The position numbers and the translations under genes are program-made. The notes below the pieces were generated by a model that was not told where the DNA came from, did not search any database, and saw only the letters and a list, made by a program, of their open reading frames with translations. Shown one piece after another: positions 1 through 64,000 of a DNA stretch of 64,000 nt (the stretch's first letter is position 1; each line of letters starts with the position of its first letter). The stretch is from an uncultured Lachnospiraceae bacterium (GTDB lineage Bacteria > Bacillota > Clostridia > Lachnospirales > Lachnospiraceae), in the NCBI GenBank assembly GCA_900317755.1, contig ONHZ01000067.1, positions 1-64,000 of the forward strand. The letters run 5' to 3'.

Positions 1-101
1 CCGAGGAAGGGCACTATGCTGCATAGCAGCATTCTCATGTGCCCTGACGACATGCCACGATTTTGCTTTGCAAATATCGTGGCGATAGTTTTGTTCTTCG
101 G
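1..101. ncRNA. Candidate structured RNA or palindromic intergenic element
   Basis: The first 101 bases can fold into a closed multi-branch structure. Bases 1-8 pair with 94-101 (one G-U). Arm one pairs gggcac at 9-14 with gtgccc at 39-44 and contains a perfect inner hairpin, atgctgc at 16-22 with gcagcat at 26-32. Arm two pairs gccacgat at 54-61 with atcgtggc at 76-83 and continues as tttgc/gcaaa (62-66 with 70-74). No open reading frame of note covers it. It lies directly upstream of holA. It could be a small RNA, a leader, or a REP-like repeat; the left end is cut by the window, so nothing is known upstream. The pairing is seen directly; any function is inference. Confidence 0.35.
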
Positions 102-187
102 GAGCACGTAAATTAAGAATCATATTAACATAAACCACCACAATATTGTATAATGTATTTTAAATTTGGCAATGAAAGAGATTAAAC

Positions 188-1177
188 ATGTCCTTAGATG
201 ACGATATCAGAAAGCGCGAATTAAAAAATGTATACCTTCTGTATGGCAAGGAGGCGTATCTTCGGCGGAATTATAAGAAGTTTCTGCTGAAAATCTGGTT
301 TCCGGATGGCACAGATGGCAATATGAATTATTCATATTATGAAGGCGCAGGCACGGATTTCAACGAGGTCCTGCACCAGGCGGACACCATGCCATTTTTT
401 GCCGAGTACAGAGTTATCGTCGTTGAAAACAGCGGCATTTTTTCTGTTGCTGGAAAAGAGAAAATAAAGGACGCCCTCAATGATTTCCTTACAAACATGC
501 CGGAAACTGTCCGCTTTCTTTTCATCGAGGATGATGCAAACAAGTCCAACAAATTATTCAAAACCATTTCAAAAATCGGTCTTTGCGAAGAAGTAAACAC
601 CTTCCAGGGCAGCCGCTATGAAAAATGGATTATCAATAAAATTAATAAAGAAGGTCTGTCCATAAAGGAGGACGCCTACAAAGAATTCTACATCAGAACT
701 TCCTCGGATAAAAAAGCCTCAGATCTGATGGAATCTGTAAGTCTTGAGCTTGACAAACTGATTTCTTACAGCCAGGGTAAAGGTACGATTGAGAAATCTG
801 ATGTCGAAGAAATCGTAAGCGGACAGACGAATACAAAAGTTTACTATCTTACCGATGCAATTTTTAATAAAGACAGAGAAAAGGCACTTGAAATCTATAA
901 CGACCTGATCATGTCTAAAGATGACCCAACGATGATCATTTCTTCTATTGAAAAACAGCTAATTTCCCTGCTCTCGCTTTCATCAAAAATGAAAAATGGG
1001 GAGGCTATCGATTCGACATGGCAGAATAGAAAGAATATGGCTGTTGTCAGAAAGCTTGGCATACCTGAACTTACAAGGTTACTTGATACCGGCGTGCTTT
1101 ATGATGATGGCATAAAGTCAGGAAAATATAATCCGGATGTCGCACTCACACTGTTTCTTACCGAAGCACTGAGTTAA
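188..1177 (+). CDS. holA: DNA polymerase III delta subunit
   Basis: This 329-residue protein matches the delta subunit of the clamp loader, which opens the beta sliding clamp during replication. The N-terminal signature VYLLYGKEAYL is at residues 15-25 and the TMPFFAEYRVIVV segment at 67-79; both are typical of HolA. The Walker-like site is degenerate, as expected, because delta does not hydrolyse ATP. Length is normal for the family (about 330-350). The ATG at 188 follows a weak purine-rich stretch (gaaagag). It is the only plus-strand gene in the first 11 kb and converges with the helicase gene ending at 1236. In related Firmicutes holA commonly lies near competence or ribosomal protein S20 genes; those would be outside this window. 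Confidence 0.93.
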   Translation: MSLDDDIRKRELKNVYLLYGKEAYLRRNYKKFLLKIWFPDGTDGNMNYSYYEGAGTDFNEVLHQADTMPFFAEYRVIVVENSGIFSVAGKEKIKDALNDFLTNMPETVRFLFIEDDANKSNKLFKTISKIGLCEEVNTFQGSRYEKWIINKINKEGLSIKEDAYKEFYIRTSSDKKASDLMESVSLELDKLISYSQGKGTIEKSDVEEIVSGQTNTKVYYLTDAIFNKDREKALEIYNDLIMSKDDPTMIISSIEKQLISLLSLSSKMKNGEAIDSTWQNRKNMAVVRKLGIPELTRLLDTGVLYDDGIKSGKYNPDVALTLFLTEALS

Positions 1178-1224
1178 GCGCAGCAACTGCACGGAGTAAT
1201 ATGCAATTCATTCTACACAAAAAT

Positions 1225-1247
1225 GAAGGCAGATTTTATCTGCTTTC
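1225..1247 (-). terminator. Intrinsic terminator of the gltX-helicase transcript
   Basis: A 9-bp stem (gaaggcaga at 1225-1233 with tctgctttc at 1239-1247, one G-U) has a 5-base loop. On the minus strand it is followed by a run of five T. The hairpin overlaps the stop codon of the helicase gene, which ends at 1236. On the plus strand there is no T run, so holA probably does not use it. Confidence 0.6.
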
Positions 1248-3080
1248 AGTTCTGGGCTTCAGGGTTTCCTTCAGATAGATCGATGGCAGCAGTTCCTTGC
1301 TGCCTCTTTTCTTCACACAGGAAATGATTGCTTTTTTCTTTGCCCTCGTAAGCGCGACATAGAACATCCGCCGCTCTTCTTCCCTGTCTTTTTCAGTCAC
1401 TGCCTTGTTTGAAGGAACAATGCCATCATTTACTGAAAGAATAATGATCTTGTCAAATTCAAGTCCTTTTGAGCCGTGAAATGTATAGACAAAAACATTG
1501 TCTTCTGCCGTTGACTTCTTTGCCTTCGTATCTTCATTTTTCTCTTCAGATTTTTTCCTCTCGGCATAATCCTCAAGGAATACATCAATCCTATGATAAT
1601 TTTTCAGCATCTCACGGAAGGAGTCTATCTTCTCTTCTAAAGCATCTGGTGTAAGCGAAGCTTCTTTGAGAAGATATTTCCTATATCCCATTTTGTCGCA
1701 AATAAAGGTGAATGCCGCAGCTGGCGAAAGCCTTCCTATAAGATCTATGTCAGAAAGAAACTGTGTAATCTGCCTTTGCACTGAAATATCCCTTTCAAAA
1801 TATGAAAGCCACTTCTCCCTGTCGACTATCTCATCCTCAATTCCTTTTCGAGGGATTTCCCGGTCGGGTTTATTTATGACTTCAAGCAAATCCCTGCGGT
1901 AAAGCACTCCCTGAGTCAGCCTGAAATACGACACGATATCCTCTTCAAAAGAAAACTTTTTCTCTTCTTCTTTTGAAGCAGTTCCCGGAAAAAATGGAAT
2001 GTTTTCGCTTTGCAGAAGTGCTCTTACCTTCTCGCCGTCAAGCCTGTGGCGGATCAGCACTGCAACTGATTCCTTTGCTGTGATAGACTTCCTTATTTCA
2101 GAAACTGCAAAGACTGCCTCCATCTCATCATCATCAAAAATATGATATGTTACCATTCCCTTAGTCTTTGATTTTGATATGAGCTGCTTTTCAAAGCGGT
2201 TTTTATTATAGGAAATGAGATTTAATGATTTCTCTACGACTTCCTTTGGGCAGCGGTAATTTGAATTGAGATAAAGAATCTGTCCTTGTGGAAAAAGCTT
2301 CTTAAAATCAAGCATATACGAAGGATCAGCACCGCGGAAGCCATAAATCGACTGGTCATCATCGCCGACCATGAAGACATTTTTCTCCCGTCCGGAAATC
2401 AGACGAATGATGTCAAACTGCAGCGCATTCATGTCCTGCGCTTCATCTACTAAGATAAAGGTAAACCTTTCGCAGATTTTCTCACGAAGTGCAGGGTCTG
2501 TGGAAAGCAGTTCTTTCGTCGCCGTCAGCATGTCGTCAAAATCAAAAAGCCCGAGACGTTTTTTCTTGTCTTCATATTCATGAAAAACAGTAAGAAAATC
2601 ACTGTCTGACAAAGCGCTTGATTTTTCAAAATCACTACGTCCGGTATTCTTCATGAAGCTGATATCGCCGGAAAGCCTGTCGAGAGCTTCTGCAGAATCA
2701 GAATAATCTATGTGGTTTATGGAAACTGACTCTCGAAGCAATTTCATTCTCGATGTACCAGTGACAATCTTAAAATCTGCATACTTTTTTTCTTTCAGCA
2801 GAATCTTTAGAAAAACACTGTGAAAGGTTCCAAATACGACATCGGAATAGCCATCAATATTCCCACGGGAAATCTTAATAAACTTTTTCTGCATAGAAAG
2901 AGCAGCCTCCTTCGTAAAGGTAAGAACCAGTATCGAAGAGGGCTGCACTTTATGATAATCAATGAGATGAAAAATTCTCGAAGTCAAGACAGTCGTCTTG
3001 CCGGAACCCGGTCCAGCAAGAAGTAACATCGGTCCCTTGAAGTGACTCGCTGCAGCGGTCTGTTCTTTGTCTAAAACCAT
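1236..3080 (-). CDS. UvrD/PcrA-like superfamily 1 DNA helicase
   Basis: This 614-residue protein carries the full set of SF1A helicase motifs: Walker A AGPGSGKTT at residues 22-30, motif Ia LTFTKEAA around 53-60, Walker B VDEAQD at 211-216, motif III GDDDQSIYGFRGA at 239-251, motif V HGSKGLEFDKI and motif VI RRMFYVALTRAKKKA near the C terminus. It should translocate 3' to 5' on single-stranded DNA and act in repair or in clearing recombination intermediates. At 614 residues it is shorter than PcrA/UvrD (about 720), with the loss in the 2B and C-terminal regions, so it may be a UvrD paralogue rather than the main PcrA. It starts 9 bases after gltX; the gltX stop codon overlaps the Shine-Dalgarno (TAAGGA), which suggests translational coupling. 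Confidence 0.88.
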   Translation of the reverse strand: MVLDKEQTAAASHFKGPMLLLAGPGSGKTTVLTSRIFHLIDYHKVQPSSILVLTFTKEAALSMQKKFIKISRGNIDGYSDVVFGTFHSVFLKILLKEKKYADFKIVTGTSRMKLLRESVSINHIDYSDSAEALDRLSGDISFMKNTGRSDFEKSSALSDSDFLTVFHEYEDKKKRLGLFDFDDMLTATKELLSTDPALREKICERFTFILVDEAQDMNALQFDIIRLISGREKNVFMVGDDDQSIYGFRGADPSYMLDFKKLFPQGQILYLNSNYRCPKEVVEKSLNLISYNKNRFEKQLISKSKTKGMVTYHIFDDDEMEAVFAVSEIRKSITAKESVAVLIRHRLDGEKVRALLQSENIPFFPGTASKEEEKKFSFEEDIVSYFRLTQGVLYRRDLLEVINKPDREIPRKGIEDEIVDREKWLSYFERDISVQRQITQFLSDIDLIGRLSPAAAFTFICDKMGYRKYLLKEASLTPDALEEKIDSFREMLKNYHRIDVFLEDYAERKKSEEKNEDTKAKKSTAEDNVFVYTFHGSKGLEFDKIIILSVNDGIVPSNKAVTEKDREEERRMFYVALTRAKKKAIISCVKKRGSKELLPSIYLKETLKPRTESR

Positions 3081-3089
3081 GAAATATCC

Positions 3090-4550
3090 TTATATCCTTG
3101 CTTCCAGCAGTTCAATCGCTGCCTTGATTCGTGCGACAGACTCGTCCTTCCCAAGAATCTCAAGAAGCTCGGTTGCACCGCCTGGAGTTGCAGGCTTGCC
3201 TGAAAGTGCCGTACGGATCGGCCACATGACCTGTCCGTTCTTGTAGCCATTGTCTGATGCAAAGCCCTTCAGTAGTTCAAACAGTGCATCATTTGTATAG
3301 TCATCAGTATCTTCAAGAACAGGAAGCACCTTCTTTAAGACCTCAAGTGAAAGCTCCGGGGTCGTCTTCATCTTCTTATGAGTATAAAGTGAGATGTCGT
3401 ACTCAGGCACTGCCTCAAAGAAGTCGCAGATGTCCTTTATATCTGAATAAAGCTCGATTCTTGACTGAACCATTCCGGCAATCTTCTTAAAATCAAGATC
3501 CTTATGAATTGTCTCCTTGAGGTATGGAAGAGCCTTCTCATAAAAGACCTCAGGGTCCTGCTTCTTTAAGTATTCGCCATTCATCCAGCGAAGCTTAACC
3601 GTATCAAATACGGCCGGAGATTTATTGATTCTGTGGTAATCAAAAGCCTTGACAAGTTCGTCAAGCGTCATGATTTCATTTTCATCTTCAGGCGACCAGC
3701 CGAGAAGGGCAACGAAATTCACGATTGTTTCAGGTAAGTATCCTAAATCAACGAGGTCTTCAAATGAAGAATGTCCGGACCTCTTTGAAAGCTTCTGGTG
3801 CTCTTCATTTGTAATCAGTGGGCAGTGGATATACTTCGGAACTTCCCAGCCAAATGCCTCATAAAGAAGATTATACTTCGGAGATGATGAAAGGTATTCG
3901 TTTCCACGGATGACATGGGTAATGCCCATCAGATGGTCATCGATAACATTTGCAAAATTGTAGGTAGGATAGCCGTCGGACTTGATCAGAATCATGTCGT
4001 CAAGCTCGGAATTATCTACTGTGATGTCTCCGTAAATCTCATCATGGAAGGTCGTGGTACCTGTTGTCGGAACATTCTGCCTGATGACATAAGGCATGCC
4101 GCTTGCAAGATTTTTCTCAATCTCCTCCTTTGAAAGATGGAGGCAGTGCTTGTCATAGAAGGAAACTTCCTTACCATCAATTGTCTTCTTAAGGCTTTCA
4201 AGCCTCTCCTTCGTACAGAAGCAGTAATATGCTTTGCCCTCGTCAATAAGCTGCTTTGCATACTTCATGTAGAGTCCCTGATCGCAGCGGACAGACTGAA
4301 CATAAGGGCCAACAGGGCCGCCGATATCCGGTCCCTCGTCCCACTTTAAGCCTGCATCATTCAAGGTCTTATAAATAATATCCGTAGCGCCTTCAAGGAG
4401 TCTTTCCCTGTCGGTATCTTCAATTCGAAGTATGAAATCGCCGTCCTCATGCTTCGTGATGAGGTAAGCGTAAAGTGCTGTTCGTAAATTTCCTACATGC
4501 ATTCTTCCTGTAGGTGATGGTGCAAATCTGGTCCTAATCTTCTCTGCCAT
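3090..4550 (-). CDS. gltX: Glutamate--tRNA ligase
   Basis: Class I aminoacyl-tRNA synthetase that charges tRNA with glutamate. The HIGH-type motif is seen as [12 protein letters not shown] at residues 9-20 and the KMSKS-type loop as KLSKR at 253-257. A zinc site is likely from Cys110, Cys112, Cys136 and His138, the pattern of the zinc-binding GluRS type. Length 486 is standard. The start is supported by an AAAGGA sequence upstream of ATG. A separate glnS is present at 23006, so this enzyme need not be the non-discriminating form that feeds amidation, although that cannot be excluded. Upstream lies a possible extended -10 (TGTTATACT, revcomp at 4594-4602) and a small ccgaag/cttcgg hairpin at 4574-4592. 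No T-box-like leader is visible. Confidence 0.96.
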
Positions 4551-4627
4551 TTTATTTCTTTTCCTTTCTTAACCCGAAGTAAGTAGCTTCGGAAGTATAA
4601 CATATTCAAGTGTTCCTGCCCAGCAAA

Positions 4628-5836
4628 TCAAGCTTCATCTGTCTCAGGCTTCAGTCCGCACAGTTTGTCAACAGATTTCAAAATCTCAACGATTTCCGGA
4701 ACATAGAAATCATGCTCCTTCATGAGAGAATTAATCTCATTTCTCTCTTTCAGAATCGCTTTCCGGTTCTTTAAAATATCAGTCTTCAGAGCTTCAATTC
4801 TCTTCTCAAAAATACCCTTGATTTTCAAAAGGTTGTCCCTGTCCTTCAAAGCTCTTGTCTGCTTCAGCCAGACATTGATATCAGATAAATCAAGCGGTGA
4901 AAGAAGCTTATACAGCTTATTAGAATAATACGAAAGATCTTCATTATCCGAAAGAAATTTATCCCTTTCACGGACAGCCTCAAGATAAGCTTCCCATTTG
5001 TAATTCAGCTCAAGAGAACTCTGCACGCCGAAATTTGCCTTGGAAAATTCGACTGCATTTACTCCTGCAGCATACTTCATCCTCGTGGTATTTAAGATAG
5101 ATGTCACGGTATTAAGATACCTCGCTGCATCCTTACGGCGTTTTGCATTCCCGGTCTCGATATGATAAATCACGACACATGCCACTGCCCCAAACAGGAG
5201 GTAAAGCAGAAACGGCGTATTCATTTCCAGCTTTGAAGTAATCTTTAATATTATGACAAGAATAAAACCGGAAAGATAAAGCATATAAAAAGCAATGGAT
5301 GCCCTCTTCAAAAATCCGCGGCTTTTATTGATATCGTCGAGATCTATCTTCGCCTCTGAATGCTCGCCCTCTATTGCTGTAAGGGAAGTCCGCATTTTCT
5401 CAACATAGTCTTCATTCTGCTGAAGCTTCTTAATCTCATTTGGAATAGCGTCTTCATTTTCCATCATGATCATATAGTCTTCGTCAGAAATCTTCTTTTC
5501 ACTGTTCTGATAATTCTGTGTGGAAACTTCTTTCTTTTCGATGAGATCAGCAGTTTTTTCTATCTCAGTTCTCTTTTCTTCGGGAAGGGAATTTATCTTG
5601 TCTATGTCTGAAACATATCCCTCAAGAGCACGAAGCCTTGCCTTTTCGCCTTCATTCTGCTTCGTAAGGGAAATCACTTCCTCGCAGGAATCTAATATAT
5701 ACTGCTCTATCTTCTTTGGATCAGACATATCATCAATCTTGTGGATCTCTGATAGCACCTCATCCATTGTCTCATCAAGATCGTCTCCAGTGGCTTTATT
5801 TTTTTTAGAAAAACGTAATTTGTTAAAAATAGACAT
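4628..5836 (-). CDS. Membrane-anchored coiled-coil protein, last gene of Hsp70-like operon
   Basis: I do not recognise a named family. The 402-residue protein has a charged, heptad-rich N-terminal half (about residues 10-180). Two adjacent hydrophobic segments follow (about 184-203 and 210-228: AFYMLYLSGFILVIILKI and PFLLYLLFGAVACVVIYHI), likely a transmembrane hairpin. The C-terminal half is again helical and charged. There is no signal peptide, so both coiled-coil halves would lie on the same side of the membrane, most simply the cytoplasm. It is the last gene of a four-gene operon and begins 14 bases after the TPR gene, with GGTGG as ribosome-binding site. Inference: it tethers the operon's Hsp70-like and repeat proteins to the membrane. 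Not a transporter or sensor by any motif I can see. Confidence 0.75.
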   Translation of the reverse strand: MSIFNKLRFSKKNKATGDDLDETMDEVLSEIHKIDDMSDPKKIEQYILDSCEEVISLTKQNEGEKARLRALEGYVSDIDKINSLPEEKRTEIEKTADLIEKKEVSTQNYQNSEKKISDEDYMIMMENEDAIPNEIKKLQQNEDYVEKMRTSLTAIEGEHSEAKIDLDDINKSRGFLKRASIAFYMLYLSGFILVIILKITSKLEMNTPFLLYLLFGAVACVVIYHIETGNAKRRKDAARYLNTVTSILNTTRMKYAAGVNAVEFSKANFGVQSSLELNYKWEAYLEAVRERDKFLSDNEDLSYYSNKLYKLLSPLDLSDINVWLKQTRALKDRDNLLKIKGIFEKRIEALKTDILKNRKAILKERNEINSLMKEHDFYVPEIVEILKSVDKLCGLKPETDEA

Positions 5837-5850
5837 TTAAACCACCAAAA

Positions 5851-6675
5851 TCAAATCCTGCAGAGTGTCTCATATTCTGCCTGATATTCATTTATCTTTT
5901 GAAGGATGCTCTTCTTCATTTTTTCTTCAGACTCCTCTTCCGCAATCGCCTCGATCTCTGTATGCTTTGAAAGATATTCCCTTGATGTCATACAGTCTGT
6001 AACGGTCTGCTTTATTGATTCTCTTTCCTCTTCTGAAAGAAAATACCGTTCACAGTACTGATCGAAGGCTTCGTCATTTTCGGAAAGCAGTGTGGTAAAA
6101 AGTAGGCATCTAAGTGTTGAGCGCTTGTGATTCTTTATATAGGCTTCCCTGAAGGACGCCTCTGCCTCTGAAAACATGAAGAGATATGCGTATGCCGTTC
6201 CAAGATTGTGATAAACATCACCAAGGAGGACATCCGTCATAGTACCGGAAATAGTCAGCGTATTCTGATATTCAAAAATCGCATCAACTACACGGCCCTT
6301 TTCAAAAAGCCTGTCTGCACGCATCTTTCCAATCTCTGCATCGGATTTGTTTTCAAACTCCATGATGGTGGAAATCGTTTCCTTTATTTCTCCTTTTGTG
6401 AGATATCCGTTTGCATTCAGAATCTCAGAAACAAAAAGAGAAAGTGTCACATTTTCCTTCAATAGCGTGCGCAGTGTCTCAGCAAGATCTTTCAGGTGAA
6501 GCTCGTCATTGATCCACTCGACGAGTTCGATGTTCATAAGATCAGGTCCGGCGAGGTAGGCATTCTGATAGATGCAGTATGAAAGCTCTTCCAGTGAATA
6601 TACCGAAATAGAAAGGTCCTCAATATAATACGGGTTTAGTGCAATTCCCGATGTTGTCTTTAATAATTCTCCCAT
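5851..6675 (-). CDS. TPR-like helical repeat protein of Hsp70-like operon
   Basis: The 274-residue protein is soluble and mainly helical. A segment around residues 120-190 (FEKGRVVDAIFEYQNTL, then YHNLGTAYAYLFMFSEAEAS and YIKNHKRSTL) reads as two or three tetratricopeptide repeats. The N-terminal 100 residues have no motif I recognise. The start codon abuts the stop of the upstream gene (TAA directly followed by ATG, with GAGGAA as ribosome-binding site), so translation is probably coupled to the Hsp70-like gene. TPR proteins often act as co-chaperones that hold Hsp70 or client peptides, which suits this neighbourhood; that role is inference. No catalytic motif is visible. Confidence 0.75.
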   Translation of the reverse strand: MGELLKTTSGIALNPYYIEDLSISVYSLEELSYCIYQNAYLAGPDLMNIELVEWINDELHLKDLAETLRTLLKENVTLSLFVSEILNANGYLTKGEIKETISTIMEFENKSDAEIGKMRADRLFEKGRVVDAIFEYQNTLTISGTMTDVLLGDVYHNLGTAYAYLFMFSEAEASFREAYIKNHKRSTLRCLLFTTLLSENDEAFDQYCERYFLSEEERESIKQTVTDCMTSREYLSKHTEIEAIAEEESEEKMKKSILQKINEYQAEYETLCRI

Positions 6676-7932
6676 TTATTCCTCTTTTTCAGCTGAGATT
6701 TCATGCTCCCAGACCTTGTTCGTAGCAGGTGTGATTTCTCCGAAGCCAAGATCGACAATCTTTATCTTCACCCTGGTGTCAGACAGTGGAATCGCTGAAA
6801 TACGAAGCCTCGATGTCCTGTTTTCCCTCTTTGGAAAATCATTAAGCGTGATTTCGACTACATCTGCCCTTCTTGATTCCGGGCGCTGCACCCAGCATTC
6901 AACTGAAGGCTCGCCATCTAAAATGACTTCGGTCTCCCCTTTTGCCTCATACCAGTTGTCACCGGCAGAAAGAAGTGTGATAAAGCCCATATCATTTTTG
7001 TCATAAATCTTCAGCGAGACATTGATTTTCAGTTCATTATCTCCGATATAGACATATTCCCAAGGCTGGTCTCCGCATTTCACGATGCTCGAAACACAGG
7101 CACCCTTTGAATAGAGATTCTTTCCAATAAAGACACGTCTGCCCTTCAAAAGATGCTGAAGGCTCTCCTGCATCCAGTCGCCATCGAAACCTTCACCGAC
7201 AAGATAGACAGATGAAATATCATTTTCATGAAGGACTTTGGAAACAATTTCTTCAAAAGATGCATCACGGTCAGAATAGGAAAGCTGCCCGTCATTTTCA
7301 GTATAGAGATTCACGATACGCGGTCTCGTGGAAATATCAATGTGAAGGACAGTATGGGTGAGATAATTCTTTTCGAGATTGAAAACCAGTACGTCCTTTC
7401 TGAAAATATCAGGCTGCTGGCTTAATACATAATAATAAAATCCTTCAGCACGGTCTACCACATAAAGCCTCTGCGGAACGACACCGATTTTGGAAGCAAT
7501 GGACGAAAAGGTCTCTATCACAGACATATCGACGCTGTCAGTGCATATCGTGATTGCCTTGATATTATATTTGTTCCCTATTGTAAAGCCAGGCAGCACT
7601 AATAATTTCTTGATATAAATTGCCAGAAGGTCCCTGGCCTCAAAGACCTCGCTCTCGATAAAAATCTTATCATTCGTGACTGCCTTGTGGAAAAGGTCCT
7701 CTGCCTCTATTGCATTTCCACTTCGTATCTCATTCTCTGCTTCATTACCAAAATACCACTGGCCAAGTCCCTTCCTCTTTGCAAGGACCATCGGAATGAG
7801 ATAATTCTCTTTACCTACAACAGTGCTGACTGTTTCAGGCTCTTCCATATCAAATGTGAAGAAAGAGATCAGTGTATTTTCTTTTCCGAAATCAATTCCA
7901 ATATACATGGAATCGTTTGTATTATTTGCCAT
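6676..7932 (-). CDS. Hsp70-like ATPase (DUF5716-type)
   Basis: This 418-residue protein opens with an actin/Hsp70 phosphate-1 motif, YIGIDFGKENTLISFF (residues 10-25). A likely phosphate-2 segment follows (LVFNLEKNYLTHTVL), and then a glycine-containing adenosine-type motif (SSVYLVGEGFDGDW). The C-terminal 130 residues are rich in beta strands (INVSLKIYD, VECWVQRPESRR, RLRISAIPL) and may be a reduced substrate-binding domain. It is much shorter than DnaK (about 610) and lacks the helical lid, so it is a divergent Hsp70 relative, not DnaK. From memory it corresponds to the DUF5716 family of Lachnospiraceae. The gene starts two bases after the DUF5717-like gene, with GGAG overlapping that gene's stop. 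Probably an ATP-driven conformational switch working with its three neighbours. Confidence 0.8.
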   Translation of the reverse strand: MANNTNDSMYIGIDFGKENTLISFFTFDMEEPETVSTVVGKENYLIPMVLAKRKGLGQWYFGNEAENEIRSGNAIEAEDLFHKAVTNDKIFIESEVFEARDLLAIYIKKLLVLPGFTIGNKYNIKAITICTDSVDMSVIETFSSIASKIGVVPQRLYVVDRAEGFYYYVLSQQPDIFRKDVLVFNLEKNYLTHTVLHIDISTRPRIVNLYTENDGQLSYSDRDASFEEIVSKVLHENDISSVYLVGEGFDGDWMQESLQHLLKGRRVFIGKNLYSKGACVSSIVKCGDQPWEYVYIGDNELKINVSLKIYDKNDMGFITLLSAGDNWYEAKGETEVILDGEPSVECWVQRPESRRADVVEITLNDFPKRENRTSRLRISAIPLSDTRVKIKIVDLGFGEITPATNKVWEHEISAEKEE

Positions 7933-7934
7933 TT

Positions 7935-10900
7935 TTACTCCAGATGGAAAAGATCCTTTGTCTCTTCCGAAAGTTCAACATACTTCCTCATCGAACGAAG
8001 AAGATCATCCTTGTCGAAATAAATGTATGAGTTCCTCATCCTGTTGATGAGATTGTATCGCAATGCATCCTGGTTTTCTACATCAGACTGGCAGTCAAGA
8101 GAAGAATTCAGAAGTTCTTTTCCTTCCTCATCGGTAATACGGTAATGCACGATCTGGCCAAAGAACAGGATGAACTGCTGCACATAGATGCCATCATACA
8201 TCTCTGTGAGCTCAGCCTTCTTCTCTTCAGAATCATCAATAGAATAATAAATAGTAAGATCCTGACGGGGTGCACCATAATAGGTCACAAAATATTTGTC
8301 ATAGAGATGATACTTCATTCGAAGCGGTTCATAGACTCTCCTGTAAAAATCAAAGTAAAGATTCTTTCCTGTCGCTTCACCTAAGAATTCGTCCAGCATC
8401 TCGATTTCTTTTTTCGTCAGATCCTTTGAATCCTTCTCAGAAAAGTATTTGATGCTCGCAAGCTTCATGCCGGAATTTTCCCTGTGTCCGCTGAAATAGT
8501 AATCCTCGATATGCTTGAAAAGATCTGGTGACCCTTTTTCTTCGCCCTTTAGATACCCGTGGGCAAAATAGGTAAGATATGCCTCAACAAGCATGGAATT
8601 ATTCCTGTGCGTCAGATAAGATTCAAAAATAAGCTGGTGCTCTGGCAGAAAGACCTCTGTATAAAGCATCTGTGTCAGTATCTTTTCTTCAAGCTCTGAA
8701 ACATCAAGGGACTGGGCATCCGCATGCTTCCAAAGCATCACCATAGCTTCTGTAGGACCCGTGTAATGCTGATTCAGATAAGCTGTGATTTCCGGCTCCG
8801 TAAGGTATTCGCTCATCAGATAAATAGACATCATGATGAGGAACTTCTGGCTCTCTGAATCCTTTTCCTTTCCCACCTCATACTGGCAGATGCGAAGGAG
8901 GGATTTCTTGCCGACATTCTGGGCAAAATAATTCATCGTAAGATCAAATGCCCTGTCGAACTGTCCGGAAATCACATAGAGCTCGATGATATAGGATATC
9001 GTACCAGTATCAAGCTCATCATAATCATTCTCCTGAAGAAGATATTTCTCAAATATCTCCTCTCGCATATTTTCACGAAGATAAGAAACAATGCTCCGGT
9101 AATTCTGCATTTTGAAGGAACGTGAAATCTTGTCTGATGCAAGAAACCGGCTGATGACCTCATCAGAGCCTTCAGGAAAATCTGAATAGGTCTCATACTC
9201 AATGATATCGTGCATGAAAAATGCGAGATTCCCCTTTGCCATGGAATCAAGACTGTCATAAATCTTTGAAAGATCGATCAAAGGCTCGATTTCATAAAGC
9301 GTCCTGTCTGAAAGCATATTTCCAAAATCATCTATGAGGGCAATCCGATAGTCATTTGAAAGTATGCTCGTAAAACAGAACTTTCCACGAACCGGAACAA
9401 CCTTCGGATCCTTAAAAATATCGCCAGAAATAATGACAGAACGGATATTGGGAGCCTTTATGGTAATACGCATAGGATAAAGCATCTTTGAAAGACTGTC
9501 TGCAACATCCTCATCAATAATGCCGCGGTCTAATGTATCCTGATAAATGACGGCAAGATTGTCATCCATCCTGCCCTTTCGCATCCCGTCGAGTGCAAAG
9601 CTCTGTATTGACTTTGACATCTCTTTATAGAGCAAAGGATCTTCATTCTTGTGGGAAATGACATTGGCATAAACATATGCCTTCTTGCTGTCTTCTATCG
9701 CATTTTCAAAGGTAAAATATCTGACTACAGACTCCGGCAGCTTCTCTGTGGAATTCTCCGGAAGCGAGAAAATATATGCCTCATAAAGACCTGTGTATTT
9801 CTTTCCCAGACGGATGGAAAGCGAGTACCAGGAAAATGCCATCTTCCCATAAATCTCATTGCTAAGAAGGTAGCTCACGATCCCGTCAAGCATCTCATCT
9901 GAAGGAAAAAGCCTGTATGTCGCAGTGACAATATGAAAAATACGAAGGTCAAACTTCTTTACTTCATGAAGCAGCGTCGAAATCCTGAGCGCAAGATTTC
10001 CCTTAACCGTCTGGTGCCTGATCATCCATAAAAGCACCCTGATATTAAAATCATCAAAGTTCTTCAGAAGCAGCGGATCTTTATTGAATAAGTCGCTTAC
10101 CTCAACATAGAAATACGGCGAATATACGCCATTGACCATGAACTGCCTGATATCAGTAAATTTCTTCAGATCATTTCCGATGTAATCCTCTCTCAGAAAA
10201 AGAAGGAACCAGAAAATCTTTGGATCTTCAGGATGCTCACGGAAAATCATCTCTATCTCATGCGTCAGCTTGTCAACATAGTTCTTCTCTCTCTCAATCA
10301 ATGTACAGATATAGAGAAGATATGCCCACTCCATGCTCTTATTGTCTAAGATTTCGTGGCGGAGCCCGGAAATAATATCAAGGGCTTCCTGCCTTCTCTT
10401 ATTCACAATAAGTGCCTGGGCCTTCATGAGAAGCAGAAAATTCTTATTCTTTTCGTCAAGACTCAAAAGCCTGTCGAGTATCTCAACAGATTCATCACTC
10501 CATGTACCAGCTGTAATCTCACGCTGCCTGTAAAGAAGATATTTCCTGGTAAGCTCTGTATAGGAGCGTTTTTTCACCCTTACAAAATCATCAATTGCAA
10601 TATTGGAAGGACGCTTTATTACTATAACGATTTCTTTCCTGCCAAGTATGGATGAAAATGTAATGCGGCAGAGGTTCATGCCGGCGTGCATCTTCTCAGG
10701 ATGAAGGAAAATGTCATACTGGTAAACGGACCCTACGAAAACTTCTTCCGTAATATGGTCCTTGCTCAGTGTCACAAAGTCGCTGTCTGCAGCAACCTTA
10801 ATATCAAGGCTGCCGGTGCCAATCTTTCGAAGTGTAATCGACTGTCTGGTCTCCTCTTCGATATTGTCAAGGGAAAAATAATCCTTTTCAATTTCGAAGC

Positions 10901-11474
10901 CTGCACGCTGCTTTAAGCCAGTGCCAATAAGGAATTCATCGAGATTCACCTCGGTAGGAAGAGCCTTCCTGTATGCCAGAAGAAGAAGGTAGAAAGATTT
11001 CCCCATCTTCTTTGCATAAGGCAGAAATTCATCTGAAAACATCACCCTGACTGCTTCCTGCGGATGCTTCAGTGCAAAATCCCTGAAATCTTCAGGCGTC
11101 TTGATCACTGTATCAAGGGCAGTAAAATCCCTTGCAATAAAATTCACAGTCACAGGAATATGCTTTTCGCCGCCATTATATACAATCAGGAAATCGCCAG
11201 AAACTGAGTCACCTGCACGGAAGCCATCGTTTACCATATGAAAGCCGACATCAAATGAAGTACCGGAAAATGACTCCTCATCTAAAACAATATATGGATT
11301 GGAAGAATAGATGTTGCAGGAAATGCTGACATCGTTTAAACTCTTTACTGTAAATGAAGAAGAGAATTTTTCTTTTTCGTAAGCCGTTAAAGCTAATTCT
11401 TCAGACGGAAGACCAAGTTCAGGTTTCTTTATATCAAAGCGGTCTTCAGATATTCGGTAAATCTTTCTTCTCAC
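7935..11474 (-). CDS. Giant beta/helical-repeat protein (DUF5717-type), first gene of Hsp70-like operon
   Basis: An 1179-residue protein without signal peptide or membrane segment. Residues 1 to about 310 look like two beta-sandwich domains, with strands such as SGDFLIVYNGGEKHIPVTV and GSLDIKVAADSDFVTLS. A long helical-repeat region follows to about 690, then a short beta insertion (IRSVIISGDIFKDPKVVPV) and more helical repeats to the end. The architecture suggests a scaffold. It resembles the DUF5717 family as I remember it; no activity is known to me. The start is GTG at 11472-11474, chosen because AGGAG lies 7 bases upstream and no better ATG exists. It leads the operon, and the next gene starts two bases after its stop. 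An extended -10 promoter (TGCTATAAT) sits about 45 bases upstream. Confidence 0.8.
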   Translation of the reverse strand: MRRKIYRISEDRFDIKKPELGLPSEELALTAYEKEKFSSSFTVKSLNDVSISCNIYSSNPYIVLDEESFSGTSFDVGFHMVNDGFRAGDSVSGDFLIVYNGGEKHIPVTVNFIARDFTALDTVIKTPEDFRDFALKHPQEAVRVMFSDEFLPYAKKMGKSFYLLLLAYRKALPTEVNLDEFLIGTGLKQRAGFEIEKDYFSLDNIEEETRQSITLRKIGTGSLDIKVAADSDFVTLSKDHITEEVFVGSVYQYDIFLHPEKMHAGMNLCRITFSSILGRKEIVIVIKRPSNIAIDDFVRVKKRSYTELTRKYLLYRQREITAGTWSDESVEILDRLLSLDEKNKNFLLLMKAQALIVNKRRQEALDIISGLRHEILDNKSMEWAYLLYICTLIEREKNYVDKLTHEIEMIFREHPEDPKIFWFLLFLREDYIGNDLKKFTDIRQFMVNGVYSPYFYVEVSDLFNKDPLLLKNFDDFNIRVLLWMIRHQTVKGNLALRISTLLHEVKKFDLRIFHIVTATYRLFPSDEMLDGIVSYLLSNEIYGKMAFSWYSLSIRLGKKYTGLYEAYIFSLPENSTEKLPESVVRYFTFENAIEDSKKAYVYANVISHKNEDPLLYKEMSKSIQSFALDGMRKGRMDDNLAVIYQDTLDRGIIDEDVADSLSKMLYPMRITIKAPNIRSVIISGDIFKDPKVVPVRGKFCFTSILSNDYRIALIDDFGNMLSDRTLYEIEPLIDLSKIYDSLDSMAKGNLAFFMHDIIEYETYSDFPEGSDEVISRFLASDKISRSFKMQNYRSIVSYLRENMREEIFEKYLLQENDYDELDTGTISYIIELYVISGQFDRAFDLTMNYFAQNVGKKSLLRICQYEVGKEKDSESQKFLIMMSIYLMSEYLTEPEITAYLNQHYTGPTEAMVMLWKHADAQSLDVSELEEKILTQMLYTEVFLPEHQLIFESYLTHRNNSMLVEAYLTYFAHGYLKGEEKGSPDLFKHIEDYYFSGHRENSGMKLASIKYFSEKDSKDLTKKEIEMLDEFLGEATGKNLYFDFYRRVYEPLRMKYHLYDKYFVTYYGAPRQDLTIYYSIDDSEEKKAELTEMYDGIYVQQFILFFGQIVHYRITDEEGKELLNSSLDCQSDVENQDALRYNLINRMRNSYIYFDKDDLLRSMRKYVELSEETKDLFHLE

Positions 11475-11519
11475 GGAAGGGCTCCTAAGAATGTTGACAA
11501 AATTAATATTAACTTTATA

Positions 11520-11528
11520 ATTATAGCA
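11520..11528 (-). promoter_or_regulatory. Extended -10 promoter of the Hsp70-like operon
   Basis: On the minus strand the bases read TGCTATAAT, a consensus extended -10 (TGnTATAAT). The matching -35 position has only a weak TTTAAT. It is followed by an AT-rich leader and the AGGAG/GTG start of the 1179-aa gene. Confidence 0.55.
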
Positions 11529-11574
11529 AATTTTTGGTGAATATTAAATATAAAATTATTATTAGATAATTGAG

Positions 11575-11627
11575 ATACTCGCTGCGCAATAATATGAACC
11601 TTTGTATACGCGCTCCCGCTCGAGTAT
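11575..11627. repeat. ATACTCG inverted-repeat element, copy 1
   Basis: The arm atactcg at 11575-11581 is exactly complementary to cgagtat at 11621-11627. The element also carries cgctcccgct near its right arm. Related sequences occur at 14972-14991 and 20632-20706. This copy lies between two divergent genes, just before the aminotransferase start. Confidence 0.5.
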
Positions 11628-11656
11628 GTATTAATTTTCAGTAAAAGAGGTAGACC

Positions 11657-12817
11657 ATGTCAACAAGTGATACTGAGCAGTTTCACGGAAGTGATCTGGA
11701 GAAAATTGAGAAGGTATTTCATATAAAGAAAGAAGAAATCGTTAGTTTTTCAGCGAATGTAAATCCGCTTGGAATTTCGCCAGCACTCAGGACTGTGCTT
11801 GCTGAAAATATTGATTCGATTGCGACATATCCGGAGAGGGATTATGAGACGCTGAAAAGCTCGATTTCAGAATATACCGGAGCTGAGCCAAAGGATATCA
11901 TGGTCGGAAATGGGACGACCGAATTAATCTCTCTTTTTATTGATATTGTGTCTCCGAAAAAGGCACTTATTCTAGGTCCTACATATTCTGAATATGAAAG
12001 AAGTATTTCTTTGGTCGGCGGAAGGACTTCCTATTATCCTCTGAAGGAAGAAAATGATTTTCGTCTTGACATTGATGATTTCTGCAGGAAAATCACTTCT
12101 GACCTCGACCTCATCATCATCTGCAATCCGAATAATCCGACATCTTCTATCATAGACCGTGATGAGATGCGGAAAATATTAGACTGCTGCAAGGAAAACT
12201 CTGTCTTCGTGATGGTCGATGAGACGTATATTGAATTCACGGAAAATTACAAGAAATATACGGCGATTCCGCTATGCTCGATTTACAATAATATTATTGT
12301 TTTAAGGAGTACATCAAAATTCTTCGCATGCCCTGGTCTCAGACTTGGCTATGCGATTTCAGGAAATGAAGATTTGTATTCCAGAATCATGCGTTACAAG
12401 AATCCGTGGATGATTCACTCTCTCGCTGTTGTTGCCGGAAACTATATGTTCAGAGACAGGGAATACATTGACGAAGTATATTCTTTAGTAGATTCCGAGA
12501 GAAAGCGTATGTATGAAAAATATTCTTCCTGCGGAATTTTCAAGGTTTATAAGCCGTATGCAAATTTCATGCTGCTTAAGATACTACCTGAAGAACTCTC
12601 TAGTGCAGGCCTATTTGAGCGGGCAATTCACGAGAAGATGATGATTCGCGACTGCTCATCTTTCCCATTCCTCTCCGACCGCTTCATAAGAATCTGCTTC
12701 ATGAACCCGAAGGATAATGACAGGCTGTTTGAGTGCCTGACAAGATGGTCAGCTAAGGCTCTGGTGCTACAAAAAACACCTGGCGGAAACCAGGTGTTTC
12801 AAAATATTGTGAATTAA
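11657..12817 (+). CDS. PLP-dependent aminotransferase, CobD/HisC-like
   Basis: Fold-type I pyridoxal-phosphate enzyme of the threonine-phosphate decarboxylase/histidinol-phosphate aminotransferase group. The N-terminal FSANVNPLGISP (residues 34-45), preceded by HGSDLEKIE, is the CobD-like opening. CNPNNPTS binds the cofactor ring, VMVDETYIEF contains the PLP aspartate, and STSKFFACPGLRLGY contains the Schiff-base lysine. The usual CobD length is about 360; here about 20 extra C-terminal residues (after LTRWSAK) are encoded by a terminator hairpin belonging to the opposite strand, so the original stop may have been lost. No other cobalamin genes are nearby, so the substrate is uncertain: threonine phosphate, histidinol phosphate or another amino acid. 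ATG at 11657 follows AGAGG. Confidence 0.85.
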   Translation: MSTSDTEQFHGSDLEKIEKVFHIKKEEIVSFSANVNPLGISPALRTVLAENIDSIATYPERDYETLKSSISEYTGAEPKDIMVGNGTTELISLFIDIVSPKKALILGPTYSEYERSISLVGGRTSYYPLKEENDFRLDIDDFCRKITSDLDLIIICNPNNPTSSIIDRDEMRKILDCCKENSVFVMVDETYIEFTENYKKYTAIPLCSIYNNIIVLRSTSKFFACPGLRLGYAISGNEDLYSRIMRYKNPWMIHSLAVVAGNYMFRDREYIDEVYSLVDSERKRMYEKYSSCGIFKVYKPYANFMLLKILPEELSSAGLFERAIHEKMMIRDCSSFPFLSDRFIRICFMNPKDNDRLFECLTRWSAKALVLQKTPGGNQVFQNIVN

Positions 12818-12965
12818 TGTTTGTGTCCTTTGCAACAGACATATTTATGTCTTTTACGCTTTTAATATTCTGATTTTTGAAAATCCTCTTGCAATAGTCA
12901 CTTGGTTTGAGACCGGATTTCTTATATTCATCTTTTTCTCCAAGGTGAATCTTTTCCTTATTCAT
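12753..12965 (-). CDS. Short uncharacterised ORF, possible remnant next to AAA ATPase fragment
   Basis: A 70-codon frame that begins ATGA-overlapped with the preceding ATPase fragment (12962-12965) and ends inside the aminotransferase gene on the other strand, where its last 12 or so codons read through the terminator hairpin. The protein is Lys/Asn-rich at the start and matches nothing I know. The overlap suggests it was the second gene of a two-gene locus whose 3' part has been lost. It may not be expressed as a functional protein. Confidence 0.35.
   Translation of the reverse strand: MNKEKIHLGEKDEYKKSGLKPSDYCKRIFKNQNIKSVKDINMSVAKDTNINSQYFETPGFRQVFFVAPEP
12774..12799 (-). terminator. Strong terminator inside the 3' end of the aminotransferase gene
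   Basis: A perfect 10-bp stem (aaacacctgg at 12774-12783 with ccaggtgttt at 12790-12799) has the loop cggaaa. The minus strand continues with six T residues, so it terminates leftward transcription from the ATPase remnant. The same bases encode the last residues of the plus-strand aminotransferase. Confidence 0.75.
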
Positions 12966-13393
12966 TTGATTTCTCCCTGAAGATATTTTTTATAACCCAT
13001 TATAGCTTCATAGCTGGGTGCCGTTCCATTAAGATAATCGCTTTCATAGGCAACGCTCTTCTTGATATCATTTCTCTGAAAGCGTGTCGAAAGATTCTCT
13101 ATAGTAATTCCACCTTCATTTCTTACAATATATGTATTATCATTTCTGTCAAATTCATCAAGAAGTGCAGGATAATGCGTAGAAAATAACAGCACCGCAC
13201 CTTTCTTATTTATCTTTTGATTTTGGAACAGCCTGATTAGTACAGCAACAAGTTCTCGATTAAAGTGATTCTCCATCTCATCAACAATCAGATACCCGCC
13301 ATTTTGAAAAATTTCCAAAGCAGCCATATATACAGTCAGACCTTTGATGGTACCTGAAGAAAGATAAACATTTAGCTCCCTTTCATTAGTCAC
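12962..13393 (-). pseudogene. C-terminal remnant of an AAA_21/OLD-like ATPase
   Basis: The 143 codons encode only the back half of an SMC/ABC-type ATPase of the kind found in abortive-infection and retron-type defence loci. They include the signature-like LSSGTIKGL (residues 11-19), Walker B YLIVDEMENH (34-43) and the H-switch region LLFSTHYPALLDEF. Walker A and the N-terminal 200 or more residues are absent. The nominal start is GTG at 13391-13393 with a stop codon five codons upstream in frame and no clear ribosome-binding site, so this is a truncated relic. Its truncation point lies near the nfnB terminator. Likely origin: a defence island insert that has eroded; that is inference. Confidence 0.65.
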
Positions 13394-13505
13394 GACCGAT
13401 CCAGATTATCGTGAAAAAATGTATAAAAAGTTCGGAATCTGATATAAATAATGTATCAGCAGTTACAATTGCCATTATTAGCTGTGGCAGCGGAGTATAC
13501 AAAAA

Positions 13506-13533
13506 AGACAGGACATTTTATCTGCTCCTGTCT
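13506..13533 (-). terminator. Intrinsic terminator after nfnB
   Basis: The 8-bp stem agacagga (13506-13513) with tcctgtct (13526-13533) is followed on the minus strand by a run of T. It lies 30 bases past the nfnB stop and ends the long leftward transcription block. Confidence 0.75.
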
Positions 13534-13564
13534 TCTTTATTAATGTTATATTTTCTTAAATAGC

Positions 13565-14953
13565 TTACGCTACATCTTCACCGAAATATTTCCTGATGCC
13601 CTTGGCTGCAGCCTTGCCTGCGCCCATAGCGAGGATTACGGTTGCGGCACCTGTGACGGCATCGCCTCCTGCGTAAACGCCCTTCTTTGTGGTAGCACCG
13701 AAGTCATCTTCTGAAACGATGCAGCCACGCTTGTTTGTCTCAAGTCCTTCTGTCGTAGAAGAAATGAGAGGGTTTGGAGACGTGCCAAGTGCCATGATGA
13801 CGGTATCGCAGTCAATGTCATACTCGCTTCCCGGAATTTCAACAGGTCTTCTTCTGCCGCTTGCATCAGGCTCGCCAAGCTCCATCCTGATGAGCTTGAT
13901 GCCGCAGACATCACCGTCTTCATTTGTGAGAATCTCGACAGGGTTCTGCAGAAGATCAAAGATAATGCCTTCCTCTTCTGCGTGATGAACCTCTTCCTTT
14001 CTTGCAGGAAGCTCTGCCATTGAACGACGATAAACGATGTGTACCTCTGCGCCGAGACGGAGTGCTGTTCTGGCAGAATCCATAGCAACATTGCCGCCAC
14101 CTACGACGACAACCTTCTTGCCGTGATGGATCGGTGTATCTAAATCCTTGTAAGCCTTCATGAGGTTATTTCTTGTAAGGTATTCATTTGCTGAGAATAC
14201 GCCGTTTGCCTGCTCGCCAGGAATGCCCATGAATCTTGGAAGGCCTGCGCCTGAGCCAATGAATACGGCTTCGAAGCCCTTCTCGTTCATAAGCTCGTCG
14301 ATGGTAACTGACTTTCCGACAATGACATCAGTATCAATCTTTACACCAAGGCCTTTGACATTTTCAACTTCCTTTGCAACGACTTCGTCCTTTGGAAGCC
14401 TGAATTCAGGAATGCCATAGACAAGAACGCCGCCTGCCTTGTGAAGTGCCTCGAAAATTGTAACATCGTAGCCAGCCTTTGCAAGATCGCCTGCACAGGT
14501 AAGTCCGGAAGGACCTGCACCGATGACGGCAACTTTGTGACCGTTCTTTGTTTCTGGCGCCTTCGGCTTAATTCCGTTCTTTCTTGCCCAGTCAGCAACG
14601 AAACGCTCGAGCTTTCCGATGGCAACGGCCTCGCCCTTGATACCACGGACGCATACGCCCTCGCACTGTGATTCCTGTGGGCATACTCTTCCGCAGACTG
14701 CCGGAAGGGCTGAAGACTCAGAAATAATTTCATAAGCCTTCTCGAAATTTCTGTTCTTAACTTCCTGAATAAATGCAGGAATATTAATTGAAACCGGGCA
14801 GCCGCCTACGCACCTTGGGTTCTTGCAGTTTAAGCAGCGACCTGCTTCCTCAACTGCCTCATCTTCGGTATATCCAAGGCAGACCTCGTCAAAATTTGTG
14901 GCCCTGACCTTAGGATCCTGCTCCGCAATCGGAGTTCTTTTCATCATATCCAT
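13565..14953 (-). CDS. nfnB: NADH-dependent ferredoxin:NADP oxidoreductase large subunit (GltD-like)
   Basis: Large subunit of the electron-bifurcating transhydrogenase NfnAB, which couples ferredoxin and NADH oxidation to NADP reduction in the cytoplasm. Eight cysteines for two [4Fe-4S] clusters are seen at residues 40, 43, 48, 52 and 87, 91, 97, 101. The FAD site is IGAGPSGL (144-151) and the pyridine nucleotide site is VVGGGNVAMDSA. The length of 462 matches NfnB and the small subunit of glutamate synthase (GltD); the large GltB subunit is not here. The partner directly upstream is an NfnA-type subunit, which decides the call. It may be annotated elsewhere as glutamate synthase small subunit. 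ATG follows GAGGAAAATAT. Confidence 0.9.
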   Translation of the reverse strand: MDMMKRTPIAEQDPKVRATNFDEVCLGYTEDEAVEEAGRCLNCKNPRCVGGCPVSINIPAFIQEVKNRNFEKAYEIISESSALPAVCGRVCPQESQCEGVCVRGIKGEAVAIGKLERFVADWARKNGIKPKAPETKNGHKVAVIGAGPSGLTCAGDLAKAGYDVTIFEALHKAGGVLVYGIPEFRLPKDEVVAKEVENVKGLGVKIDTDVIVGKSVTIDELMNEKGFEAVFIGSGAGLPRFMGIPGEQANGVFSANEYLTRNNLMKAYKDLDTPIHHGKKVVVVGGGNVAMDSARTALRLGAEVHIVYRRSMAELPARKEEVHHAEEEGIIFDLLQNPVEILTNEDGDVCGIKLIRMELGEPDASGRRRPVEIPGSEYDIDCDTVIMALGTSPNPLISSTTEGLETNKRGCIVSEDDFGATTKKGVYAGGDAVTGAATVILAMGAGKAAAKGIRKYFGEDVA

Positions 14954-14971
14954 ATATTTTCCTCACTTAAT

Positions 14972-14991
14972 ATACTCGCTCGCGCTCGAGT
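14972..14991. repeat. ATACTCG inverted-repeat element, copy 2 (short)
   Basis: The bases atactcgctcgcgctcgagt contain a small hairpin (actcg at 14974-14978 with cgagt at 14987-14991). It occupies the gap between nfnA and nfnB and shares its left arm with copies at 11575 and 20632. An intercistronic hairpin here could tune the ratio of the two subunits. Confidence 0.45.
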
Positions 14992-15013
14992 TTGACGCTA
15001 TCCAAAAAACTCC

Positions 15014-15895
15014 TTAGCTGCACTGGCCGCAGCCACCATGATGGGTTGCGCCTTCTTCGAATTCGAGCTTCTTGCGGCCTTCTTCTGTCTTGTACTGTCT
15101 TGCTCTCTTCATTGCAAGATCGAAGTCTACAAGATGTCCATCGAATTCTGGGCCGTCAACGCAGGCGAACTTTACTTCGCCGCCAACGATAAGTCGGCAG
15201 GCACCGCACATACCTGTTCCATCGACCATGATTGGGTTCATGGAAACTACTGTATGAATGCCGAGCTCCTTTGTGAGCTTGCAGACGAATTTCATCATGA
15301 TCATAGGACCGATTGCTACGCAGTGGTCAAACCGCTGTCCTTCGTCCCAGAGAGCCTTAAGCTGATCTGTGCCCATGCCATGGAAACCGAATGAACCATC
15401 ATCTGTAGTGATGTGTAGGTCGTCGCAGACCTCGGCCATCTTGTCTGTGAAGAATAATAAGTCCTTATTCCTTGAGCCCATGATGACTGTAGAAGAAATT
15501 CCGTGCTCCTTCAGCCACTTAACCTGTGGATATACAGGTGCTGTACCAACACCGCCTGCGATAAAGACGATCTTTTTCTTCTTTGTCTCTTCAAGATTTT
15601 TCTCTTCGCAGAGAAGTGATGGGCAGCCAAGAGGTCCGACTACATCTGTGAAGGAATCGCCTTCATTCAAAAGTGCCATCTTCTCAGTTGATGCACCGAC
15701 AGTCTGGAAGACGATCGTGATAATCTCCTTCTCTCTGTCATAGTCACAAATCGTAAGAGGAATTCTCTCACCGTCTTCGCCGTCCTTCACGATAACGAAC
15801 TGACCCGGAAGACAGCGGGCAGTAACGTTCGGAGCCTTGACATCCATCTGATAAATCTTATCAGCGAGAAGCTCCTTTTTCACAATCTCAAACAT
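15014..15895 (-). CDS. nfnA: NADH-dependent ferredoxin:NADP oxidoreductase small subunit
   Basis: The 293-residue protein is a ferredoxin-NADP reductase-like flavoprotein related to dihydroorotate dehydrogenase electron-transfer subunit PyrK. It carries an FAD-binding beta barrel (PGQFVIVKDGEDGERIPLTI, residues 30-49), a nucleotide-binding domain (IVFIAGGVGTAPVYPQ), and a C-terminal [2Fe-2S] cysteine set (GMCGACRLIV followed by KFACVDGPEFDGH). It ends with a Gly/Cys tail (GGCGQCS). It pairs with NfnB to transfer electrons from NADH. The ATG is preceded by AAGGAG at ideal spacing. The gene begins 30 bases after the CobW-DUF1980 gene and is 60 bases from nfnB, so the three may share a transcript. 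Confidence 0.9.
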   Translation of the reverse strand: MFEIVKKELLADKIYQMDVKAPNVTARCLPGQFVIVKDGEDGERIPLTICDYDREKEIITIVFQTVGASTEKMALLNEGDSFTDVVGPLGCPSLLCEEKNLEETKKKKIVFIAGGVGTAPVYPQVKWLKEHGISSTVIMGSRNKDLLFFTDKMAEVCDDLHITTDDGSFGFHGMGTDQLKALWDEGQRFDHCVAIGPMIMMKFVCKLTKELGIHTVVSMNPIMVDGTGMCGACRLIVGGEVKFACVDGPEFDGHLVDFDLAMKRARQYKTEEGRKKLEFEEGATHHGGCGQCS

Positions 15896-15925
15896 TTACA
15901 CTCCTTAACCCAAAACATGTTGATA

Positions 15926-16894
15926 TTAATTAAAATAAACCAGTTCATCTTCTGGCTTATTTGTAGGCTTGATTTCAAGCGGGTACAAAACCGGTCCTTT
16001 GCCGCGGTATTCCTTGGCAAATTCGTTTTTGACTTTCGCGGTGAGGTCAATCCAGCTCTTGTGGCCGATTTCATCGGACTTCGGATATTTGCATTTCATT
16101 CCGAGGAACTGGATGTCCTGCACACAGCAGGTCATGGCAAATCTTCCTGGAACAATGGTGCCAGGCTTCAGCTTGCCCTTACCTTCCTTTGGATTGTACA
16201 CGAGAGCCGTGAAATGGACATCCTTGCCATTATATTTATCAGGATGATCCATGCAGTCTGAAAACCAGAGTGCATAGTCGGCATCGGTAATCTCAATCGG
16301 ATCCGTATTAATATCAAATGGAAGTTCCTCCGGCCTGTCATCAATCGTGCCATCTTCACGAAGGTATACAATCTGCGCACGGCGGTTTACCGACTTCACA
16401 TTTGCCCTGAACTTTGCTTTCTTGACATCGTCCGGACAGCGGTTAAAAATGACAACATCTGCCTTGAAAAGCTGCTCCGACATCATCGTACGCATATTCA
16501 GCATATACATCTCAAAGGTCGTTGCATCGACAGTCGCAAGTGCCTGAACAATCGTCCAGTCCTTCGGTCCGTCCATCTCATAAATCGGACCTACTTCCCA
16601 GGTTCCATTATATTCTATGAAGACTGCTTCAGGCTTGTACGCATCTGTAAGTTTCTGAAGATTCTCCTCAGTGAAATCCTCTTCATTTTCAATTGTCACG
16701 AGCGTACCGCCAATTGCATTGATCGCCTTTTCATCATATTCTTCATCTCCGTCTTCACAGACAATGAGAAGAAATCGATCAAGGTCGTCAGCAAAACCGT
16801 TCTCAAAAAGAGTTTCTTTCACGAGCGTCGTCTTGCCGCTGTCCATAAAGCCATAGAAGAAATATACAGGAATCTCATCTTCTTCGGAAGCCAT
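15926..16894 (-). CDS. CobW-like P-loop GTPase fused to a DUF1980/YcgQ C-terminal domain
   Basis: The 322-residue protein starts with a G3E P-loop, FYGFMDSGKTTLV (residues 12-24). It lacks the CxCC metal motif of the COG0523 family that its neighbour has. From about residue 200 it changes to a second domain with VHFTALVYNPKEGKG and the segment GRFAMTCCVQDIQFLG, which resembles the C-terminal DUF1980 (TIGR03943, YcgQ) domain of a membrane protein usually paired with the permease YcgR. In other Firmicutes that pair is linked to zinc homeostasis; here the domain is attached to a GTPase instead of a membrane anchor. Function inferred: handling of zinc or another metal. It is preceded by a 14-bp inverted repeat (16919-16971) and uses GGTGA before its ATG. 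Confidence 0.75.
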   Translation of the reverse strand: MASEEDEIPVYFFYGFMDSGKTTLVKETLFENGFADDLDRFLLIVCEDGDEEYDEKAINAIGGTLVTIENEEDFTEENLQKLTDAYKPEAVFIEYNGTWEVGPIYEMDGPKDWTIVQALATVDATTFEMYMLNMRTMMSEQLFKADVVIFNRCPDDVKKAKFRANVKSVNRRAQIVYLREDGTIDDRPEELPFDINTDPIEITDADYALWFSDCMDHPDKYNGKDVHFTALVYNPKEGKGKLKPGTIVPGRFAMTCCVQDIQFLGMKCKYPKSDEIGHKSWIDLTAKVKNEFAKEYRGKGPVLYPLEIKPTNKPEDELVYFN

Positions 16895-16918
16895 CTTATC
16901 ACCGCCTTATAACAAAAT

Positions 16919-16971
16919 GATTTTCACTTATTTCGTGCAAAAATCAGCAAGTGATAGAATAAGTGAAAATC
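16919..16971 (-). promoter_or_regulatory. 14-bp inverted repeat between two CobW genes
   Basis: Arms gattttcacttatt (16919-16932) and aataagtgaaaatc (16958-16971) are perfectly complementary and 25 bases apart. In RNA this would form a stable hairpin about 25 bases before the start of the fusion gene, followed on the minus strand by ATTTTG. It may be an attenuator or partial terminator, or a protein-binding operator. It does not resemble the Zur box that I know from Bacillus. Confidence 0.5.
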
Positions 16972-16987
16972 AAGAAAAAATCAATAT

Positions 16988-18073
16988 TTATTGCTCAAGT
17001 CCGAAAAGCTTTTTGAGTTTTCCTTCATCAATATGCTGTCCAATGACTACAAGCCTTCCTGTATAGTCGGGCTCGCCGTCACGAAGCTCGTATTCGCCAT
17101 CAACAAAATCGAAGTAAACCCACTTTTTGTCTTCGACTTCAACCATGCCCTTTGAACGGATGACATCACCATAGGAATCGCCTTCAGCAAAGGTCTTAAG
17201 CGCATTTTCGATGTCAGCCTTCTTAAATACATGAGGTGTCTCAATACCCCAGTTGTCAAAGACTTCATCTGCGTGATGATGGTGCTCATGACCTTCGCCG
17301 TCATGGTGGCAGCAGTGGCCATGTTCGTGTTCATCGTCGTCATCATGGTGATGGCAGCAGTGGCCATGTTCATGTTCGTCTTCGCCATCATCGTCGTGGT
17401 GATGATGATGCTCAGCCTCGTGCTCTGCCTCTTCGATCTCATGATCCTTCATAGAAAGATCCTTGTAGAAATCATTGCTCTGTCCTTCGATGACCTCGGC
17501 AATCTTCTCGCCTGAAAGGTCGTCCCAGGGCGTTGTGATGATCTTTGCATTCGGATTTAATTCCTTGATCTTTGCAACTGTGAATTCAAGGTCTTCGTTT
17601 GTAGCCTTCTGCGTTCTTGAAAGAATGACTGTCGTAGCATGTGCAATCTGATCGTTGAAGAATTCGCCAAATGCCTTCATCTGCTTCTTTGCCTTAAGGG
17701 CATTTACGACTGTGACCATGCCTGAAAGCTGAAGTCCGATTTCATCCTCGAGACGGATAACAGAAGCTGCGACATCAGAAAGCTTTCCAACGCCTGAAGG
17801 CTCGATAAAGATTCTGTCTGGAGAAAACTTTGCTACGACCTCACGAAGGTTTCTGTCAAAATCTCCAACGAGCGTACAGCAGATGCAGCCGGAATTCATC
17901 TCTGTAATCTGGATGCCTGAATCCTTAAGGAAACCGCCATCAACGCCGACTTCACCGAATTCGTTCTCAATCAGGACAAGCTTCTGCCCCTGATAAGCTT
18001 CCTTGATCAGCTTCTTAATAAGCGTAGTCTTTCCAGCGCCTAAAAATCCTGAAAAAATATCTACCTTTGTCAT
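16988..18073 (-). CDS. CobW/COG0523 family GTPase with His-rich metal-binding loop
   Basis: G3E-family metallochaperone GTPase. It shows Walker A GFLGAGKTTL (residues 9-18), the switch segment ENEFGEVGVDG, and the diagnostic CxCC motif GCICC near residue 62. From about 215 to 268 there is a loop made almost entirely of His, Asp, Glu and Cys, with an internal duplication of DEHEHGHCCHH, which should bind zinc or nickel. A C-terminal CobW_C-like domain follows. The start is set at ATG 18073 because GGAGG lies 5 bases upstream; a longer reading frame from TTG at 18085 would begin before the ribosome-binding site. It most likely delivers or buffers zinc; the adjacent CobW-DUF1980 gene supports a metal-handling pair. 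Confidence 0.88.
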   Translation of the reverse strand: MTKVDIFSGFLGAGKTTLIKKLIKEAYQGQKLVLIENEFGEVGVDGGFLKDSGIQITEMNSGCICCTLVGDFDRNLREVVAKFSPDRIFIEPSGVGKLSDVAASVIRLEDEIGLQLSGMVTVVNALKAKKQMKAFGEFFNDQIAHATTVILSRTQKATNEDLEFTVAKIKELNPNAKIITTPWDDLSGEKIAEVIEGQSNDFYKDLSMKDHEIEEAEHEAEHHHHHDDDGEDEHEHGHCCHHHDDDDEHEHGHCCHHDGEGHEHHHHADEVFDNWGIETPHVFKKADIENALKTFAEGDSYGDVIRSKGMVEVEDKKWVYFDFVDGEYELRDGEPDYTGRLVVIGQHIDEGKLKKLFGLEQ

Positions 18074-18161
18074 CATTACCTCCAATGCAAAAGCTTAAAA
18101 TTTCAAAAACAATTTACATCATATCAAACTTGTCAAGAACAAAAACGTCCGGGTGTAGTCC

Positions 18162-19928
18162 TTACATCCTCTCCGGTGCCTCGAAGCCTAATAAATCAAT
18201 TGACTTCTCAAGCACGTTCTTCGTGAGATTGCAGAGCGCGATATAGCCCTTCTTTTCTTCCTCATTCTCACAGGTAAGAATCTTCGTCTCATGATAAAAA
18301 TGATTGAAGGCTTCGGAAACCTCATATACGAAGGCAGCAATCACATTTGGTGCCAGGCTTTCATATGAATTCCTGACTGTAGCAGAAAATCTGGATAGTA
18401 CATTCATTAAATCCTTATCTGCCTTTGAGTTCGCATTTGAAATCGATGCCTCATCAACATTTCCACCCTGCTCTGCGTATTTTCTCAAAATAGACTTAAT
18501 ACGGACGATCGTGTAAAGAATATATGGGCCTGTATCACCCTCGAAAGAAGTGAATTTCTCGAGATCGAAGACATAATCCTTTCTCGGCTCATTCTTGAGG
18601 TCGCCGTACTTCAGTGCCGCAATTGAAACAATCTTGCAGACCTTCTCTGCTTCTTCCGGAGACAAATCCTTATTTTCAGAAATCTTCTTACTCATGGCTT
18701 CTTCGATGTCGTCAATCAGGTATTCAAGCCTCATGACGCCGCCGGAACGTGTCTTCAAAGCCTTGCCGTCCTTGCCGTTTACTGTGCCGAAGCCTAAGAA
18801 GGATAATTTGGTTTTTTCCGGAACGATTCCAGTCTTTCGCACACAGCGGAAAATCTGGATGAAATGTAATTCCTGCCTTGCATCAACGACATAGAGAACC
18901 TCGTCAGGATCATAGTCCTTCATTCTCCAGATGAGTGTCGCAAGGTCGGTCGTATCATAAAGCGCAGCGCCGTCTGATTTCAAAATCATGCATGGAGGAA
19001 TCGTCTTCTTATCCGTGTCTTCTGCAACATCAACGACAAGTGCGCCATTGCTCTCATGGGCAAAGCCCCTGTCTTTCATGTCCTGCACCATGTCAGGGAT
19101 GTAAGGCTCAGAATCAGACTCACCTTTCCAGAGATCAAAGCTTACATTAAGCCTCTCGTAATTTCTCTTAAGGTCAGTCACAGAAACCTTCATGATCTGA
19201 TCAAGAAGTGCCCTGTAGCCTCGTCTGCCTTTCTGCATCTCAAGAGTAGCCTGCATGGCCTGCTCTTTAAAATCTTCATCTTCCTTTGACTTTGCAGATG
19301 CTGCCGGGTAGATTTCTTCAAGCTCAGAAATCGTAAAAGGTGCTTCTTCAGGATACTCGCCTTCAAAGCTCTCATCAAAGTAAATAAGTTCAGGGCGTCT
19401 CTCCTTCAGCTCAGCAATGATGAGGCCCATCTGAAGACCGAAGTCACCAAGATGCACATCACTTGTCACAGTATCGCCTGCAAATCTCGCAATTCGCTTT
19501 ACGCTCTCACCGATGACGGCACTTCGTAGGTGCCCTACATGAAGAGGCTTTGCAACATTTGGTCCGCCGTAGTCCATGAAAAGTTTCTCATGGGAGAACT
19601 CGTCCACGCCAAGCCTGTCTTTATCTTCCAGCATTTTTTCAAGATAATCTGAAAGAAAGCTGTCTGCAATATTAAAATTAATAAAGCCCGGCTTTACTGC
19701 GGAAACATCTTTGAATGCCGGATTTTTCTCAAGCTCTGCAGCAATCTCTACTGCGATTTCAAATGGATTTCGCTTAAAGCTTTTTGCCATCGCAAGCGCA
19801 CCATTTGACTGATACTCACAGAGATCCGGACGCTTCGAAACGGAAACGCGGCCGAATGCGCTGTCAAAGCCTGCGGAGGAATATGCTTTTTTTACTTCGT
19901 CTTCAATTAAATCGTGAAATTCTTTCAT
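18162..19928 (-). CDS. argS: Arginine--tRNA ligase
   Basis: Class I synthetase that charges arginine. The 588-residue protein has an N-terminal additional domain, the HIGH-type motif in GGPNVAKPLHVGHLRSAV near residue 125, and a helical anticodon-binding domain at the C terminus (VYEVSEAFNHFYHE). The KMSKS loop is replaced by KTRSGGVMRL, a substitution often seen in ArgRS. Length is normal (560-590). The ATG lacks a strong ribosome-binding site; an 18-base perfect palindrome lies 25 bases upstream. It follows queT in the same direction with 64 bases between. Confidence 0.96.
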   Translation of the reverse strand: MKEFHDLIEDEVKKAYSSAGFDSAFGRVSVSKRPDLCEYQSNGALAMAKSFKRNPFEIAVEIAAELEKNPAFKDVSAVKPGFINFNIADSFLSDYLEKMLEDKDRLGVDEFSHEKLFMDYGGPNVAKPLHVGHLRSAVIGESVKRIARFAGDTVTSDVHLGDFGLQMGLIIAELKERRPELIYFDESFEGEYPEEAPFTISELEEIYPAASAKSKEDEDFKEQAMQATLEMQKGRRGYRALLDQIMKVSVTDLKRNYERLNVSFDLWKGESDSEPYIPDMVQDMKDRGFAHESNGALVVDVAEDTDKKTIPPCMILKSDGAALYDTTDLATLIWRMKDYDPDEVLYVVDARQELHFIQIFRCVRKTGIVPEKTKLSFLGFGTVNGKDGKALKTRSGGVMRLEYLIDDIEEAMSKKISENKDLSPEEAEKVCKIVSIAALKYGDLKNEPRKDYVFDLEKFTSFEGDTGPYILYTIVRIKSILRKYAEQGGNVDEASISNANSKADKDLMNVLSRFSATVRNSYESLAPNVIAAFVYEVSEAFNHFYHETKILTCENEEEKKGYIALCNLTKNVLEKSIDLLGFEAPERM

Positions 19929-19953
19929 CTTTTTACCAAAATAAGTCGCGCTC

Positions 19954-19971
19954 AGTTACTTGCAAGTAACT
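19954..19971. repeat. 18-bp perfect palindrome between queT and argS
   Basis: The bases agttacttgcaagtaact are self-complementary over their whole length. The site lies upstream of the argS start and could bind a dimeric regulator or form a small hairpin. No T run follows, so it is not a good terminator. Confidence 0.4.
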
Positions 19972-19992
19972 AAGCCGATGGCGTAAATGCTC

Positions 19993-20508
19993 TTACACTT
20001 TGCTCTGAGCGAGCTCCGGGAAGATGTTGAAGCGCTGCTTCCAAAGGATGGCCTTGAGGGCGAGACCGAAGCCGACTGCTGAGATGACTTCGCCTGCGCC
20101 AACGGTGGCTACCATGAAGAGGTATGCATCGCCGAGGCCGTAAACATACTTTAGTACGAGCGGTACAACGATCATGTTCATGATGACCGGCGGAAATGAG
20201 CAGACTACCTTTGTCTTCCTGAGTAAGTATGTTCCATATGCTGCAGCAAGTGTCGCAAGAGATCCGAACAGGATGTCAAGTGCTGCACAGCCTGTAATGG
20301 TATTGCTGATCAGGCATCCGATAAAGAGACCTGGGATGGCAGCCGGCGTGAATACCGGTAAAATCGTAAGTGCCTCGGAAATCCTGACCTGGATCACACC
20401 GCTTGCGAGTCCAAACAGGTTTGAAAGCCATGTGAGGACCACATAAAGTGCTGCGATTACTGCTGCTTCAGCTATGAAGCGTGCTGACATACTCTTTTTC
20501 TTATTCAT
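19993..20508 (-). CDS. queT: QueT family queuosine-precursor transporter
   Basis: The 171-residue protein is strongly hydrophobic with about five membrane segments (ARFIAEAAVIAALYVVLTWL, LPVFTPAAIPGLFIGCLIS, LFGSLATLAAAYGTYLL, VIMNMIVVPLVLKYVYGL, FMVATVGAGEVISAVGFGLA). It is the substrate-binding S component of an ECF-type importer for a queuosine precursor such as preQ1; the shared ATPase and T units are elsewhere. The motif QVRISEALTILPVF is typical of QueT (COG4708). AAGGAG precedes the ATG at good spacing. In many Firmicutes this gene has a preQ1 riboswitch; a structured leader is present here. Confidence 0.9.
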   Translation of the reverse strand: MNKKKSMSARFIAEAAVIAALYVVLTWLSNLFGLASGVIQVRISEALTILPVFTPAAIPGLFIGCLISNTITGCAALDILFGSLATLAAAYGTYLLRKTKVVCSFPPVIMNMIVVPLVLKYVYGLGDAYLFMVATVGAGEVISAVGFGLALKAILWKQRFNIFPELAQSKV

Positions 20509-20521
20509 TTTTTACTCCTTC

Positions 20522-20609
20522 GTGCGCGAATTGACCGCACCTAGTTTTGATTTAGGAATCTTCGGTATCCTAATCCGAATATCCCGGCGAGGATAGTTTC
20601 GAACTCGCC
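20522..20609 (-). promoter_or_regulatory. Structured queT leader, candidate preQ1-type riboswitch
   Basis: Reading the minus strand toward queT, there is a hairpin GGCGAG/CTCGCC (20586-20609). Next comes a stem TTCGG/CCGAA (20575-20579 with 20561-20565) whose loop contains TTAGGA. The TTCCTAA immediately downstream (20552-20557) is complementary to that loop, giving an H-type pseudoknot or an alternative hairpin. A third stem GTGCG/CGCAC (20522-20540) sits just before the AAGGAG of queT. PreQ1 riboswitches are H-type pseudoknots placed at this spot, but I cannot fit the conserved bases of a known preQ1 class, so the assignment rests on context and topology. Confidence 0.4.
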
Positions 20610-20631
20610 TGCCTATATGTTACTATATCTT

Positions 20632-20706
20632 ATACTCGCTCCCGCATGGACAATGCTGTCTCTCGCACGTCGTCTCGCGCCTCATGGATTTTTGCGACGT
20701 GAGTAT
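20632..20706. repeat. ATACTCG inverted-repeat element, copy 3 (long)
   Basis: The left arm atactc (20632-20637), followed by gctcccgc, pairs with gagtat (20701-20706). The element fills the space between the end of glmM and the queT leader. It shares atactcgct with the copies at 11575 and 14972 and cgctcccgc with the copy at 11575. Confidence 0.45.
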
Positions 20707-20717
20707 TACGCAAAATT

Positions 20718-22055
20718 TTATTCCGGGAACTCGGCACGTATCACCTTCACCATCTGGTCGACGTACTTCGCGCAGAGCTCGTCGGACCCTGCTTCGACCA
20801 TGACGCGGATGACAGGCTCTGTACCGGATTTACGGAGAAGAATTCTGCCTTCATCGCCGAGTTCTGATGTAATCTCATCCTTTGCTGCAAGAACCTGTTC
20901 GTCATTCATGACAGCATCAAGATCTGAAACACGGACATTTTTCAGAAGCTGCGGATACTTCTGCATTCCGCTTGCAAGGTCGTGAAGGGAAGACTTCTCT
21001 TCCATGATGACTTCCATCAGCATGATTGCAGTGAGGATTCCGTCGCCTGTCGTTGCGTGCTTTGAGAAAATAATATGTCCGGACTGTTCACCGCCAAGGA
21101 CATATCCCTTTTCTACCATGTCTTCATTTACATATTTGTCACCGACTGTCGTAACATCGTATTCGATGCCGGCTCTCTCTAATGCCTTGAAGCAGCCAAG
21201 ATTTGCCATGATCGTGCAGACGACATGGTTTCCGTCAAGCTTGCCGTTTTTCTTTAAGTATTTTCCACAGATATAAATAATATAATCGCCGTCTATTACT
21301 TTTCCTGTATTGTCAACTGCGATACACCTGTCTGCATCTCCATCAAATGCAAAGCCGCAGTCAAGGTCTTTCTCCTTTACGAGATCAACTAATGCATTAA
21401 TGTGTGTCGAGCCAACATTATTATTAATGTTTAATCCATTAGGATCTGCACCAATGACATAGGTCTTTGCGCCAAGGGCATCAAAAACATTTTTTGCAAT
21501 ATTGAAGGTCGATCCATTTGCGCAGTCAAGTCCGATTCGCTTTCCCTTATATGAACGTGTGGCAAGAGAAATAAGGAATCCGATATATCTGTTCCTGCCT
21601 ATTGCATAATCAATGGCAACCCCGACATCCTCGCCTGTCACAAATGGAAGCTCCGGAATTTTGCCATCAATATAATTCTCAATATCCTCTTCAAGCGAGC
21701 CCATCATCTTGTGGCCGTTTCCGTCCATGATCTTTATGCCATTGTCATAGTATGGATTGTGAGAAGCGGAGATCATGACACCGCAGTCGAAATCTTCAGT
21801 TCTTACAACGTATGCGACTGACGGCGTCGTCGTAACATGAAGTAAATATGCATCAGAGCCCGATGCTGTGATTCCTGCAACAAGGGCATATTCAAACATA
21901 TATGAGGAACGTCGTGTATCCTTGCCGATAACAATCTTGCCCCTGTGCTCTTTTCCAAAATAATAACCTAAAAATCTGCCGATCTTGTATGCATGATCAG
22001 TTGTCAGAACCTTGCCGGCCTCACCCCTGAAGCCATCTGTTCCAAAGTATTTCAT
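20718..22055 (-). CDS. glmM: Phosphoglucosamine mutase
   Basis: Converts glucosamine-6-phosphate to glucosamine-1-phosphate for UDP-GlcNAc and peptidoglycan synthesis in the cytoplasm. The 445-residue protein has the N-terminal YFGTDGFRGEAG (residues 3-14), the phosphoserine loop ISASHNP with the active serine at about 98, the magnesium loop FDGDADR near residue 240, and a C-terminal phosphate-binding RKSGTEPVIRVM. These are all diagnostic of GlmM. It starts 3 bases after the DUF2225 gene with AAGGGG upstream. The two genes are clearly co-transcribed. Confidence 0.96.
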   Translation of the reverse strand: MKYFGTDGFRGEAGKVLTTDHAYKIGRFLGYYFGKEHRGKIVIGKDTRRSSYMFEYALVAGITASGSDAYLLHVTTTPSVAYVVRTEDFDCGVMISASHNPYYDNGIKIMDGNGHKMMGSLEEDIENYIDGKIPELPFVTGEDVGVAIDYAIGRNRYIGFLISLATRSYKGKRIGLDCANGSTFNIAKNVFDALGAKTYVIGADPNGLNINNNVGSTHINALVDLVKEKDLDCGFAFDGDADRCIAVDNTGKVIDGDYIIYICGKYLKKNGKLDGNHVVCTIMANLGCFKALERAGIEYDVTTVGDKYVNEDMVEKGYVLGGEQSGHIIFSKHATTGDGILTAIMLMEVIMEEKSSLHDLASGMQKYPQLLKNVRVSDLDAVMNDEQVLAAKDEITSELGDEGRILLRKSGTEPVIRVMVEAGSDELCAKYVDQMVKVIRAEFPE

Positions 22056-22058
22056 TAC

Positions 22059-22922
22059 TCAATTCCCCTTCTGTTTTTTAATCTCTACCAGTATCTCATC
22101 CTTCAGATCAACGCATTTGTCCTTCACCTTCCTTGGTGTTGCAGGAGCGGTCAGAAGCTTTGCGACAAGCTTTGATGCTGTAGAATAATCCTTAAAATAC
22201 ATTGCCATATGTGCAAGCATGAATTCAACTGTCGAATCATCCATGCCTTCGTAAGGCGCATTCTCTGTGGAAATAGCCTTCGTGAAGCCCTCATACGCCT
22301 GCTTATAGAATCCGTTGTACTCCTCAAGAATCGTCCATCGCTTATTCTGTTCTTCGGGAGAGACTCCTTTGATTTCCTTATATTCAGCACGCCTGAGCCA
22401 GGCAATCTTAAGACATATATATGCCTTTTCACTCATCTTGCCATGCTTTGCAATGGTATTTACAAGTGCAAGCTTGTACCTGTCAACCGCCCTGTCATAA
22501 GAATACGTTTCAGCTGACTTATCTTCTGTAGGCCGGAATTTCTTAAGAGCTTCTTTAATCCATTTGGCCTGTGTATCTGAAACATGCATGAAGTCCTTAT
22601 TCAGAGCGGCATACCCACAATGCGGACAGACAGCAACGTCGTATTTAACTGAATCAATGCCCTCAAAATTTGGCCTGAGATCTGCATCCGGTTCAAGCCT
22701 CTTCGCCTTTCCGCTTTTCATCACTAGCGTGTGGAATTTCTGTGCACAAATAGGGCATTCAATCACTTTCTCCAGCAGAAAATCCTTCTCCTCGGGTTTG
22801 TGCTCCTCAGGTTTTTTCACAACTTTTTGCTGAGGTCTGTTTTCCTTTTTACTTTCTTCTTTTGTGATGTCAAGATCACCATCGGAGATAATTCCGAATC
22901 TTTCCAATCCCGATAGTTTCAT
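22059..22922 (-). CDS. DUF2225 family protein with zinc ribbon and helical repeats
   Basis: About 287 residues. The N-terminal 45 residues are charged and disordered-looking. A zinc ribbon follows (VIECPICAQKF and, 40 residues on, DVAVCPHCGYAALNKDF), and then a helical TPR-like region containing YKLALVNTIAKHGKMSEKAY. This is the DUF2225 pattern. I know no confirmed biochemical role. The start is set to ATG at 22922 because AGGAGG lies just upstream; a TTG further out would place the ribosome-binding site inside the frame. It is coupled to glmM. Confidence 0.82.
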   Translation of the reverse strand: MKLSGLERFGIISDGDLDITKEESKKENRPQQKVVKKPEEHKPEEKDFLLEKVIECPICAQKFHTLVMKSGKAKRLEPDADLRPNFEGIDSVKYDVAVCPHCGYAALNKDFMHVSDTQAKWIKEALKKFRPTEDKSAETYSYDRAVDRYKLALVNTIAKHGKMSEKAYICLKIAWLRRAEYKEIKGVSPEEQNKRWTILEEYNGFYKQAYEGFTKAISTENAPYEGMDDSTVEFMLAHMAMYFKDYSTASKLVAKLLTAPATPRKVKDKCVDLKDEILVEIKKQKGN

Positions 22923-23005
22923 GCTGCCTCCTGACAATTAATTGAACAATAATACATTTCTAAATACTCACTAATATGAATAATTTCTAATTGAAGGCAT
23001 TCATC

Positions 23006-24670
23006 TCACTGTGCTGGCGGCGTGTATGAGCTCTTCAGTGAAACAATCCTGTTAAATACCGGTGCATCATCTGTCGAGTCCTTCACATCACGGACAAAAT
23101 AGCCGTTTCGCACGAACTGGAAGCTGTCATAGCCCTTTGCCTCTTTAAGTTCCGGCTCAAGAACTGCATCGCAGACGGTAAGCGAATTCGGGTTCAGATT
23201 CAGGTCGCCGTTTTCATCATAGACGCCAAGCTCTTCATTTACGATATTTTCATAGAGCCTTACCTTTGTATGGAAAGCGGTCGGCGCGTTTACCCAGTGA
23301 ATCGTGCCCTTGACCTTGCGTCCGTCCGGTGAATCTCCGCCGCGGGTTTCTGGATCATATGTGCAGTGAACAACTGAAACTTTGCCATCATCGTCAAGCT
23401 CGTATGATGTGCATGTCACATAATATGCATTCATAAGACGGACTTCGTTTCCTGGATAAAGCCTCCTGTACTTCTTTGGCGGCTCGACCATGAAGTCGTC
23501 TCTCTCGATATAAATCTCTCTTGAGAAAGGAACCGTCCTCTCGCCAAGTTCTGGATTTTCTACATTATTTATGACAGGTAATTCCTCGGTCTGGCCTTCC
23601 GGATAATTATCAATAACGACCTTTACCGGATCAAGAACTGCCATGACACGCTTACATTTAGGCTTCAAATCTTCCCTGATGCAGTACTCAAGCATTGCAT
23701 AATCCGAAATCGAATTTGACTTGGAAATGCCTGAAAGCTCAACGAACTTCCGGATTGATTCAGGCGTAAAGCCGCGGCGGCGAAGTCCTGCGATAGAAAC
23801 AAGCCTAGGATCATCCCAGCCATCGACGATGCCGTCCTGAACGAGCTTCTTGATATAACGCTTGCCTGTGACGATGTTTTTAAGGTACATCTTTGCAAAT
23901 TCAATCTGTCTCGGCGGAACGTCGAAGCCGACATTCTGTACAACCCAGTCATAGAGAGGCCTATGATCCTCGAACTCGAGCGTGCAGAGTGAATGGGTGA
24001 TGCCCTCGATTCCGTCCTCGATTGGATGGGCGAAATCATACATAGGATAAATGCACCACTTGTCGCCAGTCCTGTGATGTGAAATATGGGCAACACGGTA
24101 AATAATCGGGTCACGCATATTGATGTTCGGAGAGGACATGTCGATCTTCGCACGGATGACGACTGAACCGTCCTCGTATTTTCCAGCTTTCATGTCAGAG
24201 AAAATCTGGAGGCTTTCCTCGACCGGACGCTCGCGGTTCGGGTCATTCGTACCCGGTTCCGTAAGCGTGCCTCGGGTATTCTTTATTTCTTCAGGCGAAA
24301 GGTCCGAAGCATAGGCCTTGCCCTCTTTGATGAGTTTCACTGCAGCTTCGTACATCTTGTCAAAATAATCCGAAGCATAATAAATTTTTCCGCCAAAATC
24401 GGCACCAAGCCACTTGACATCCTCGACGATTGAATCTACAAATTCCTCATTCTCCTTCGTTGGATTCGTATCGTCAAATCTCAGGTGGAAAATTCCTTTA
24501 TATTCTTTCGCAATGCCGGAATTCAAAATAATGGACTTTGCATGTCCAATATGAAGATAGCCATTCGGCTCCGGAGGGAAACGCGTGACGACGTGGTCGT
24601 ATACACCTTCCTCAAGATCCTTGTCGATTGCATCCTCTATGAAATTTCGGCTTATTACTTCTTCTGACAT
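23006..24670 (-). CDS. glnS: Glutamine--tRNA ligase
   Basis: The 554-residue class I synthetase has the HIGH motif in PPEPNGYLHIGHAKS (residues 32-46), FDDTNPTKENEEFV soon after, and the GlnRS-specific VDGWDDPRLVSIAGLRRRG stretch. A C-terminal double beta-barrel anticodon domain follows. The KMSKS position appears as VTGKRYIKKLV. It directly glutaminylates tRNA. AAAGG precedes the ATG by 7 bases. It starts 12 bases after the rhomboid-like gene, so it is read from that gene's consensus promoter. Confidence 0.96.
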   Translation of the reverse strand: MSEEVISRNFIEDAIDKDLEEGVYDHVVTRFPPEPNGYLHIGHAKSIILNSGIAKEYKGIFHLRFDDTNPTKENEEFVDSIVEDVKWLGADFGGKIYYASDYFDKMYEAAVKLIKEGKAYASDLSPEEIKNTRGTLTEPGTNDPNRERPVEESLQIFSDMKAGKYEDGSVVIRAKIDMSSPNINMRDPIIYRVAHISHHRTGDKWCIYPMYDFAHPIEDGIEGITHSLCTLEFEDHRPLYDWVVQNVGFDVPPRQIEFAKMYLKNIVTGKRYIKKLVQDGIVDGWDDPRLVSIAGLRRRGFTPESIRKFVELSGISKSNSISDYAMLEYCIREDLKPKCKRVMAVLDPVKVVIDNYPEGQTEELPVINNVENPELGERTVPFSREIYIERDDFMVEPPKKYRRLYPGNEVRLMNAYYVTCTSYELDDDGKVSVVHCTYDPETRGGDSPDGRKVKGTIHWVNAPTAFHTKVRLYENIVNEELGVYDENGDLNLNPNSLTVCDAVLEPELKEAKGYDSFQFVRNGYFVRDVKDSTDDAPVFNRIVSLKSSYTPPAQ

Positions 24671-24682
24671 AATGATGCCTTT

Positions 24683-25600
24683 CTATATAATGTGCTTATG
24701 TGTAAAGAGGTGGTCGCTGCAGTACTCGTGGTTTCCCTTACATTTTGAGCAGTAACGGAATTCGAGTTCCGGGTTCGTAATCTCAGTTCTGCCGCAGATC
24801 TCACATTTGTGGACGTGTGGCTTCTTAAATGGGCTCTGTGAACGACTGCTCTGGGCGTTTGCGTATGGATTTCCTCCCTGCCTGTATCTCTGGTTGGCCT
24901 GCTGCCCGGCATTATACTGCTGGCGGTATCTCTGCTGCCGCTTTCTCTCGCCCGGACTGACAAACTTTGATTTTCTTATCATAAGGAAGAAAAACAGGAA
25001 ATTCAGAAGTGATGAAATGATGGCCGTTCTGCCTCCCCAGTCTGCCATGACAAATTCAATGACCATCATGATGCCGTAGAAAATTGACAGATACTTCATC
25101 TTTATCGGAATGACAAACCAGAAAAGCACCGGAACGTCCGGATAAAATACCGCAAAGGCGAGGAACAGACCAAGATTGATGTAGTCCATCGTGAAATAAT
25201 TTCCTATGCCAATGACGCCTGCCCCATGAATCGCTGTATACATTCCATAATAAATGAATGCACCTATAATGGTAAAAATAATTCCGCCAAACACATAGAG
25301 ATTGAAGCGGAATGAACCCATCGTCTGTTCAAGGTCGCGTCCGATCTGCCAGTAAAATATCAGCATGATAATAGCAAATACAATATTCTGTGGCGGCGGA
25401 ATCAGAATCCACGAAACAATTCTCCAAATCTGACCTGAAAGAATCATCGCCGGCTCAAGCGTCAGCATCTGGACAAGATTCACATTTGTATACTGGGAGC
25501 CAAACTCCATAACGTAACCTATAATATAGCCTGCAATCAGGTAATTCATAAGGTTCGGAATAGCGAATTTACCGAACTTCTTTTCCATTTTATCTATCAT
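24683..25600 (-). CDS. Rhomboid-like membrane protein with C-terminal zinc ribbon
   Basis: About 305 residues. Six hydrophobic segments occur within residues 15-215. The segment SGQIWRIVSWIL and the following WQIGRDLEQTMGSFRFNLY resemble the rhomboid/Derlin fold. The rhomboid protease GxSG motif is not seen; the corresponding loop reads HGAGVIGIGNY, so it is probably not a protease. After a Gln/Arg/Tyr-rich linker (QQRYRQQYNAGQQ) comes a C-terminal zinc-ribbon-like domain with CEICGRTE, YCSKC and YCSDHLFTH. The start is set to ATG 25600, which has GGAGA six bases upstream; a TTG start would lie on the ribosome-binding site. It leads the operon with glnS and has a perfect sigma-A promoter. Confidence 0.78.
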   Translation of the reverse strand: MIDKMEKKFGKFAIPNLMNYLIAGYIIGYVMEFGSQYTNVNLVQMLTLEPAMILSGQIWRIVSWILIPPPQNIVFAIIMLIFYWQIGRDLEQTMGSFRFNLYVFGGIIFTIIGAFIYYGMYTAIHGAGVIGIGNYFTMDYINLGLFLAFAVFYPDVPVLFWFVIPIKMKYLSIFYGIMMVIEFVMADWGGRTAIISSLLNFLFFFLMIRKSKFVSPGERKRQQRYRQQYNAGQQANQRYRQGGNPYANAQSSRSQSPFKKPHVHKCEICGRTEITNPELEFRYCSKCKGNHEYCSDHLFTHKHII

Positions 25601-25631
25601 AAAAGTCTCCAAATCATAAAGCGACTAAAAT

Positions 25632-25660
25632 ATTATAAGGACGAAGCCCTCTTTTGTCAA
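25632..25660 (-). promoter_or_regulatory. Consensus sigma-A promoter of the rhomboid-like/glnS operon
   Basis: On the minus strand there is TTGACA (revcomp at 25655-25660), a 17-base spacer, and TATAAT (revcomp at 25632-25637). Both hexamers match the consensus exactly. The first gene's ribosome-binding site follows about 25 bases downstream. Confidence 0.85.
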
Positions 25661-25765
25661 TGAAAAGCCGGAGGTATCCGATAATAAATTTAAGTAGAAA
25701 AAAGCAATTTTTTTGTAAAATTTTTTACATTACAGAAAATCTGTCAGATTAATTTTATAATAAAC

Positions 25766-25794
25766 TTGTATCAAAAAAGTCAAAGGTATACAAT
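25766..25794 (+). promoter_or_regulatory. Possible promoter of the glycogen-debranching gene
   Basis: TTGTAT (25766-25771), a 17-base spacer and TACAAT (25789-25794) lie about 70 bases before the ATG. A second TATAAT-like sequence occurs near 25813. The area is AT-rich, so chance matches are likely. Confidence 0.35.
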
Positions 25795-25867
25795 GAATTC
25801 AAATTGGAAACTATATAATATATGATTAGTTTTCGTGCATATTTATGCATTACAGAAAGGACAGAAA

Positions 25868-27961
25868 ATGCCTTCATTTAGAACCACGATGAATACGCTC
25901 TGGACAGAGAACGAGCTTCATCCCCTTGACAAGATAAACGGCTTCGGCGTGAGGCCTGGATATTACGACATGATGGGAGCGACCGCGCTTTCCTGCGGCG
26001 TGAATTTCACAGTCGAGACAAAGGAAGGCACTTCTGTCGAATTACTTCTCTTTCATAGGAAAGACGAAAATCCATACGCCGTCATCCCGTTCCCGAAGGA
26101 ATACAGAATCGGCTGTGTTTATTCCATGATCGTTTTCGGCCTGGTCATCACGGAATTTGAATATGCCTATCGCGTTGATGGTCCTTATGATCCGAAAAAG
26201 GGACTGATTTTCGATAAGAACAGGATTCTCCTGGATCCTTATGCGCGCGCCGTCACAGGCCAGTCAGTCTGGGGTGAGAATGCAAATACCGACCATGTCT
26301 ACAAAGCCAGAGTCGTTCAGAATGACTTTGACTGGGGCAAGCAGGCAATGCCGCTTCTTCCGACATCTGATGTCGTTATTTATGAGATGCACGTCAGGGG
26401 ATTCACAAAAGATGCTTCATCAGGCGTACGTCATCCGGGTACTTTCGATGGAATACGCGAGAAAATTCCATATATTAAAGACCTCGGCATAAATGCTGTC
26501 GAGCTCATGCCTATTTTTGAATTCGACGAAATGAATGAATGCCGAATCGTAGATGGTCAGAAGCTCCTTGGCTACTGGGGCTACAACCCGATTTCGTTTT
26601 TTGCTCCGAACACAAGCTACAGCTCTTCTATTGAATTCAACCACGAGGGCAATGAATTAAAAGAGGTCATCAAGGAATTAAATGAAAACGGGATTGAGGT
26701 CTACCTTGATGTCGTTTTCAATCACACAGCAGAAGGAAACGAACACGGTCCGACATTCTCATTCAAGGGCTTTGACAACAGGATTTATTATATTCTGACA
26801 CCGGACGGCTACTACTACAATTTCTCCGGCTGCGGCAATACCTTAAACTGCAACCACCCTATTGTCCAGAAGCTGATCCGAGATTCGCTAAGATACTGGG
26901 CGATTGAATACCACGTCAGCGGTTTCCGTTTCGATCTTGCGTCCATCCTTGGTCGTGGCCAGGACGGCGCACCTCTTGCAAATCCGCCTATTCTCGAGAA
27001 TCTTGCAGGCGACCCAATATTATCCAATGTCAAACTCATTGCGGAAGCCTGGGATGCAGGCGGACTTTACCAGGTCGGCACCTTCCCTGCATGGAAGCGC
27101 TGGGCAGAATGGAACGGCCGCTACAGGGACGACATGCGCGACTTCCTGAAGGGTGATGTCTCAAAGACAGAAATCGCAGCACAGAGAATCACCGGCTCAA
27201 AGGATATTTACGAGCCTCAGTACCGTGGCGACAACGCTTCTGTAAATTTCTTAAACTGTCATGATGGCTTCACACTCTATGACATGTATGCATACAATGA
27301 AAAGCATAATGAGGCAAATGGCTGGAATAATACAGATGGCAATAATGACAACCACTCCTGGAACTGCGGATTCGAGGGTGAGACTGATGACCCTGAAATC
27401 AACACTTTAAGGCACAGACTATGCAAAAATGCTATGGCGACCCTCATGATGAGCCGTGGCATGCCGATGATCTATGCCGGTGACGAATTCCTTAATTCCC
27501 AGGGTGGCAATAATAACGCTTACTGTCAGGATACCCCTATTTCATGGCTGAACTGGAATGATCTTGAAAAAAATAAAGAACACTTTGAATTCACCCGTTT
27601 CATGATTCATTTCAGAAAAGAACACAAGGTCATCATGCATCCCCTGAAGCAGTCGATGTCAGGTCTTCCAGACGTCTCCGTCATGCATCCGAGCAATTCC
27701 ACAAAAGCACTCGGCGTCGTCTATGCCGGAACTGACGAAAATGGAGAGGATGACATCGTCGGCATTGCCCTGAACGAATTCTGGGAGCCGCAGAAATTCT
27801 GGATTCCAAAGCTTCCTCCATACATGAGCTGGTACATGGTCGCCGACACGTCCGGCACCTTCATCCCCACCTTCTTCGATGATTCCGACGCCCCGAAGAC
27901 ATCTATCCCTGCCGAAATCACACTCCCACCAAGGACAGTGATCGTATTTCTTGCTAAATAG
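25868..27961 (+). CDS. glgX: Glycogen-debranching enzyme (GlgX/isoamylase type)
   Basis: GH13 enzyme that hydrolyses alpha-1,6 branches of glycogen or limit dextrins. An N-terminal CBM48 region is followed by a catalytic barrel. The conserved segments VYLDVVFNHTAEG, GFRFDLASILG (nucleophile Asp at about residue 356), LIAEAWDAGG (acid Glu at about 393) and FLNCHDGFTLYDM are all present. Length 697 fits GlgX/TreX. The start is ATG at 25868, preceded by AAAGGA at 6 bases; a GTG at 25835 would give a longer frame but lacks a ribosome-binding site. It stands alone, divergent from the rhomboid-like gene, with no other glycogen genes in the window. Confidence 0.92.
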   Translation: MPSFRTTMNTLWTENELHPLDKINGFGVRPGYYDMMGATALSCGVNFTVETKEGTSVELLLFHRKDENPYAVIPFPKEYRIGCVYSMIVFGLVITEFEYAYRVDGPYDPKKGLIFDKNRILLDPYARAVTGQSVWGENANTDHVYKARVVQNDFDWGKQAMPLLPTSDVVIYEMHVRGFTKDASSGVRHPGTFDGIREKIPYIKDLGINAVELMPIFEFDEMNECRIVDGQKLLGYWGYNPISFFAPNTSYSSSIEFNHEGNELKEVIKELNENGIEVYLDVVFNHTAEGNEHGPTFSFKGFDNRIYYILTPDGYYYNFSGCGNTLNCNHPIVQKLIRDSLRYWAIEYHVSGFRFDLASILGRGQDGAPLANPPILENLAGDPILSNVKLIAEAWDAGGLYQVGTFPAWKRWAEWNGRYRDDMRDFLKGDVSKTEIAAQRITGSKDIYEPQYRGDNASVNFLNCHDGFTLYDMYAYNEKHNEANGWNNTDGNNDNHSWNCGFEGETDDPEINTLRHRLCKNAMATLMMSRGMPMIYAGDEFLNSQGGNNNAYCQDTPISWLNWNDLEKNKEHFEFTRFMIHFRKEHKVIMHPLKQSMSGLPDVSVMHPSNSTKALGVVYAGTDENGEDDIVGIALNEFWEPQKFWIPKLPPYMSWYMVADTSGTFIPTFFDDSDAPKTSIPAEITLPPRTVIVFLAK

Positions 27962-28008
27962 ATTTATTAAGCCTGAAGTGAAAACTTTTCTGCGTGTGCA
28001 TAAAGTGA

Positions 28009-28084
28009 GTAGGTGCAAAATAAAATTAATATCAACAAATCCCCACTTTTGTTAATTGTGAATTCGCACCTCCTACACTATAAT
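28009..28084 (+). promoter_or_regulatory. Promoter with overlapping inverted repeat, upstream of the 1419-aa gene
   Basis: TTGTGA (28056-28061), a 17-base spacer and a perfect TATAAT (28079-28084) precede the large gene. The spacer contains gcacctcctac (28066-28076), which is complementary, with a 3-base bulge, to gtaggtgc at 28009-28016. The sequence between the arms contains a further aacaaa/tttgtt pairing. A regulator binding the repeat would cover the promoter. Confidence 0.5.
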
Positions 28085-28153
28085 CTCAAATGATTGAATA
28101 GAAAACACATTTAATAAGTATAGTTTTTTTGAAATTATTTTGAGGTATAGTTT

Positions 28154-31100
28154 ATGGACAAGCTTTACAGAATGGGTATAGACATTGGTTCCACGACAGT
28201 CAAAGTCGCAATGCTTGACCCTGAAGATAAGCTTATTTTTTCTGATTATCAGAGGCATTTCGCAAACATCAAGGAAACCCTCCGTGATTTAGTAGAAAAG
28301 ACATTTAAACAGACTGGTGAAATCGAAGTCGCTCCGGTCATCACCGGCTCCGGCGGACTTTCACTTGCAAAGAGCCTTGGCATTCCCTTCGTTCAGGAGG
28401 TTGTCGCTGTCGCAAGCGCGCTCCAGATGATTGCACCACAGACTGATGTCGCAATCGAGCTCGGCGGCGAGGATGCCAAAATCATCTATTTTGAAAACGG
28501 CAATGTCGAAGAGCGAATGAACGGCATCTGCGCAGGCGGCACGGGCTCCTTCATCGACCAGATGGCATCCCTCCTTCAGACTGATGCATCCGGCATGAAT
28601 GAATATGCCAAAAATTACAAGGAAATCTATCCGATTGCTGCCCGCTGCGGCGTTTTCGCAAAGACTGATATCCAGCCGCTTATCAATGAGGGCGCCACAA
28701 AGGAAGATCTTTCCGTTTCCGTATTCCAGGCCGTTGTAAACCAGACCATTTCAGGTCTCGCCTGCGGAAAGCCAATCCGTGGCCACGTCGCATTCCTTGG
28801 TGGTCCTCTTCATTTCTTAGACCAGCTTCGTGCCTGCTTCATCCGTACACTAAAGCTTGATGACGAGCACGCCATCGTTCCGGAAAATTCCCATCTTTTT
28901 GCAGCAATGGGTTCTGCGATAAATTATGATGAAAAGACCGTCATGAAGCTTTCCGACATCAAGACAAAGCTTTCAGGCGACCTCAAGGTAGAATTCGAAG
29001 TCGCCAGAATGGAACCGCTTTTCAAGGACCAGGCTGAATACGATGAATTTAAATCCCGCCATGAAAAGGCCCATGTCGAAATCGGCGATCTTTCAAATTA
29101 TCATGGAAAGCTCTTCCTGGGAATCGACGCAGGCTCTACGACGACAAAGCTTGCCCTTGTCGGCGAAGACGGAAAATTACTCTATTCATTCTACGACAAC
29201 AACAATGGCTCGCCGCTTCTCACCTCTATCCGCGCGATGAGGGAAATAAAGGAAAAGATGCCGGCTGACGCTGAGATTGTTCACTCCTGCTCTACAGGCT
29301 ACGGTGAAGCACTCTTAAAGTCTGCCTTCAAGCTCGACGAGGGCGAAGTCGAGACGATTGCGCATTATTATGCGGCTTCTTTCTTCGATCCTTCCGTCGA
29401 CTGCATCCTTGACATTGGCGGTCAGGACATGAAGTGCATCAGGATAAGGGACCACGCCGTTGATTCTGTACAATTAAATGAAGCATGTTCATCTGGCTGT
29501 GGCTCGTTCATCGAAACCTTCGCAAAGTCACTTGATTTTTCTGTTCAGGATTTTGCAAAGGAGGCGCTCTTCGCAGAGCACCCGATTGACCTCGGTACCC
29601 GCTGCACCGTCTTCATGAATTCAAAGGTAAAGCAGGCACAAAAGGAAGGCGCATCCGTTGCCGACATTTCTGCAGGCCTCGCCTATTCCGTCATCAAGAA
29701 CGCATTATTCAAAGTCATCAAGGTGACCGACGCTTCCCAGCTCGGCAAAAATGTCGTCGTCCAGGGCGGCACCTTTTACAATGACGCAGTTCTCCGTGCA
29801 TTCGAAAAGATTTCCGGCGCAAAGGTAATCCGTCCGGACATCGCCGGTATCATGGGCGCATTCGGCGCCGCTCTTATTGCAAAGGAGCGTTACGAGGATG
29901 AACCAGGAACCACGATGCTTTCAATTGACGACATCCTGAAATTAACATTCGAGACGACGCTCTCCCGCTGCCAGCACTGCACGAACCACTGCCTGCTCAC
30001 GATCAACAATTTCTCTGATGGCAGAAACTTCATCACAGGAAACCGCTGCGAGCGCGGCCTTGGCAAGGAAGTAAAGAAGAATAATATCCCAAATCTCTAC
30101 GACTACAAGTGGAAGAGATTATTTTCATATAAGCCGCTTTCAAAGGACGAGGCAAAGCGCGGCACTGTCGGAATCCCGAGAGTCCTAAACATGTATGAAC
30201 ATTATCCATACTGGGCAACCTTCTTCAAGGAGCTCGGATTCTCCGTCGTGCTCTCGCCAAGGTCGACGAGGAAACTCTATGAGCTCGGCATAGAGTCGAT
30301 TCCTTCCGAAAATGCATGCTATCCTGCAAAGCTCGTGCACGGGCATGTCCAGTGGCTCATCAATAAGGGCGTCGATTTCATTTTCTACCCATGCGTTCCG
30401 TATGAGCGGAATGAGTTCGAGGACTCAAACAACCACTATAACTGCCCGATTGTCACATCTTATGCAGAAAATATAAAGAATAATATTGATGACATTTCTT
30501 CCGGCAAGGTACGTTTCCTAAATCCATTCATGGCATTTACGAATGAGGAAATCCTTACGAACCAGCTTGTCAAGGTCTTCGGCGAGGAATTCAAAGATAT
30601 TTCTGAAACCGCTGTCCGTCATGCAGCTGATGTCGCCTGGAAGGAACTCGAGCACTATCGGAAGGATGTCGAGAGAAAGGGCGAGGAAACCATCCGCTGG
30701 CTCAAGGCAAATCACCGCCGCGGCATCGTTCTCTGCGGTCGTCCTTACCATATCGATCCTGAAATCAACCACGGCATTCCTGAGCTCATCACGAGTTACG
30801 GCTTTGCAGTGCTTTCCGAGGATTCGATTTCTCAGCTCGGCCATCTCGAGCGGCCTCTGATTGTGCTCGACCAGTGGATGTTCCACACGAGAATGTACGA
30901 GGCGGCACAGTACACGACAAAGACTGATTTTCTTGATGTCATTCAGCTTAATTCCTTCGGCTGCGGCCTTGATGCCGTCACGACTGACTGCGTCCAGGAT
31001 ATCGTGACCGGCGCAGGAAAGGTCTATACCTGCCTGAAGATTGACGAAGTAAATAATCTCGGTGCCGCACGAATCCGTGTAAGGTCACTGATTGCCGCGC

Positions 31101-32413
31101 TCCGTGTCCGTGACAAGCTACATAAGACACACGTAAAGCACGACACGGACTACAAGAGGACGCCTTTCACAAAGGAGATGAAGAAGAAATACACGATTCT
31201 CGCTCCTGAGATGTCCCCTGTACATTTCGAGGTAGTCGCACCGGCATTTGAGGCAGAGGGCTATCATCTTGAAATCCCGAAGGTCTCAAGAGAAGACTGT
31301 ATCGACTATGGCCTCAAATATGTAAACAATGACGCATGCTTCCCTTCTACGATGGTAGTTGGCCAGTTCATGGCGGCACTTGACAAAGGAAATTATGACC
31401 TCGACCACACCGCCCTGCTTATTACCCAGACGGGCGGCGGCTGCCGGGCTTCGAATTATGTTGGCTTCATAAGAAGAGCGCTTGCAAAGGCAGGCTATGG
31501 AAACAGGATTCCTGTCATTTCTCTTAATGCAATAGGCCTTGAGAAAAATCCAGGCTTTACGATTACGCCAAAGCTCATCCAGCACGGTCTCTATGCGCTG
31601 ATTTTCGGCGACCTTCTGATGCGCTGCATCTACAGGATAAAGCCATATGAAATTGAGGAAGGCAGCACCGAAAGGCTTCACGCAAAGTGGAGAAAGAGAA
31701 TCATCAAGTTTGTAACGACTGATCGGATGCTTTCGCCTGGAATCTTCCACAGGATGTGCAAGGACTTAGTTCATGACTTTGACACGCTTCCAATTAATAA
31801 TGAGCGGAAGCCTAGAGTCGGAATCGTCGGAGAAATCTTAGTCAAGTTCCTGCCGGCTGCAAACAACCACCTCGCAGAGCTTCTCATCAAAGAAGGCGCA
31901 GAGCCTGTCGTTCCAGACCTTACGGACTTCCTGCTCTACTGCTTCTACAATGAAAACTTCAAGAACGAAAACCTTGGCACTTCAAAGCGTGGCAAGGTTC
32001 TTGGAAATACAGTCGTAAGCTTCCTTGAGCACCTTCGTGCATCAGCAAGAAAGGCACTTGAGGAAAGCGATAGGTTTAACGCACCGCCTCATATTGATGA
32101 GCTTGCAGAATATGCAAAACCTATCGTCTCCCTTGGCAATCAGACTGGTGAGGGATGGTTCTTAACCGGCGAGATGATCGAGCTCATCAAGGACGGCACA
32201 GAGAATATCGTCTGCATCCAGCCGTTTGGCTGCCTGCCGAACCATGTCGTCGGCAAGGGCGTTCTGAAGAAGGTCCGTGCTGACCATCCTGAAGCAAACC
32301 TTGTCGCCATCGACTACGATCCAGGTGCTTCCGAAGTAAACCAGCTCAACCGTATCAAACTGATGCTTGCTACTGCATTTAAGAATGAAGAAAAAGAAGC
32401 AAAAGCTGGGTGA
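28154..32413 (+). CDS. Giant 2-hydroxyacyl-CoA dehydratase activator-like protein (double ASKHA + double-cubane-type reductase)
   Basis: A single 1419-residue chain joins two ASKHA ATPase domains of the BadF/HgdC activase family (GIDIGSTTVKVAM at about 8-20, and GIDAGSTTTKLAL at about 323-335). Each has its own cysteine-containing loop (NGICAGGTGSFIDQM and NEACSSGCGSFIETF). Near residue 605 there is a cysteine cluster (RCQHCTNHC and then GNRCERG). The remainder looks like DUF2229 and HgdB/double-cubane-cluster modules (ENACYPAKLVHGH, FYPCVPYERN, NNDACFPSTMVVGQ, TQTGGGCRASNY). Family knowledge: such activases use ATP to inject low-potential electrons into an iron-sulfur reductase. Here activator and reductase are fused. 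The substrate is unknown. GAGG precedes the ATG at 9 bases. Confidence 0.85.
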   Translation: MDKLYRMGIDIGSTTVKVAMLDPEDKLIFSDYQRHFANIKETLRDLVEKTFKQTGEIEVAPVITGSGGLSLAKSLGIPFVQEVVAVASALQMIAPQTDVAIELGGEDAKIIYFENGNVEERMNGICAGGTGSFIDQMASLLQTDASGMNEYAKNYKEIYPIAARCGVFAKTDIQPLINEGATKEDLSVSVFQAVVNQTISGLACGKPIRGHVAFLGGPLHFLDQLRACFIRTLKLDDEHAIVPENSHLFAAMGSAINYDEKTVMKLSDIKTKLSGDLKVEFEVARMEPLFKDQAEYDEFKSRHEKAHVEIGDLSNYHGKLFLGIDAGSTTTKLALVGEDGKLLYSFYDNNNGSPLLTSIRAMREIKEKMPADAEIVHSCSTGYGEALLKSAFKLDEGEVETIAHYYAASFFDPSVDCILDIGGQDMKCIRIRDHAVDSVQLNEACSSGCGSFIETFAKSLDFSVQDFAKEALFAEHPIDLGTRCTVFMNSKVKQAQKEGASVADISAGLAYSVIKNALFKVIKVTDASQLGKNVVVQGGTFYNDAVLRAFEKISGAKVIRPDIAGIMGAFGAALIAKERYEDEPGTTMLSIDDILKLTFETTLSRCQHCTNHCLLTINNFSDGRNFITGNRCERGLGKEVKKNNIPNLYDYKWKRLFSYKPLSKDEAKRGTVGIPRVLNMYEHYPYWATFFKELGFSVVLSPRSTRKLYELGIESIPSENACYPAKLVHGHVQWLINKGVDFIFYPCVPYERNEFEDSNNHYNCPIVTSYAENIKNNIDDISSGKVRFLNPFMAFTNEEILTNQLVKVFGEEFKDISETAVRHAADVAWKELEHYRKDVERKGEETIRWLKANHRRGIVLCGRPYHIDPEINHGIPELITSYGFAVLSEDSISQLGHLERPLIVLDQWMFHTRMYEAAQYTTKTDFLDVIQLNSFGCGLDAVTTDCVQDIVTGAGKVYTCLKIDEVNNLGAARIRVRSLIAALRVRDKLHKTHVKHDTDYKRTPFTKEMKKKYTILAPEMSPVHFEVVAPAFEAEGYHLEIPKVSREDCIDYGLKYVNNDACFPSTMVVGQFMAALDKGNYDLDHTALLITQTGGGCRASNYVGFIRRALAKAGYGNRIPVISLNAIGLEKNPGFTITPKLIQHGLYALIFGDLLMRCIYRIKPYEIEEGSTERLHAKWRKRIIKFVTTDRMLSPGIFHRMCKDLVHDFDTLPINNERKPRVGIVGEILVKFLPAANNHLAELLIKEGAEPVVPDLTDFLLYCFYNENFKNENLGTSKRGKVLGNTVVSFLEHLRASARKALEESDRFNAPPHIDELAEYAKPIVSLGNQTGEGWFLTGEMIELIKDGTENIVCIQPFGCLPNHVVGKGVLKKVRADHPEANLVAIDYDPGASEVNQLNRIKLMLATAFKNEEKEAKAG

Positions 32414-32440
32414 TTCTTTGGAAGCGAAACAATAAATAGC

Positions 32441-32478
32441 AAAAAAGGCATTTCTGGAAAACCAGAAATGCCTTTTTT
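32441..32478. terminator. Bidirectional terminator between convergent genes
   Basis: A 17-bp perfect stem (32441-32457 with 32462-32478) has the loop aaaa. It is flanked by A6 on the left and T6 on the right, so it should stop transcription from both the 1419-aa gene and the LTA-synthase-like gene. Confidence 0.92.
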
Positions 32479-32488
32479 AATAATGATA

Positions 32489-34393
32489 TTATTTTACCAG
32501 CGTTAATACCTGCTGCTTGCCGATATTTACCCAGCCTTTATCTGTCTCAGCAATGAGCTGATAATTCACTTCTGTCGCCCCTGCGCAGTCAACCCAGTGA
32601 ACTGGAACAGTCCATGATCCATCATCATTTTCCTCCCCAGGAAACCATTCATGATCATAGTAGCCTCCATCGTCATAATACCAGACTTTTACCTGTATCG
32701 TCTTAATCAGGTATGAATCCTTTTCAAGCTTTGGAACTTCAAAATTGAAATGCGTATCATCCTGAACCTTCGCCGAACACGTAAAATCACTATATTCCGC
32801 TACCAGCTTCTGCGTGTCAGAATCAATTGTCTCCATGTCTGCAAGATACGAAGATTTCTGGGAAAGATATTCCTTTTCCTGCTCATAACCATATTTCTCG
32901 GTAAGCGTCTGCGTATTGGAAAAAAGATTTGTGCCAAGTCCAAGACGGTTTCCTTTTATGTCTGCACCTAAGGCAGCAAGCGTTGTTGGAAAACCATCAA
33001 AAGTACTGAATTCCCGGGTTGCATCAGCAGACTGTGGTGTAATAGCAGAATTAATATAACATGTATAAGTACGCCTGATATAGTCATCATCAAGATACGT
33101 TTTAATACTTGGGACCATAGAAGGATGATCGCCAGTAATTACTATTGTCGTATTATCATAGAAATCCTGCTGCTGCACCCATGCAACAAAATCAGCCACT
33201 CGTTTTGATGAGCAGTGAAGAACATTCTCATATTTATTATGGAAATCATCTTCACAATCTTCACAAGTGTATCCACTGGGATTATGCGTATCAATGGTCA
33301 ACATAGTATAATTAAAAGGCTCATCTTTTGCAGCAAGTTCTGTAATCTTCTTCTTTGCGAATTCAAATAATTTTGCATCCTCAAATCCCCAGTAAACATC
33401 ATAGTCATCAGGAATCAATCCTTCCTCTTTTGCTTCGTCATAATCCAGAATAGAATAATCCCCATGATTTGAAAACCAGAGTCTTCGTCCGCCAAAAGTT
33501 GCATCAGAACCACACTCGAATACCTGTGTATAGCCCTGCTCATGCAGAATGTCACCCAAAGTCTTCAGATTCGGAAAAAATACCGTCTGATTTCCCATTT
33601 CATTGTCATCAATATCAACATCAAGCGGGAGCCCGGCAGTAGTTGCGACGATTCCACCCATTGTCCATGTAGTTCCAGGAAATGAATATCCTCCGTCGAG
33701 CTTCAAACTGCTTCCAGAAAAATCCTCATTTTCCTGTGCAAGTTTCACCAGCTCAGGTATATACTCCTCATTTGAACCGCCGCCATCTTCATGATTAGCG
33801 AAAGAAATCTCCATCGATTCCATATAGATGAATATCAGATTTCGCTTTTTTTCAGGGAAAGTAATGTCAGCATTAGAAGGATCAATGTAATTCTTCTCAT
33901 AAAAATCAGTCTCAACATTCTTGTTTTTTATATAATTTCCGAAGTCGACGAGTTTCCAGAAGCTTATGACAGTAAAAATAGTAAGTGCCGAAACAACGGC
34001 AATACCACCATAAGTAATATATTTATACCAGCTTTTCTTTCTGAGAAAAATTCCTGCAAAAATCTCAGCGACAGTGATTATAATAGAAACTACAACGCAT
34101 TTTAATATATAATCACTAATCAGTCCTGCCCCTGTTCCCTCCAGCGGTGAAGAAAGAGAATAGATAATCTCATCCATATTGAGATTTGCAAAATGAAGTA
34201 CTGCCCAACGGTAACTGAGAAATAATAGAAATCCAAGAAAGCTAAGTATTATCCATAAGATCGTGGAAACAATATGATGAGTATGCCCCTCAGACCCATC
34301 TGATGCAGGCTGAGCTGCGTCAGCATCTTCAGAAACCTCTACTGGTTCTGTCGATGCTTCGGATACAGTTCTTTTATGTTTAAAAAAAGCCAT
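32489..34393 (-). CDS. LTA synthase/phosphoglycerol transferase family sulfatase-fold enzyme
   Basis: The 634-residue membrane enzyme has a charged cytoplasmic start (about 40 residues), three hydrophobic segments (about 43-65, 92-115 and 125-148), and a large extracytoplasmic alkaline-phosphatase-fold domain. It has the metal-binding FIYMESMEISFANHEDGG, a probable nucleophile threonine in GTTWTMGGIVATTAG, LTIDTHNPSGY, and VITGDHPSM. These are the landmarks of LtaS/MdoB enzymes that transfer glycerol phosphate from phosphatidylglycerol. The C-terminal 100 residues add a beta-sandwich-like domain. The usual LtaS has five membrane helices, so this is a variant; the polymer is unknown. No ribosome-binding site precedes the ATG; a 15-codon upstream frame with a good one overlaps the start. 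Confidence 0.85.
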   Translation of the reverse strand: MAFFKHKRTVSEASTEPVEVSEDADAAQPASDGSEGHTHHIVSTILWIILSFLGFLLFLSYRWAVLHFANLNMDEIIYSLSSPLEGTGAGLISDYILKCVVVSIIITVAEIFAGIFLRKKSWYKYITYGGIAVVSALTIFTVISFWKLVDFGNYIKNKNVETDFYEKNYIDPSNADITFPEKKRNLIFIYMESMEISFANHEDGGGSNEEYIPELVKLAQENEDFSGSSLKLDGGYSFPGTTWTMGGIVATTAGLPLDVDIDDNEMGNQTVFFPNLKTLGDILHEQGYTQVFECGSDATFGGRRLWFSNHGDYSILDYDEAKEEGLIPDDYDVYWGFEDAKLFEFAKKKITELAAKDEPFNYTMLTIDTHNPSGYTCEDCEDDFHNKYENVLHCSSKRVADFVAWVQQQDFYDNTTIVITGDHPSMVPSIKTYLDDDYIRRTYTCYINSAITPQSADATREFSTFDGFPTTLAALGADIKGNRLGLGTNLFSNTQTLTEKYGYEQEKEYLSQKSSYLADMETIDSDTQKLVAEYSDFTCSAKVQDDTHFNFEVPKLEKDSYLIKTIQVKVWYYDDGGYYDHEWFPGEENDDGSWTVPVHWVDCAGATEVNYQLIAETDKGWVNIGKQQVLTLVK

Positions 34394-34470
34394 GAAATAA
34401 TATAAAATTCTTACAAAATAATAACATTTACTTTCCTAAAAACACTTTACGAAAGTACAAAATCTTGCAT

Positions 34471-34499
34471 ATTATATTACATAAATTTTACAATTTCAA
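34471..34499 (-). promoter_or_regulatory. Promoter of the LTA-synthase-like gene
   Basis: On the minus strand there is TTGAAA (revcomp at 34494-34499), a 17-base spacer and TATAAT (revcomp at 34471-34476). The untranslated leader is about 70 bases. Confidence 0.65.
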
Positions 34500-34509
34500 T
34501 GACAATTCA

Positions 34510-35298
34510 TTAAGATTGTGAAGTTATTTTATCTTTCTCGATCAATAGCTTCATCGCCTCAACCGCTGCCCTGACAGCACTGTCAGTATCATGTGCCTGG
34601 GTATTGTCAAGTCCTGCCTTTGCACGCTCCTGATTTGCAAGCACAAGGTAGCAGGCACCACACCTCACATGAAGATAAGAAGCCTCTATGAAAAGCGCTG
34701 CCGTTTCCATCTCTGATGCAAGACAGCCGAGCTTCAGCCAGGCATTCCACTTATTGATAAGTTCGTAGCTTACCGGCATTTTTTCAGGCTCATGCTGACC
34801 ATAGAAGGAATCCTTGCTCTGAACCACGCCTGTGTGATAGGTTAGGCCAAGCTTTGAAGCGCTGCTGGTCAGCGCAGTCGTAACAGAAAAATCAGAAACT
34901 GCCGGAAATTCGATCGGCGCAAACTCGCGGCTCGTGCCCTCCATGCGAATCGCACCTGTCGCAATCACGATATCTCCGCCCTTTACATCTAGCTGCATAC
35001 CGCCACAGGTTCCCACCCTGATAAAAGTATCAGCGCCACAGCGGTTCAGTTCGTTCATTGCAATCGAAGCAGAAGGTCCGCCAATCCCTGTAGAAGTGAC
35101 GCTGACCTTCTCGCCTAAAAGAGTTCCGGTATATGTCGTAAATTCCCTATTGTCTGCGACAAAATGTGGCTCGTCAAAATATTTTGCAATTTTTTCACAT
35201 CGCTTCGGGTCACCAGGCAATATCACATATTTTCCAACATCGCCCTGATCTACACCTGTGTGATACTGCTTTCCTGCACCTTCTGTGTAATCAACCAT
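34510..35298 (-). CDS. udp: Uridine phosphorylase
   Basis: A nucleoside phosphorylase of the PNP/UDP family, 262 residues, which splits uridine with phosphate to uracil and ribose-1-phosphate. The N-terminal [14 protein letters not shown] (phosphate loop), the mid-protein [20 protein letters not shown] and the nucleoside-binding [14 protein letters not shown] are characteristic, and the YGQHEPE-type loop suits uridine phosphorylases. AAAGGA precedes the ATG. It lies between two envelope genes in the same direction, but the gaps (about 100 bases on each side) and the separate promoter for the next gene suggest independent use. Confidence 0.9.
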
Positions 35299-35400
35299 CT
35301 AATTTTCCTTTATTTTAACCACTAACCGATAATAATCTCTGATGTTCCGGCATTATGTAGAATGGAACGCTTGCCGCAAAATGATCTATTTATGAAATAA

Positions 35401-36822
35401 TTATTTCGCACCCTTATGTGTAAAGACTATCCCAATAGTCTTAAGGATAATCTTGAAATCAAGAGAAAGACTCCAGTTGTCAATATATTCAAGATCTAGC
35501 TTTACGACCTCGTCAAAGTCCTCAATATCGCTTCTACCGCTGACCTGCCATAAGCCCGTAAGTCCCGGTGTCATCTGAAGCCTGCGGCGGTAATGCTCAT
35601 TGTAATGCTCGAATTCCTGCTCTGTAGGCGGGCGTGTTCCAACAAGGCTCATATCGCCTCTCAGCACATTCCAGAACTGGGGAAATTCATCGAGTGAAGT
35701 CTTCCGGATGAATTTGCCCACCCTTGTGACTCGCGGATCGTCCTTCATCTTGAACATGAGACCATTCATTTCATTATTTTTCTCAAGATCCTGCAGCCTG
35801 TCCTCTGCATCGATATACATGGAGCGGAATTTATAGATTTTGAAACGCCTGCCGTTTTTTCCTACTCTGGTCTGCGAGAAAAACACCGGTCCCTTTGAAT
35901 CAAGCTTTATCGCAGGAATAAGGAAAATGCATAGTATGCCCGTAATGATAAGGCCTACGATTCCTCCTATAATGTCAATGAGTCGCTTCAATATCAGCTT
36001 TTTTGCACTATTTCTGTTCATCGTATAGGTGACAACATCATAGCCCTTAAAGGTCTCTATTCTTGTCAAGGAATTACGATGTTCCGGCAGTCTCAGACAG
36101 TAATGACAGTCAACGCCCATGTCCTCAAAACCATTTATTATGTCCTGAAGCTTACCGCTATCAATATCTGGCGCATTTATAAGTACTTCATCAAAAGGCA
36201 CCTGAATAAAAGTCTGCGGAAGATTTTCGCTGCCGCAATAAATTGGAATGCCATAAATATAGTCTGTGCCAGTTTCTTCGCAGTCTGCATATGCCGCGCC
36301 TACAATCTGTATTCCCGAATCATGCGCATCAAAAATATTCTGAATTGTCTTTTCCAATTCATCCTTTTCTGCAACGACGACAATCTTCAGTACCTGATAA
36401 TCCTGGCGGAAATAGCGAAACAGCAGATTCTTATATAAAATATGTACTAAATAGGTAAGTCCAAGATCAATCCATGCAAAATGGAAATAAACCATTCGTG
36501 AAATATAGTAACCAAAATGCAGGAAGTAGGAAACTACAATAGCGAAAAGTAATAGAATAAATATGTGAATAAACACTGCCCGAAACTCAATCAGATAGCC
36601 CCTGTGCAGCAGCGTCCTGTTCCAGTCAAAAAAGAACGAATATATCGTACTGATTGCTATAAAAATAAGACACAACTGATAGTAAATCGTTGTATTAATC
36701 AGAAGTGCTTTTTTTTCGCCAACAAAGTACAGATTTACAGCTAAATATGTGGCAATAATAATACAGATAATGTCAAGAAGCCACATTCCGTATTTCTTTA
36801 GTATTCTTCTTTTCTGTCTCAT
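35401..36822 (-). CDS. Polyprenyl glycosylphosphotransferase (exopolysaccharide initiating enzyme)
   Basis: The membrane enzyme transfers a sugar phosphate from a nucleotide sugar to undecaprenyl phosphate, the first step of exopolysaccharide or glycan assembly. Four N-terminal helices lead into a CoA-binding-like domain (QVLKIVVVAEKDELEKTI). The bacterial sugar-transferase domain follows, starting with the membrane-dipping helix LIDIIGGIVGLIITG. It has the catalytic stretch KIYKFRSMYIDAED, TSLDEFPQFWNVLRGDMSLV, GTRPPTEQE and PGLTGLWQVSGRSD. The start is uncertain: ATG at 36822 (473 residues) has no clear ribosome-binding site, and an in-frame TTG at 36894 lies in a hairpin. No other polysaccharide genes are nearby. 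Confidence 0.88.
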   Translation of the reverse strand: MRQKRRILKKYGMWLLDIICIIIATYLAVNLYFVGEKKALLINTTIYYQLCLIFIAISTIYSFFFDWNRTLLHRGYLIEFRAVFIHIFILLLFAIVVSYFLHFGYYISRMVYFHFAWIDLGLTYLVHILYKNLLFRYFRQDYQVLKIVVVAEKDELEKTIQNIFDAHDSGIQIVGAAYADCEETGTDYIYGIPIYCGSENLPQTFIQVPFDEVLINAPDIDSGKLQDIINGFEDMGVDCHYCLRLPEHRNSLTRIETFKGYDVVTYTMNRNSAKKLILKRLIDIIGGIVGLIITGILCIFLIPAIKLDSKGPVFFSQTRVGKNGRRFKIYKFRSMYIDAEDRLQDLEKNNEMNGLMFKMKDDPRVTRVGKFIRKTSLDEFPQFWNVLRGDMSLVGTRPPTEQEFEHYNEHYRRRLQMTPGLTGLWQVSGRSDIEDFDEVVKLDLEYIDNWSLSLDFKIILKTIGIVFTHKGAK

Positions 36823-36868
36823 GTATGTTAAAAATAATTTAGATTCGTTATTTATTAGTAAAAATAAA

Positions 36869-36904
36869 CTTTTCCTATTGCAGCCAGACTGCAAATGGGA
36901 AAAG
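36869..36904 (-). promoter_or_regulatory. Stable hairpin in the leader of the sugar transferase gene
   Basis: The outer stem cttttcc (36869-36875) pairs with ggaaaag (36898-36904). The inner stem ttgcag (36878-36883) pairs with ctgcaa (36889-36894). It falls between the promoter at 36934-36962 and the ATG at 36822 and so would be part of the 5' leader. No T run follows, so it is not a simple terminator. Confidence 0.5.
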
Positions 36905-36933
36905 CTGAAAAACTACCAAGCAAAACTAATATT

Positions 36934-36962
36934 GTTATACTAAATATAGGAAAAATTGTCAA
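36934..36962 (-). promoter_or_regulatory. Promoter of the sugar transferase gene
   Basis: On the minus strand there is TTGACA (revcomp at 36957-36962), a 17-base spacer and TATAAC (revcomp at 36934-36939). It is back-to-back with the htpG CIRCE promoter, and the CIRCE element begins 26 bases away. Confidence 0.75.
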
Positions 36963-36987
36963 ATATAACAACATTTTCGCACTTTTG

Positions 36988-37014
36988 TTAGCACTCAATT
37001 GAAAAGAGTGCTAA
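36988..37014 (+). promoter_or_regulatory. CIRCE operator (HrcA-binding site) upstream of htpG
   Basis: TTAGCACTC (36988-36996), a 9-base spacer and GAGTGCTAA (37006-37014) exactly match the CIRCE consensus bound by the heat-shock repressor HrcA. It lies 7 bases upstream of the -35 hexamer of the htpG promoter. CIRCE normally controls groESL and dnaK; placement at htpG indicates class I control of Hsp90 in this organism. Confidence 0.95.
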
Positions 37015-37021
37015 TTTTTTA

Positions 37022-37050
37022 TTGACTTTTGTGCGTGAGGTGATTATTAT
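37022..37050 (+). promoter_or_regulatory. Sigma-A promoter of htpG
   Basis: TTGACT (37022-37027), a 17-base spacer and TATTAT (37045-37050). The htpG ATG lies about 40 bases downstream with GGAGA as ribosome-binding site. Confidence 0.8.
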
Positions 37051-37091
37051 TACTTCTTGGTGATATAAATACACAGATTGGAGACGATAAC

Positions 37092-39248
37092 ATGAGTGAA
37101 AAACACGGAAATCTTTCAATTACGAGTGAGAACATCTTCCCAGTCATAAAGAAGTGGCTGTACAGCGATCACGACATTTTCTACAGGGAGCTGATTTCAA
37201 ACGGCTGCGATGCCATCACGAAGCTGAAAAGGCTAGACATGATGGGCGACTACCAGCTTCCCGCTGACTACAAGCCAAGGATCGACGTCCTTCTTGACGA
37301 CAAGGCAAAAACCATCACGATCAAGGATAATGGTCTTGGCATGACCTACGATGAAATCGACGAGTACATCAACCAGATTGCATTTTGAGGTGCGACGGAC
37401 TTTCTTTCAAAGTACAAGGACAAGGCCTCTGAGGACCAGATCATCGGTCACTTCGGTCTCGGCTTCTACTCCGCATTCATGGTCGCGGACAAGGTTTCGA
37501 TTGATTCACTTTCCTATAAAGAAGGCTCGACTCCGGCTTACTGGGTTTCCGAAGGCGGCGTTGAATTCGACATGAAGGACGGCTCACGTGACACCGTCGG
37601 TACGACAATCACATTATTCCTGAATGATGATTCGCTCGAGTTCGTAAACGAGTACCGCGCGCGCGAAGTCATTGAGAAATACTGCTCTTTCATGCCATTC
37701 GAAATCTATATCAAGAATGTTAATGAAGAGACAAAGTACGAGACAATTGATGCCGCTGACAAGAAGGAAACGGATACCGTTGTCGAAGAAATCCACGTTC
37801 CTGCAAAAACTGAAGAAAAGACAAAAGACGACGGCACAAAGGAAACGGTAGAGACTGAGCCTGCAAAAGAGCAGCTCAAGATTGTAAAGCGTGAAGTTCC
37901 GATCAACGACACGAAGCCGCTCTGGAAGAGAACGCCTTCTGATATTACTGACGACGAGTACAAGAATTTCTACCGCAAGGTATTCAACGACTATAAGGAG
38001 CCGCTGTTCTGGATTCACCTGAACATGGATTATCCATTCAGACTGCAGGGCATCCTCTACTTCCCTCATATTACTTCTGAATATGAGTCGATTGAGGGCA
38101 CAATCAAGCTCTACAACAACCAGGTCTTCATTGCGGACAATATCAAAGAAGTAATTCCGGAGTACCTGATGCTCCTCAAGGGCGTTATCGACTGCCCGGA
38201 TCTGCCACTGAACGTTTCCCGTTCTGCACTCCAGAATGACGGCTTTGTAACGAAGATTTCTGACTACATCACGAAGAAGGTCGCAGAGAAGCTTTCCGGC
38301 CTCTGCAAGACCGACCGTGAGAATTATGAGAAATACTGGGACGACATCAGCCCATTCATCAAGTACGGCTGCCTGAAGGACGAGAAATTCTGCGACAAGA
38401 TGAATGACTATATTCTCTTCAAGGACATCAATGGAAAATATATGACGCTGCCGGATCTGCTGAAGAAAGAGGAAGAAAAGAAGGCTGATGGCGCCAATAA
38501 GCCGGAGATTCTTGACAAGGACGGAAAGCCGATTTCTTCTGATGATGCAGATAAGAAACCGGAGGACAATTCCGAGCCCGAAGACAAGCGTAAGCCAGTC
38601 TATTACGTCACGAATCTTCTCCAGCAGGCGCAGTACATTAACCTCTTCAAGGAGCAGGGCAAGAATGCAGTCATCCTCGACCAGCCAATCGACACTTCAT
38701 TCATCTCCCAGCTCGAGTCAAGGAATGAAAATTACAAGTTCCTTCGTATTGATTCAGAGGTTGAAGACAGCCTGACAGAGGACGTTTCCCCTGAAGAACT
38801 GAAGAAGGAGCAGGATGCGCTTAGCAAACTCTTCCAGGATGCAACAGGAAAGAAGGATCTGAAGGTCAAGGTTCAGAAATTCAAGAACAAAGATCTCGCA
38901 TCAATGATCACACTCGGCGAGGAAACCCGCCGTATGGCAGACATGATGAAGCTCTACTCCAGAGGAAATTCTTTTGATACTTCGATGTTTGGAAATGACG
39001 AGACACTCTGCCTCAACGCCAACCACAAGATGGTCAGGTACATCTTCAAGCACCCGAAGGACAAGAACATCAAGGACTTCGCAAATCAGCTCTACGATCT
39101 CGCCCGTATCATGAACGGACCAATTTCCGCTGACGAGATGACAACCTTCCTGAAGCGCTCGAATGACATCATGTTGCTCCTCACAAGGGAAGAAGCAAAG
39201 TCAGAAAAGGCTGAGAAGAAGCTTGAGAAAGCTACCACAGAAGCCTAA
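37092..39248 (+). CDS. htpG: Hsp90 chaperone HtpG, interrupted by one in-frame TGA
   Basis: The reading frame runs over 719 codons with a single TGA at codon 99 (37386-37388). Before it are the Hsp90 ATPase features ELISNGCDAITKLKR and DNGLGMTYDEIDEYINQIAF. After it the frame continues without a gap: GATDFLSKYKDK, then HFGLGFYSAFMVADKV, the middle domain with PLFWIHLNMDYPF and DLPLNVSRSALQND, and the dimerisation domain. Other clostridial HtpG sequences, as I recall them, have serine at the interrupted site (IAFSGA). The protein is longer than usual (about 620-640) because of two acidic/lysine-rich insertions, around residues 220-270 and 460-500, like the charged linker of eukaryotic Hsp90. 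Either a recent nonsense mutation, a sequence error, or recoding; without readthrough the chaperone would be lost. Confidence 0.85.
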
Positions 39249-39275
39249 TCTAATAAATTTTATTATATCATTCAA

Positions 39276-39319
39276 TATCGACTAACACATGTGCTAATTT
39301 TGACTCTTGTGTTAGTCGA
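39276..39319 (+). terminator. Terminator of htpG
   Basis: A 13-bp stem (atcgactaacaca at 39276-39288 with tgtgttagtcgat at 39307-39319) with an 18-base loop, followed by a T-rich tract. Confidence 0.75.
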
Positions 39320-39334
39320 TTTTTTGTTTAAAAA

Positions 39335-39359
39335 AGACTCCCTGAAAAAGTCAGGAAGT
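39335..39359 (-). terminator. Terminator of the histone-like gene
   Basis: The stem gactccctga (39335-39344) pairs with tcaggaagtc (39350-39359); the single non-Watson-Crick position is a G-U pair in the minus-strand RNA. On the minus strand six T follow. Confidence 0.7.
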
Positions 39360-39401
39360 CCAAATATTAAGTCTCACTAATTCGAAAAGGCTAAAGCGAA
39401 A

Positions 39402-39905
39402 TTAGAAAAGAGCGACGTCTCCAGCTTCGCCGTCAACAACATAATAAGCTTTGTTGTCTGAAGGCTTGAGGTAGATCTTTACGTCCTTTGCATTCTTCTT
39501 CTTTGCCTTTACCTTTGCTACGATCTCATCATAGCTGATAGCCTGACCAAAGTCATTCTGAAGGAAGATCTCTGTCTTTGCTGGACCAGCAGCCTTCTTT
39601 GCAGGTGCTGCCTTCTTAGCAGGAGCAGCCTTCTTAGGAGCTGCGGCTTTCTTTGCAGGAGCAGCCTTCTTAGGAGCTACGGCCTTCTTCTCTGCTGTCT
39701 TCTTCTCAACAGCTGCCTTTGTCTCTGCTGCCTTTGCCTTTGTAGTAGCTGCAACCTTCTCAGTAGTCTTCTTTACTGACTCTGTAGCTTTCTTTGCAGC
39801 TGAAGAAGCCCTTGCCTCTACCTTCTTTGCATCGCTTGCAAGCTCAGCTGAAAGCTTCTCGATGTCAGACTTTGTCTTTTCTGCAACATTCTTTTTTGAA
39901 TCCAT
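39402..39905 (-). CDS. Histone H1-like Lys/Ala-rich protein (DUF6465-type)
   Basis: A 167-residue, very basic protein. Residues 1-50 are helical and charged. Residues 50-110 are a low-complexity Lys/Ala/Pro tract with repeats of the type APAKKA, like the tails of bacterial and eukaryotic H1 histones. The last 55 residues form a compact domain (TEIFLQNDFGQAISYDEIV, then KIYLKPSDNKAYYVVDGEAG) that I associate with DUF6465. The tail should bind DNA or RNA; whether the protein is a nucleoid protein is inference. It has its own promoter, a GAGGAG ribosome-binding site and a terminator, so it is monocistronic and probably abundant. Confidence 0.8.
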   Translation of the reverse strand: MDSKKNVAEKTKSDIEKLSAELASDAKKVEARASSAAKKATESVKKTTEKVAATTKAKAAETKAAVEKKTAEKKAVAPKKAAPAKKAAAPKKAAPAKKAAPAKKAAGPAKTEIFLQNDFGQAISYDEIVAKVKAKKKNAKDVKIYLKPSDNKAYYVVDGEAGDVALF

Positions 39906-39969
39906 TTTTTCACTCCTCTAGGTTTCACGATAAAAAGAAACCAAAATAAAAAAACTATCCTCAAGTCAT

Positions 39970-39997
39970 AGTATACCTATATTTGAAAAAAATGCAA
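39970..39997 (-). promoter_or_regulatory. Probable promoter of the histone-like gene
   Basis: On the minus strand there is TTGCAT (revcomp at 39992-39997), a 16-base spacer and TATACT (revcomp at 39970-39975). A small ggtttc/gaaacc hairpin (39921-39942) lies in the leader just ahead of the ribosome-binding site. Confidence 0.45.
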
Positions 39998-40166
39998 ATG
40001 TTTATTGTAAATAAATATTCAAAAAATTCTATGTTGTTTTTATGATAATTATACAACGATGCACCGTGGTAAATCGAAAGTGTTACAATGTATAATGATA
40101 ATACCTCACACGAAATATTTCTAATACATTGAAAGAAAGTACATTAATCAACAATGAAAATTCAAC

Positions 40167-41234
40167 TTAGAAAGCTGCATCAAGCGTACTGAAAAGCGAA
40201 TCCGTATCTGTGTCCTTGGCATCCTCAATAGAAACATCGTCCCAGAGCTTGTCATTTATCTCGGAATAATAATCCTTATGCTGTTCTTTTAAAAGATCAC
40301 TTAATACCTTTTCCTTACGCTTTTTCAAAATCTTCTTTTTGTTTGCATCGGAAAGTTCTTCGTTATACTTGTTCACGCATTCAATAATGTAATATCCATC
40401 ATCCGCAGATACAACATCAGAAATCTGTCCGTTGTCGAGTTCAAATGCGGCATCCTCAACTTTCTTTGATTGCTCGCCACGTGAAAACGAAACGAGACCT
40501 TTGTCCTTTTCAGAATATGAAGCAAGCAGACTGTCAAAAGCCGCTCCAGCATTGAGCTGTGACTTAAGATCGTTTGCAACAGACTTGTCCGTGACATAGA
40601 GCAGATAGCAATCCACTACTCTGGCCTCATCCTCACTGACATCGCTGTCGATTGACTTCATTATTTTTTCATAGACCTTGTCCGCAAGTCGGAGATTCGT
40701 ATAGATTGAAACAATGTCGTTCACGGAATTCACGCCGGCAAATGATTTATCTTCTTTGGAAAGTGAAGAATAATACGTCTCTGCTGCCGCTTTTATCCTG
40801 TCCTCTTCTACATTCGAGAGGGTAATATCATTGTCACGTGCATAGATGTCGAGCGCATAAACACGTGTCAAATGATCGAGCACATCAGATTTCACATTTT
40901 TTGAAATCACGCTGTCGTCGAAATCTCCATTGAAAAGATCCGACTCGCCGAGCCTGCCATAAAGTGTCCTGTAATTCTCTAGATACATCAGCGCTTCTGA
41001 TTTTGGACAGCGCACATCATCAATCATGAACACATCGCTGCTTCCGCAGCCAGTGGAAAATATGAACTTACTCTTGGGACTGCACCCGGTGAGAAGAATC
41101 GACATAGAAAGCATAAATGCGGCTGGAAATAGAATCCGGCGTTTTTCTCCCTTGACCAAGCTCCGCAAATTTCTTGGTGTTAATTTAATAAATAATTTAT
41201 ACATAAAGTATTTAAGGGTAAAATTGCACTTCAT
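40167..41234 (-). CDS. PpiC/PrsA-like peptidyl-prolyl isomerase lipoprotein
   Basis: The 355-residue protein has a long basic N terminus, a hydrophobic stretch and a lipobox ending at Cys51 (SILLTGC), so it should be a membrane-anchored lipoprotein on the outer face. A SurA-like helical N domain follows. From about residue 205 to 300 comes a parvulin-type rotamase domain (VDCYLLYVTDK, FDSLLASYSEKDKGLVSF, AFELDNGQISDVVSADDGYYIIEC). It would help exported proteins fold. It follows the 85-aa gene by 4 bases and the addAB genes, an arrangement that suggests one transcript. The first 30 residues before the signal are unusually long; a start at the internal Met11 is possible. Confidence 0.83.
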   Translation of the reverse strand: MKCNFTLKYFMYKLFIKLTPRNLRSLVKGEKRRILFPAAFMLSMSILLTGCSPKSKFIFSTGCGSSDVFMIDDVRCPKSEALMYLENYRTLYGRLGESDLFNGDFDDSVISKNVKSDVLDHLTRVYALDIYARDNDITLSNVEEDRIKAAAETYYSSLSKEDKSFAGVNSVNDIVSIYTNLRLADKVYEKIMKSIDSDVSEDEARVVDCYLLYVTDKSVANDLKSQLNAGAAFDSLLASYSEKDKGLVSFSRGEQSKKVEDAAFELDNGQISDVVSADDGYYIIECVNKYNEELSDANKKKILKKRKEKVLSDLLKEQHKDYYSEINDKLWDDVSIEDAKDTDTDSLFSTLDAAF

Positions 41235-41238
41235 CCCA

Positions 41239-41496
41239 TCAACCTTCTACAATGAGATACCTTCCATCCGGAATCTCAAATACTTCAGGCTGGTCAAGAA
41301 TCTCATCATCAGAAAGCCCAGTGCAGTCAGCCTCATCCTTCATGTACTTGATGGCTGATTTCCTGTCTTCCTTCACAATAGCGCAGACATCATCAAGAAA
41401 TGCGTCAGCCTCATCAGGCGTCTCAGCTACCTGCTCGTCAAAAAGACGGGACTGATTCTCAAGAAATGTATTCAAAACTTCGTCATCGTATACCAT
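41239..41496 (-). CDS. Small acidic protein of unknown function
   Basis: An 85-residue acidic protein beginning MVYDDEVLNTFLENQ. It is helical for about 60 residues (DEADAFLDDVCAIVKEDRK) and ends with a short strand-rich tail (EVFEIPDGRYLIVEG). I do not recognise the family. The start is ATG at 41496 because AAGGAG lies 7 bases upstream; a longer frame to 41571 has no such support. It lies between addA and the PpiC-type gene and ends 4 bases before the latter's start. No signal peptide, membrane segment or metal motif. Confidence 0.65.
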   Translation of the reverse strand: MVYDDEVLNTFLENQSRLFDEQVAETPDEADAFLDDVCAIVKEDRKSAIKYMKDEADCTGLSDDEILDQPEVFEIPDGRYLIVEG

Positions 41497-41667
41497 AATA
41501 AAACTCCTTAAAAAATTTTCTGTTCTGCAGGAAAAAATTTTGTCATTTGCAGCAATATTTTTTGCGCACATCAGTAATAAAAATTGCTATTCTGCAGCAA
41601 GATTTTTCGCTTGCATCAAACATATAAGGTATAACAATAGAGAGGATTTTGCAACCACAAATATTCT

Positions 41668-44600
41668 TTACAATAGCGAAATTTCTGAGCCGATTGTAAA
41701 TGAATACAGCATCATCTCTGTCACAGGCAGATGCAGTGCCCGTGAGAGCACATCACGATAAATATCGAGCTGCTTAAAATATTCATCCTTCAATTTCTGT
41801 GCGCTGCGCGTCTTGTCAGTCTTGTAATCAAGAAGAACAATGTGGTCTCCCTCAATGAAAAATGCATCAATAATTCCCTGAACCATGACCTCGTTGTTGT
41901 GAGTACAATTATGTTTCTTTGTATTTTCACCAGCAGCATTTTCACCAGCAGTGTTTTCACCAAAAACATTTTCACGACCAGCGTTCTCAGTAGAAGCCCC
42001 GCCATTTATGATATTTGTATCAGTACTGCTCCGTTTGAGCAGCTCAGAGATATTCTCCATCGCCATAAACGCCTTCTCACGGAAAAGATGTTTTTCCTTT
42101 GCAGCAAGATGCATTCTTTCAGCAAGAGAATTCTGTAGAAAACGCTCAATCTCATCACGGCTGATGGACGCTGCCGCTTCCTCTGAAAGCATGCCATTCT
42201 TCGTCATGCGCTGAAGCTCGCTCTCATAAATCTCCCGGAAATCATCTCTTGCAAAATCGAAGCACTCCATGTATCTGTGCACTGCAGTACCACGCTTATT
42301 CCCGGTTAGCGCATGATTTTCCTGAAGAAATTCAGGAACTGTCGGGCGGAAATTTGGAAGTTCAGTAGAATAATTTTTGTCATTCTGTGCCGATGATTTC
42401 TGTGCATTTATTTGTATGTCTTTACCACTTGCATCAGAAGCTGCTCCAGTAAACGCCTGATCATCATCAGAAATATTCCGATAAATATTCTCCGTCTCCT
42501 CGAACTCAGATTTAGTGTATGCATCCCTGATTTCAGTGACAGAATACTTCGTCTTGTATGAAACTTCATCAGCAAATGGATAGGAAAAAGACAGCCTTTT
42601 CGTAAGTTTTCTCTCAAATGTCTTGTCACCATTTTTTTGATAATCGGCAAAATCCTGAAGAAACCTGTCATAATCTGATGGAGCATTATCTGCTGCTGAA
42701 GTCTCAATATACGCAGGTGAATTTTTGCTGACAGCATTCTCTGAAGCTTCAGACAAATATGAAGCAGAATCTGCATCATCAAATTCATGCATCGAGTGCT
42801 CAATAATCTCGAAGTCATCAGCATATTCTAAAGAACATGCAACCGGCATGATGAAATCAAAATAATTATTAGCCTTCTGCCTGTCTGCATTTGAAATAGG
42901 AAGGGCATTCTGATAATTTTCCAAAAACTTTTCGCTGTCTTTTACATAGCCAGTAATGAAAAGCTTTTCCTTCGCACGCGTCAGTGCAACATATAGAAGC
43001 CTCTGCTCTTCTGCTATCTTTTCTATATGGAGGAGTTTTTCATCAACATTTCTGAAAAAAGTCTTCTCCCTGATTCTTCGTTCGCTGTCAAAAGCATCGA
43101 CAAAAAGACCATTCTCACGGTCAATCAGAATGCCATGATCTCCTGTGTCTTTCCGGAAATTCTTGCCTGCGCCGAAAAGTATGACAATCGGAAACTCAAG
43201 GCCCTTGCTCTTATGAATCGTCATGACTGCGACTTCATTCTTCGTTGTGAAAGCCTCAGGATTCGTGGCAATTCCATATTTCTTTCGAAGTTCGATGTAC
43301 TTGTTGAAGCGGTAGAGTCCCTTGAAATTATCCTTCTCATATTCTGCTGCTATATCGAGAAATGAGAGCAGGTTCGCACGCCTGTCCTCGCCATCAGGGA
43401 AGGCCGTCATAATGTCAAGATAACCTGTGTCATAGATTTCCATGATAAGGTCTCTGATGCTCTTCTCCCGGGCATCCTTCCTGTAGCGCCTTAAGTCAGA
43501 GAAAAATCTGGATAATTGTTCATTTTCCGGATGCTTCTCCGCATAAAGACGTACAGCAGTATAATATGGGATTTTTGTGAACTCATGCCTTATTTTTAGC
43601 AGCGTCTCATCTGAAACATTGTAGAACGGACTCGTAAGTACACCAGCAACAGAAATATCATCCCGCCTGTTTCCGATCAGTTTCAGCAGGGAAACAACCG
43701 GGCGGATCTCGACAGTCTCGAAAAATTCCTTTTCCTGTGCGAGAATATGAGGAATATGATGCTTCTCCAGTGCAGAATTCAGCGCTCCCATTTCTGATAA
43801 AAGAGTTCTTGATAATATGGCAAAATCACCATATCCTGGATGGCGTTTTTCACCAGTTTCCGGATCTTTTATATATAATGAGGCCATCGACTTCTCAATC
43901 AGGGAAACTACCAGCTCTGCCTCATAGGCACGCGCAGTTGCGGCGGGCACGGACGCATTTCTTGTACCGTCATCTGAAGAATCAGCTGCCTGCACATCAA
44001 GAACATGTATCTCCGGCTTCATCGTCGCTTCCGGCTCATCAAAATCCGCAGCAAAATTCAAACTCTCATCTTCGCCGTAATCGAGCCCTCCCACATCACT
44101 CTTCATGAGTTCTGTAAAGATATGATTCACGGTATCTGTGACTTCTTTGCAGGAACGGAAATTCTGCTTCAGAAGAATCAGCCTGTCACGACCCTCTTCC
44201 TTGTCATACGTCTGATACTTTTGCAGAAAAAGCTTCGGATTCGCATTTCTGAAGCCATAAATCGACTGCTTCACATCACCGACGCAGAAATAATTTCCAT
44301 TTTCCTCATCCTCGGTCGTGACCGATTTCAGGATCTCCTCCTGCAAATCGTTTGAATCCTGGTACTCATCCACCATGATTTCTTCAAAATACTGGGATAA
44401 TTCAAAGGCAGCCGGCCGCCTTTCCTTCGTCTTTTCATCAACAAGGATAGAAAGTGCCATGTGCTCAGCATCAGAAAAATCCATGACGCGCTCTGTTTCT
44501 TTCGCCTTCTGAAAATGAATATAAAATTCTTTCGTCAGAGAAATAAGCGCCTTTGCATGTGGTCTGGCGTAAGAAAGAATCTCTAATATTTCCTGAATGG

Positions 44601-45558
44601 AATTCTTATAAAAGCCATCCCGAAGTTCCGTAAGCACTTTCTTATCTGCAGTTCTTCTTTCCTGTATTGCCTTTCTCTCAGCTTCATCAAATTCAGGATT
44701 TTTTTTGCTGGAAGATAATCTGCCAAAACCTGCCAAAGCGGTAAGCAGTGCATCCCGCTTCCCATTATATGTATCTTCATTTAGAACCGCCTTGATCAGC
44801 GGAAGCTCCTGCGAAAAAGTCTTCACATATGAATCCACCGGGTCAAGTTCTGAGAGGGCCAGTTCATAATTTTGCACGATCCCTTCTACTGAATAATCAG
44901 TAGATTTCATAACAAAAGCAGCAAAATCAGAGTTCAGAAAATCCTCATCCGTCTCTATTTCATAGGGCTTAAATAAACTGTCAAAAAATTCCATTGGCCA
45001 GGGCGCTGCAGCAGCAGAATCTGCAATTGAATATACCGCATCCCTCAGTCCTGAAAAAAGGTCGCTTTTGGAAAATAATGCAGTCAGATTCAGAAAGGCT
45101 TCATCACCCTCTTCATATTTTGCCTCAAGCAGTTCCTCCATTACATTGTCACGGATAATCGAAAGCTCGTCGTCTGTCACGATTTTCTTCTTCGGGTCTG
45201 CGCCAATGTCTTCAAAATAATTCTTATAAATGCTAATGCAGAAGGAATCGATAGTCGTGATTTCAGCCTTATGAATAAGCGTGAGCTGCCTTCTCAGGTT
45301 TTCGTCGCCTGGATTTTTCTCAGCAAGAGCCGTGAGATTTTTCGTAATCTTCGCCTTCATTTCCCTGGCTGCAGCACGCGTAAAAGTAAGGACGAGAATT
45401 CTGTCAACATCGACTGGTTTTTCCGGGTCGGTAATCTTCTGTATCACGCGTTCAGAAAGCACAGTGGTCTTGCCGCTTCCTGCTGCCGCTGAAACCAGGA
45501 TATTTTTGCCCTTTGTCTCTATTACTTTTTTCTGATCAGATGTCCAATTCATTGCCAT
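41668..45558 (-). CDS. addA: ATP-dependent helicase/nuclease subunit A
   Basis: AddA is the helicase-nuclease half of the AddAB complex that resects double-strand breaks up to Chi sites. In 1296 residues it has Walker A SAAAGSGKTT (23-32), Walker B MVDEYQDSND, GDVKQSIYGFRNANP, MTIHKSKGLEFPIVI and LLYVALTRAKEKLFI. The C-terminal RecB-type nuclease has GTAVHRYMECFDF and LLDYKTDKT. Near the nuclease there is a low-complexity insertion built from GEN/AGEN repeats (about residues 1190-1225), and another acidic, Ser/Asp-rich stretch occurs in the second helicase half. It follows addB by 185 bases. The ribosome-binding site is weak (gaag). Confidence 0.95.
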   Translation of the reverse strand: MAMNWTSDQKKVIETKGKNILVSAAAGSGKTTVLSERVIQKITDPEKPVDVDRILVLTFTRAAAREMKAKITKNLTALAEKNPGDENLRRQLTLIHKAEITTIDSFCISIYKNYFEDIGADPKKKIVTDDELSIIRDNVMEELLEAKYEEGDEAFLNLTALFSKSDLFSGLRDAVYSIADSAAAAPWPMEFFDSLFKPYEIETDEDFLNSDFAAFVMKSTDYSVEGIVQNYELALSELDPVDSYVKTFSQELPLIKAVLNEDTYNGKRDALLTALAGFGRLSSSKKNPEFDEAERKAIQERRTADKKVLTELRDGFYKNSIQEILEILSYARPHAKALISLTKEFYIHFQKAKETERVMDFSDAEHMALSILVDEKTKERRPAAFELSQYFEEIMVDEYQDSNDLQEEILKSVTTEDEENGNYFCVGDVKQSIYGFRNANPKLFLQKYQTYDKEEGRDRLILLKQNFRSCKEVTDTVNHIFTELMKSDVGGLDYGEDESLNFAADFDEPEATMKPEIHVLDVQAADSSDDGTRNASVPAATARAYEAELVVSLIEKSMASLYIKDPETGEKRHPGYGDFAILSRTLLSEMGALNSALEKHHIPHILAQEKEFFETVEIRPVVSLLKLIGNRRDDISVAGVLTSPFYNVSDETLLKIRHEFTKIPYYTAVRLYAEKHPENEQLSRFFSDLRRYRKDAREKSIRDLIMEIYDTGYLDIMTAFPDGEDRRANLLSFLDIAAEYEKDNFKGLYRFNKYIELRKKYGIATNPEAFTTKNEVAVMTIHKSKGLEFPIVILFGAGKNFRKDTGDHGILIDRENGLFVDAFDSERRIREKTFFRNVDEKLLHIEKIAEEQRLLYVALTRAKEKLFITGYVKDSEKFLENYQNALPISNADRQKANNYFDFIMPVACSLEYADDFEIIEHSMHEFDDADSASYLSEASENAVSKNSPAYIETSAADNAPSDYDRFLQDFADYQKNGDKTFERKLTKRLSFSYPFADEVSYKTKYSVTEIRDAYTKSEFEETENIYRNISDDDQAFTGAASDASGKDIQINAQKSSAQNDKNYSTELPNFRPTVPEFLQENHALTGNKRGTAVHRYMECFDFARDDFREIYESELQRMTKNGMLSEEAAASISRDEIERFLQNSLAERMHLAAKEKHLFREKAFMAMENISELLKRSSTDTNIINGGASTENAGRENVFGENTAGENAAGENTKKHNCTHNNEVMVQGIIDAFFIEGDHIVLLDYKTDKTRSAQKLKDEYFKQLDIYRDVLSRALHLPVTEMMLYSFTIGSEISLL

Positions 45559-45743
45559 ATTTTTCTTCTATCAAAATATATTAATCTAGTAAATTTCTAT
45601 TTTTCTGTCCGTTTAAGAAAATTCTGTTTCTTTTCCAGCTACTATTGATAATACTTCAAGCCAACCGGCAGAAAGTTCACAGAATGATTCCCTTATCTAT
45701 GCGAAATTAACACAGAATCATTTTCGTATCTAAGTAAAATTAA

Positions 45744-48700
45744 CTATGTAATCGAGCGATAATGATTTCCCCTGAGCCCTGGATCAAACAGGCACACATC
45801 GTGATATGGGCAGTACTGGCAGCCAGTATCGTCAGTCTTTGTATTATCGCTTGATTTTCGGATGTATGGCTTCTTTTCAAAGCGTCCGGACAAAATATCG
45901 CTCGCTGCCGTGACTTCTTCATCCCGGACAGTTTCCATGATAGAATTCATATCCTCAGGACTCTTTATGCTATTCTTCTGGGATTTGCTTATTTCACCTT
46001 TGGCCGTAATCGAAAATCCAGTCACCGGAGAACTCTTAAACGTATTTGTCTCAGAAAACATCTCACTATCAATCGTTCTGGCATTTTCAATGTCATCTGT
46101 CGTCATGCCGTTCAGTTTATATGAAGTAAGCACTGCATCTTCATAAGGCTCCTGCCCAGCCAGTATGCCGCCTGCCCCAAGATCTCCTGCCTTTAGAATC
46201 GGATTCTCGACATGTGAAAAATAAACACCGCCCGGAATGACCATCCTAGGAAAAACACCGTTTCTTTCCGCCCTTCGTTTCTCCTTCGCCTTCTCCGCAT
46301 GAAGTGCTTCATCGAGATAGGTGAAAAGCTGAAGTTCAAGGCCGCCCTGAACATTTTCAAGAGATAATTTCTTGTCGCCAGTCTTGTAATCAACTACTCT
46401 TACAAAAATCTGGTCGCCCACACGTGAAATTCCGGTGTCGATTCGGTCGATCTTACCATTCAGGACGAGGCGGCCTAACGATTTTCCAGCTGTATCTGAT
46501 TGATTAGAAATCTGTTGTTCTGAAGCATCCGGATTAACAGAAATCTGATTTTCTGACGCCATGCTGTTTTGCTGGATATTTGCCGGAATCAGAATATTAT
46601 TCTTGAATTTGTATTCAAATTCCCTCGGCCGGTAAAGCCCTCTCGAAAGCTGCAGAGTAAGTTCCTTTACTGTGCGGAAAATCGTCTTTTTGACATTTTC
46701 GATAATATGTGACTCTGAAGCGCTGGAAAATAAGAACCTTCCGGAAAGTTCCTTCATCTCTGCATCAATGCAGCGTTCAAGGATTCTCTGCATTTCATCA
46801 TCCGGCACAGTCGTAAAATCCCTGCCCGAAGCTTTTACAATATTTGAATAATTCTGGAGTACATGGTGGTAAATATTACCAATATCAAGGCTCCGGAAGC
46901 CATATTCTTCCTTTTCTTTGAGTCCGAGCTCGTATCTTAAGAAATACTGGTAGGGGCAGGTATAATACGACTCTATGGTCGAAATTGAGCCCTGGACGAC
47001 AGGCGTTCCTGTCGCCTCATCAATATGAACCTCATCGAGAAGCGACTTTTCTATTGGCCTGAATGTGCCATCATAGAAGGCAGCGGACAATATTGCGTTT
47101 ATTATGTTTATTGTGTCTATGCTGCCAAATGAATCTTTCGCATTCTTTGAATCTATGAATTTATTTGAACTATTATTTGAATGATCAGAATCAGCATATT
47201 CCTTCAATGCATTCATCAGTGCAAAAATCATGTTTTGTTTTGAAGCGTCAGCCTGCATGCACTCTGCAGAATCATTATTTGCTTCATCGCTACATTGTTT
47301 ATCCATGATATGCCGTGCTGGGGCTGATGCATCGCTATATTTTGCATTTATATTATCCTGTGCCGTATCAGAAGCATATTCCCGCATACAAGATGCAAGG
47401 TATGGCACAAGCGTCGCTGCAGAATAAATTCGTGTCTGTGCATTTTTTTGCACATTATGAACTTTCATATCTGGAAAGAGCTTTAAGATGTCAAGAATCA
47501 GATACGAAGGCAGCACAGAATTGCCTGCTTTATCCTTTTTAGGGTAGCAGACATACAGTGCTCCTGAACTTCTGGTCAGAGCCAGATAAAGATAGAATTT
47601 CTTGATGAAAGCCTTTTCCCTTGCAGTCGGCGCAAGATGGAAATCAAGTGATGAAAGCTTTTCCCTCTCTGAATCTGAAAGCAGTCCGCCATTTCCAAAA
47701 GAGCCGGGAATATTCCCGTCATGACAGCCTACAAGAAACAGAATCTTGATTTCCGAAAGCCTCGACCTTTCAATATCACCAATCACGACGCAGTCATTTG
47801 AGTATGGAAGAACGCCGACATTTATCGAGGAAAGAAGCATCATGAGGTCATCTGAAAATTCATCAACAGTACATGCAGAGTCACCTAAAAGACGCACCAT
47901 CCTGTCAAGAACTTCAATGACCCTGCCAAAAATCTCAGCGTACTCCTTCGCATGGATCTCATCATTCTCGTCCGAAAACGACTGCTGCATCAGAAGAAGC
48001 TTCTGCTCGACATCGTAGGATGACAACAGTTCATACAGAGCGGTGGCATCTTTTCGATAAGTCGTATTTTTCTTTGAAAGTGCTTCCTGAAAATGACCAA
48101 GTCCATTTCGTAATACTTCTGAAGAATTGCCTGAATAACTCCCCTGCCCAGATGCTTCTGTATCTATGCCATATCCGTAAAAGAGCCTGCATCGTATCTC
48201 ATTTATCTTCGCAAGCTCTTCTTCTGAAAATCCCTCCGGAAGCAGCGTGAAGTCTTCCGAATACGCCTTCTTCCCCTTATATCCGGAAGAAAAAAGATAG
48301 TCATCGAAAAGATCAATCTCATCATCAGAAAAATCCGCAAGACCTGTGCGCATGAAATTCACTACGTCTTCAGATTTGTATCCGTAGCGCACGATTCGAA
48401 GCGCACTCTCTATGAATTCAAGCAGTGGATTAAAGAAAATGCTGACATTTGCGTCCATGAAATATGGAATGCCGTAGCTTTCAAAAATATGCGGTGCATC
48501 ATCTTCATAATCCGCTGTCCCTGCAGCAAGAACAGCAAAATCCCGGTAGTGATATTTCCCAGTCCTGACAAGGCGTGAAATCTCAGAGCAGACGAATTCT
48601 ATTTCATCACGGGGATCACCTAAGAGGGATATTGATAAGTCGTCTTTGCTATATTGATGCTGTTTTAAAGCTGTGTTATGTAAATCATCATTTTGTGAGT

Positions 48701-49874
48701 CCAATAAAGTTGCTGGATGTGAAGCATCATTTTGTGAGTCCAATAAAGTTGCTGGATGTGAAGCATCATTTTGCGATTGACTCGTGTGTATCGTAGCTTC
48801 TTTCAAGGAAAATTTACCAGAACCAGAATAAATTTCTGAATTCCCGCTGAAAATGTTCTCCTCCAGAAACAAAAGCCTGCTGCCTTCCTTATACCGCCTT
48901 CCAGCAGGTGACGGCATCACGATATCAGGTAGAATATTAGTCCCAGTGAATTCGCAGAGTCTGGTAATTTCCAAAATACTCTGCTCAGACATATAAAATA
49001 AGTCTGTTTCATGTATATTGGATGTAGATTTATTCACATCAGATATCCTATCATTATCAGATGCAGAATTACTAGCATAAGATATTCCAGTATTATCAGA
49101 TGCAGAATTATTTTCAGATATGGGTTCAGCATTGATCAGGAAATTTCTAGCAGATTCAGTATTTACCGTTTCAGCGTGATTTATCGTGAAAGAGAACACA
49201 AGCTTCCCGCTTAGCTTCATCATCCGTTCCAGCACATCATACTGCACCGGAGTAAAACCCGTGTATCCATCAAAATAAAATACGGAATTTTTGACAAGAA
49301 GAGACGAATCGATGACCTGGCAGAGTAATGCCGGTATCTCCTCCGCAGTGAAAAATCTTCCGCTGATTTCCTCCTGGAATGCACCGAAAAGCCTGATGAT
49401 GTCCTCACCCTTTTTCTTAAAAAACGGATCTACCTCGTCGCTGTCAAATACCTTTCGAAGATCCTCGCTCTTCACGCCATACTGGTAAAATTCTGAAAAC
49501 AGGGACTTCAGCTCCTCCACTCCGCCCTGGTTCATCAGCGCATTTTTAAGCGTAAAAAGTGTGTCATTATTCTCCTTCAGAATCTTTGAAATAAGAAGGG
49601 ATTTACCGGTATCTTCGAGCACATCAAGCGTACCTGTGCCAAGCTCATTAAATACACGTCTTGCAAAGCGTGTGAAAGAAAGCGCTTCGACATTGAAAAG
49701 CGCCTTGGTATCTGAAAGCGCAAGAAGCTTCAGCTGTGCCGTAAGCGTGTACTGCTCCGGTACGAAAAGATAGAAATTCTTCTCAGGATTTGCTGCCGCC
49801 TCTTCAAGTATTTTTTTGTATATATATTCTGATTTGCCGCTCCCTGCCCGGCCAAGAACAAACTGTACGCTCAC
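45744..49874 (-). CDS. addB: ATP-dependent nuclease subunit B
   Basis: Partner of AddA. The 1376-residue protein has a Walker A GRAGSGKS (residues 8-15), the FVPEQYTLTAQ segment, and a C-terminal nuclease (VVDYKTGDKKLS). An iron-sulfur staple is indicated by TCPYQYFLRYELGL and, at the end, CQYCPYHDVC. Typical AddB is about 1150 residues; the surplus comes from disordered insertions. One around residues 245-285 is rich in Ser/Asn/Asp. Another at about 365-400 contains a perfect 39-base tandem duplication (48686-48763). It is preceded by a 54-aa gene, with 62 bases between. Confidence 0.95.
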   Translation of the reverse strand: MSVQFVLGRAGSGKSEYIYKKILEEAAANPEKNFYLFVPEQYTLTAQLKLLALSDTKALFNVEALSFTRFARRVFNELGTGTLDVLEDTGKSLLISKILKENNDTLFTLKNALMNQGGVEELKSLFSEFYQYGVKSEDLRKVFDSDEVDPFFKKKGEDIIRLFGAFQEEISGRFFTAEEIPALLCQVIDSSLLVKNSVFYFDGYTGFTPVQYDVLERMMKLSGKLVFSFTINHAETVNTESARNFLINAEPISENNSASDNTGISYASNSASDNDRISDVNKSTSNIHETDLFYMSEQSILEITRLCEFTGTNILPDIVMPSPAGRRYKEGSRLLFLEENIFSGNSEIYSGSGKFSLKEATIHTSQSQNDASHPATLLDSQNDASHPATLLDSQNDDLHNTALKQHQYSKDDLSISLLGDPRDEIEFVCSEISRLVRTGKYHYRDFAVLAAGTADYEDDAPHIFESYGIPYFMDANVSIFFNPLLEFIESALRIVRYGYKSEDVVNFMRTGLADFSDDEIDLFDDYLFSSGYKGKKAYSEDFTLLPEGFSEEELAKINEIRCRLFYGYGIDTEASGQGSYSGNSSEVLRNGLGHFQEALSKKNTTYRKDATALYELLSSYDVEQKLLLMQQSFSDENDEIHAKEYAEIFGRVIEVLDRMVRLLGDSACTVDEFSDDLMMLLSSINVGVLPYSNDCVVIGDIERSRLSEIKILFLVGCHDGNIPGSFGNGGLLSDSEREKLSSLDFHLAPTAREKAFIKKFYLYLALTRSSGALYVCYPKKDKAGNSVLPSYLILDILKLFPDMKVHNVQKNAQTRIYSAATLVPYLASCMREYASDTAQDNINAKYSDASAPARHIMDKQCSDEANNDSAECMQADASKQNMIFALMNALKEYADSDHSNNSSNKFIDSKNAKDSFGSIDTINIINAILSAAFYDGTFRPIEKSLLDEVHIDEATGTPVVQGSISTIESYYTCPYQYFLRYELGLKEKEEYGFRSLDIGNIYHHVLQNYSNIVKASGRDFTTVPDDEMQRILERCIDAEMKELSGRFLFSSASESHIIENVKKTIFRTVKELTLQLSRGLYRPREFEYKFKNNILIPANIQQNSMASENQISVNPDASEQQISNQSDTAGKSLGRLVLNGKIDRIDTGISRVGDQIFVRVVDYKTGDKKLSLENVQGGLELQLFTYLDEALHAEKAKEKRRAERNGVFPRMVIPGGVYFSHVENPILKAGDLGAGGILAGQEPYEDAVLTSYKLNGMTTDDIENARTIDSEMFSETNTFKSSPVTGFSITAKGEISKSQKNSIKSPEDMNSIMETVRDEEVTAASDILSGRFEKKPYIRKSSDNTKTDDTGCQYCPYHDVCLFDPGLRGNHYRSIT
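48686..48774. repeat. 39-bp tandem repeat inside addB
   Basis: Two identical 39-base units (48686-48724 and 48725-48763) are followed by the first bases of a third (48764-48774). They encode a 13-residue unit (SQNDASHPATLLD) in frame, so copy-number change would not break the protein. The repeat lies in a disordered insertion of AddB and is likely to vary between strains. Confidence 0.9.
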
Positions 49875-49936
49875 ATCCCCCTCCGTCTACCCTCTCAAAC
49901 TATATTTCAGCAGTTATAATATAGAATGCTTGAGCC

Positions 49937-50101
49937 TTAGACCTTCTTAAGTTCTTCTATTGCCTCCTTCATCATCTGCCTGCTTACTGATGGAGAAAGT
50001 TCACCATTATTTTTACTGGATGCCTCAGCGATTTTTGCGAACGGATTCTTCCTGGCTTTTGAAAAATCAATATTGTTATTTATTTTTACTGCAGAATTCA
50101 T
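49937..50101 (-). CDS. 54-aa antitoxin-like small protein
   Basis: Starts at ATG 50101, chosen because AAAGGAG lies 6 bases upstream; an alternative ATG at 50149 would give 70 residues but has poor spacing. The N-terminal NIDFSKARKNPFAKI resembles the DFSKAKKNPYAK opening of many small antitoxins (BrnA/HicB-like neighbours). It is followed by a polar stretch and a C-terminal helix (RQMMKEAIEELKKV). There is no toxin partner on either side; the next gene is addB. Its promoter region contains a 21-base inverted repeat, as expected for an autoregulated antitoxin. The resemblance is by eye only. Confidence 0.55.
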   Translation of the reverse strand: MNSAVKINNNIDFSKARKNPFAKIAEASSKNNGELSPSVSRQMMKEAIEELKKV

Positions 50102-50172
50102 AATTTTCTCCTTTCCGCCTCGTATATAGTTTTTGTTTCTTTCATTCATTATCCTTCCCTGCTCCTTCCATG

Positions 50173-50208
50173 ATTATAGCATCAAAAAGAGATAATTGAA
50201 ATATCTCT
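50173..50208 (-). promoter_or_regulatory. Extended -10 promoter with inverted repeat upstream of the 54-aa gene and addB
   Basis: On the minus strand there is TGCTATAAT (revcomp at 50173-50181). Upstream, across the -35 position, lies a perfect inverted repeat, agagata (50188-50194) and tatctct (50202-50208) with 7 bases between. A repressor on this site would block the promoter. Confidence 0.55.
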
Positions 50209-50244
50209 AGAAAAATCGCCAATAATAGAATAAAAGCGCACAAA

Positions 50245-50274
50245 AAAGCTCATGGGAAATTTCCCATGAGCTTT
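50245..50274 (-). terminator. Terminator of the giant surface-protein operon
   Basis: A 15-bp perfect inverted repeat (50245-50259 with 50260-50274), followed on the minus strand by six T. It lies about 90 bases after the stop of the giant gene. Confidence 0.9.
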
Positions 50275-50366
50275 AATTTTTAGTTATGCCCTAGAACAAA
50301 CCCTGAATCTTACAATAGGCTGAAGCAGTCGGTACTCGAAAGTCTGGCCGCCTCTTGAAATATGCA

Positions 50367-53300
50367 TCAGTACAGGTCGAAGTATTCCAGTTTCTGCAGC
50401 TTGACATAGTGCCTTACTTCCTTGAATAGTCCATAGTCGACTTTATTTTTAGCTGAATTTGTCTTGTAATTCCTATAGCAGAGATGTATGCAGTACTTCT
50501 TGCCAACATCGCCCTGGAAGCAGTACCGTCCGCCTTTCTGGACCTTGTATCTGAAGCCATATTCTCCGGAGACGAGCTCGTTTTTGCTTGTCCCGTCGAT
50601 TGTAGCATCGTTTTCGACATCTACCGCATTTGTCAGTGTATTTTCGCTATACAGGCTTAATACATGCTCAGCAGAAGGATCTTTTGTAATAGTACCATTT
50701 ATAGCAAGCCTTTCAGTTCCATCCGGATCGACCTCGTATACTTTCAGGTAATAATCTCTTTTAATATTTGCGAGTGTAGGATCCATGACCTGGAAGGTGA
50801 TGATTCCTGTATTACCTGTAGATTCATCGAAATAAACCGTGGTAGTATCGCCAGATGTTCTGATATCAGAATTCGTGACTTTGATATATGGAGTGCCTTC
50901 AGCAGGCCTGTAAGATGCTATCATTGTATTTATGAAAAGCCTGATCTCCGATGCCTGACTTACGCTTGAATGACCTACACCGGTATATGTAATATTTCCC
51001 TTTGTATAAATATAATAATTATTAGCAGAATCACCTTTCTGGAAATTGTACAAATTATTGTTATCCGTATTTGCAAGATTATACCAGACTATCGTGTCAT
51101 CAGTAATATTTGACATCTTGCCATCTACCCGAGGAGCAGGATCATTCGTATGGTCAAGATCAAGCCTGTACTGCTGCATATGGGTAGTTGTAACACTTAC
51201 CAGGCCATTGGACTCATCCTTACACATATCAAATGGATATGAAGATACCTTGCCCTTATTTACATTTTGAATATTTTCTGTTGTAGGAACCCAGCCCCAG
51301 TTCTTTATGGCAAGATCTGTACTGCCGTTCTTACCACAAAGACCAAACGAGTTTACATCCTCTATCAGATTCTGATTGACCTTATCAGTCACATAGTGCT
51401 CCAGATTATAGAGATCATTATTCGTGACGAGGCTGGCAAAATATTTGGCATACTCGCCTTCGGTCTGACCAGGCCAGGAACCATCTGCATATCTTGAACT
51501 GTCATCTGACTGCCAGCCAGCCGGATATTTCTTGTCAAAACGAAGGTCCCAACCATTATTTGCATCTCGTGTCATAATGGCTCTGTCATTGTCAGGAGAA
51601 TCATTATATTTACCTGAATATGGATCAGGCTTTCCATATAATTGGTTTCCTGTTGCAAGCGTGTCATCAACTACTTTATCCAGATATTCAGAGCTCTTTG
51701 TGAAATCATACTGGTCAGCAAAGCGGACATCGTTGGCAATTGCCGCATCATAAAGTTCAGTCCCGCTATGAGCATCTGATTTATTTAATGCTAATGCAAA
51801 TGTGGCTTCAAGAGGCATCATGACAGACTTCTCTCTGTCCTTTTTGCTTGATGCATACATGGTATTGTAAGAATAATTCGTAGTGCCAGGAGTATAGTAT
51901 TTTTCCACCTGTCCCTGCAGCTTCCGGAAATAATAAATCTGCAGCATCATCTGCCTGTTCCATGCACTAAACCTGTTGTCAGCCGAGCTTATGGAATGGA
52001 TATTAAAGAAAGAAGACACCATATCATGCGACATGATAATCGATCCGCCCTGGGCAGAATATTTGTCAAGCCCTTTTATAAAAACAGGATCGTTTGATAC
52101 CATTGCAGAATCTCGTCCTGCAAGGAATACCATGTCGTAGTTTTCCAGGAATAGTGAAAAGTCAGTAAGGTCATGCAAGGTAAATGTAAAATCTCCATCC
52201 TTACTTTGAACAAGCGGCCATGTTTCAGCCACGCAGCCATTTGTGCCGTTGTTATTGGATGAAGTCAGGGTAACATCACCTGTAGTGAAACTGCCTGAAT
52301 GCCATTGGCCTTTGTCATAATCTTTGTCATAATCTTTGTCATAATCATAGAATCCATTTGAAGCATTATTCTGCAGGAAATCAATTTCTACATAAAAGTC
52401 AGGAACATTTGCCATTTGCTCTTTAAATGCCGGCATTTCATAAAAGGCCATTGTATTATTTGGCGCATTATGTCTCATATCTGCTACAGGGTTTATCTGT
52501 AAGATGTGGATTATCTTTTTTCCTGCCTGGCTGAATCGGGTTAGTCCGGTTTTTTCTGATCTAAGGGAAGCATTTCTGTCATCTGCGCTCATCCCTTCTG
52601 AAATATCGTCAATATGCCCTTCAGATATTTCGAATTTATAACCGATAGCTCCAAAATAATTGTCGGATAATGCAGCCTCGACAGAATACTTTCTTCCAGC
52701 ATATATGGCATCATAAGGATAATGCTGGGTCGATGAAATCTCTATCTTGTTGCTGCTATCGGTGATGTCATAAATACTTACGGCAGTAAGTTTTTCACTT
52801 GTTCCAGCGTTTATTGGTTTCGGCTGGGTTTCCCGGGGATCATATATTCCATTTTCATTTTTATCGTTGTAAGCGAATGAAAGAGTCTTCCTCTGCTCGG
52901 AAAGGCTGCCGTCATATACTGAATTGTTGTTTACATCAGTGTAGACATTGATATGATATGTCTTTAATGTTCCATCATTGTTGTATTTTTTACCATCGAC
53001 AGAAACAGTAAATACCAGACCGTCATCACCATTTACCTTTTGTGAATTCGAAGTGGCATTCATTGGATTATCAGTATATGAATACTCTACAGGCCATTTT
53101 GCATCTGCAATACCATCCGTTGAAAAATCGCACTGTGTAAGCAGTGTATTTTTCCTCACATTGAAAAGTGACCTGTTATCCTTTATTGAAGATGGCATGC
53201 TGATATTCTTCTGACCGCGAAAATATGTTTTTGCTACATAATACATTTCGGACCTTGAATCAACAAGATTTCCATCTACCGCGCCATTTGAATATGCAGC

Positions 53301-56300
53301 ATCATCTATTACAAGAAGGTTTTTATCTGCAAAATCAAGCAGAGCTTCCGCCTTTTTCTTTGTAAAATCTCTTGCCTCATAACGGGTTCCTGCCTGTGAA
53401 GCATCTGAGCCACCATTTGAAATAATAGTTGTTGTGTCGCTGGTAGGCCGTTCTGTGAACCTGGTATTAATCCATGCACCGGATACTGTATTTATTACGA
53501 CCTTTCCACTGTAAGCGTATGGTGTGTTGGCATTTTTAGTATCATTAGCGTACCAGCCCTCATTCATGAAAGAATTTCCCGAGCTGGTATCCACATAGTC
53601 GCCGACTGCCGTCCAGGCAAGAGCATAGGAAGGATCACCGAGTGAATCATGAGAAGGCGGAGTACCTACATTATCACTAGGTCCAAGAAGATTCATATCG
53701 TAGGATTCAAGATTTGGGTCATTGTAGCAGATCCATCTTCTAAAGAACATTCTGTTGTTATTATTATCAGCGCCATTCATATGAGTATCTACATAGAAGT
53801 TATTATCCTCGCCATATCTGCCTTTTGAATAAATTCTCTTAAGCTGGCCATTCTTATAATTCTGTGTTGCGCCCACAACGATAATATCATATTCAGAATT
53901 GATGTCTTCATTTTTTGCATTGAATTTCCATACAGGCATGGTCTCGATCGTGACATCGTTCATGTAGTCGTTTACTGAGGCACCGTCATTTGATACACCA
54001 CTGCCGATGAAGCCCGGAATCATGGAATAAAAATATTCCTTCCAGTCCTTCCAGTCTCTATTTTCATATTTAATATATTCCTTTGCGCTACTTGCACTTC
54101 CTTTAGAGACCTTGTTCAGATTCCACCGGTTATTAACTCCGGAATAATAATATCTGGTATGACCCTGATAAGTAATGCTGCTTCTCCTTTCTGCATTATA
54201 TACAAAGCCATTTTTAATTGCAGTGAAATTTGAGTACCAGTCCACATTTGTGGAGATATTGATACCCATATTATTATTCATGTGATTGAAATATTTGGAA
54301 GTAGCATTCGATGCAGCATCATTTTTCTCAGTCTTATAATATGAGCCATAGACAAATTCGTCGGTAGGCTCCACCTCGAGGATCTTGAGAGAAGTCTTGT
54401 ACTTATCACCTGTCGTGCCGTTGTAGCCTTGGGCCTCTTTATTAATAAATGCGAGCATGTCTGCACGGGTGATGGAAACCTGGAGTGCGGCTGTAGTTCC
54501 CTCTGCTCCTGTATATGTGCCTGTGACATTGCCACTTGCATCAACAGCAAGTACGTTTCCGGAGGCATCCTTCGCAAACCTCTGATCGAATACTTCATCG
54601 AGGTTTGTCTTGTCTACATTTGGTATTTGATTTCCATCTTTATCTAGTACCGGGTTTCCGCTTGCATCTTTTTTAACATCAGAATCCATGTACTGCGGAC
54701 GCGTGATGCCGTAGTCCTTTGATGTCGTCGTGTCGACATTTGAAATATCCGCACCTGTAAGAGCCGCATATTCTGCCTCCTGCTGTTTTGCATCGCTCTT
54801 CGCTGCATCTTCATTTGAAAGTCCGGTAGATGCGGCCTTTACGATATTGCTGGCTGTACCGACTGTATTGCATGCATTATTCTTCCCATCGGTATTATTA
54901 AGGGCAGTAAGGCTTGCCGTGCCTTTTGTGCCATCTGCCACCGCCGCAGTCGTATACTTTGACATATTGAAAGCTGTCGAGAAGGCAGACCTGTTTCCGT
55001 CGAAATCCCAGACAAACGGCGACTTTCCTATGCCGTTTCCGTAGCTGCCCTGCGTCAAATGGGTATTTACATATTTCCCGTAATTATCAAGGGTGATGTT
55101 TGCCGCATCCTGTGCCTGCGTCGAGTAGTAATTGTACGGGTTATCCACGTCCATCGTGAGCGGCTTCAAGGCGTCACGGATCTCATTTATCTCTTTCCCT
55201 GTATATTTAGAATACTTGTAATATTCACTTTCAACGACTTCTTCTGTTTCAAGCTTCGTTACAGGATACGAATGTTCTGCATCAGTATCGTCAGCATATC
55301 CTGTAATTGATGGATCTGTATAGTCAGGAATATCGTCGCCTGTAATCTTTCCATCTGAACCACGTTTAGCACAGTAAATATTGTAGTAATACTTTGCTCC
55401 GTAATAGTTATTAATAATGTAAAGCTCGTTTAATCGCTCTGCAACATCCTGGTTAAATTTAGAAGAACTATAATCACGTGTACCATCAGTAACCCTGAAT
55501 GTAATTGGGCATTTATTAAGGTCTACTTGATTTGCTTTATCCTGATCCTTCTGCAAACACTCTAGCCACAGACCTGCGGAATTAGATTCACCATCGGATT
55601 TTAATTGCATAAATCCTGTTTCACCGTGTTGATGATCCTGTTTATTATAGAAAGTAATTGTCAATTCATTTACATCACCAACTATATGATTTGTAATTGA
55701 ATACTCATCAGTATTATTTCCCATCTGTCCAGAAGTAGTAGTATCAAAGAAAATATAGCTTGGAAGCATTATTGTCATTGAATACATACCTAATGGAGTA
55801 CTGGTATTATTCGTAAACTCTATAGAATAATGGTTTTCATATAAATCCAAATTCCCGTTAGAGTTTCTTGAATCTGGATGAAGGTAATTCGGACTGTTTG
55901 GATTAGTATGATTTACTGGATCTGAACATCCCTGAGTACCACCATAACCATTAGATTTGAATGACACCGTAAGCGCACTCGGTACACCATCGTGGTAGTT
56001 TGGGCTCTCTTCCGTAGTAACTGCGCCTGATGATGTCTGTGTCGTCGTCGGCGTACTTAAGTCTGTCGAGGATTCCTTGTAGATTGCGGAGCTGTCGAGG
56101 ATCATAGCAGCAGGACTTCCGCTTGCCTGACGCCTTACAAGGAGGTCGAGGACATCCTTTTCGATATCGTTTGAGCTCGTGAAGTAGCCTCTTGTAGCGA
56201 AGTAGCCTCTTGTAGCGCCGCTGCTTTTAGACATTCCAGTAGGAAATGTAGGCGCTGTTCTAGCATCTCCTGTATAAGAAGTATTACTGTCTGAAGACTC

Positions 56301-58874
56301 CATTAGTGAAGTACCATCCACAATATCATTATCTACAGCTGATTCGAGGAGTCCTGCGGCATCATCACCGTGGAAATACTTAACAGTAGATTCTGTCACT
56401 ACCCCGCTTGCATTTTTCACCTTATAGCCTGCAGTATTTAAGATATAGTGATAGCCTTCATCACCCTTCTTATGATAAACGCCATTGCCATCAAAAAAGT
56501 CTGCCGGTACAAGGTCTCTCATGTAGTCGTTTGAATCCTTTACGAGACGGGCATCGAGCATATCGTGGATGACGATCATATCGGCATCATTTATGAAGTC
56601 TGCCCTATTTTTAGCAGCATTTATCTCAGCAGGTGTTACCGGTACTACCTCGATATGAGCTCCGTCCGGATTCCTCTCTGCATCATATGCACCCTTTCCT
56701 AAGATCTTCTTTGCAAGGGTGTCATTGTTTTTAATGACATACTGGTATGTCATGCAGTAGGAAGCATCAAATCTTGCCGTATAGTATCTTGTCACGCTTC
56801 CTGAACCGGATACGAGATTTGCAAGATCTGTAGTACTATTCCACTGATCTAAAAAGTTTTCGCCTGTATAGGAAGTGTAATCATACACATCTTTTCCATT
56901 GTCTGTCGTAGGATTGTAAAGGGTAAATGCCTTCCGACCGATTTCGATGTTCTGTGAAGTGTAAAGTGTCAGGTTCGAGAGATCGACTGCTGGGGTGGTA
57001 TCATTGTTTGAGTCGCCACCCTGGCTATCATTATTGTTTGTATCACTGTTTTTATCATCGCCAGTCTGCGAATCACTTCCATTACCGTCACCCTGGCCAT
57101 CACCATTTCCGTTGCCGACGTCATTGTTGTCATTATTATTATTCTCACCATTAGCAGGTGTAGAATCATCTTCTGTCTGAGATCCATTATCAGACGAAGC
57201 CACCAGCATACTTGAATCAGCCTTAGATGCTGTGATGCCAGCCTTTACGGATTTGGTCGTGGAATTAAAGCTTGAATTAAATGGCAGGCTGTCATTTGCA
57301 GGTGTTGTCTCTGTGGCCTTATTTTCTGTTGGCGTAGTTGTATTAGACTTTGTATTGCTATTTGTTGTCTCGCTGTTTGTTTTATTATTGCTATTTGTTG
57401 TCTCGCTGTTTGTTTTATTATTGCTATCTGTATTCGTTACAGTGCCATTCTTAGTATTTGTAGTAGTCTTAGTCTCGATGTTATTATCATCAGACTCTTC
57501 CTCTGTACTAAATGTGCTCTGCTTTGCGTTACTATCCTGATTGTTACCTCCAGCCTGTTCGGTGCCGCTTTCTTTTCCACTCGTCGTCTTCACGCTGCTT
57601 GCAGTGCTTCCAGACTTATCTTTAATCTCAAGCGCACCGGAGTAATCGCCGTTTGCTTTTATAGAAATAGGGTTGTGGCTTGCATCCTGGAAAGTACCGG
57701 CAGAAGTAATATATATAGTCTGCCCGGTACTATCACTATACCAGTAGTACGCACCGTCAGAAGTCTGGGTAAGAAGATGCTCTGCTGTGGCTTCTGTACT
57801 ATCACTTGGCATAAAATAAATATTCATGTTCTGTCCGGACTTCTTCAGACGGAATTTAAGATTGTTTGATGAATATTTATAATATGTCCAGCCAGCGGAA
57901 TCTATATATGTAGTATAGTCTCCATATGTGCCGGTATACTTGTCATCATCTTTATCATTCTTATCTGTATTTTCAGTAAGCGGGCTTCCGTTCCTGTCAA
58001 GATAAGAAAAAGGACCATCGGAGTTCGTATACTTATGTACGCCCTTCTTTGGAACTTCATAAGTACTACCGTTATCAAGATCTATATATATTTTCTTTCC
58101 ATTAAGGGTATAGTAATACCCATCATCATCATGAGAAAAATTGTATCCGTTTAAATCTCTGTTGAAAACGTACTGGGATTCTGTAGGCGTAGAACCATCA
58201 GTGACACGGTTAAATTCGCCGAGCGCTACCCATTTATAGCTTCCTGTATTTTTATCATTTTTTACGAATTTGTATGTAGTAATACCCTTATCATCTATAG
58301 ATACATTAAGGTCATATCTTCCATCAACCGTATCTACCTTTTCAAAATATCCGTACTGTGCGTAGTCAGGCTTGAGACCAGAATTCGAATATGTCTCAGG
58401 ATTGTTTGAGGTATCTGTCACATCATCAGTGAAGGCCTTTCTGGACTCGTTTCGGCTGGTAGAAACAGTATCGGTTCCACCGAATATACCATTTGACTCA
58501 ACGACATCGTCCCTGATTGTCTCTGTGGTACTTTCGAAAAGTCTCTTATAGATGGCAGCTGCATCATTTGAAGAAGCGATGAACTGGGAAGCCAGCGCTT
58601 TTTCACTGACCTTTCCCTGATTCGATACGAGGTATCCAATCATTGCCATATCATCCTTCGGAACGAGCTCCATGATAATGTATGGATTCTCTGCTGAGCC
58701 AAGCTCTGCTGCATTGTCTGCTCGCTTATTTGCATAATGGGTATAAACTATGGAATTCGAAGAAGAATCATACCCGAGTGCAGAAGCGCTGCTGTCCTTC
58801 AGAAGGGGCATCAGTGCCAGCAGAAATGCAAGAAATCCTGCAATTATTCCTGATGAAATGAGTTTCTTTTTCAT
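50367..58874 (-). CDS. Giant secreted protein (about 2835 aa, DUF5057-type) of the pseudopilin operon
   Basis: Starts at ATG 58874 after AGAGG; a longer frame to 58910 lies over the ribosome-binding site. The signal peptide spans about residues 1-31 (KKKLISSGIIAGFLAFLLAL, then SASA). The mature start has ENPYIIMELVPKDDMAMIGY (about 62-81), a DUF5057-type motif, echoed near 1500 as KILEVEPTDEF. Residues about 445-625 are a Thr/Ser/Asn-rich linker. Around 1975-2020, DVNNNSVYDG and NDKNENGIYDPRE look like calcium-binding loops. Near 2235-2285, NYDMVFLAGRDSAM and GGSIIMSHDM resemble a glutamine-amidotransferase-like fold. There is no LPXTG motif, no C-terminal membrane anchor and no S-layer repeat, so attachment may be through the pilin partners. 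Function unknown. Confidence 0.82.
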   Translation of the reverse strand: MKKKLISSGIIAGFLAFLLALMPLLKDSSASALGYDSSSNSIVYTHYANKRADNAAELGSAENPYIIMELVPKDDMAMIGYLVSNQGKVSEKALASQFIASSNDAAAIYKRLFESTTETIRDDVVESNGIFGGTDTVSTSRNESRKAFTDDVTDTSNNPETYSNSGLKPDYAQYGYFEKVDTVDGRYDLNVSIDDKGITTYKFVKNDKNTGSYKWVALGEFNRVTDGSTPTESQYVFNRDLNGYNFSHDDDGYYYTLNGKKIYIDLDNGSTYEVPKKGVHKYTNSDGPFSYLDRNGSPLTENTDKNDKDDDKYTGTYGDYTTYIDSAGWTYYKYSSNNLKFRLKKSGQNMNIYFMPSDSTEATAEHLLTQTSDGAYYWYSDSTGQTIYITSAGTFQDASHNPISIKANGDYSGALEIKDKSGSTASSVKTTSGKESGTEQAGGNNQDSNAKQSTFSTEEESDDNNIETKTTTNTKNGTVTNTDSNNKTNSETTNSNNKTNSETTNSNTKSNTTTPTENKATETTPANDSLPFNSSFNSTTKSVKAGITASKADSSMLVASSDNGSQTEDDSTPANGENNNNDNNDVGNGNGDGQGDGNGSDSQTGDDKNSDTNNNDSQGGDSNNDTTPAVDLSNLTLYTSQNIEIGRKAFTLYNPTTDNGKDVYDYTSYTGENFLDQWNSTTDLANLVSGSGSVTRYYTARFDASYCMTYQYVIKNNDTLAKKILGKGAYDAERNPDGAHIEVVPVTPAEINAAKNRADFINDADMIVIHDMLDARLVKDSNDYMRDLVPADFFDGNGVYHKKGDEGYHYILNTAGYKVKNASGVVTESTVKYFHGDDAAGLLESAVDNDIVDGTSLMESSDSNTSYTGDARTAPTFPTGMSKSSGATRGYFATRGYFTSSNDIEKDVLDLLVRRQASGSPAAMILDSSAIYKESSTDLSTPTTTQTSSGAVTTEESPNYHDGVPSALTVSFKSNGYGGTQGCSDPVNHTNPNSPNYLHPDSRNSNGNLDLYENHYSIEFTNNTSTPLGMYSMTIMLPSYIFFDTTTSGQMGNNTDEYSITNHIVGDVNELTITFYNKQDHQHGETGFMQLKSDGESNSAGLWLECLQKDQDKANQVDLNKCPITFRVTDGTRDYSSSKFNQDVAERLNELYIINNYYGAKYYYNIYCAKRGSDGKITGDDIPDYTDPSITGYADDTDAEHSYPVTKLETEEVVESEYYKYSKYTGKEINEIRDALKPLTMDVDNPYNYYSTQAQDAANITLDNYGKYVNTHLTQGSYGNGIGKSPFVWDFDGNRSAFSTAFNMSKYTTAAVADGTKGTASLTALNNTDGKNNACNTVGTASNIVKAASTGLSNEDAAKSDAKQQEAEYAALTGADISNVDTTTSKDYGITRPQYMDSDVKKDASGNPVLDKDGNQIPNVDKTNLDEVFDQRFAKDASGNVLAVDASGNVTGTYTGAEGTTAALQVSITRADMLAFINKEAQGYNGTTGDKYKTSLKILEVEPTDEFVYGSYYKTEKNDAASNATSKYFNHMNNNMGINISTNVDWYSNFTAIKNGFVYNAERRSSITYQGHTRYYYSGVNNRWNLNKVSKGSASSAKEYIKYENRDWKDWKEYFYSMIPGFIGSGVSNDGASVNDYMNDVTIETMPVWKFNAKNEDINSEYDIIVVGATQNYKNGQLKRIYSKGRYGEDNNFYVDTHMNGADNNNNRMFFRRWICYNDPNLESYDMNLLGPSDNVGTPPSHDSLGDPSYALAWTAVGDYVDTSSGNSFMNEGWYANDTKNANTPYAYSGKVVINTVSGAWINTRFTERPTSDTTTIISNGGSDASQAGTRYEARDFTKKKAEALLDFADKNLLVIDDAAYSNGAVDGNLVDSRSEMYYVAKTYFRGQKNISMPSSIKDNRSLFNVRKNTLLTQCDFSTDGIADAKWPVEYSYTDNPMNATSNSQKVNGDDGLVFTVSVDGKKYNNDGTLKTYHINVYTDVNNNSVYDGSLSEQRKTLSFAYNDKNENGIYDPRETQPKPINAGTSEKLTAVSIYDITDSSNKIEISSTQHYPYDAIYAGRKYSVEAALSDNYFGAIGYKFEISEGHIDDISEGMSADDRNASLRSEKTGLTRFSQAGKKIIHILQINPVADMRHNAPNNTMAFYEMPAFKEQMANVPDFYVEIDFLQNNASNGFYDYDKDYDKDYDKGQWHSGSFTTGDVTLTSSNNNGTNGCVAETWPLVQSKDGDFTFTLHDLTDFSLFLENYDMVFLAGRDSAMVSNDPVFIKGLDKYSAQGGSIIMSHDMVSSFFNIHSISSADNRFSAWNRQMMLQIYYFRKLQGQVEKYYTPGTTNYSYNTMYASSKKDREKSVMMPLEATFALALNKSDAHSGTELYDAAIANDVRFADQYDFTKSSEYLDKVVDDTLATGNQLYGKPDPYSGKYNDSPDNDRAIMTRDANNGWDLRFDKKYPAGWQSDDSSRYADGSWPGQTEGEYAKYFASLVTNNDLYNLEHYVTDKVNQNLIEDVNSFGLCGKNGSTDLAIKNWGWVPTTENIQNVNKGKVSSYPFDMCKDESNGLVSVTTTHMQQYRLDLDHTNDPAPRVDGKMSNITDDTIVWYNLANTDNNNLYNFQKGDSANNYYIYTKGNITYTGVGHSSVSQASEIRLFINTMIASYRPAEGTPYIKVTNSDIRTSGDTTTVYFDESTGNTGIITFQVMDPTLANIKRDYYLKVYEVDPDGTERLAINGTITKDPSAEHVLSLYSENTLTNAVDVENDATIDGTSKNELVSGEYGFRYKVQKGGRYCFQGDVGKKYCIHLCYRNYKTNSAKNKVDYGLFKEVRHYVKLQKLEYFDLY
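52313..52348. repeat. Three 12-bp tandem repeats in the giant gene
   Basis: The 12-base unit tttgtcataatc occurs three times in a row and encodes DKDYDKDYDKDYDK. It keeps the reading frame. Confidence 0.8.
56184..56217. repeat. 18-bp tandem duplication in the giant gene
   Basis: The unit gaagtagcctcttgtagc occurs twice in succession and encodes the duplicated residues ATRGYF. It is in frame and looks recent because the copies are identical. Confidence 0.75.
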
Positions 58875-58922
58875 AAAAAATACCTCTAAAACAAAATTCG
58901 TTTCTATCAATTATCCACAGAA

Positions 58923-58944
58923 ATCCCGACAATTGCGTCGGGAT
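58923..58944 (-). promoter_or_regulatory. Intercistronic hairpin before the giant gene
   Basis: The 8-bp stem atcccgac (58923-58930) with gtcgggat (58937-58944) sits between the second prepilin gene and the giant gene. On the minus strand only a short ATTTCT follows, so it may attenuate or process the mRNA rather than end it. Confidence 0.5.
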
Positions 58945-58999
58945 AAGTGGCTAATATTCAAACTGTGAAGACCAATACAATATCAAAAGAATAAACTTA

Positions 59000-59725
59000 T
59001 CATGGGTGCTGGGTGGTACCCTTTACCGTGCTGTTCCTGAAGAAGAAGGATGCATCTTCGAATGTGAGCTTCCTGTTCTTCGACTTGAAATGCACATCGA
59101 CCTTTACCTTCTTCGGTGCATATACGGTACTGCCTGCGGAGCCTGAGCCCGTGAACGATCCGGAAGTATACATCTTTCCATTGGTATCATATACGGTGTA
59201 ATGTATTGAAGCTATCCCTCCTGCAAGAGGTTCGGACTCGCCGGTGCCGGTCCATTCTGAAGCAGATGCTGCGCCTGAATCGAATTTCGACCTCACTACC
59301 TGTTTTGTCTCGTGGTTTATGGTATAGTAATGCTTAGTGGCACCGCCCTCTGTATAGGTGGCGCTTGTCTCTACAGCCTTATATATCTCGCATACGACGT
59401 TCTGGCTAGCACCTGAACCACCGTCTAAGGTATAGAGATAGAGATCGTCCACGTCAGGATTTGCTCTTCCACTTGAATCAGTAGCCGGACAGGTATATAC
59501 CGCATAGCCCGTGGTCTGAATAGCATTTCCTATACGCTGGGTATACTGCTGCGACTCTATCTGTAGACCTACCGTGGTCTGGTTGTAGTCATAATTGCTG
59601 AGAGAGCCAGAAAGCATTATTCCTATGGCACCAGCGACTATTACCATGATGGCAATAGAAACCAGGAGCTCTATAAGGGTAAAACCTTTATTATTCAATT
59701 TCTGATCATTCCTTGAAGACATCAT
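59000..59725 (-). CDS. Prepilin-like protein with class III signal (second minor pilin)
   Basis: About 242 residues from the ATG at 59725, which overlaps the end of the previous gene by 20 bases. A prepilin peptidase site is seen as NNKG followed by FTLIELLVSIAIMVIVAGAI, with Phe at +1 and Glu at +5. The pilin hydrophobic helix follows and then a C-terminal beta-rich domain of about 190 residues. The pattern is that of GspJ/PilW-type minor pseudopilins. It has only one cysteine pair at most. It lies directly upstream of the giant secreted protein gene. Confidence 0.82.
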   Translation of the reverse strand: MMSSRNDQKLNNKGFTLIELLVSIAIMVIVAGAIGIMLSGSLSNYDYNQTTVGLQIESQQYTQRIGNAIQTTGYAVYTCPATDSSGRANPDVDDLYLYTLDGGSGASQNVVCEIYKAVETSATYTEGGATKHYYTINHETKQVVRSKFDSGAASASEWTGTGESEPLAGGIASIHYTVYDTNGKMYTSGSFTGSGSAGSTVYAPKKVKVDVHFKSKNRKLTFEDASFFFRNSTVKGTTQHP

Positions 59726-60350
59726 GCTTTCCCGTATCCTTATATAGCCTGCATCCTCTTGTGGCTTTTTCTTCATAATTGAAGTAAACATATTTGACAT
59801 ATTCATTTGCACCTTCATCGACTATAGGAGAACCTGTACTCGATGTGATGATGACTGGCTTGAAATTGCCCTTTGTCTTGTCGAGCCTGAAATACATCTT
59901 CTGACCAGGATCCAAAGTCATAAGGGAACCTGCCTCAGTGTGCTTTAAGTATTCTCCTGAATGCGCCGGCTCATGCGTAGAATAATAACAGTACTGAACA
60001 GTATCCTTTTCTGCAAAAGTCCTCGTCTCATCAGGAGTAAAAGTATAATTCAATGACCCTGCACCGCCTGTCGTAGTGAGCGTTCCGGTAGCGACATAAT
60101 AAAAATTCTTCGTACTGTCGTAGCCAAGCTCGAGAGCCCTGTTCTGCTTCGCCATGGAATTCACAGAGTTCTTTCCAATCATGGAGTTGAAGGTCTCGAC
60201 ATCCTGCTTTGTCTTGTTCGAAGGACCATTGTAGAGCATAGGCGTGATGACGCCGACAACGGCAATCATAATAGCTATGACCACGACAAGCTCTATCAGT
60301 GAATAGCCTTTGTCATTATGAAATTTTGTGATTTTCATAAAATTTTTCAT
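59706..60350 (-). CDS. Prepilin-like protein with class III signal (first minor pilin)
   Basis: A 214-residue protein. The cleavage site NDKG is followed by YSLIELVVVIAIMIAVVGVI (Tyr +1, Glu +5), the usual type IV pilin start. The remaining 185 residues form a soluble beta-rich domain. It probably enters a type IV pilus or pseudopilus after processing by a prepilin peptidase that is not in this window. The gene overlaps the start of the next pilin gene and follows the 999-aa gene by 71 bases. Confidence 0.83.
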   Translation of the reverse strand: MKNFMKITKFHNDKGYSLIELVVVIAIMIAVVGVITPMLYNGPSNKTKQDVETFNSMIGKNSVNSMAKQNRALELGYDSTKNFYYVATGTLTTTGGAGSLNYTFTPDETRTFAEKDTVQYCYYSTHEPAHSGEYLKHTEAGSLMTLDPGQKMYFRLDKTKGNFKPVIITSSTGSPIVDEGANEYVKYVYFNYEEKATRGCRLYKDTGKHDVFKE

Positions 60351-60421
60351 AATTCACACTTCTATAAAATGCTACCTGACGAGCCATACTGCCCCGCCTG
60401 GTTCTTAAAAAATATAGCACC

Positions 60422-63397
60422 TTACTGCCTCGTCCAGTTCTCATAGGTGACAAGGGATGGAAGGGTAATGCTTAAGTTATTCTCCTGACCCGGCGTACCA
60501 TCGACATTCATACCGTTCATAGAATAAAGAACCGGATTCTTGAAAATGACTCTGGGCACATTGACCTTGTAGCCCTCTCCTGTACTTCCGTTTGCTGTCT
60601 CAGCTATATGGACTGCATTCATCGCGACGATTACAGCTGAAGGATCCTGGGTGATATTCATATCATGGTCAATGGTAATCTTGCCCTTTGCGATCATGAG
60701 ACCCTTGAAATCTGTGATATGAGATCCTATGGTAAGGTTCGTATTCGTAACTATCAGGTTCAATGAGACATCATTTCTTGAACCATAATGGTTATGTTCA
60801 TAAATATCTTTTAATATTTCAAGGTCAGAGTCATCAACTGTGATATCCTGCCTTCCTGTCGTAGGATCATCTGCCTCGTAGCAAATTACTGCGCCCTTTC
60901 CGGTGTCAGAAACATAATATCTCTTATTAGTATTCATATATCCAATCACGCCTCCACGGACGCCGACAGAAAATGCATCCGCAAGCTGCGTCTCATCTAT
61001 GACATTCTCATATAGAGTATGGCTCTTATCATCTGATGTAAGTGCGCTGTACCTCGGGTCGAGCTTTGTAAGGAGGCCGAAATACTTGTCGTATAAGTCA
61101 CCAGAATTCTCAAGCTCTTCCTGCTCCTTTTTATTTGCCGTAGCTAAGTCCGATTTAAGCGAAGTAAATGTATCAGGTACGATAACAGAATCCTGGTTCG
61201 TAGCAACGAGATTTCCATTGAAGTAGAAATTCGATGTATTTGAAAGGTTTGAAGGAAGCTTAAGTCCGTTATCACCGCCGCCTGATGTAAAGTATTTAAC
61301 CCTTTCTTCAAGAGAGTTCATTTTGAACATCGTCTGATTGAAGTACTTGTTGAAGAAATCATTTGCCTTCTGATCGCTTTTAAATACCATAAAGAAGTAA
61401 AGAACCGGACTGCTGCCTGTCCGGAAGGCTGCGATATTTACATCTTCAACGCCTAGATCATAGAAACTCTTATCATAGCCGTCAGCAATGAAATCACGCC
61501 AGCCATGTTCAGAACCTGTCTGTGTAGTGGAGCCATCGCTCTTCGTCCCTTGAATGAACTGCGTGATGTCTACACGGATCTTTGAAACATCTACTTCATA
61601 CTTTCCTGTCACAGAGTCAAACTTGTCCGTGCCATCAGCATCCTTCACTACAGGAAGACGGGTTCCGGCATAACCATCACCTGTACGGTATACATAGTAT
61701 CTATTGTCCGAAGAATCTACAGAGCCATTTGAAACGCTGTCATCATATACTGCCTGCTGATAGGCAGAATAGCTGCTTGCAGAAACAGGGTTCGCATCAA
61801 ATTTAAGGTTCTTTGCCGGGAAGAGGTATGCCCTCTGGCTCGACTTTACTGAAATAGATTCACCTGTACGGATGTTTTTATTATTCCTGCCAGATGGCGT
61901 AGGGTTCGCATTTACATAGGCATTGCCTGCAAGTGACATCTTCGAAAGGCCTGAAAGATCAAGCGATGTATCCTTGCCATTTACAAGAATGGCTGAACTG
62001 TACTCATAAGGCTTCTCATTGATATCATACTTGGTATCCCTGAGTACCTGTACTGTGGAAGTATCACTTTCCGGCATCGTCTGACTGTGCGCAGGAAGCT
62101 TTTCCTTATTCGCAATCGCATATGAGCCCTTTGTACCAGTGGCTATAATATTTCCTGAACTATCCCTTTCAATATTTGAAGCAGCAAGGTCTTCAGGATT
62201 TCCAAAGCCATAGAGCTCGCCTGAAAGGCTGACTCTTGCATCGACGCCAAGATTCAGGTCATCCTGCAGGTATAGCTGTGTCTGGCTCTTGTCTGCACCG
62301 GCATTGAGCTCGAAGGTACTGCCCTTAGTGATAGTACCTGGGACAAGCGGGTCTTGATTTTCGCCTTTTCCGACAAGCTTTATGCCCTTTACCCACATCT
62401 GTGAATTGGTAATGTCAAATACGGCATCATTATAAAGATTGATATTTCCACCGCTTGTGAAATAGCAGATTTGTCCGGCTGAGCTCGTGACTGTAGCTCC
62501 AGGCTTCATATTTACCTTATACTTGTTTATGACAGAATCATTGTAGCCGACGAACATATTTCCTTCGAACTGGTTCGTACCATGACCGTCTGAAAGATTG
62601 ATGCTGTCATCTGTAATCAGAGTGTAATACAAAACATTATTAATGGTAGATGTATTATTAAGATCAGCATTCGGGCACTGGAGCCTGATATCTGTATCAA
62701 TCTGAGTCACGTAGTCATTGTCATCAGTATACTTTACTGAGACGTTCTTCAGCACTACCTCTCCTGTTGAAGGATATATATTGAGATAATTCATTCCACT
62801 GCTTTCAGAAGTCAGTACCTCGCCGCCGATTGAAGCATCTGAAGGCTTTACATTTCCAATTCTTGTACCCTTCAGGCAGCTGAAAAGACCATCATAGGAA
62901 CTATCAAAGGAATCAGCATTATAGCCGTATGCCCTTCTTGAGTCAGTAGCAGCACCACCTGCAAAGGATGTGAACTGATCTATCTTGTAATACTTTACGG
63001 TAGCAGTTGAAGTAGAAGTATCTTCGAGAGTATGCTCAATGTACTCGACATATTTCTGATAGTAGACAGTAGTACGGTTCGAAGCATCTTCACCTGCAGC
63101 CTTTATCTTTGCATAGGTATTTGCCTTGCCGCAGACAGCTGCGAGACCTGCCTTTATCTCATCCATTGAAGACTCTGCATCGTAGAAGTTCTTTGTATTC
63201 TTCTGCCCTGCATCCTTCATGAATACATTCGTGACAGTGATCATCAGGATAATAGAAACCAGTACGAAAATAAGGGCCATGACCATGAGTACCATGACAA
63301 AAGATGCGCCCCTATTATCCAGTCCCTTTTTATGAAATTTTTTACTGAAGCGTTGACTTAAGCTCGATAAGTTCTTTCTTTGCACGATGATCTTCAT
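60422..63397 (-). CDS. Large PilX/GspK-like protein with N-terminal pilin helix
   Basis: About 990 residues. The N terminus has a pilin-type signal DNRG followed by ASFVMVLMVMALIFVLVSIILM, but without the Glu at +5, as is usual for GspK/PilX tip components. The long remainder is rich in Gly, Asn, Asp and short strands (for example DSVINKYKVNMKPGATV and FTSGGNINLYNDAVFDI), suggesting a beta-helix or a stack of beta domains. It is far longer than ordinary PilX (about 200), so it would make a large tip or shaft element. The start lies inside the end of the upstream gene; the ATG at 63397 and a GTG at 63421 are both possible. No clear ribosome-binding site. Confidence 0.7.
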   Translation of the reverse strand: MKIIVQRKNLSSLSQRFSKKFHKKGLDNRGASFVMVLMVMALIFVLVSIILMITVTNVFMKDAGQKNTKNFYDAESSMDEIKAGLAAVCGKANTYAKIKAAGEDASNRTTVYYQKYVEYIEHTLEDTSTSTATVKYYKIDQFTSFAGGAATDSRRAYGYNADSFDSSYDGLFSCLKGTRIGNVKPSDASIGGEVLTSESSGMNYLNIYPSTGEVVLKNVSVKYTDDNDYVTQIDTDIRLQCPNADLNNTSTINNVLYYTLITDDSINLSDGHGTNQFEGNMFVGYNDSVINKYKVNMKPGATVTSSAGQICYFTSGGNINLYNDAVFDITNSQMWVKGIKLVGKGENQDPLVPGTITKGSTFELNAGADKSQTQLYLQDDLNLGVDARVSLSGELYGFGNPEDLAASNIERDSSGNIIATGTKGSYAIANKEKLPAHSQTMPESDTSTVQVLRDTKYDINEKPYEYSSAILVNGKDTSLDLSGLSKMSLAGNAYVNANPTPSGRNNKNIRTGESISVKSSQRAYLFPAKNLKFDANPVSASSYSAYQQAVYDDSVSNGSVDSSDNRYYVYRTGDGYAGTRLPVVKDADGTDKFDSVTGKYEVDVSKIRVDITQFIQGTKSDGSTTQTGSEHGWRDFIADGYDKSFYDLGVEDVNIAAFRTGSSPVLYFFMVFKSDQKANDFFNKYFNQTMFKMNSLEERVKYFTSGGGDNGLKLPSNLSNTSNFYFNGNLVATNQDSVIVPDTFTSLKSDLATANKKEQEELENSGDLYDKYFGLLTKLDPRYSALTSDDKSHTLYENVIDETQLADAFSVGVRGGVIGYMNTNKRYYVSDTGKGAVICYEADDPTTGRQDITVDDSDLEILKDIYEHNHYGSRNDVSLNLIVTNTNLTIGSHITDFKGLMIAKGKITIDHDMNITQDPSAVIVAMNAVHIAETANGSTGEGYKVNVPRVIFKNPVLYSMNGMNVDGTPGQENNLSITLPSLVTYENWTRQ

Positions 63398-64000
63398 CTC
63401 CATAATAGTTTTCATGACCACTATATACTTTTAAATGCACTACATAGATAGGCGTAACTGAATCTACTGCACGTTCTGTGCCATTATATGGCGATAGGTT
63501 CATCAAAGTAGAAGCATCAAAGCTTCCGTGAGTAATATGCCTGTATTTCTTAAACTGGTATGATGAATCCGTAGCAGCCTTGTAATACAGCATCTTCTGT
63601 ACATCATCCCTGACTAATACGGTAGTCATGACATTATCAGAAATATTTGTTGATGTCACAGAACTCCACTTTACGCCTCCGCTAAGGAAAATGCCGAGAC
63701 CATAGTCAGATCTGTTCAGAAGAACCGGATTATTCTCTAAGATGTAGACCCTGACAGGAACGTTGTCATTATTTAATATCTCGACATTGTCAAGAAGTCC
63801 GGACCTTGTCGCCCTTGAAAGCTCATTTCCCCTGTAATTGAAGTAAATAGTCTTAAGATTTGAGACATCACCACCAGAACCGGATGTGACAAAGTACTTG
63901 TTTTGATATATATCCTGCTCAGGAAGTACCTGATACTTTCTGGAACCACGGTATTCATAAGTAAAACGTGCTGAAGCCTTTACATCAGTCGTGTACATCG
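63342..64000 (-). CDS. C-terminal part of an uncharacterised protein of the pilin operon (runs off the window)
   Basis: The frame is open to the window edge and lacks a confirmed start, so only the last 219 codons or so are seen. The visible part is soluble and strand-rich (VRVYILENNPVLLNRSDYG, IFLSGGVKWSSV) and ends ELIELKSTLQ. It overlaps the following gene by 56 to 80 bases depending on that gene's start, so the two are co-transcribed. By position it could be another minor pilin, with its hydrophobic N terminus outside the window, but nothing visible proves that. Confidence 0.55.
   Translation of the reverse strand, partial: MYTTDVKASARFTYEYRGSRKYQVLPEQDIYQNKYFVTSGSGGDVSNLKTIYFNYRGNELSRATRSGLLDNVEILNNDNVPVRVYILENNPVLLNRSDYGLGIFLSGGVKWSSVTSTNISDNVMTTVLVRDDVQKMLYYKAATDSSYQFKKYRHITHGSFDASTLMNLSPYNGTERAVDSVTPIYVVHLKVYSGHENYYGDEDHRAKKELIELKSTLQ

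What the first reader, a model, noticed from the sequence alone, without database searches (positions are those of the whole stretch)
4628..11528. Four-gene Hsp70-like operon with scaffold, TPR and membrane coiled-coil partners
A divergent short Hsp70-like ATPase is translationally coupled with a 1179-aa beta/helical-repeat protein, a TPR protein and a membrane-hairpin coiled-coil protein. Gaps are 2, 0 and 14 bases and one extended -10 promoter drives them. The set looks like a dedicated membrane-associated chaperone or assembly complex. I know of no described function for DUF5716/DUF5717-type proteins; co-working of the four is inferred from the gene order and Hsp70/TPR biology.
Basis: partly seen in the sequence, partly recalled or inferred. 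Interest (0 to 1): 0.72.

Follow-up and report, generated by a model that had tools for sequence, protein, structure and literature searches.

The report
Gut bacteria's inactive Hsp70 scaffold operon
Nearly every member of a dominant gut-bacterial family carries a four-gene set built around an Hsp70 chaperone relative that has lost its ATP-burning parts, and related bacteria still carry the larger machine it came from, with four Hsp70s and their own exchange factor, so a dead enzyme appears to have outlived the working ones.

Summary
In detail: four tightly packed minus-strand genes (gaps 2, 0, 14 bases) encode DUF5717 (1179 aa), an Hsp70-fold protein (DUF5716, 418 aa), a TPR protein and a two-TM coiled-coil protein. 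The order is conserved across Lachnospiraceae; DUF5717 is in 58 of 60 genera sampled, with or without flagellin or SpoIVA. HSP-TPR and DUF5717 N/C gene fusions support physical association. The predicted fold is Hsp70 NBD plus SBD-beta, but it is probably not an ATPase: in 114/114 relatives the catalytic Lys, about 80 residues of NBD subdomain IIB (the GrpE-binding lobe) and the lid are missing. In sister families the same locus encodes a larger machine: three Hsp70s with intact motifs (one fused to vWA), a degenerate Hsp70, a long GrpE-like protein, DUF5717 as two genes, TPR and coiled-coil. DUF5716 nests inside the degenerate paralogue; its sister paralogue and the vWA part were not found in 60 Lachnospiraceae genera. 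Best reading: a stripped-down, nucleotide-independent pseudo-Hsp70 scaffold at the membrane, working like Ssz1 but not a RAC member. The cellular task is unknown. I found no paper describing it.

The parts
7935..11474 (-). BIG (DUF5717): two Ig/ASH-like beta-sandwich domains (about aa 27-124 and 192-288), alpha-solenoids (about 292-662 and 739-1054), inserted and C-terminal beta domains. A fusion of two genes (~390 + ~900 aa) that are separate in most sister-family loci.
6676..7932 (-). HSP (DUF5716): pseudo-Hsp70, degenerate NBD without subdomain IIB plus an SBD-beta-like domain, no lid
5851..6675 (-). TPR protein with a conserved N-terminal domain (about 110 aa) found only in this system in the genomes sampled; the sister-family orthologue is longer (~387 aa)
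4628..5836 (-). CC: cytosolic coiled-coils flanking a two-helix membrane hairpin (about aa 178-230)
   Evidence: two hydrophobic segments in 93 of 97 homologues
11520..11547 (-). candidate operon promoter, TTAATA-16-TATAAT with TG before the -10
   Evidence: consensus match only
11494..11521 (+). perfect sigma-70 consensus promoter for the divergent aminotransferase gene; its -10 overlaps the operon's -10
   Evidence: consensus match only
11657..12817 (+). divergent class I/II aminotransferase; conserved divergent neighbour in 72 of 121 Lachnospiraceae loci and near the operon in three sister-family loci; locus context only
3090..4550 (-). glutamyl-tRNA synthetase (gltX), downstream neighbour in this genus; valS takes this place in several other genera and in sister families

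Best explanation
The operon encodes the non-catalytic core of a dismantled Hsp70 machine. The common ancestor of these Lachnospirales families had one locus for two scaffold subunits (beta-sandwich and solenoid), three Hsp70s with intact catalytic motifs (one carrying a vWA domain), a fourth degenerate Hsp70, a long GrpE-type exchange factor, a TPR protein and a membrane coiled-coil protein. In Lachnospiraceae the intact Hsp70s and the exchange factor were lost, the two scaffold subunits fused, and the degenerate Hsp70 lost NBD subdomain IIB (the lobe GrpE grips). What remains is proposed to be a nucleotide-independent complex: BIG is the cytosolic scaffold, the pseudo-Hsp70 is a fixed adaptor whose SBD-beta groove holds a peptide segment of a partner or client, TPR binds the pseudo-Hsp70, and CC anchors the set to the membrane in most lineages. 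Shown by sequence or model: gene order, fold, loss of catalytic and NEF-binding elements, ancestry, fusions. Inferred: complex formation, peptide holding, membrane tethering, lack of ATPase activity. Unknown: which clients or process it serves.
For: Conserved order and tight spacing. DUF5717 in 58/60 genera, independent of flagellin (34/60) and SpoIVA (42/60). AF2 model pLDDT 92.4, pTM 0.86; all of the top 50 PDB fold matches are Hsp70-family chains, best E 6e-20, aligned over 500+ columns across NBD and SBD-beta. Lys70 0/114, second phosphate loop degenerate, Asp194 83/114, and only 36-39 of the 120 DnaK positions 181-300 filled in all 114 versus 103-114 in every sister-family P2. P1/P3/P4 keep Lys70, Glu171, Asp194 and Thr199 throughout. 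Sister-family operon with GrpE (E 5e-12) and an Hsp70-vWA protein (vWA E 1.5e-10). Rooted tree: P2+DUF5716 one clade, DUF5716 inside P2 (AU p 2e-7 against P2 alone), P3 sister. P3 found in 0/60 Lachnospiraceae genera but 11/12 sister genomes; vWA part 0/60; long GrpE-like protein absent from the family genomes tried. HSP-TPR single-ORF fusion. BIG split/fused.
Against: No experiment shows a complex, membrane location or lack of ATPase activity. Asp14 (DnaK Asp8) is kept in 95% and Asp/Glu at the Asp194 position in 84%, so weak nucleotide binding is not excluded. CC is not detected in part of the family. The catalytic Glu position is ambiguous in the alignment (Asp160 may stand in its place in the close genera). 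Foldseek TM-scores are moderate (0.45-0.55). Tree branches are long.
Confidence: 0.55

Rival explanations
1. RAC-like co-chaperone: the pseudo-Hsp70 complex is not stand-alone but recruits the cell's ordinary DnaK/DnaJ/GrpE to a membrane site, as Ssz1-Zuo1 recruits Ssb to the ribosome, so the ATPase is supplied in trans by DnaK.
For: A canonical DnaK is in the same genome (G000:C30). Ssz1 is the closest mechanistic parallel: no lid, binds but does not hydrolyse ATP, no classical NEF (PMC7083937), and Ssz1 chains are among the fold matches. The lost intact Hsp70s might have been replaced by DnaK.
Against: No J-domain was found in the operon here or in the sister-family proteins scanned. Zuo1 supplies the J-domain in RAC; nothing analogous was seen.
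Confidence: 0.22
2. A nucleotide-controlled switch: DUF5716 still binds ATP through Asp14 and a re-modelled site and changes shape without classical hydrolysis, gating the scaffold.
For: Asp14 kept in 108/114, Gly246 and Gly277 of the adenosine side in 114/114, new invariant motifs GxGFxGxW and GKNLYSKGA beside the former nucleotide site.
Against: Both phosphate loops are degenerate, Lys70 is absent and subdomain IIB, one wall of the nucleotide cleft, is missing. In the window protein the second loop reads NLEKNY for DLGGGT.
Confidence: 0.13
3. A biological-conflict (defence-type) system related to the GAP1-N2 neighbourhoods with HSP70, GrpE, a second HSP70 and an FNIII-TPR protein (PMC7159879).
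For: The sister-family gene set matches that theme closely: Hsp70s, GrpE, vWA, beta-sandwich plus TPR protein, membrane protein.
Against: No GTPase domain and no variable effector in the proteins scanned; nearly universal, mostly single copy, vertically inherited at a recurring locus; no PADLOC hit better than E 0.02.
Confidence: 0.08

Closest known systems
Ssz1 of the fungal ribosome-associated complex (RAC)
   Same: Hsp70 relative with NBD and SBD-beta but no lid, non-hydrolysing, no classical NEF, acts as a fixed partner of a scaffold protein (PMC7083937); appears among the fold matches.
   Different: Ssz1 keeps ATP binding and works with a J-domain protein at the ribosome; no J-domain was found here, subdomain IIB is deleted, and the partners are an Ig/solenoid scaffold, a TPR and a membrane protein. 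Not homologous as a system.
GAP1-N2 GTPase-centric systems, HSP70/GrpE theme (Kaur et al. 2020, PMC7159879)
   Same: HSP70 plus GrpE plus a second reduced HSP70, with a beta-sandwich (FNIII) protein fused to TPR or DnaJ, near membranes; resembles the sister-family operon.
   Different: Their second HSP70 lacks the peptide-binding domain, while DUF5716 lacks subdomain IIB but keeps SBD-beta. No GTPase was found here. Four Hsp70 paralogues and an Hsp70-vWA fusion are not described in the passages read; Lachnospiraceae keep only the degenerate Hsp70.
Canonical bacterial DnaK/GrpE system
   Same: Common fold; P1, P3 and P4 of the sister operon keep all catalytic motifs; GrpE-type C-terminal head domain on the long exchange factor.
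   Different: DUF5716 has lost the catalytic motifs, subdomain IIB and the lid; no Pfam HSP70 match at E<=1. It is a second, separate Hsp70 relative beside the genome's DnaK.

Membership tests
Hsp70 superfamily (by fold and descent) | ASKHA nucleotide-binding fold followed by SBD-beta | tested here: met
   AF2 pLDDT 92.4; top 50 PDB matches all Hsp70-family, E down to 6e-20; profile-profile match to sister P2 E 1.6e-58 and to an Hsp70 alignment E 7.7e-24; nests inside a Pfam-HSP70 paralogue clade
Hsp70 ATPase (functional) | Catalytic Lys70, Glu171, Asp194 and phosphate-loop Thr/Gly (DnaK numbering) | tested here: not met
   Lys70 0/114; second-loop glycines and Thr degenerate; Asp194 83/114 and Asn in the window protein; Glu171 position ambiguous. 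Role of Lys70 from PMC8215388
Hsp70 with GrpE-type nucleotide exchange | NBD subdomain IIB, which contacts GrpE (DnaK 255-272 and 276-302, PMC10825016) | tested here: not met
   36-39 of 120 DnaK positions 181-300 filled in all 114, versus 103-114 in sister P2; literature on the contact
Hsp70 with lid | SBD-alpha helical lid after SBD-beta | tested here: not met
   Protein ends after the SBD-beta strands; occupancy of DnaK positions after about 480 is below 0.4 and falls to about 0 after 520
RAC (Ssz1-Zuo1) | J-domain partner protein in the complex | tested here: not met
   No J-domain in the four window proteins nor in the sister-family proteins scanned
GAP1-N2 conflict systems | GAP1-N2 GTPase component | tested here: not met
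   No GTPase domain in the four window proteins or in the sister-family proteins scanned
DUF5716/DUF5717 Pfam families | Match above the curated cut-off | tested here: met
   316.7 bits against 34.7; 693.2 and 236.5 bits against 25
Peptide-binding chaperone activity | SBD-beta groove binds peptide | not testable with these tools
   Domain present in the model; binding needs an assay

The most novel reading that the evidence does not exclude
A multi-Hsp70 membrane-associated machine specific to Lachnospirales (three Hsp70s with intact motifs, one fused to vWA, a dedicated long GrpE, one dead Hsp70, an Ig/solenoid scaffold) has in Lachnospiraceae lost every ATPase and its exchange factor while the dead Hsp70 and the scaffold stayed nearly universal: a pseudoenzyme that outlived its enzymes and now carries a core, nucleotide-independent function in a dominant gut family.
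Probability: 0.45. Interest if true: 0.8.

Novelty: new variant of a known kind. Interest (0 to 1): 0.62.

Why it matters
It names a near-universal gene set of unknown function in Lachnospiraceae (Roseburia, Agathobacter, Butyrivibrio, Pseudobutyrivibrio) and gives it a testable origin and mechanism. It offers a natural series from a full four-Hsp70/GrpE/vWA machine to an ATPase-free remnant, in which loss of subdomain IIB and loss of the exchange factor go together. That allows a direct test of what a chaperone scaffold does without its motor.

Tried and rejected
(1) Sporulation- or motility-specific role: rejected, since DUF5717 is in 58/60 genera while flagellin is in 34/60 and SpoIVA in 42/60. 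(2) Defence system: no useful PADLOC hit and vertical inheritance at a recurring locus. (3) NCBIfam gave nothing useful for the window proteins; Pfam weak hits for CC (FTA4, DUF4776) were judged coiled-coil noise. (4) A GrpE-like hit in L145 (301 aa, E 7e-34) was inspected and looks like a methyl-accepting chemotaxis coiled-coil, a profile artefact. (5) That DUF5716 is ancestral and the large operon derived: disfavoured by the rooted tree and the P3 search with its positive control. (6) The ~440-aa gene upstream of BIG in some genera looked like a system member; by eye it is a RarA-like AAA protein, and it was not found in the sister loci checked. (7) Literature: DUF5716/DUF5717 gave one irrelevant paper; other searches found no description of the operon. 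(8) search for related loci with distant alignments failed for lack of conserved stretches.
Full report
OBSERVATION. The four genes are present as described: BIG 7935-11474, HSP 6676-7932, TPR 5851-6675, CC 4628-5836, all on the minus strand, gaps 2, 0 and 14 bases. Pfam assigns DUF5717_N/DUF5717 and DUF5716_C with overwhelming scores, weak TPR to the third and nothing to the fourth. A TG-extended -10 element is present, but it overlaps a perfect consensus promoter pointing the other way toward an aminotransferase gene. Consensus matches are only modestly above chance in this region, so the promoter is a candidate only.

CONSERVATION. Every genome of the family tried (25 of 25) has a DUF5716 match. 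DUF5717 is in 58 of 60 family genera and in 46 of 47 high-quality genomes, mostly once per genome. The sample of 250 phylum genomes rings only in this family (4 genomes, the window's own included), and so does the TPR protein's N-terminal domain. Within the order, PF18980 rings in 59 of 116 genomes. Named carriers include Roseburia, Agathobacter, Butyrivibrio and Pseudobutyrivibrio. Gene order BIG-HSP-TPR-CC is kept in 68 of 80 named loci, most exceptions being contig ends, with median spacings of 14, 7.5 and 13 bases. In a more diverse sample BIG-HSP-TPR holds in 34 of 36 loci with a called HSP, but CC is found next in only 20. Presence does not track motility or sporulation genes.

THE SISTER-FAMILY MACHINE. 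In other families of the order the homologous locus is much larger. The usual order is BIG-N (~390 aa), BIG-C (~900 aa), Hsp70-P1 (~559), a 560-645 aa protein, Hsp70-P2 (~457-542), Hsp70-P3 (~546), Hsp70-P4 (~692), TPR (~387), and in some loci CC. Pfam on one nearly complete example (L091) gives HSP70 for P1 (5e-76), P3 (4e-63) and P4 (1.5e-96), weaker HSP70 plus DUF5716_C for P2 (7e-17; 2.6e-27), a GrpE domain at the C-terminus of the long protein (5e-12) and a vWA domain on P4 (1.5e-10). The vWA metal-site motif DTTGS is invariant in the five copies aligned. P1, P3 and P4 are 74-85% identical between families; P2 is 35-49% and the GrpE-like protein 33%. Both forms sit in related genomic contexts: valS downstream in some loci of each, and the divergent aminotransferase upstream in 72 of 121 family loci and near the operon in three sister loci.

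ANCESTRY. A tree rooted on DnaK of the same order groups DUF5716 with P2 (support 100), places it inside P2 (AU p 2e-7 against P2 without it) and makes P3 the sister of P2+DUF5716 (earlier tree). P3 therefore predates Lachnospiraceae and was lost there. Consistently, P3 is found in 0 of 60 Lachnospiraceae genera and in 11 of 12 sister genomes, the P4 vWA region in 0 of 60, and the long GrpE-like protein in none of the family genomes. Branches are long, so the exact position within P2 is less certain than the P2 assignment.

THE 418-aa PROTEIN. AlphaFold2 gives pLDDT 92.4 and pTM 0.86. The 50 best PDB fold matches are all Hsp70-family chains, aligned over more than 500 columns, i.e. NBD and SBD-beta; there is no lid. 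Against 114 relatives: the lysine that contacts the ATP gamma-phosphate (DnaK Lys70, role in PMC8215388) is never present; the second phosphate loop DLGGGT is degenerate (NLEKNY in the window protein); the phosphate-1 Asp is kept in 108; the Asp194 equivalent is Asp in 83. About 80 residues are missing in every member, corresponding to subdomain IIB, which every P2 retains. IIB contacts GrpE (PMC10825016), so loss of IIB and loss of the dedicated GrpE coincide. Invariant residues lie elsewhere: GxGFxGxW, GKNLYSKGA, and the C-terminal DLGFGE motif. Glu171 is ambiguous: profile alignment puts Asp160 opposite it, but Asp160 is not conserved family-wide.

PARTNERS. BIG is predicted (pLDDT 86.7, pTM 0.55) as two Ig-like sandwiches, solenoids and further beta domains. 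Its best fold matches are ASH-type and other Ig-like domains of ciliary central-pair and centrosomal scaffolds and, for the solenoid, TPR proteins: structural resemblance only. BIG-N and BIG-C are separate genes in most sister loci, mapping to about residues 12-290 and 296-1162 of BIG; the break falls at the model's low-confidence segment 291-294. In one genus HSP and TPR are a single 713-aa ORF (Pfam). Two hydrophobic segments are found in 93 of 97 CC homologues.

MECHANISM. The best-supported reading is a nucleotide-independent scaffold at the membrane: BIG as frame, the pseudo-Hsp70 as a fixed peptide-holding adaptor, TPR bound to it, CC as anchor. Shown: order, fold, losses, ancestry, fusions. 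Inferred: complex, location, peptide holding, no ATPase. The parallel is Ssz1, which lacks the lid, does not hydrolyse ATP and needs no classical NEF (PMC7083937). It is a likeness of mechanism, not membership, because no J-domain partner was found. A RAC-like use of the cell's own DnaK (present) is the main rival. The sister-family set resembles the HSP70/GrpE theme of GAP1-N2 conflict systems (PMC7159879), but no GTPase was found and the system is near-universal and vertically inherited.

NOVELTY. No paper in the searched library describes DUF5716/DUF5717 or this operon. I rate it a new variant of a known kind (Hsp70 machinery): the components are known families, while the combination, the Hsp70-vWA fusion with a long GrpE, and the retention of only the dead Hsp70 are, to my knowledge, undescribed.

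Noticed in passing
window 12962-13393 (-): 143-aa ORF resembling the C-terminal part of an AAA-type ATPase (AAA_21/OLD-like), apparently a truncated remnant between the aminotransferase and the next gene; recognised by eye, not searched.
   Followed up: no
window 13565-15895 (-): Adjacent oxidoreductase pair: a 462-aa flavoprotein with Fer4_20 and pyridine-nucleotide domains (Pfam) and a 293-aa ferredoxin-reductase-like protein, resembling NfnB/NfnA or a GOGAT small-subunit pair.
   Followed up: partly
window 15926-18085 (-): Two CobW-type GTPase genes side by side, the second with long His/Asp/Glu-rich stretches, suggestive of metal (zinc) handling; by eye only.
   Followed up: no
window 11494-11547: Two opposed promoter-like elements share overlapping -10 boxes, so the operon and the divergent aminotransferase gene might compete for polymerase. 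Not tested in relatives.
   Followed up: partly
L081 (G027): In the family whose P2 is nearest to DUF5716, several operon genes look interrupted (split P4 and TPR ORFs, short GrpE-like, in-frame stop in P1): decay in progress or assembly errors.
   Followed up: no
L150 (G029): A genome of the same order with BIG, Hsp70-P1 and the GrpE-like protein up to the contig end but no P3 found in the genome; possibly a different reduction, or a fragmented assembly.
   Followed up: partly
L091 17722-17976: An ORF made of a repeated FNSTIVRLN stretch looks like a CRISPR repeat array read as protein, just beyond the large sister-family operon.
   Followed up: no
L148 5746-7887: HSP and TPR are fused into one 713-aa reading frame, a Rosetta-stone fusion used in the argument.
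   Followed up: yes
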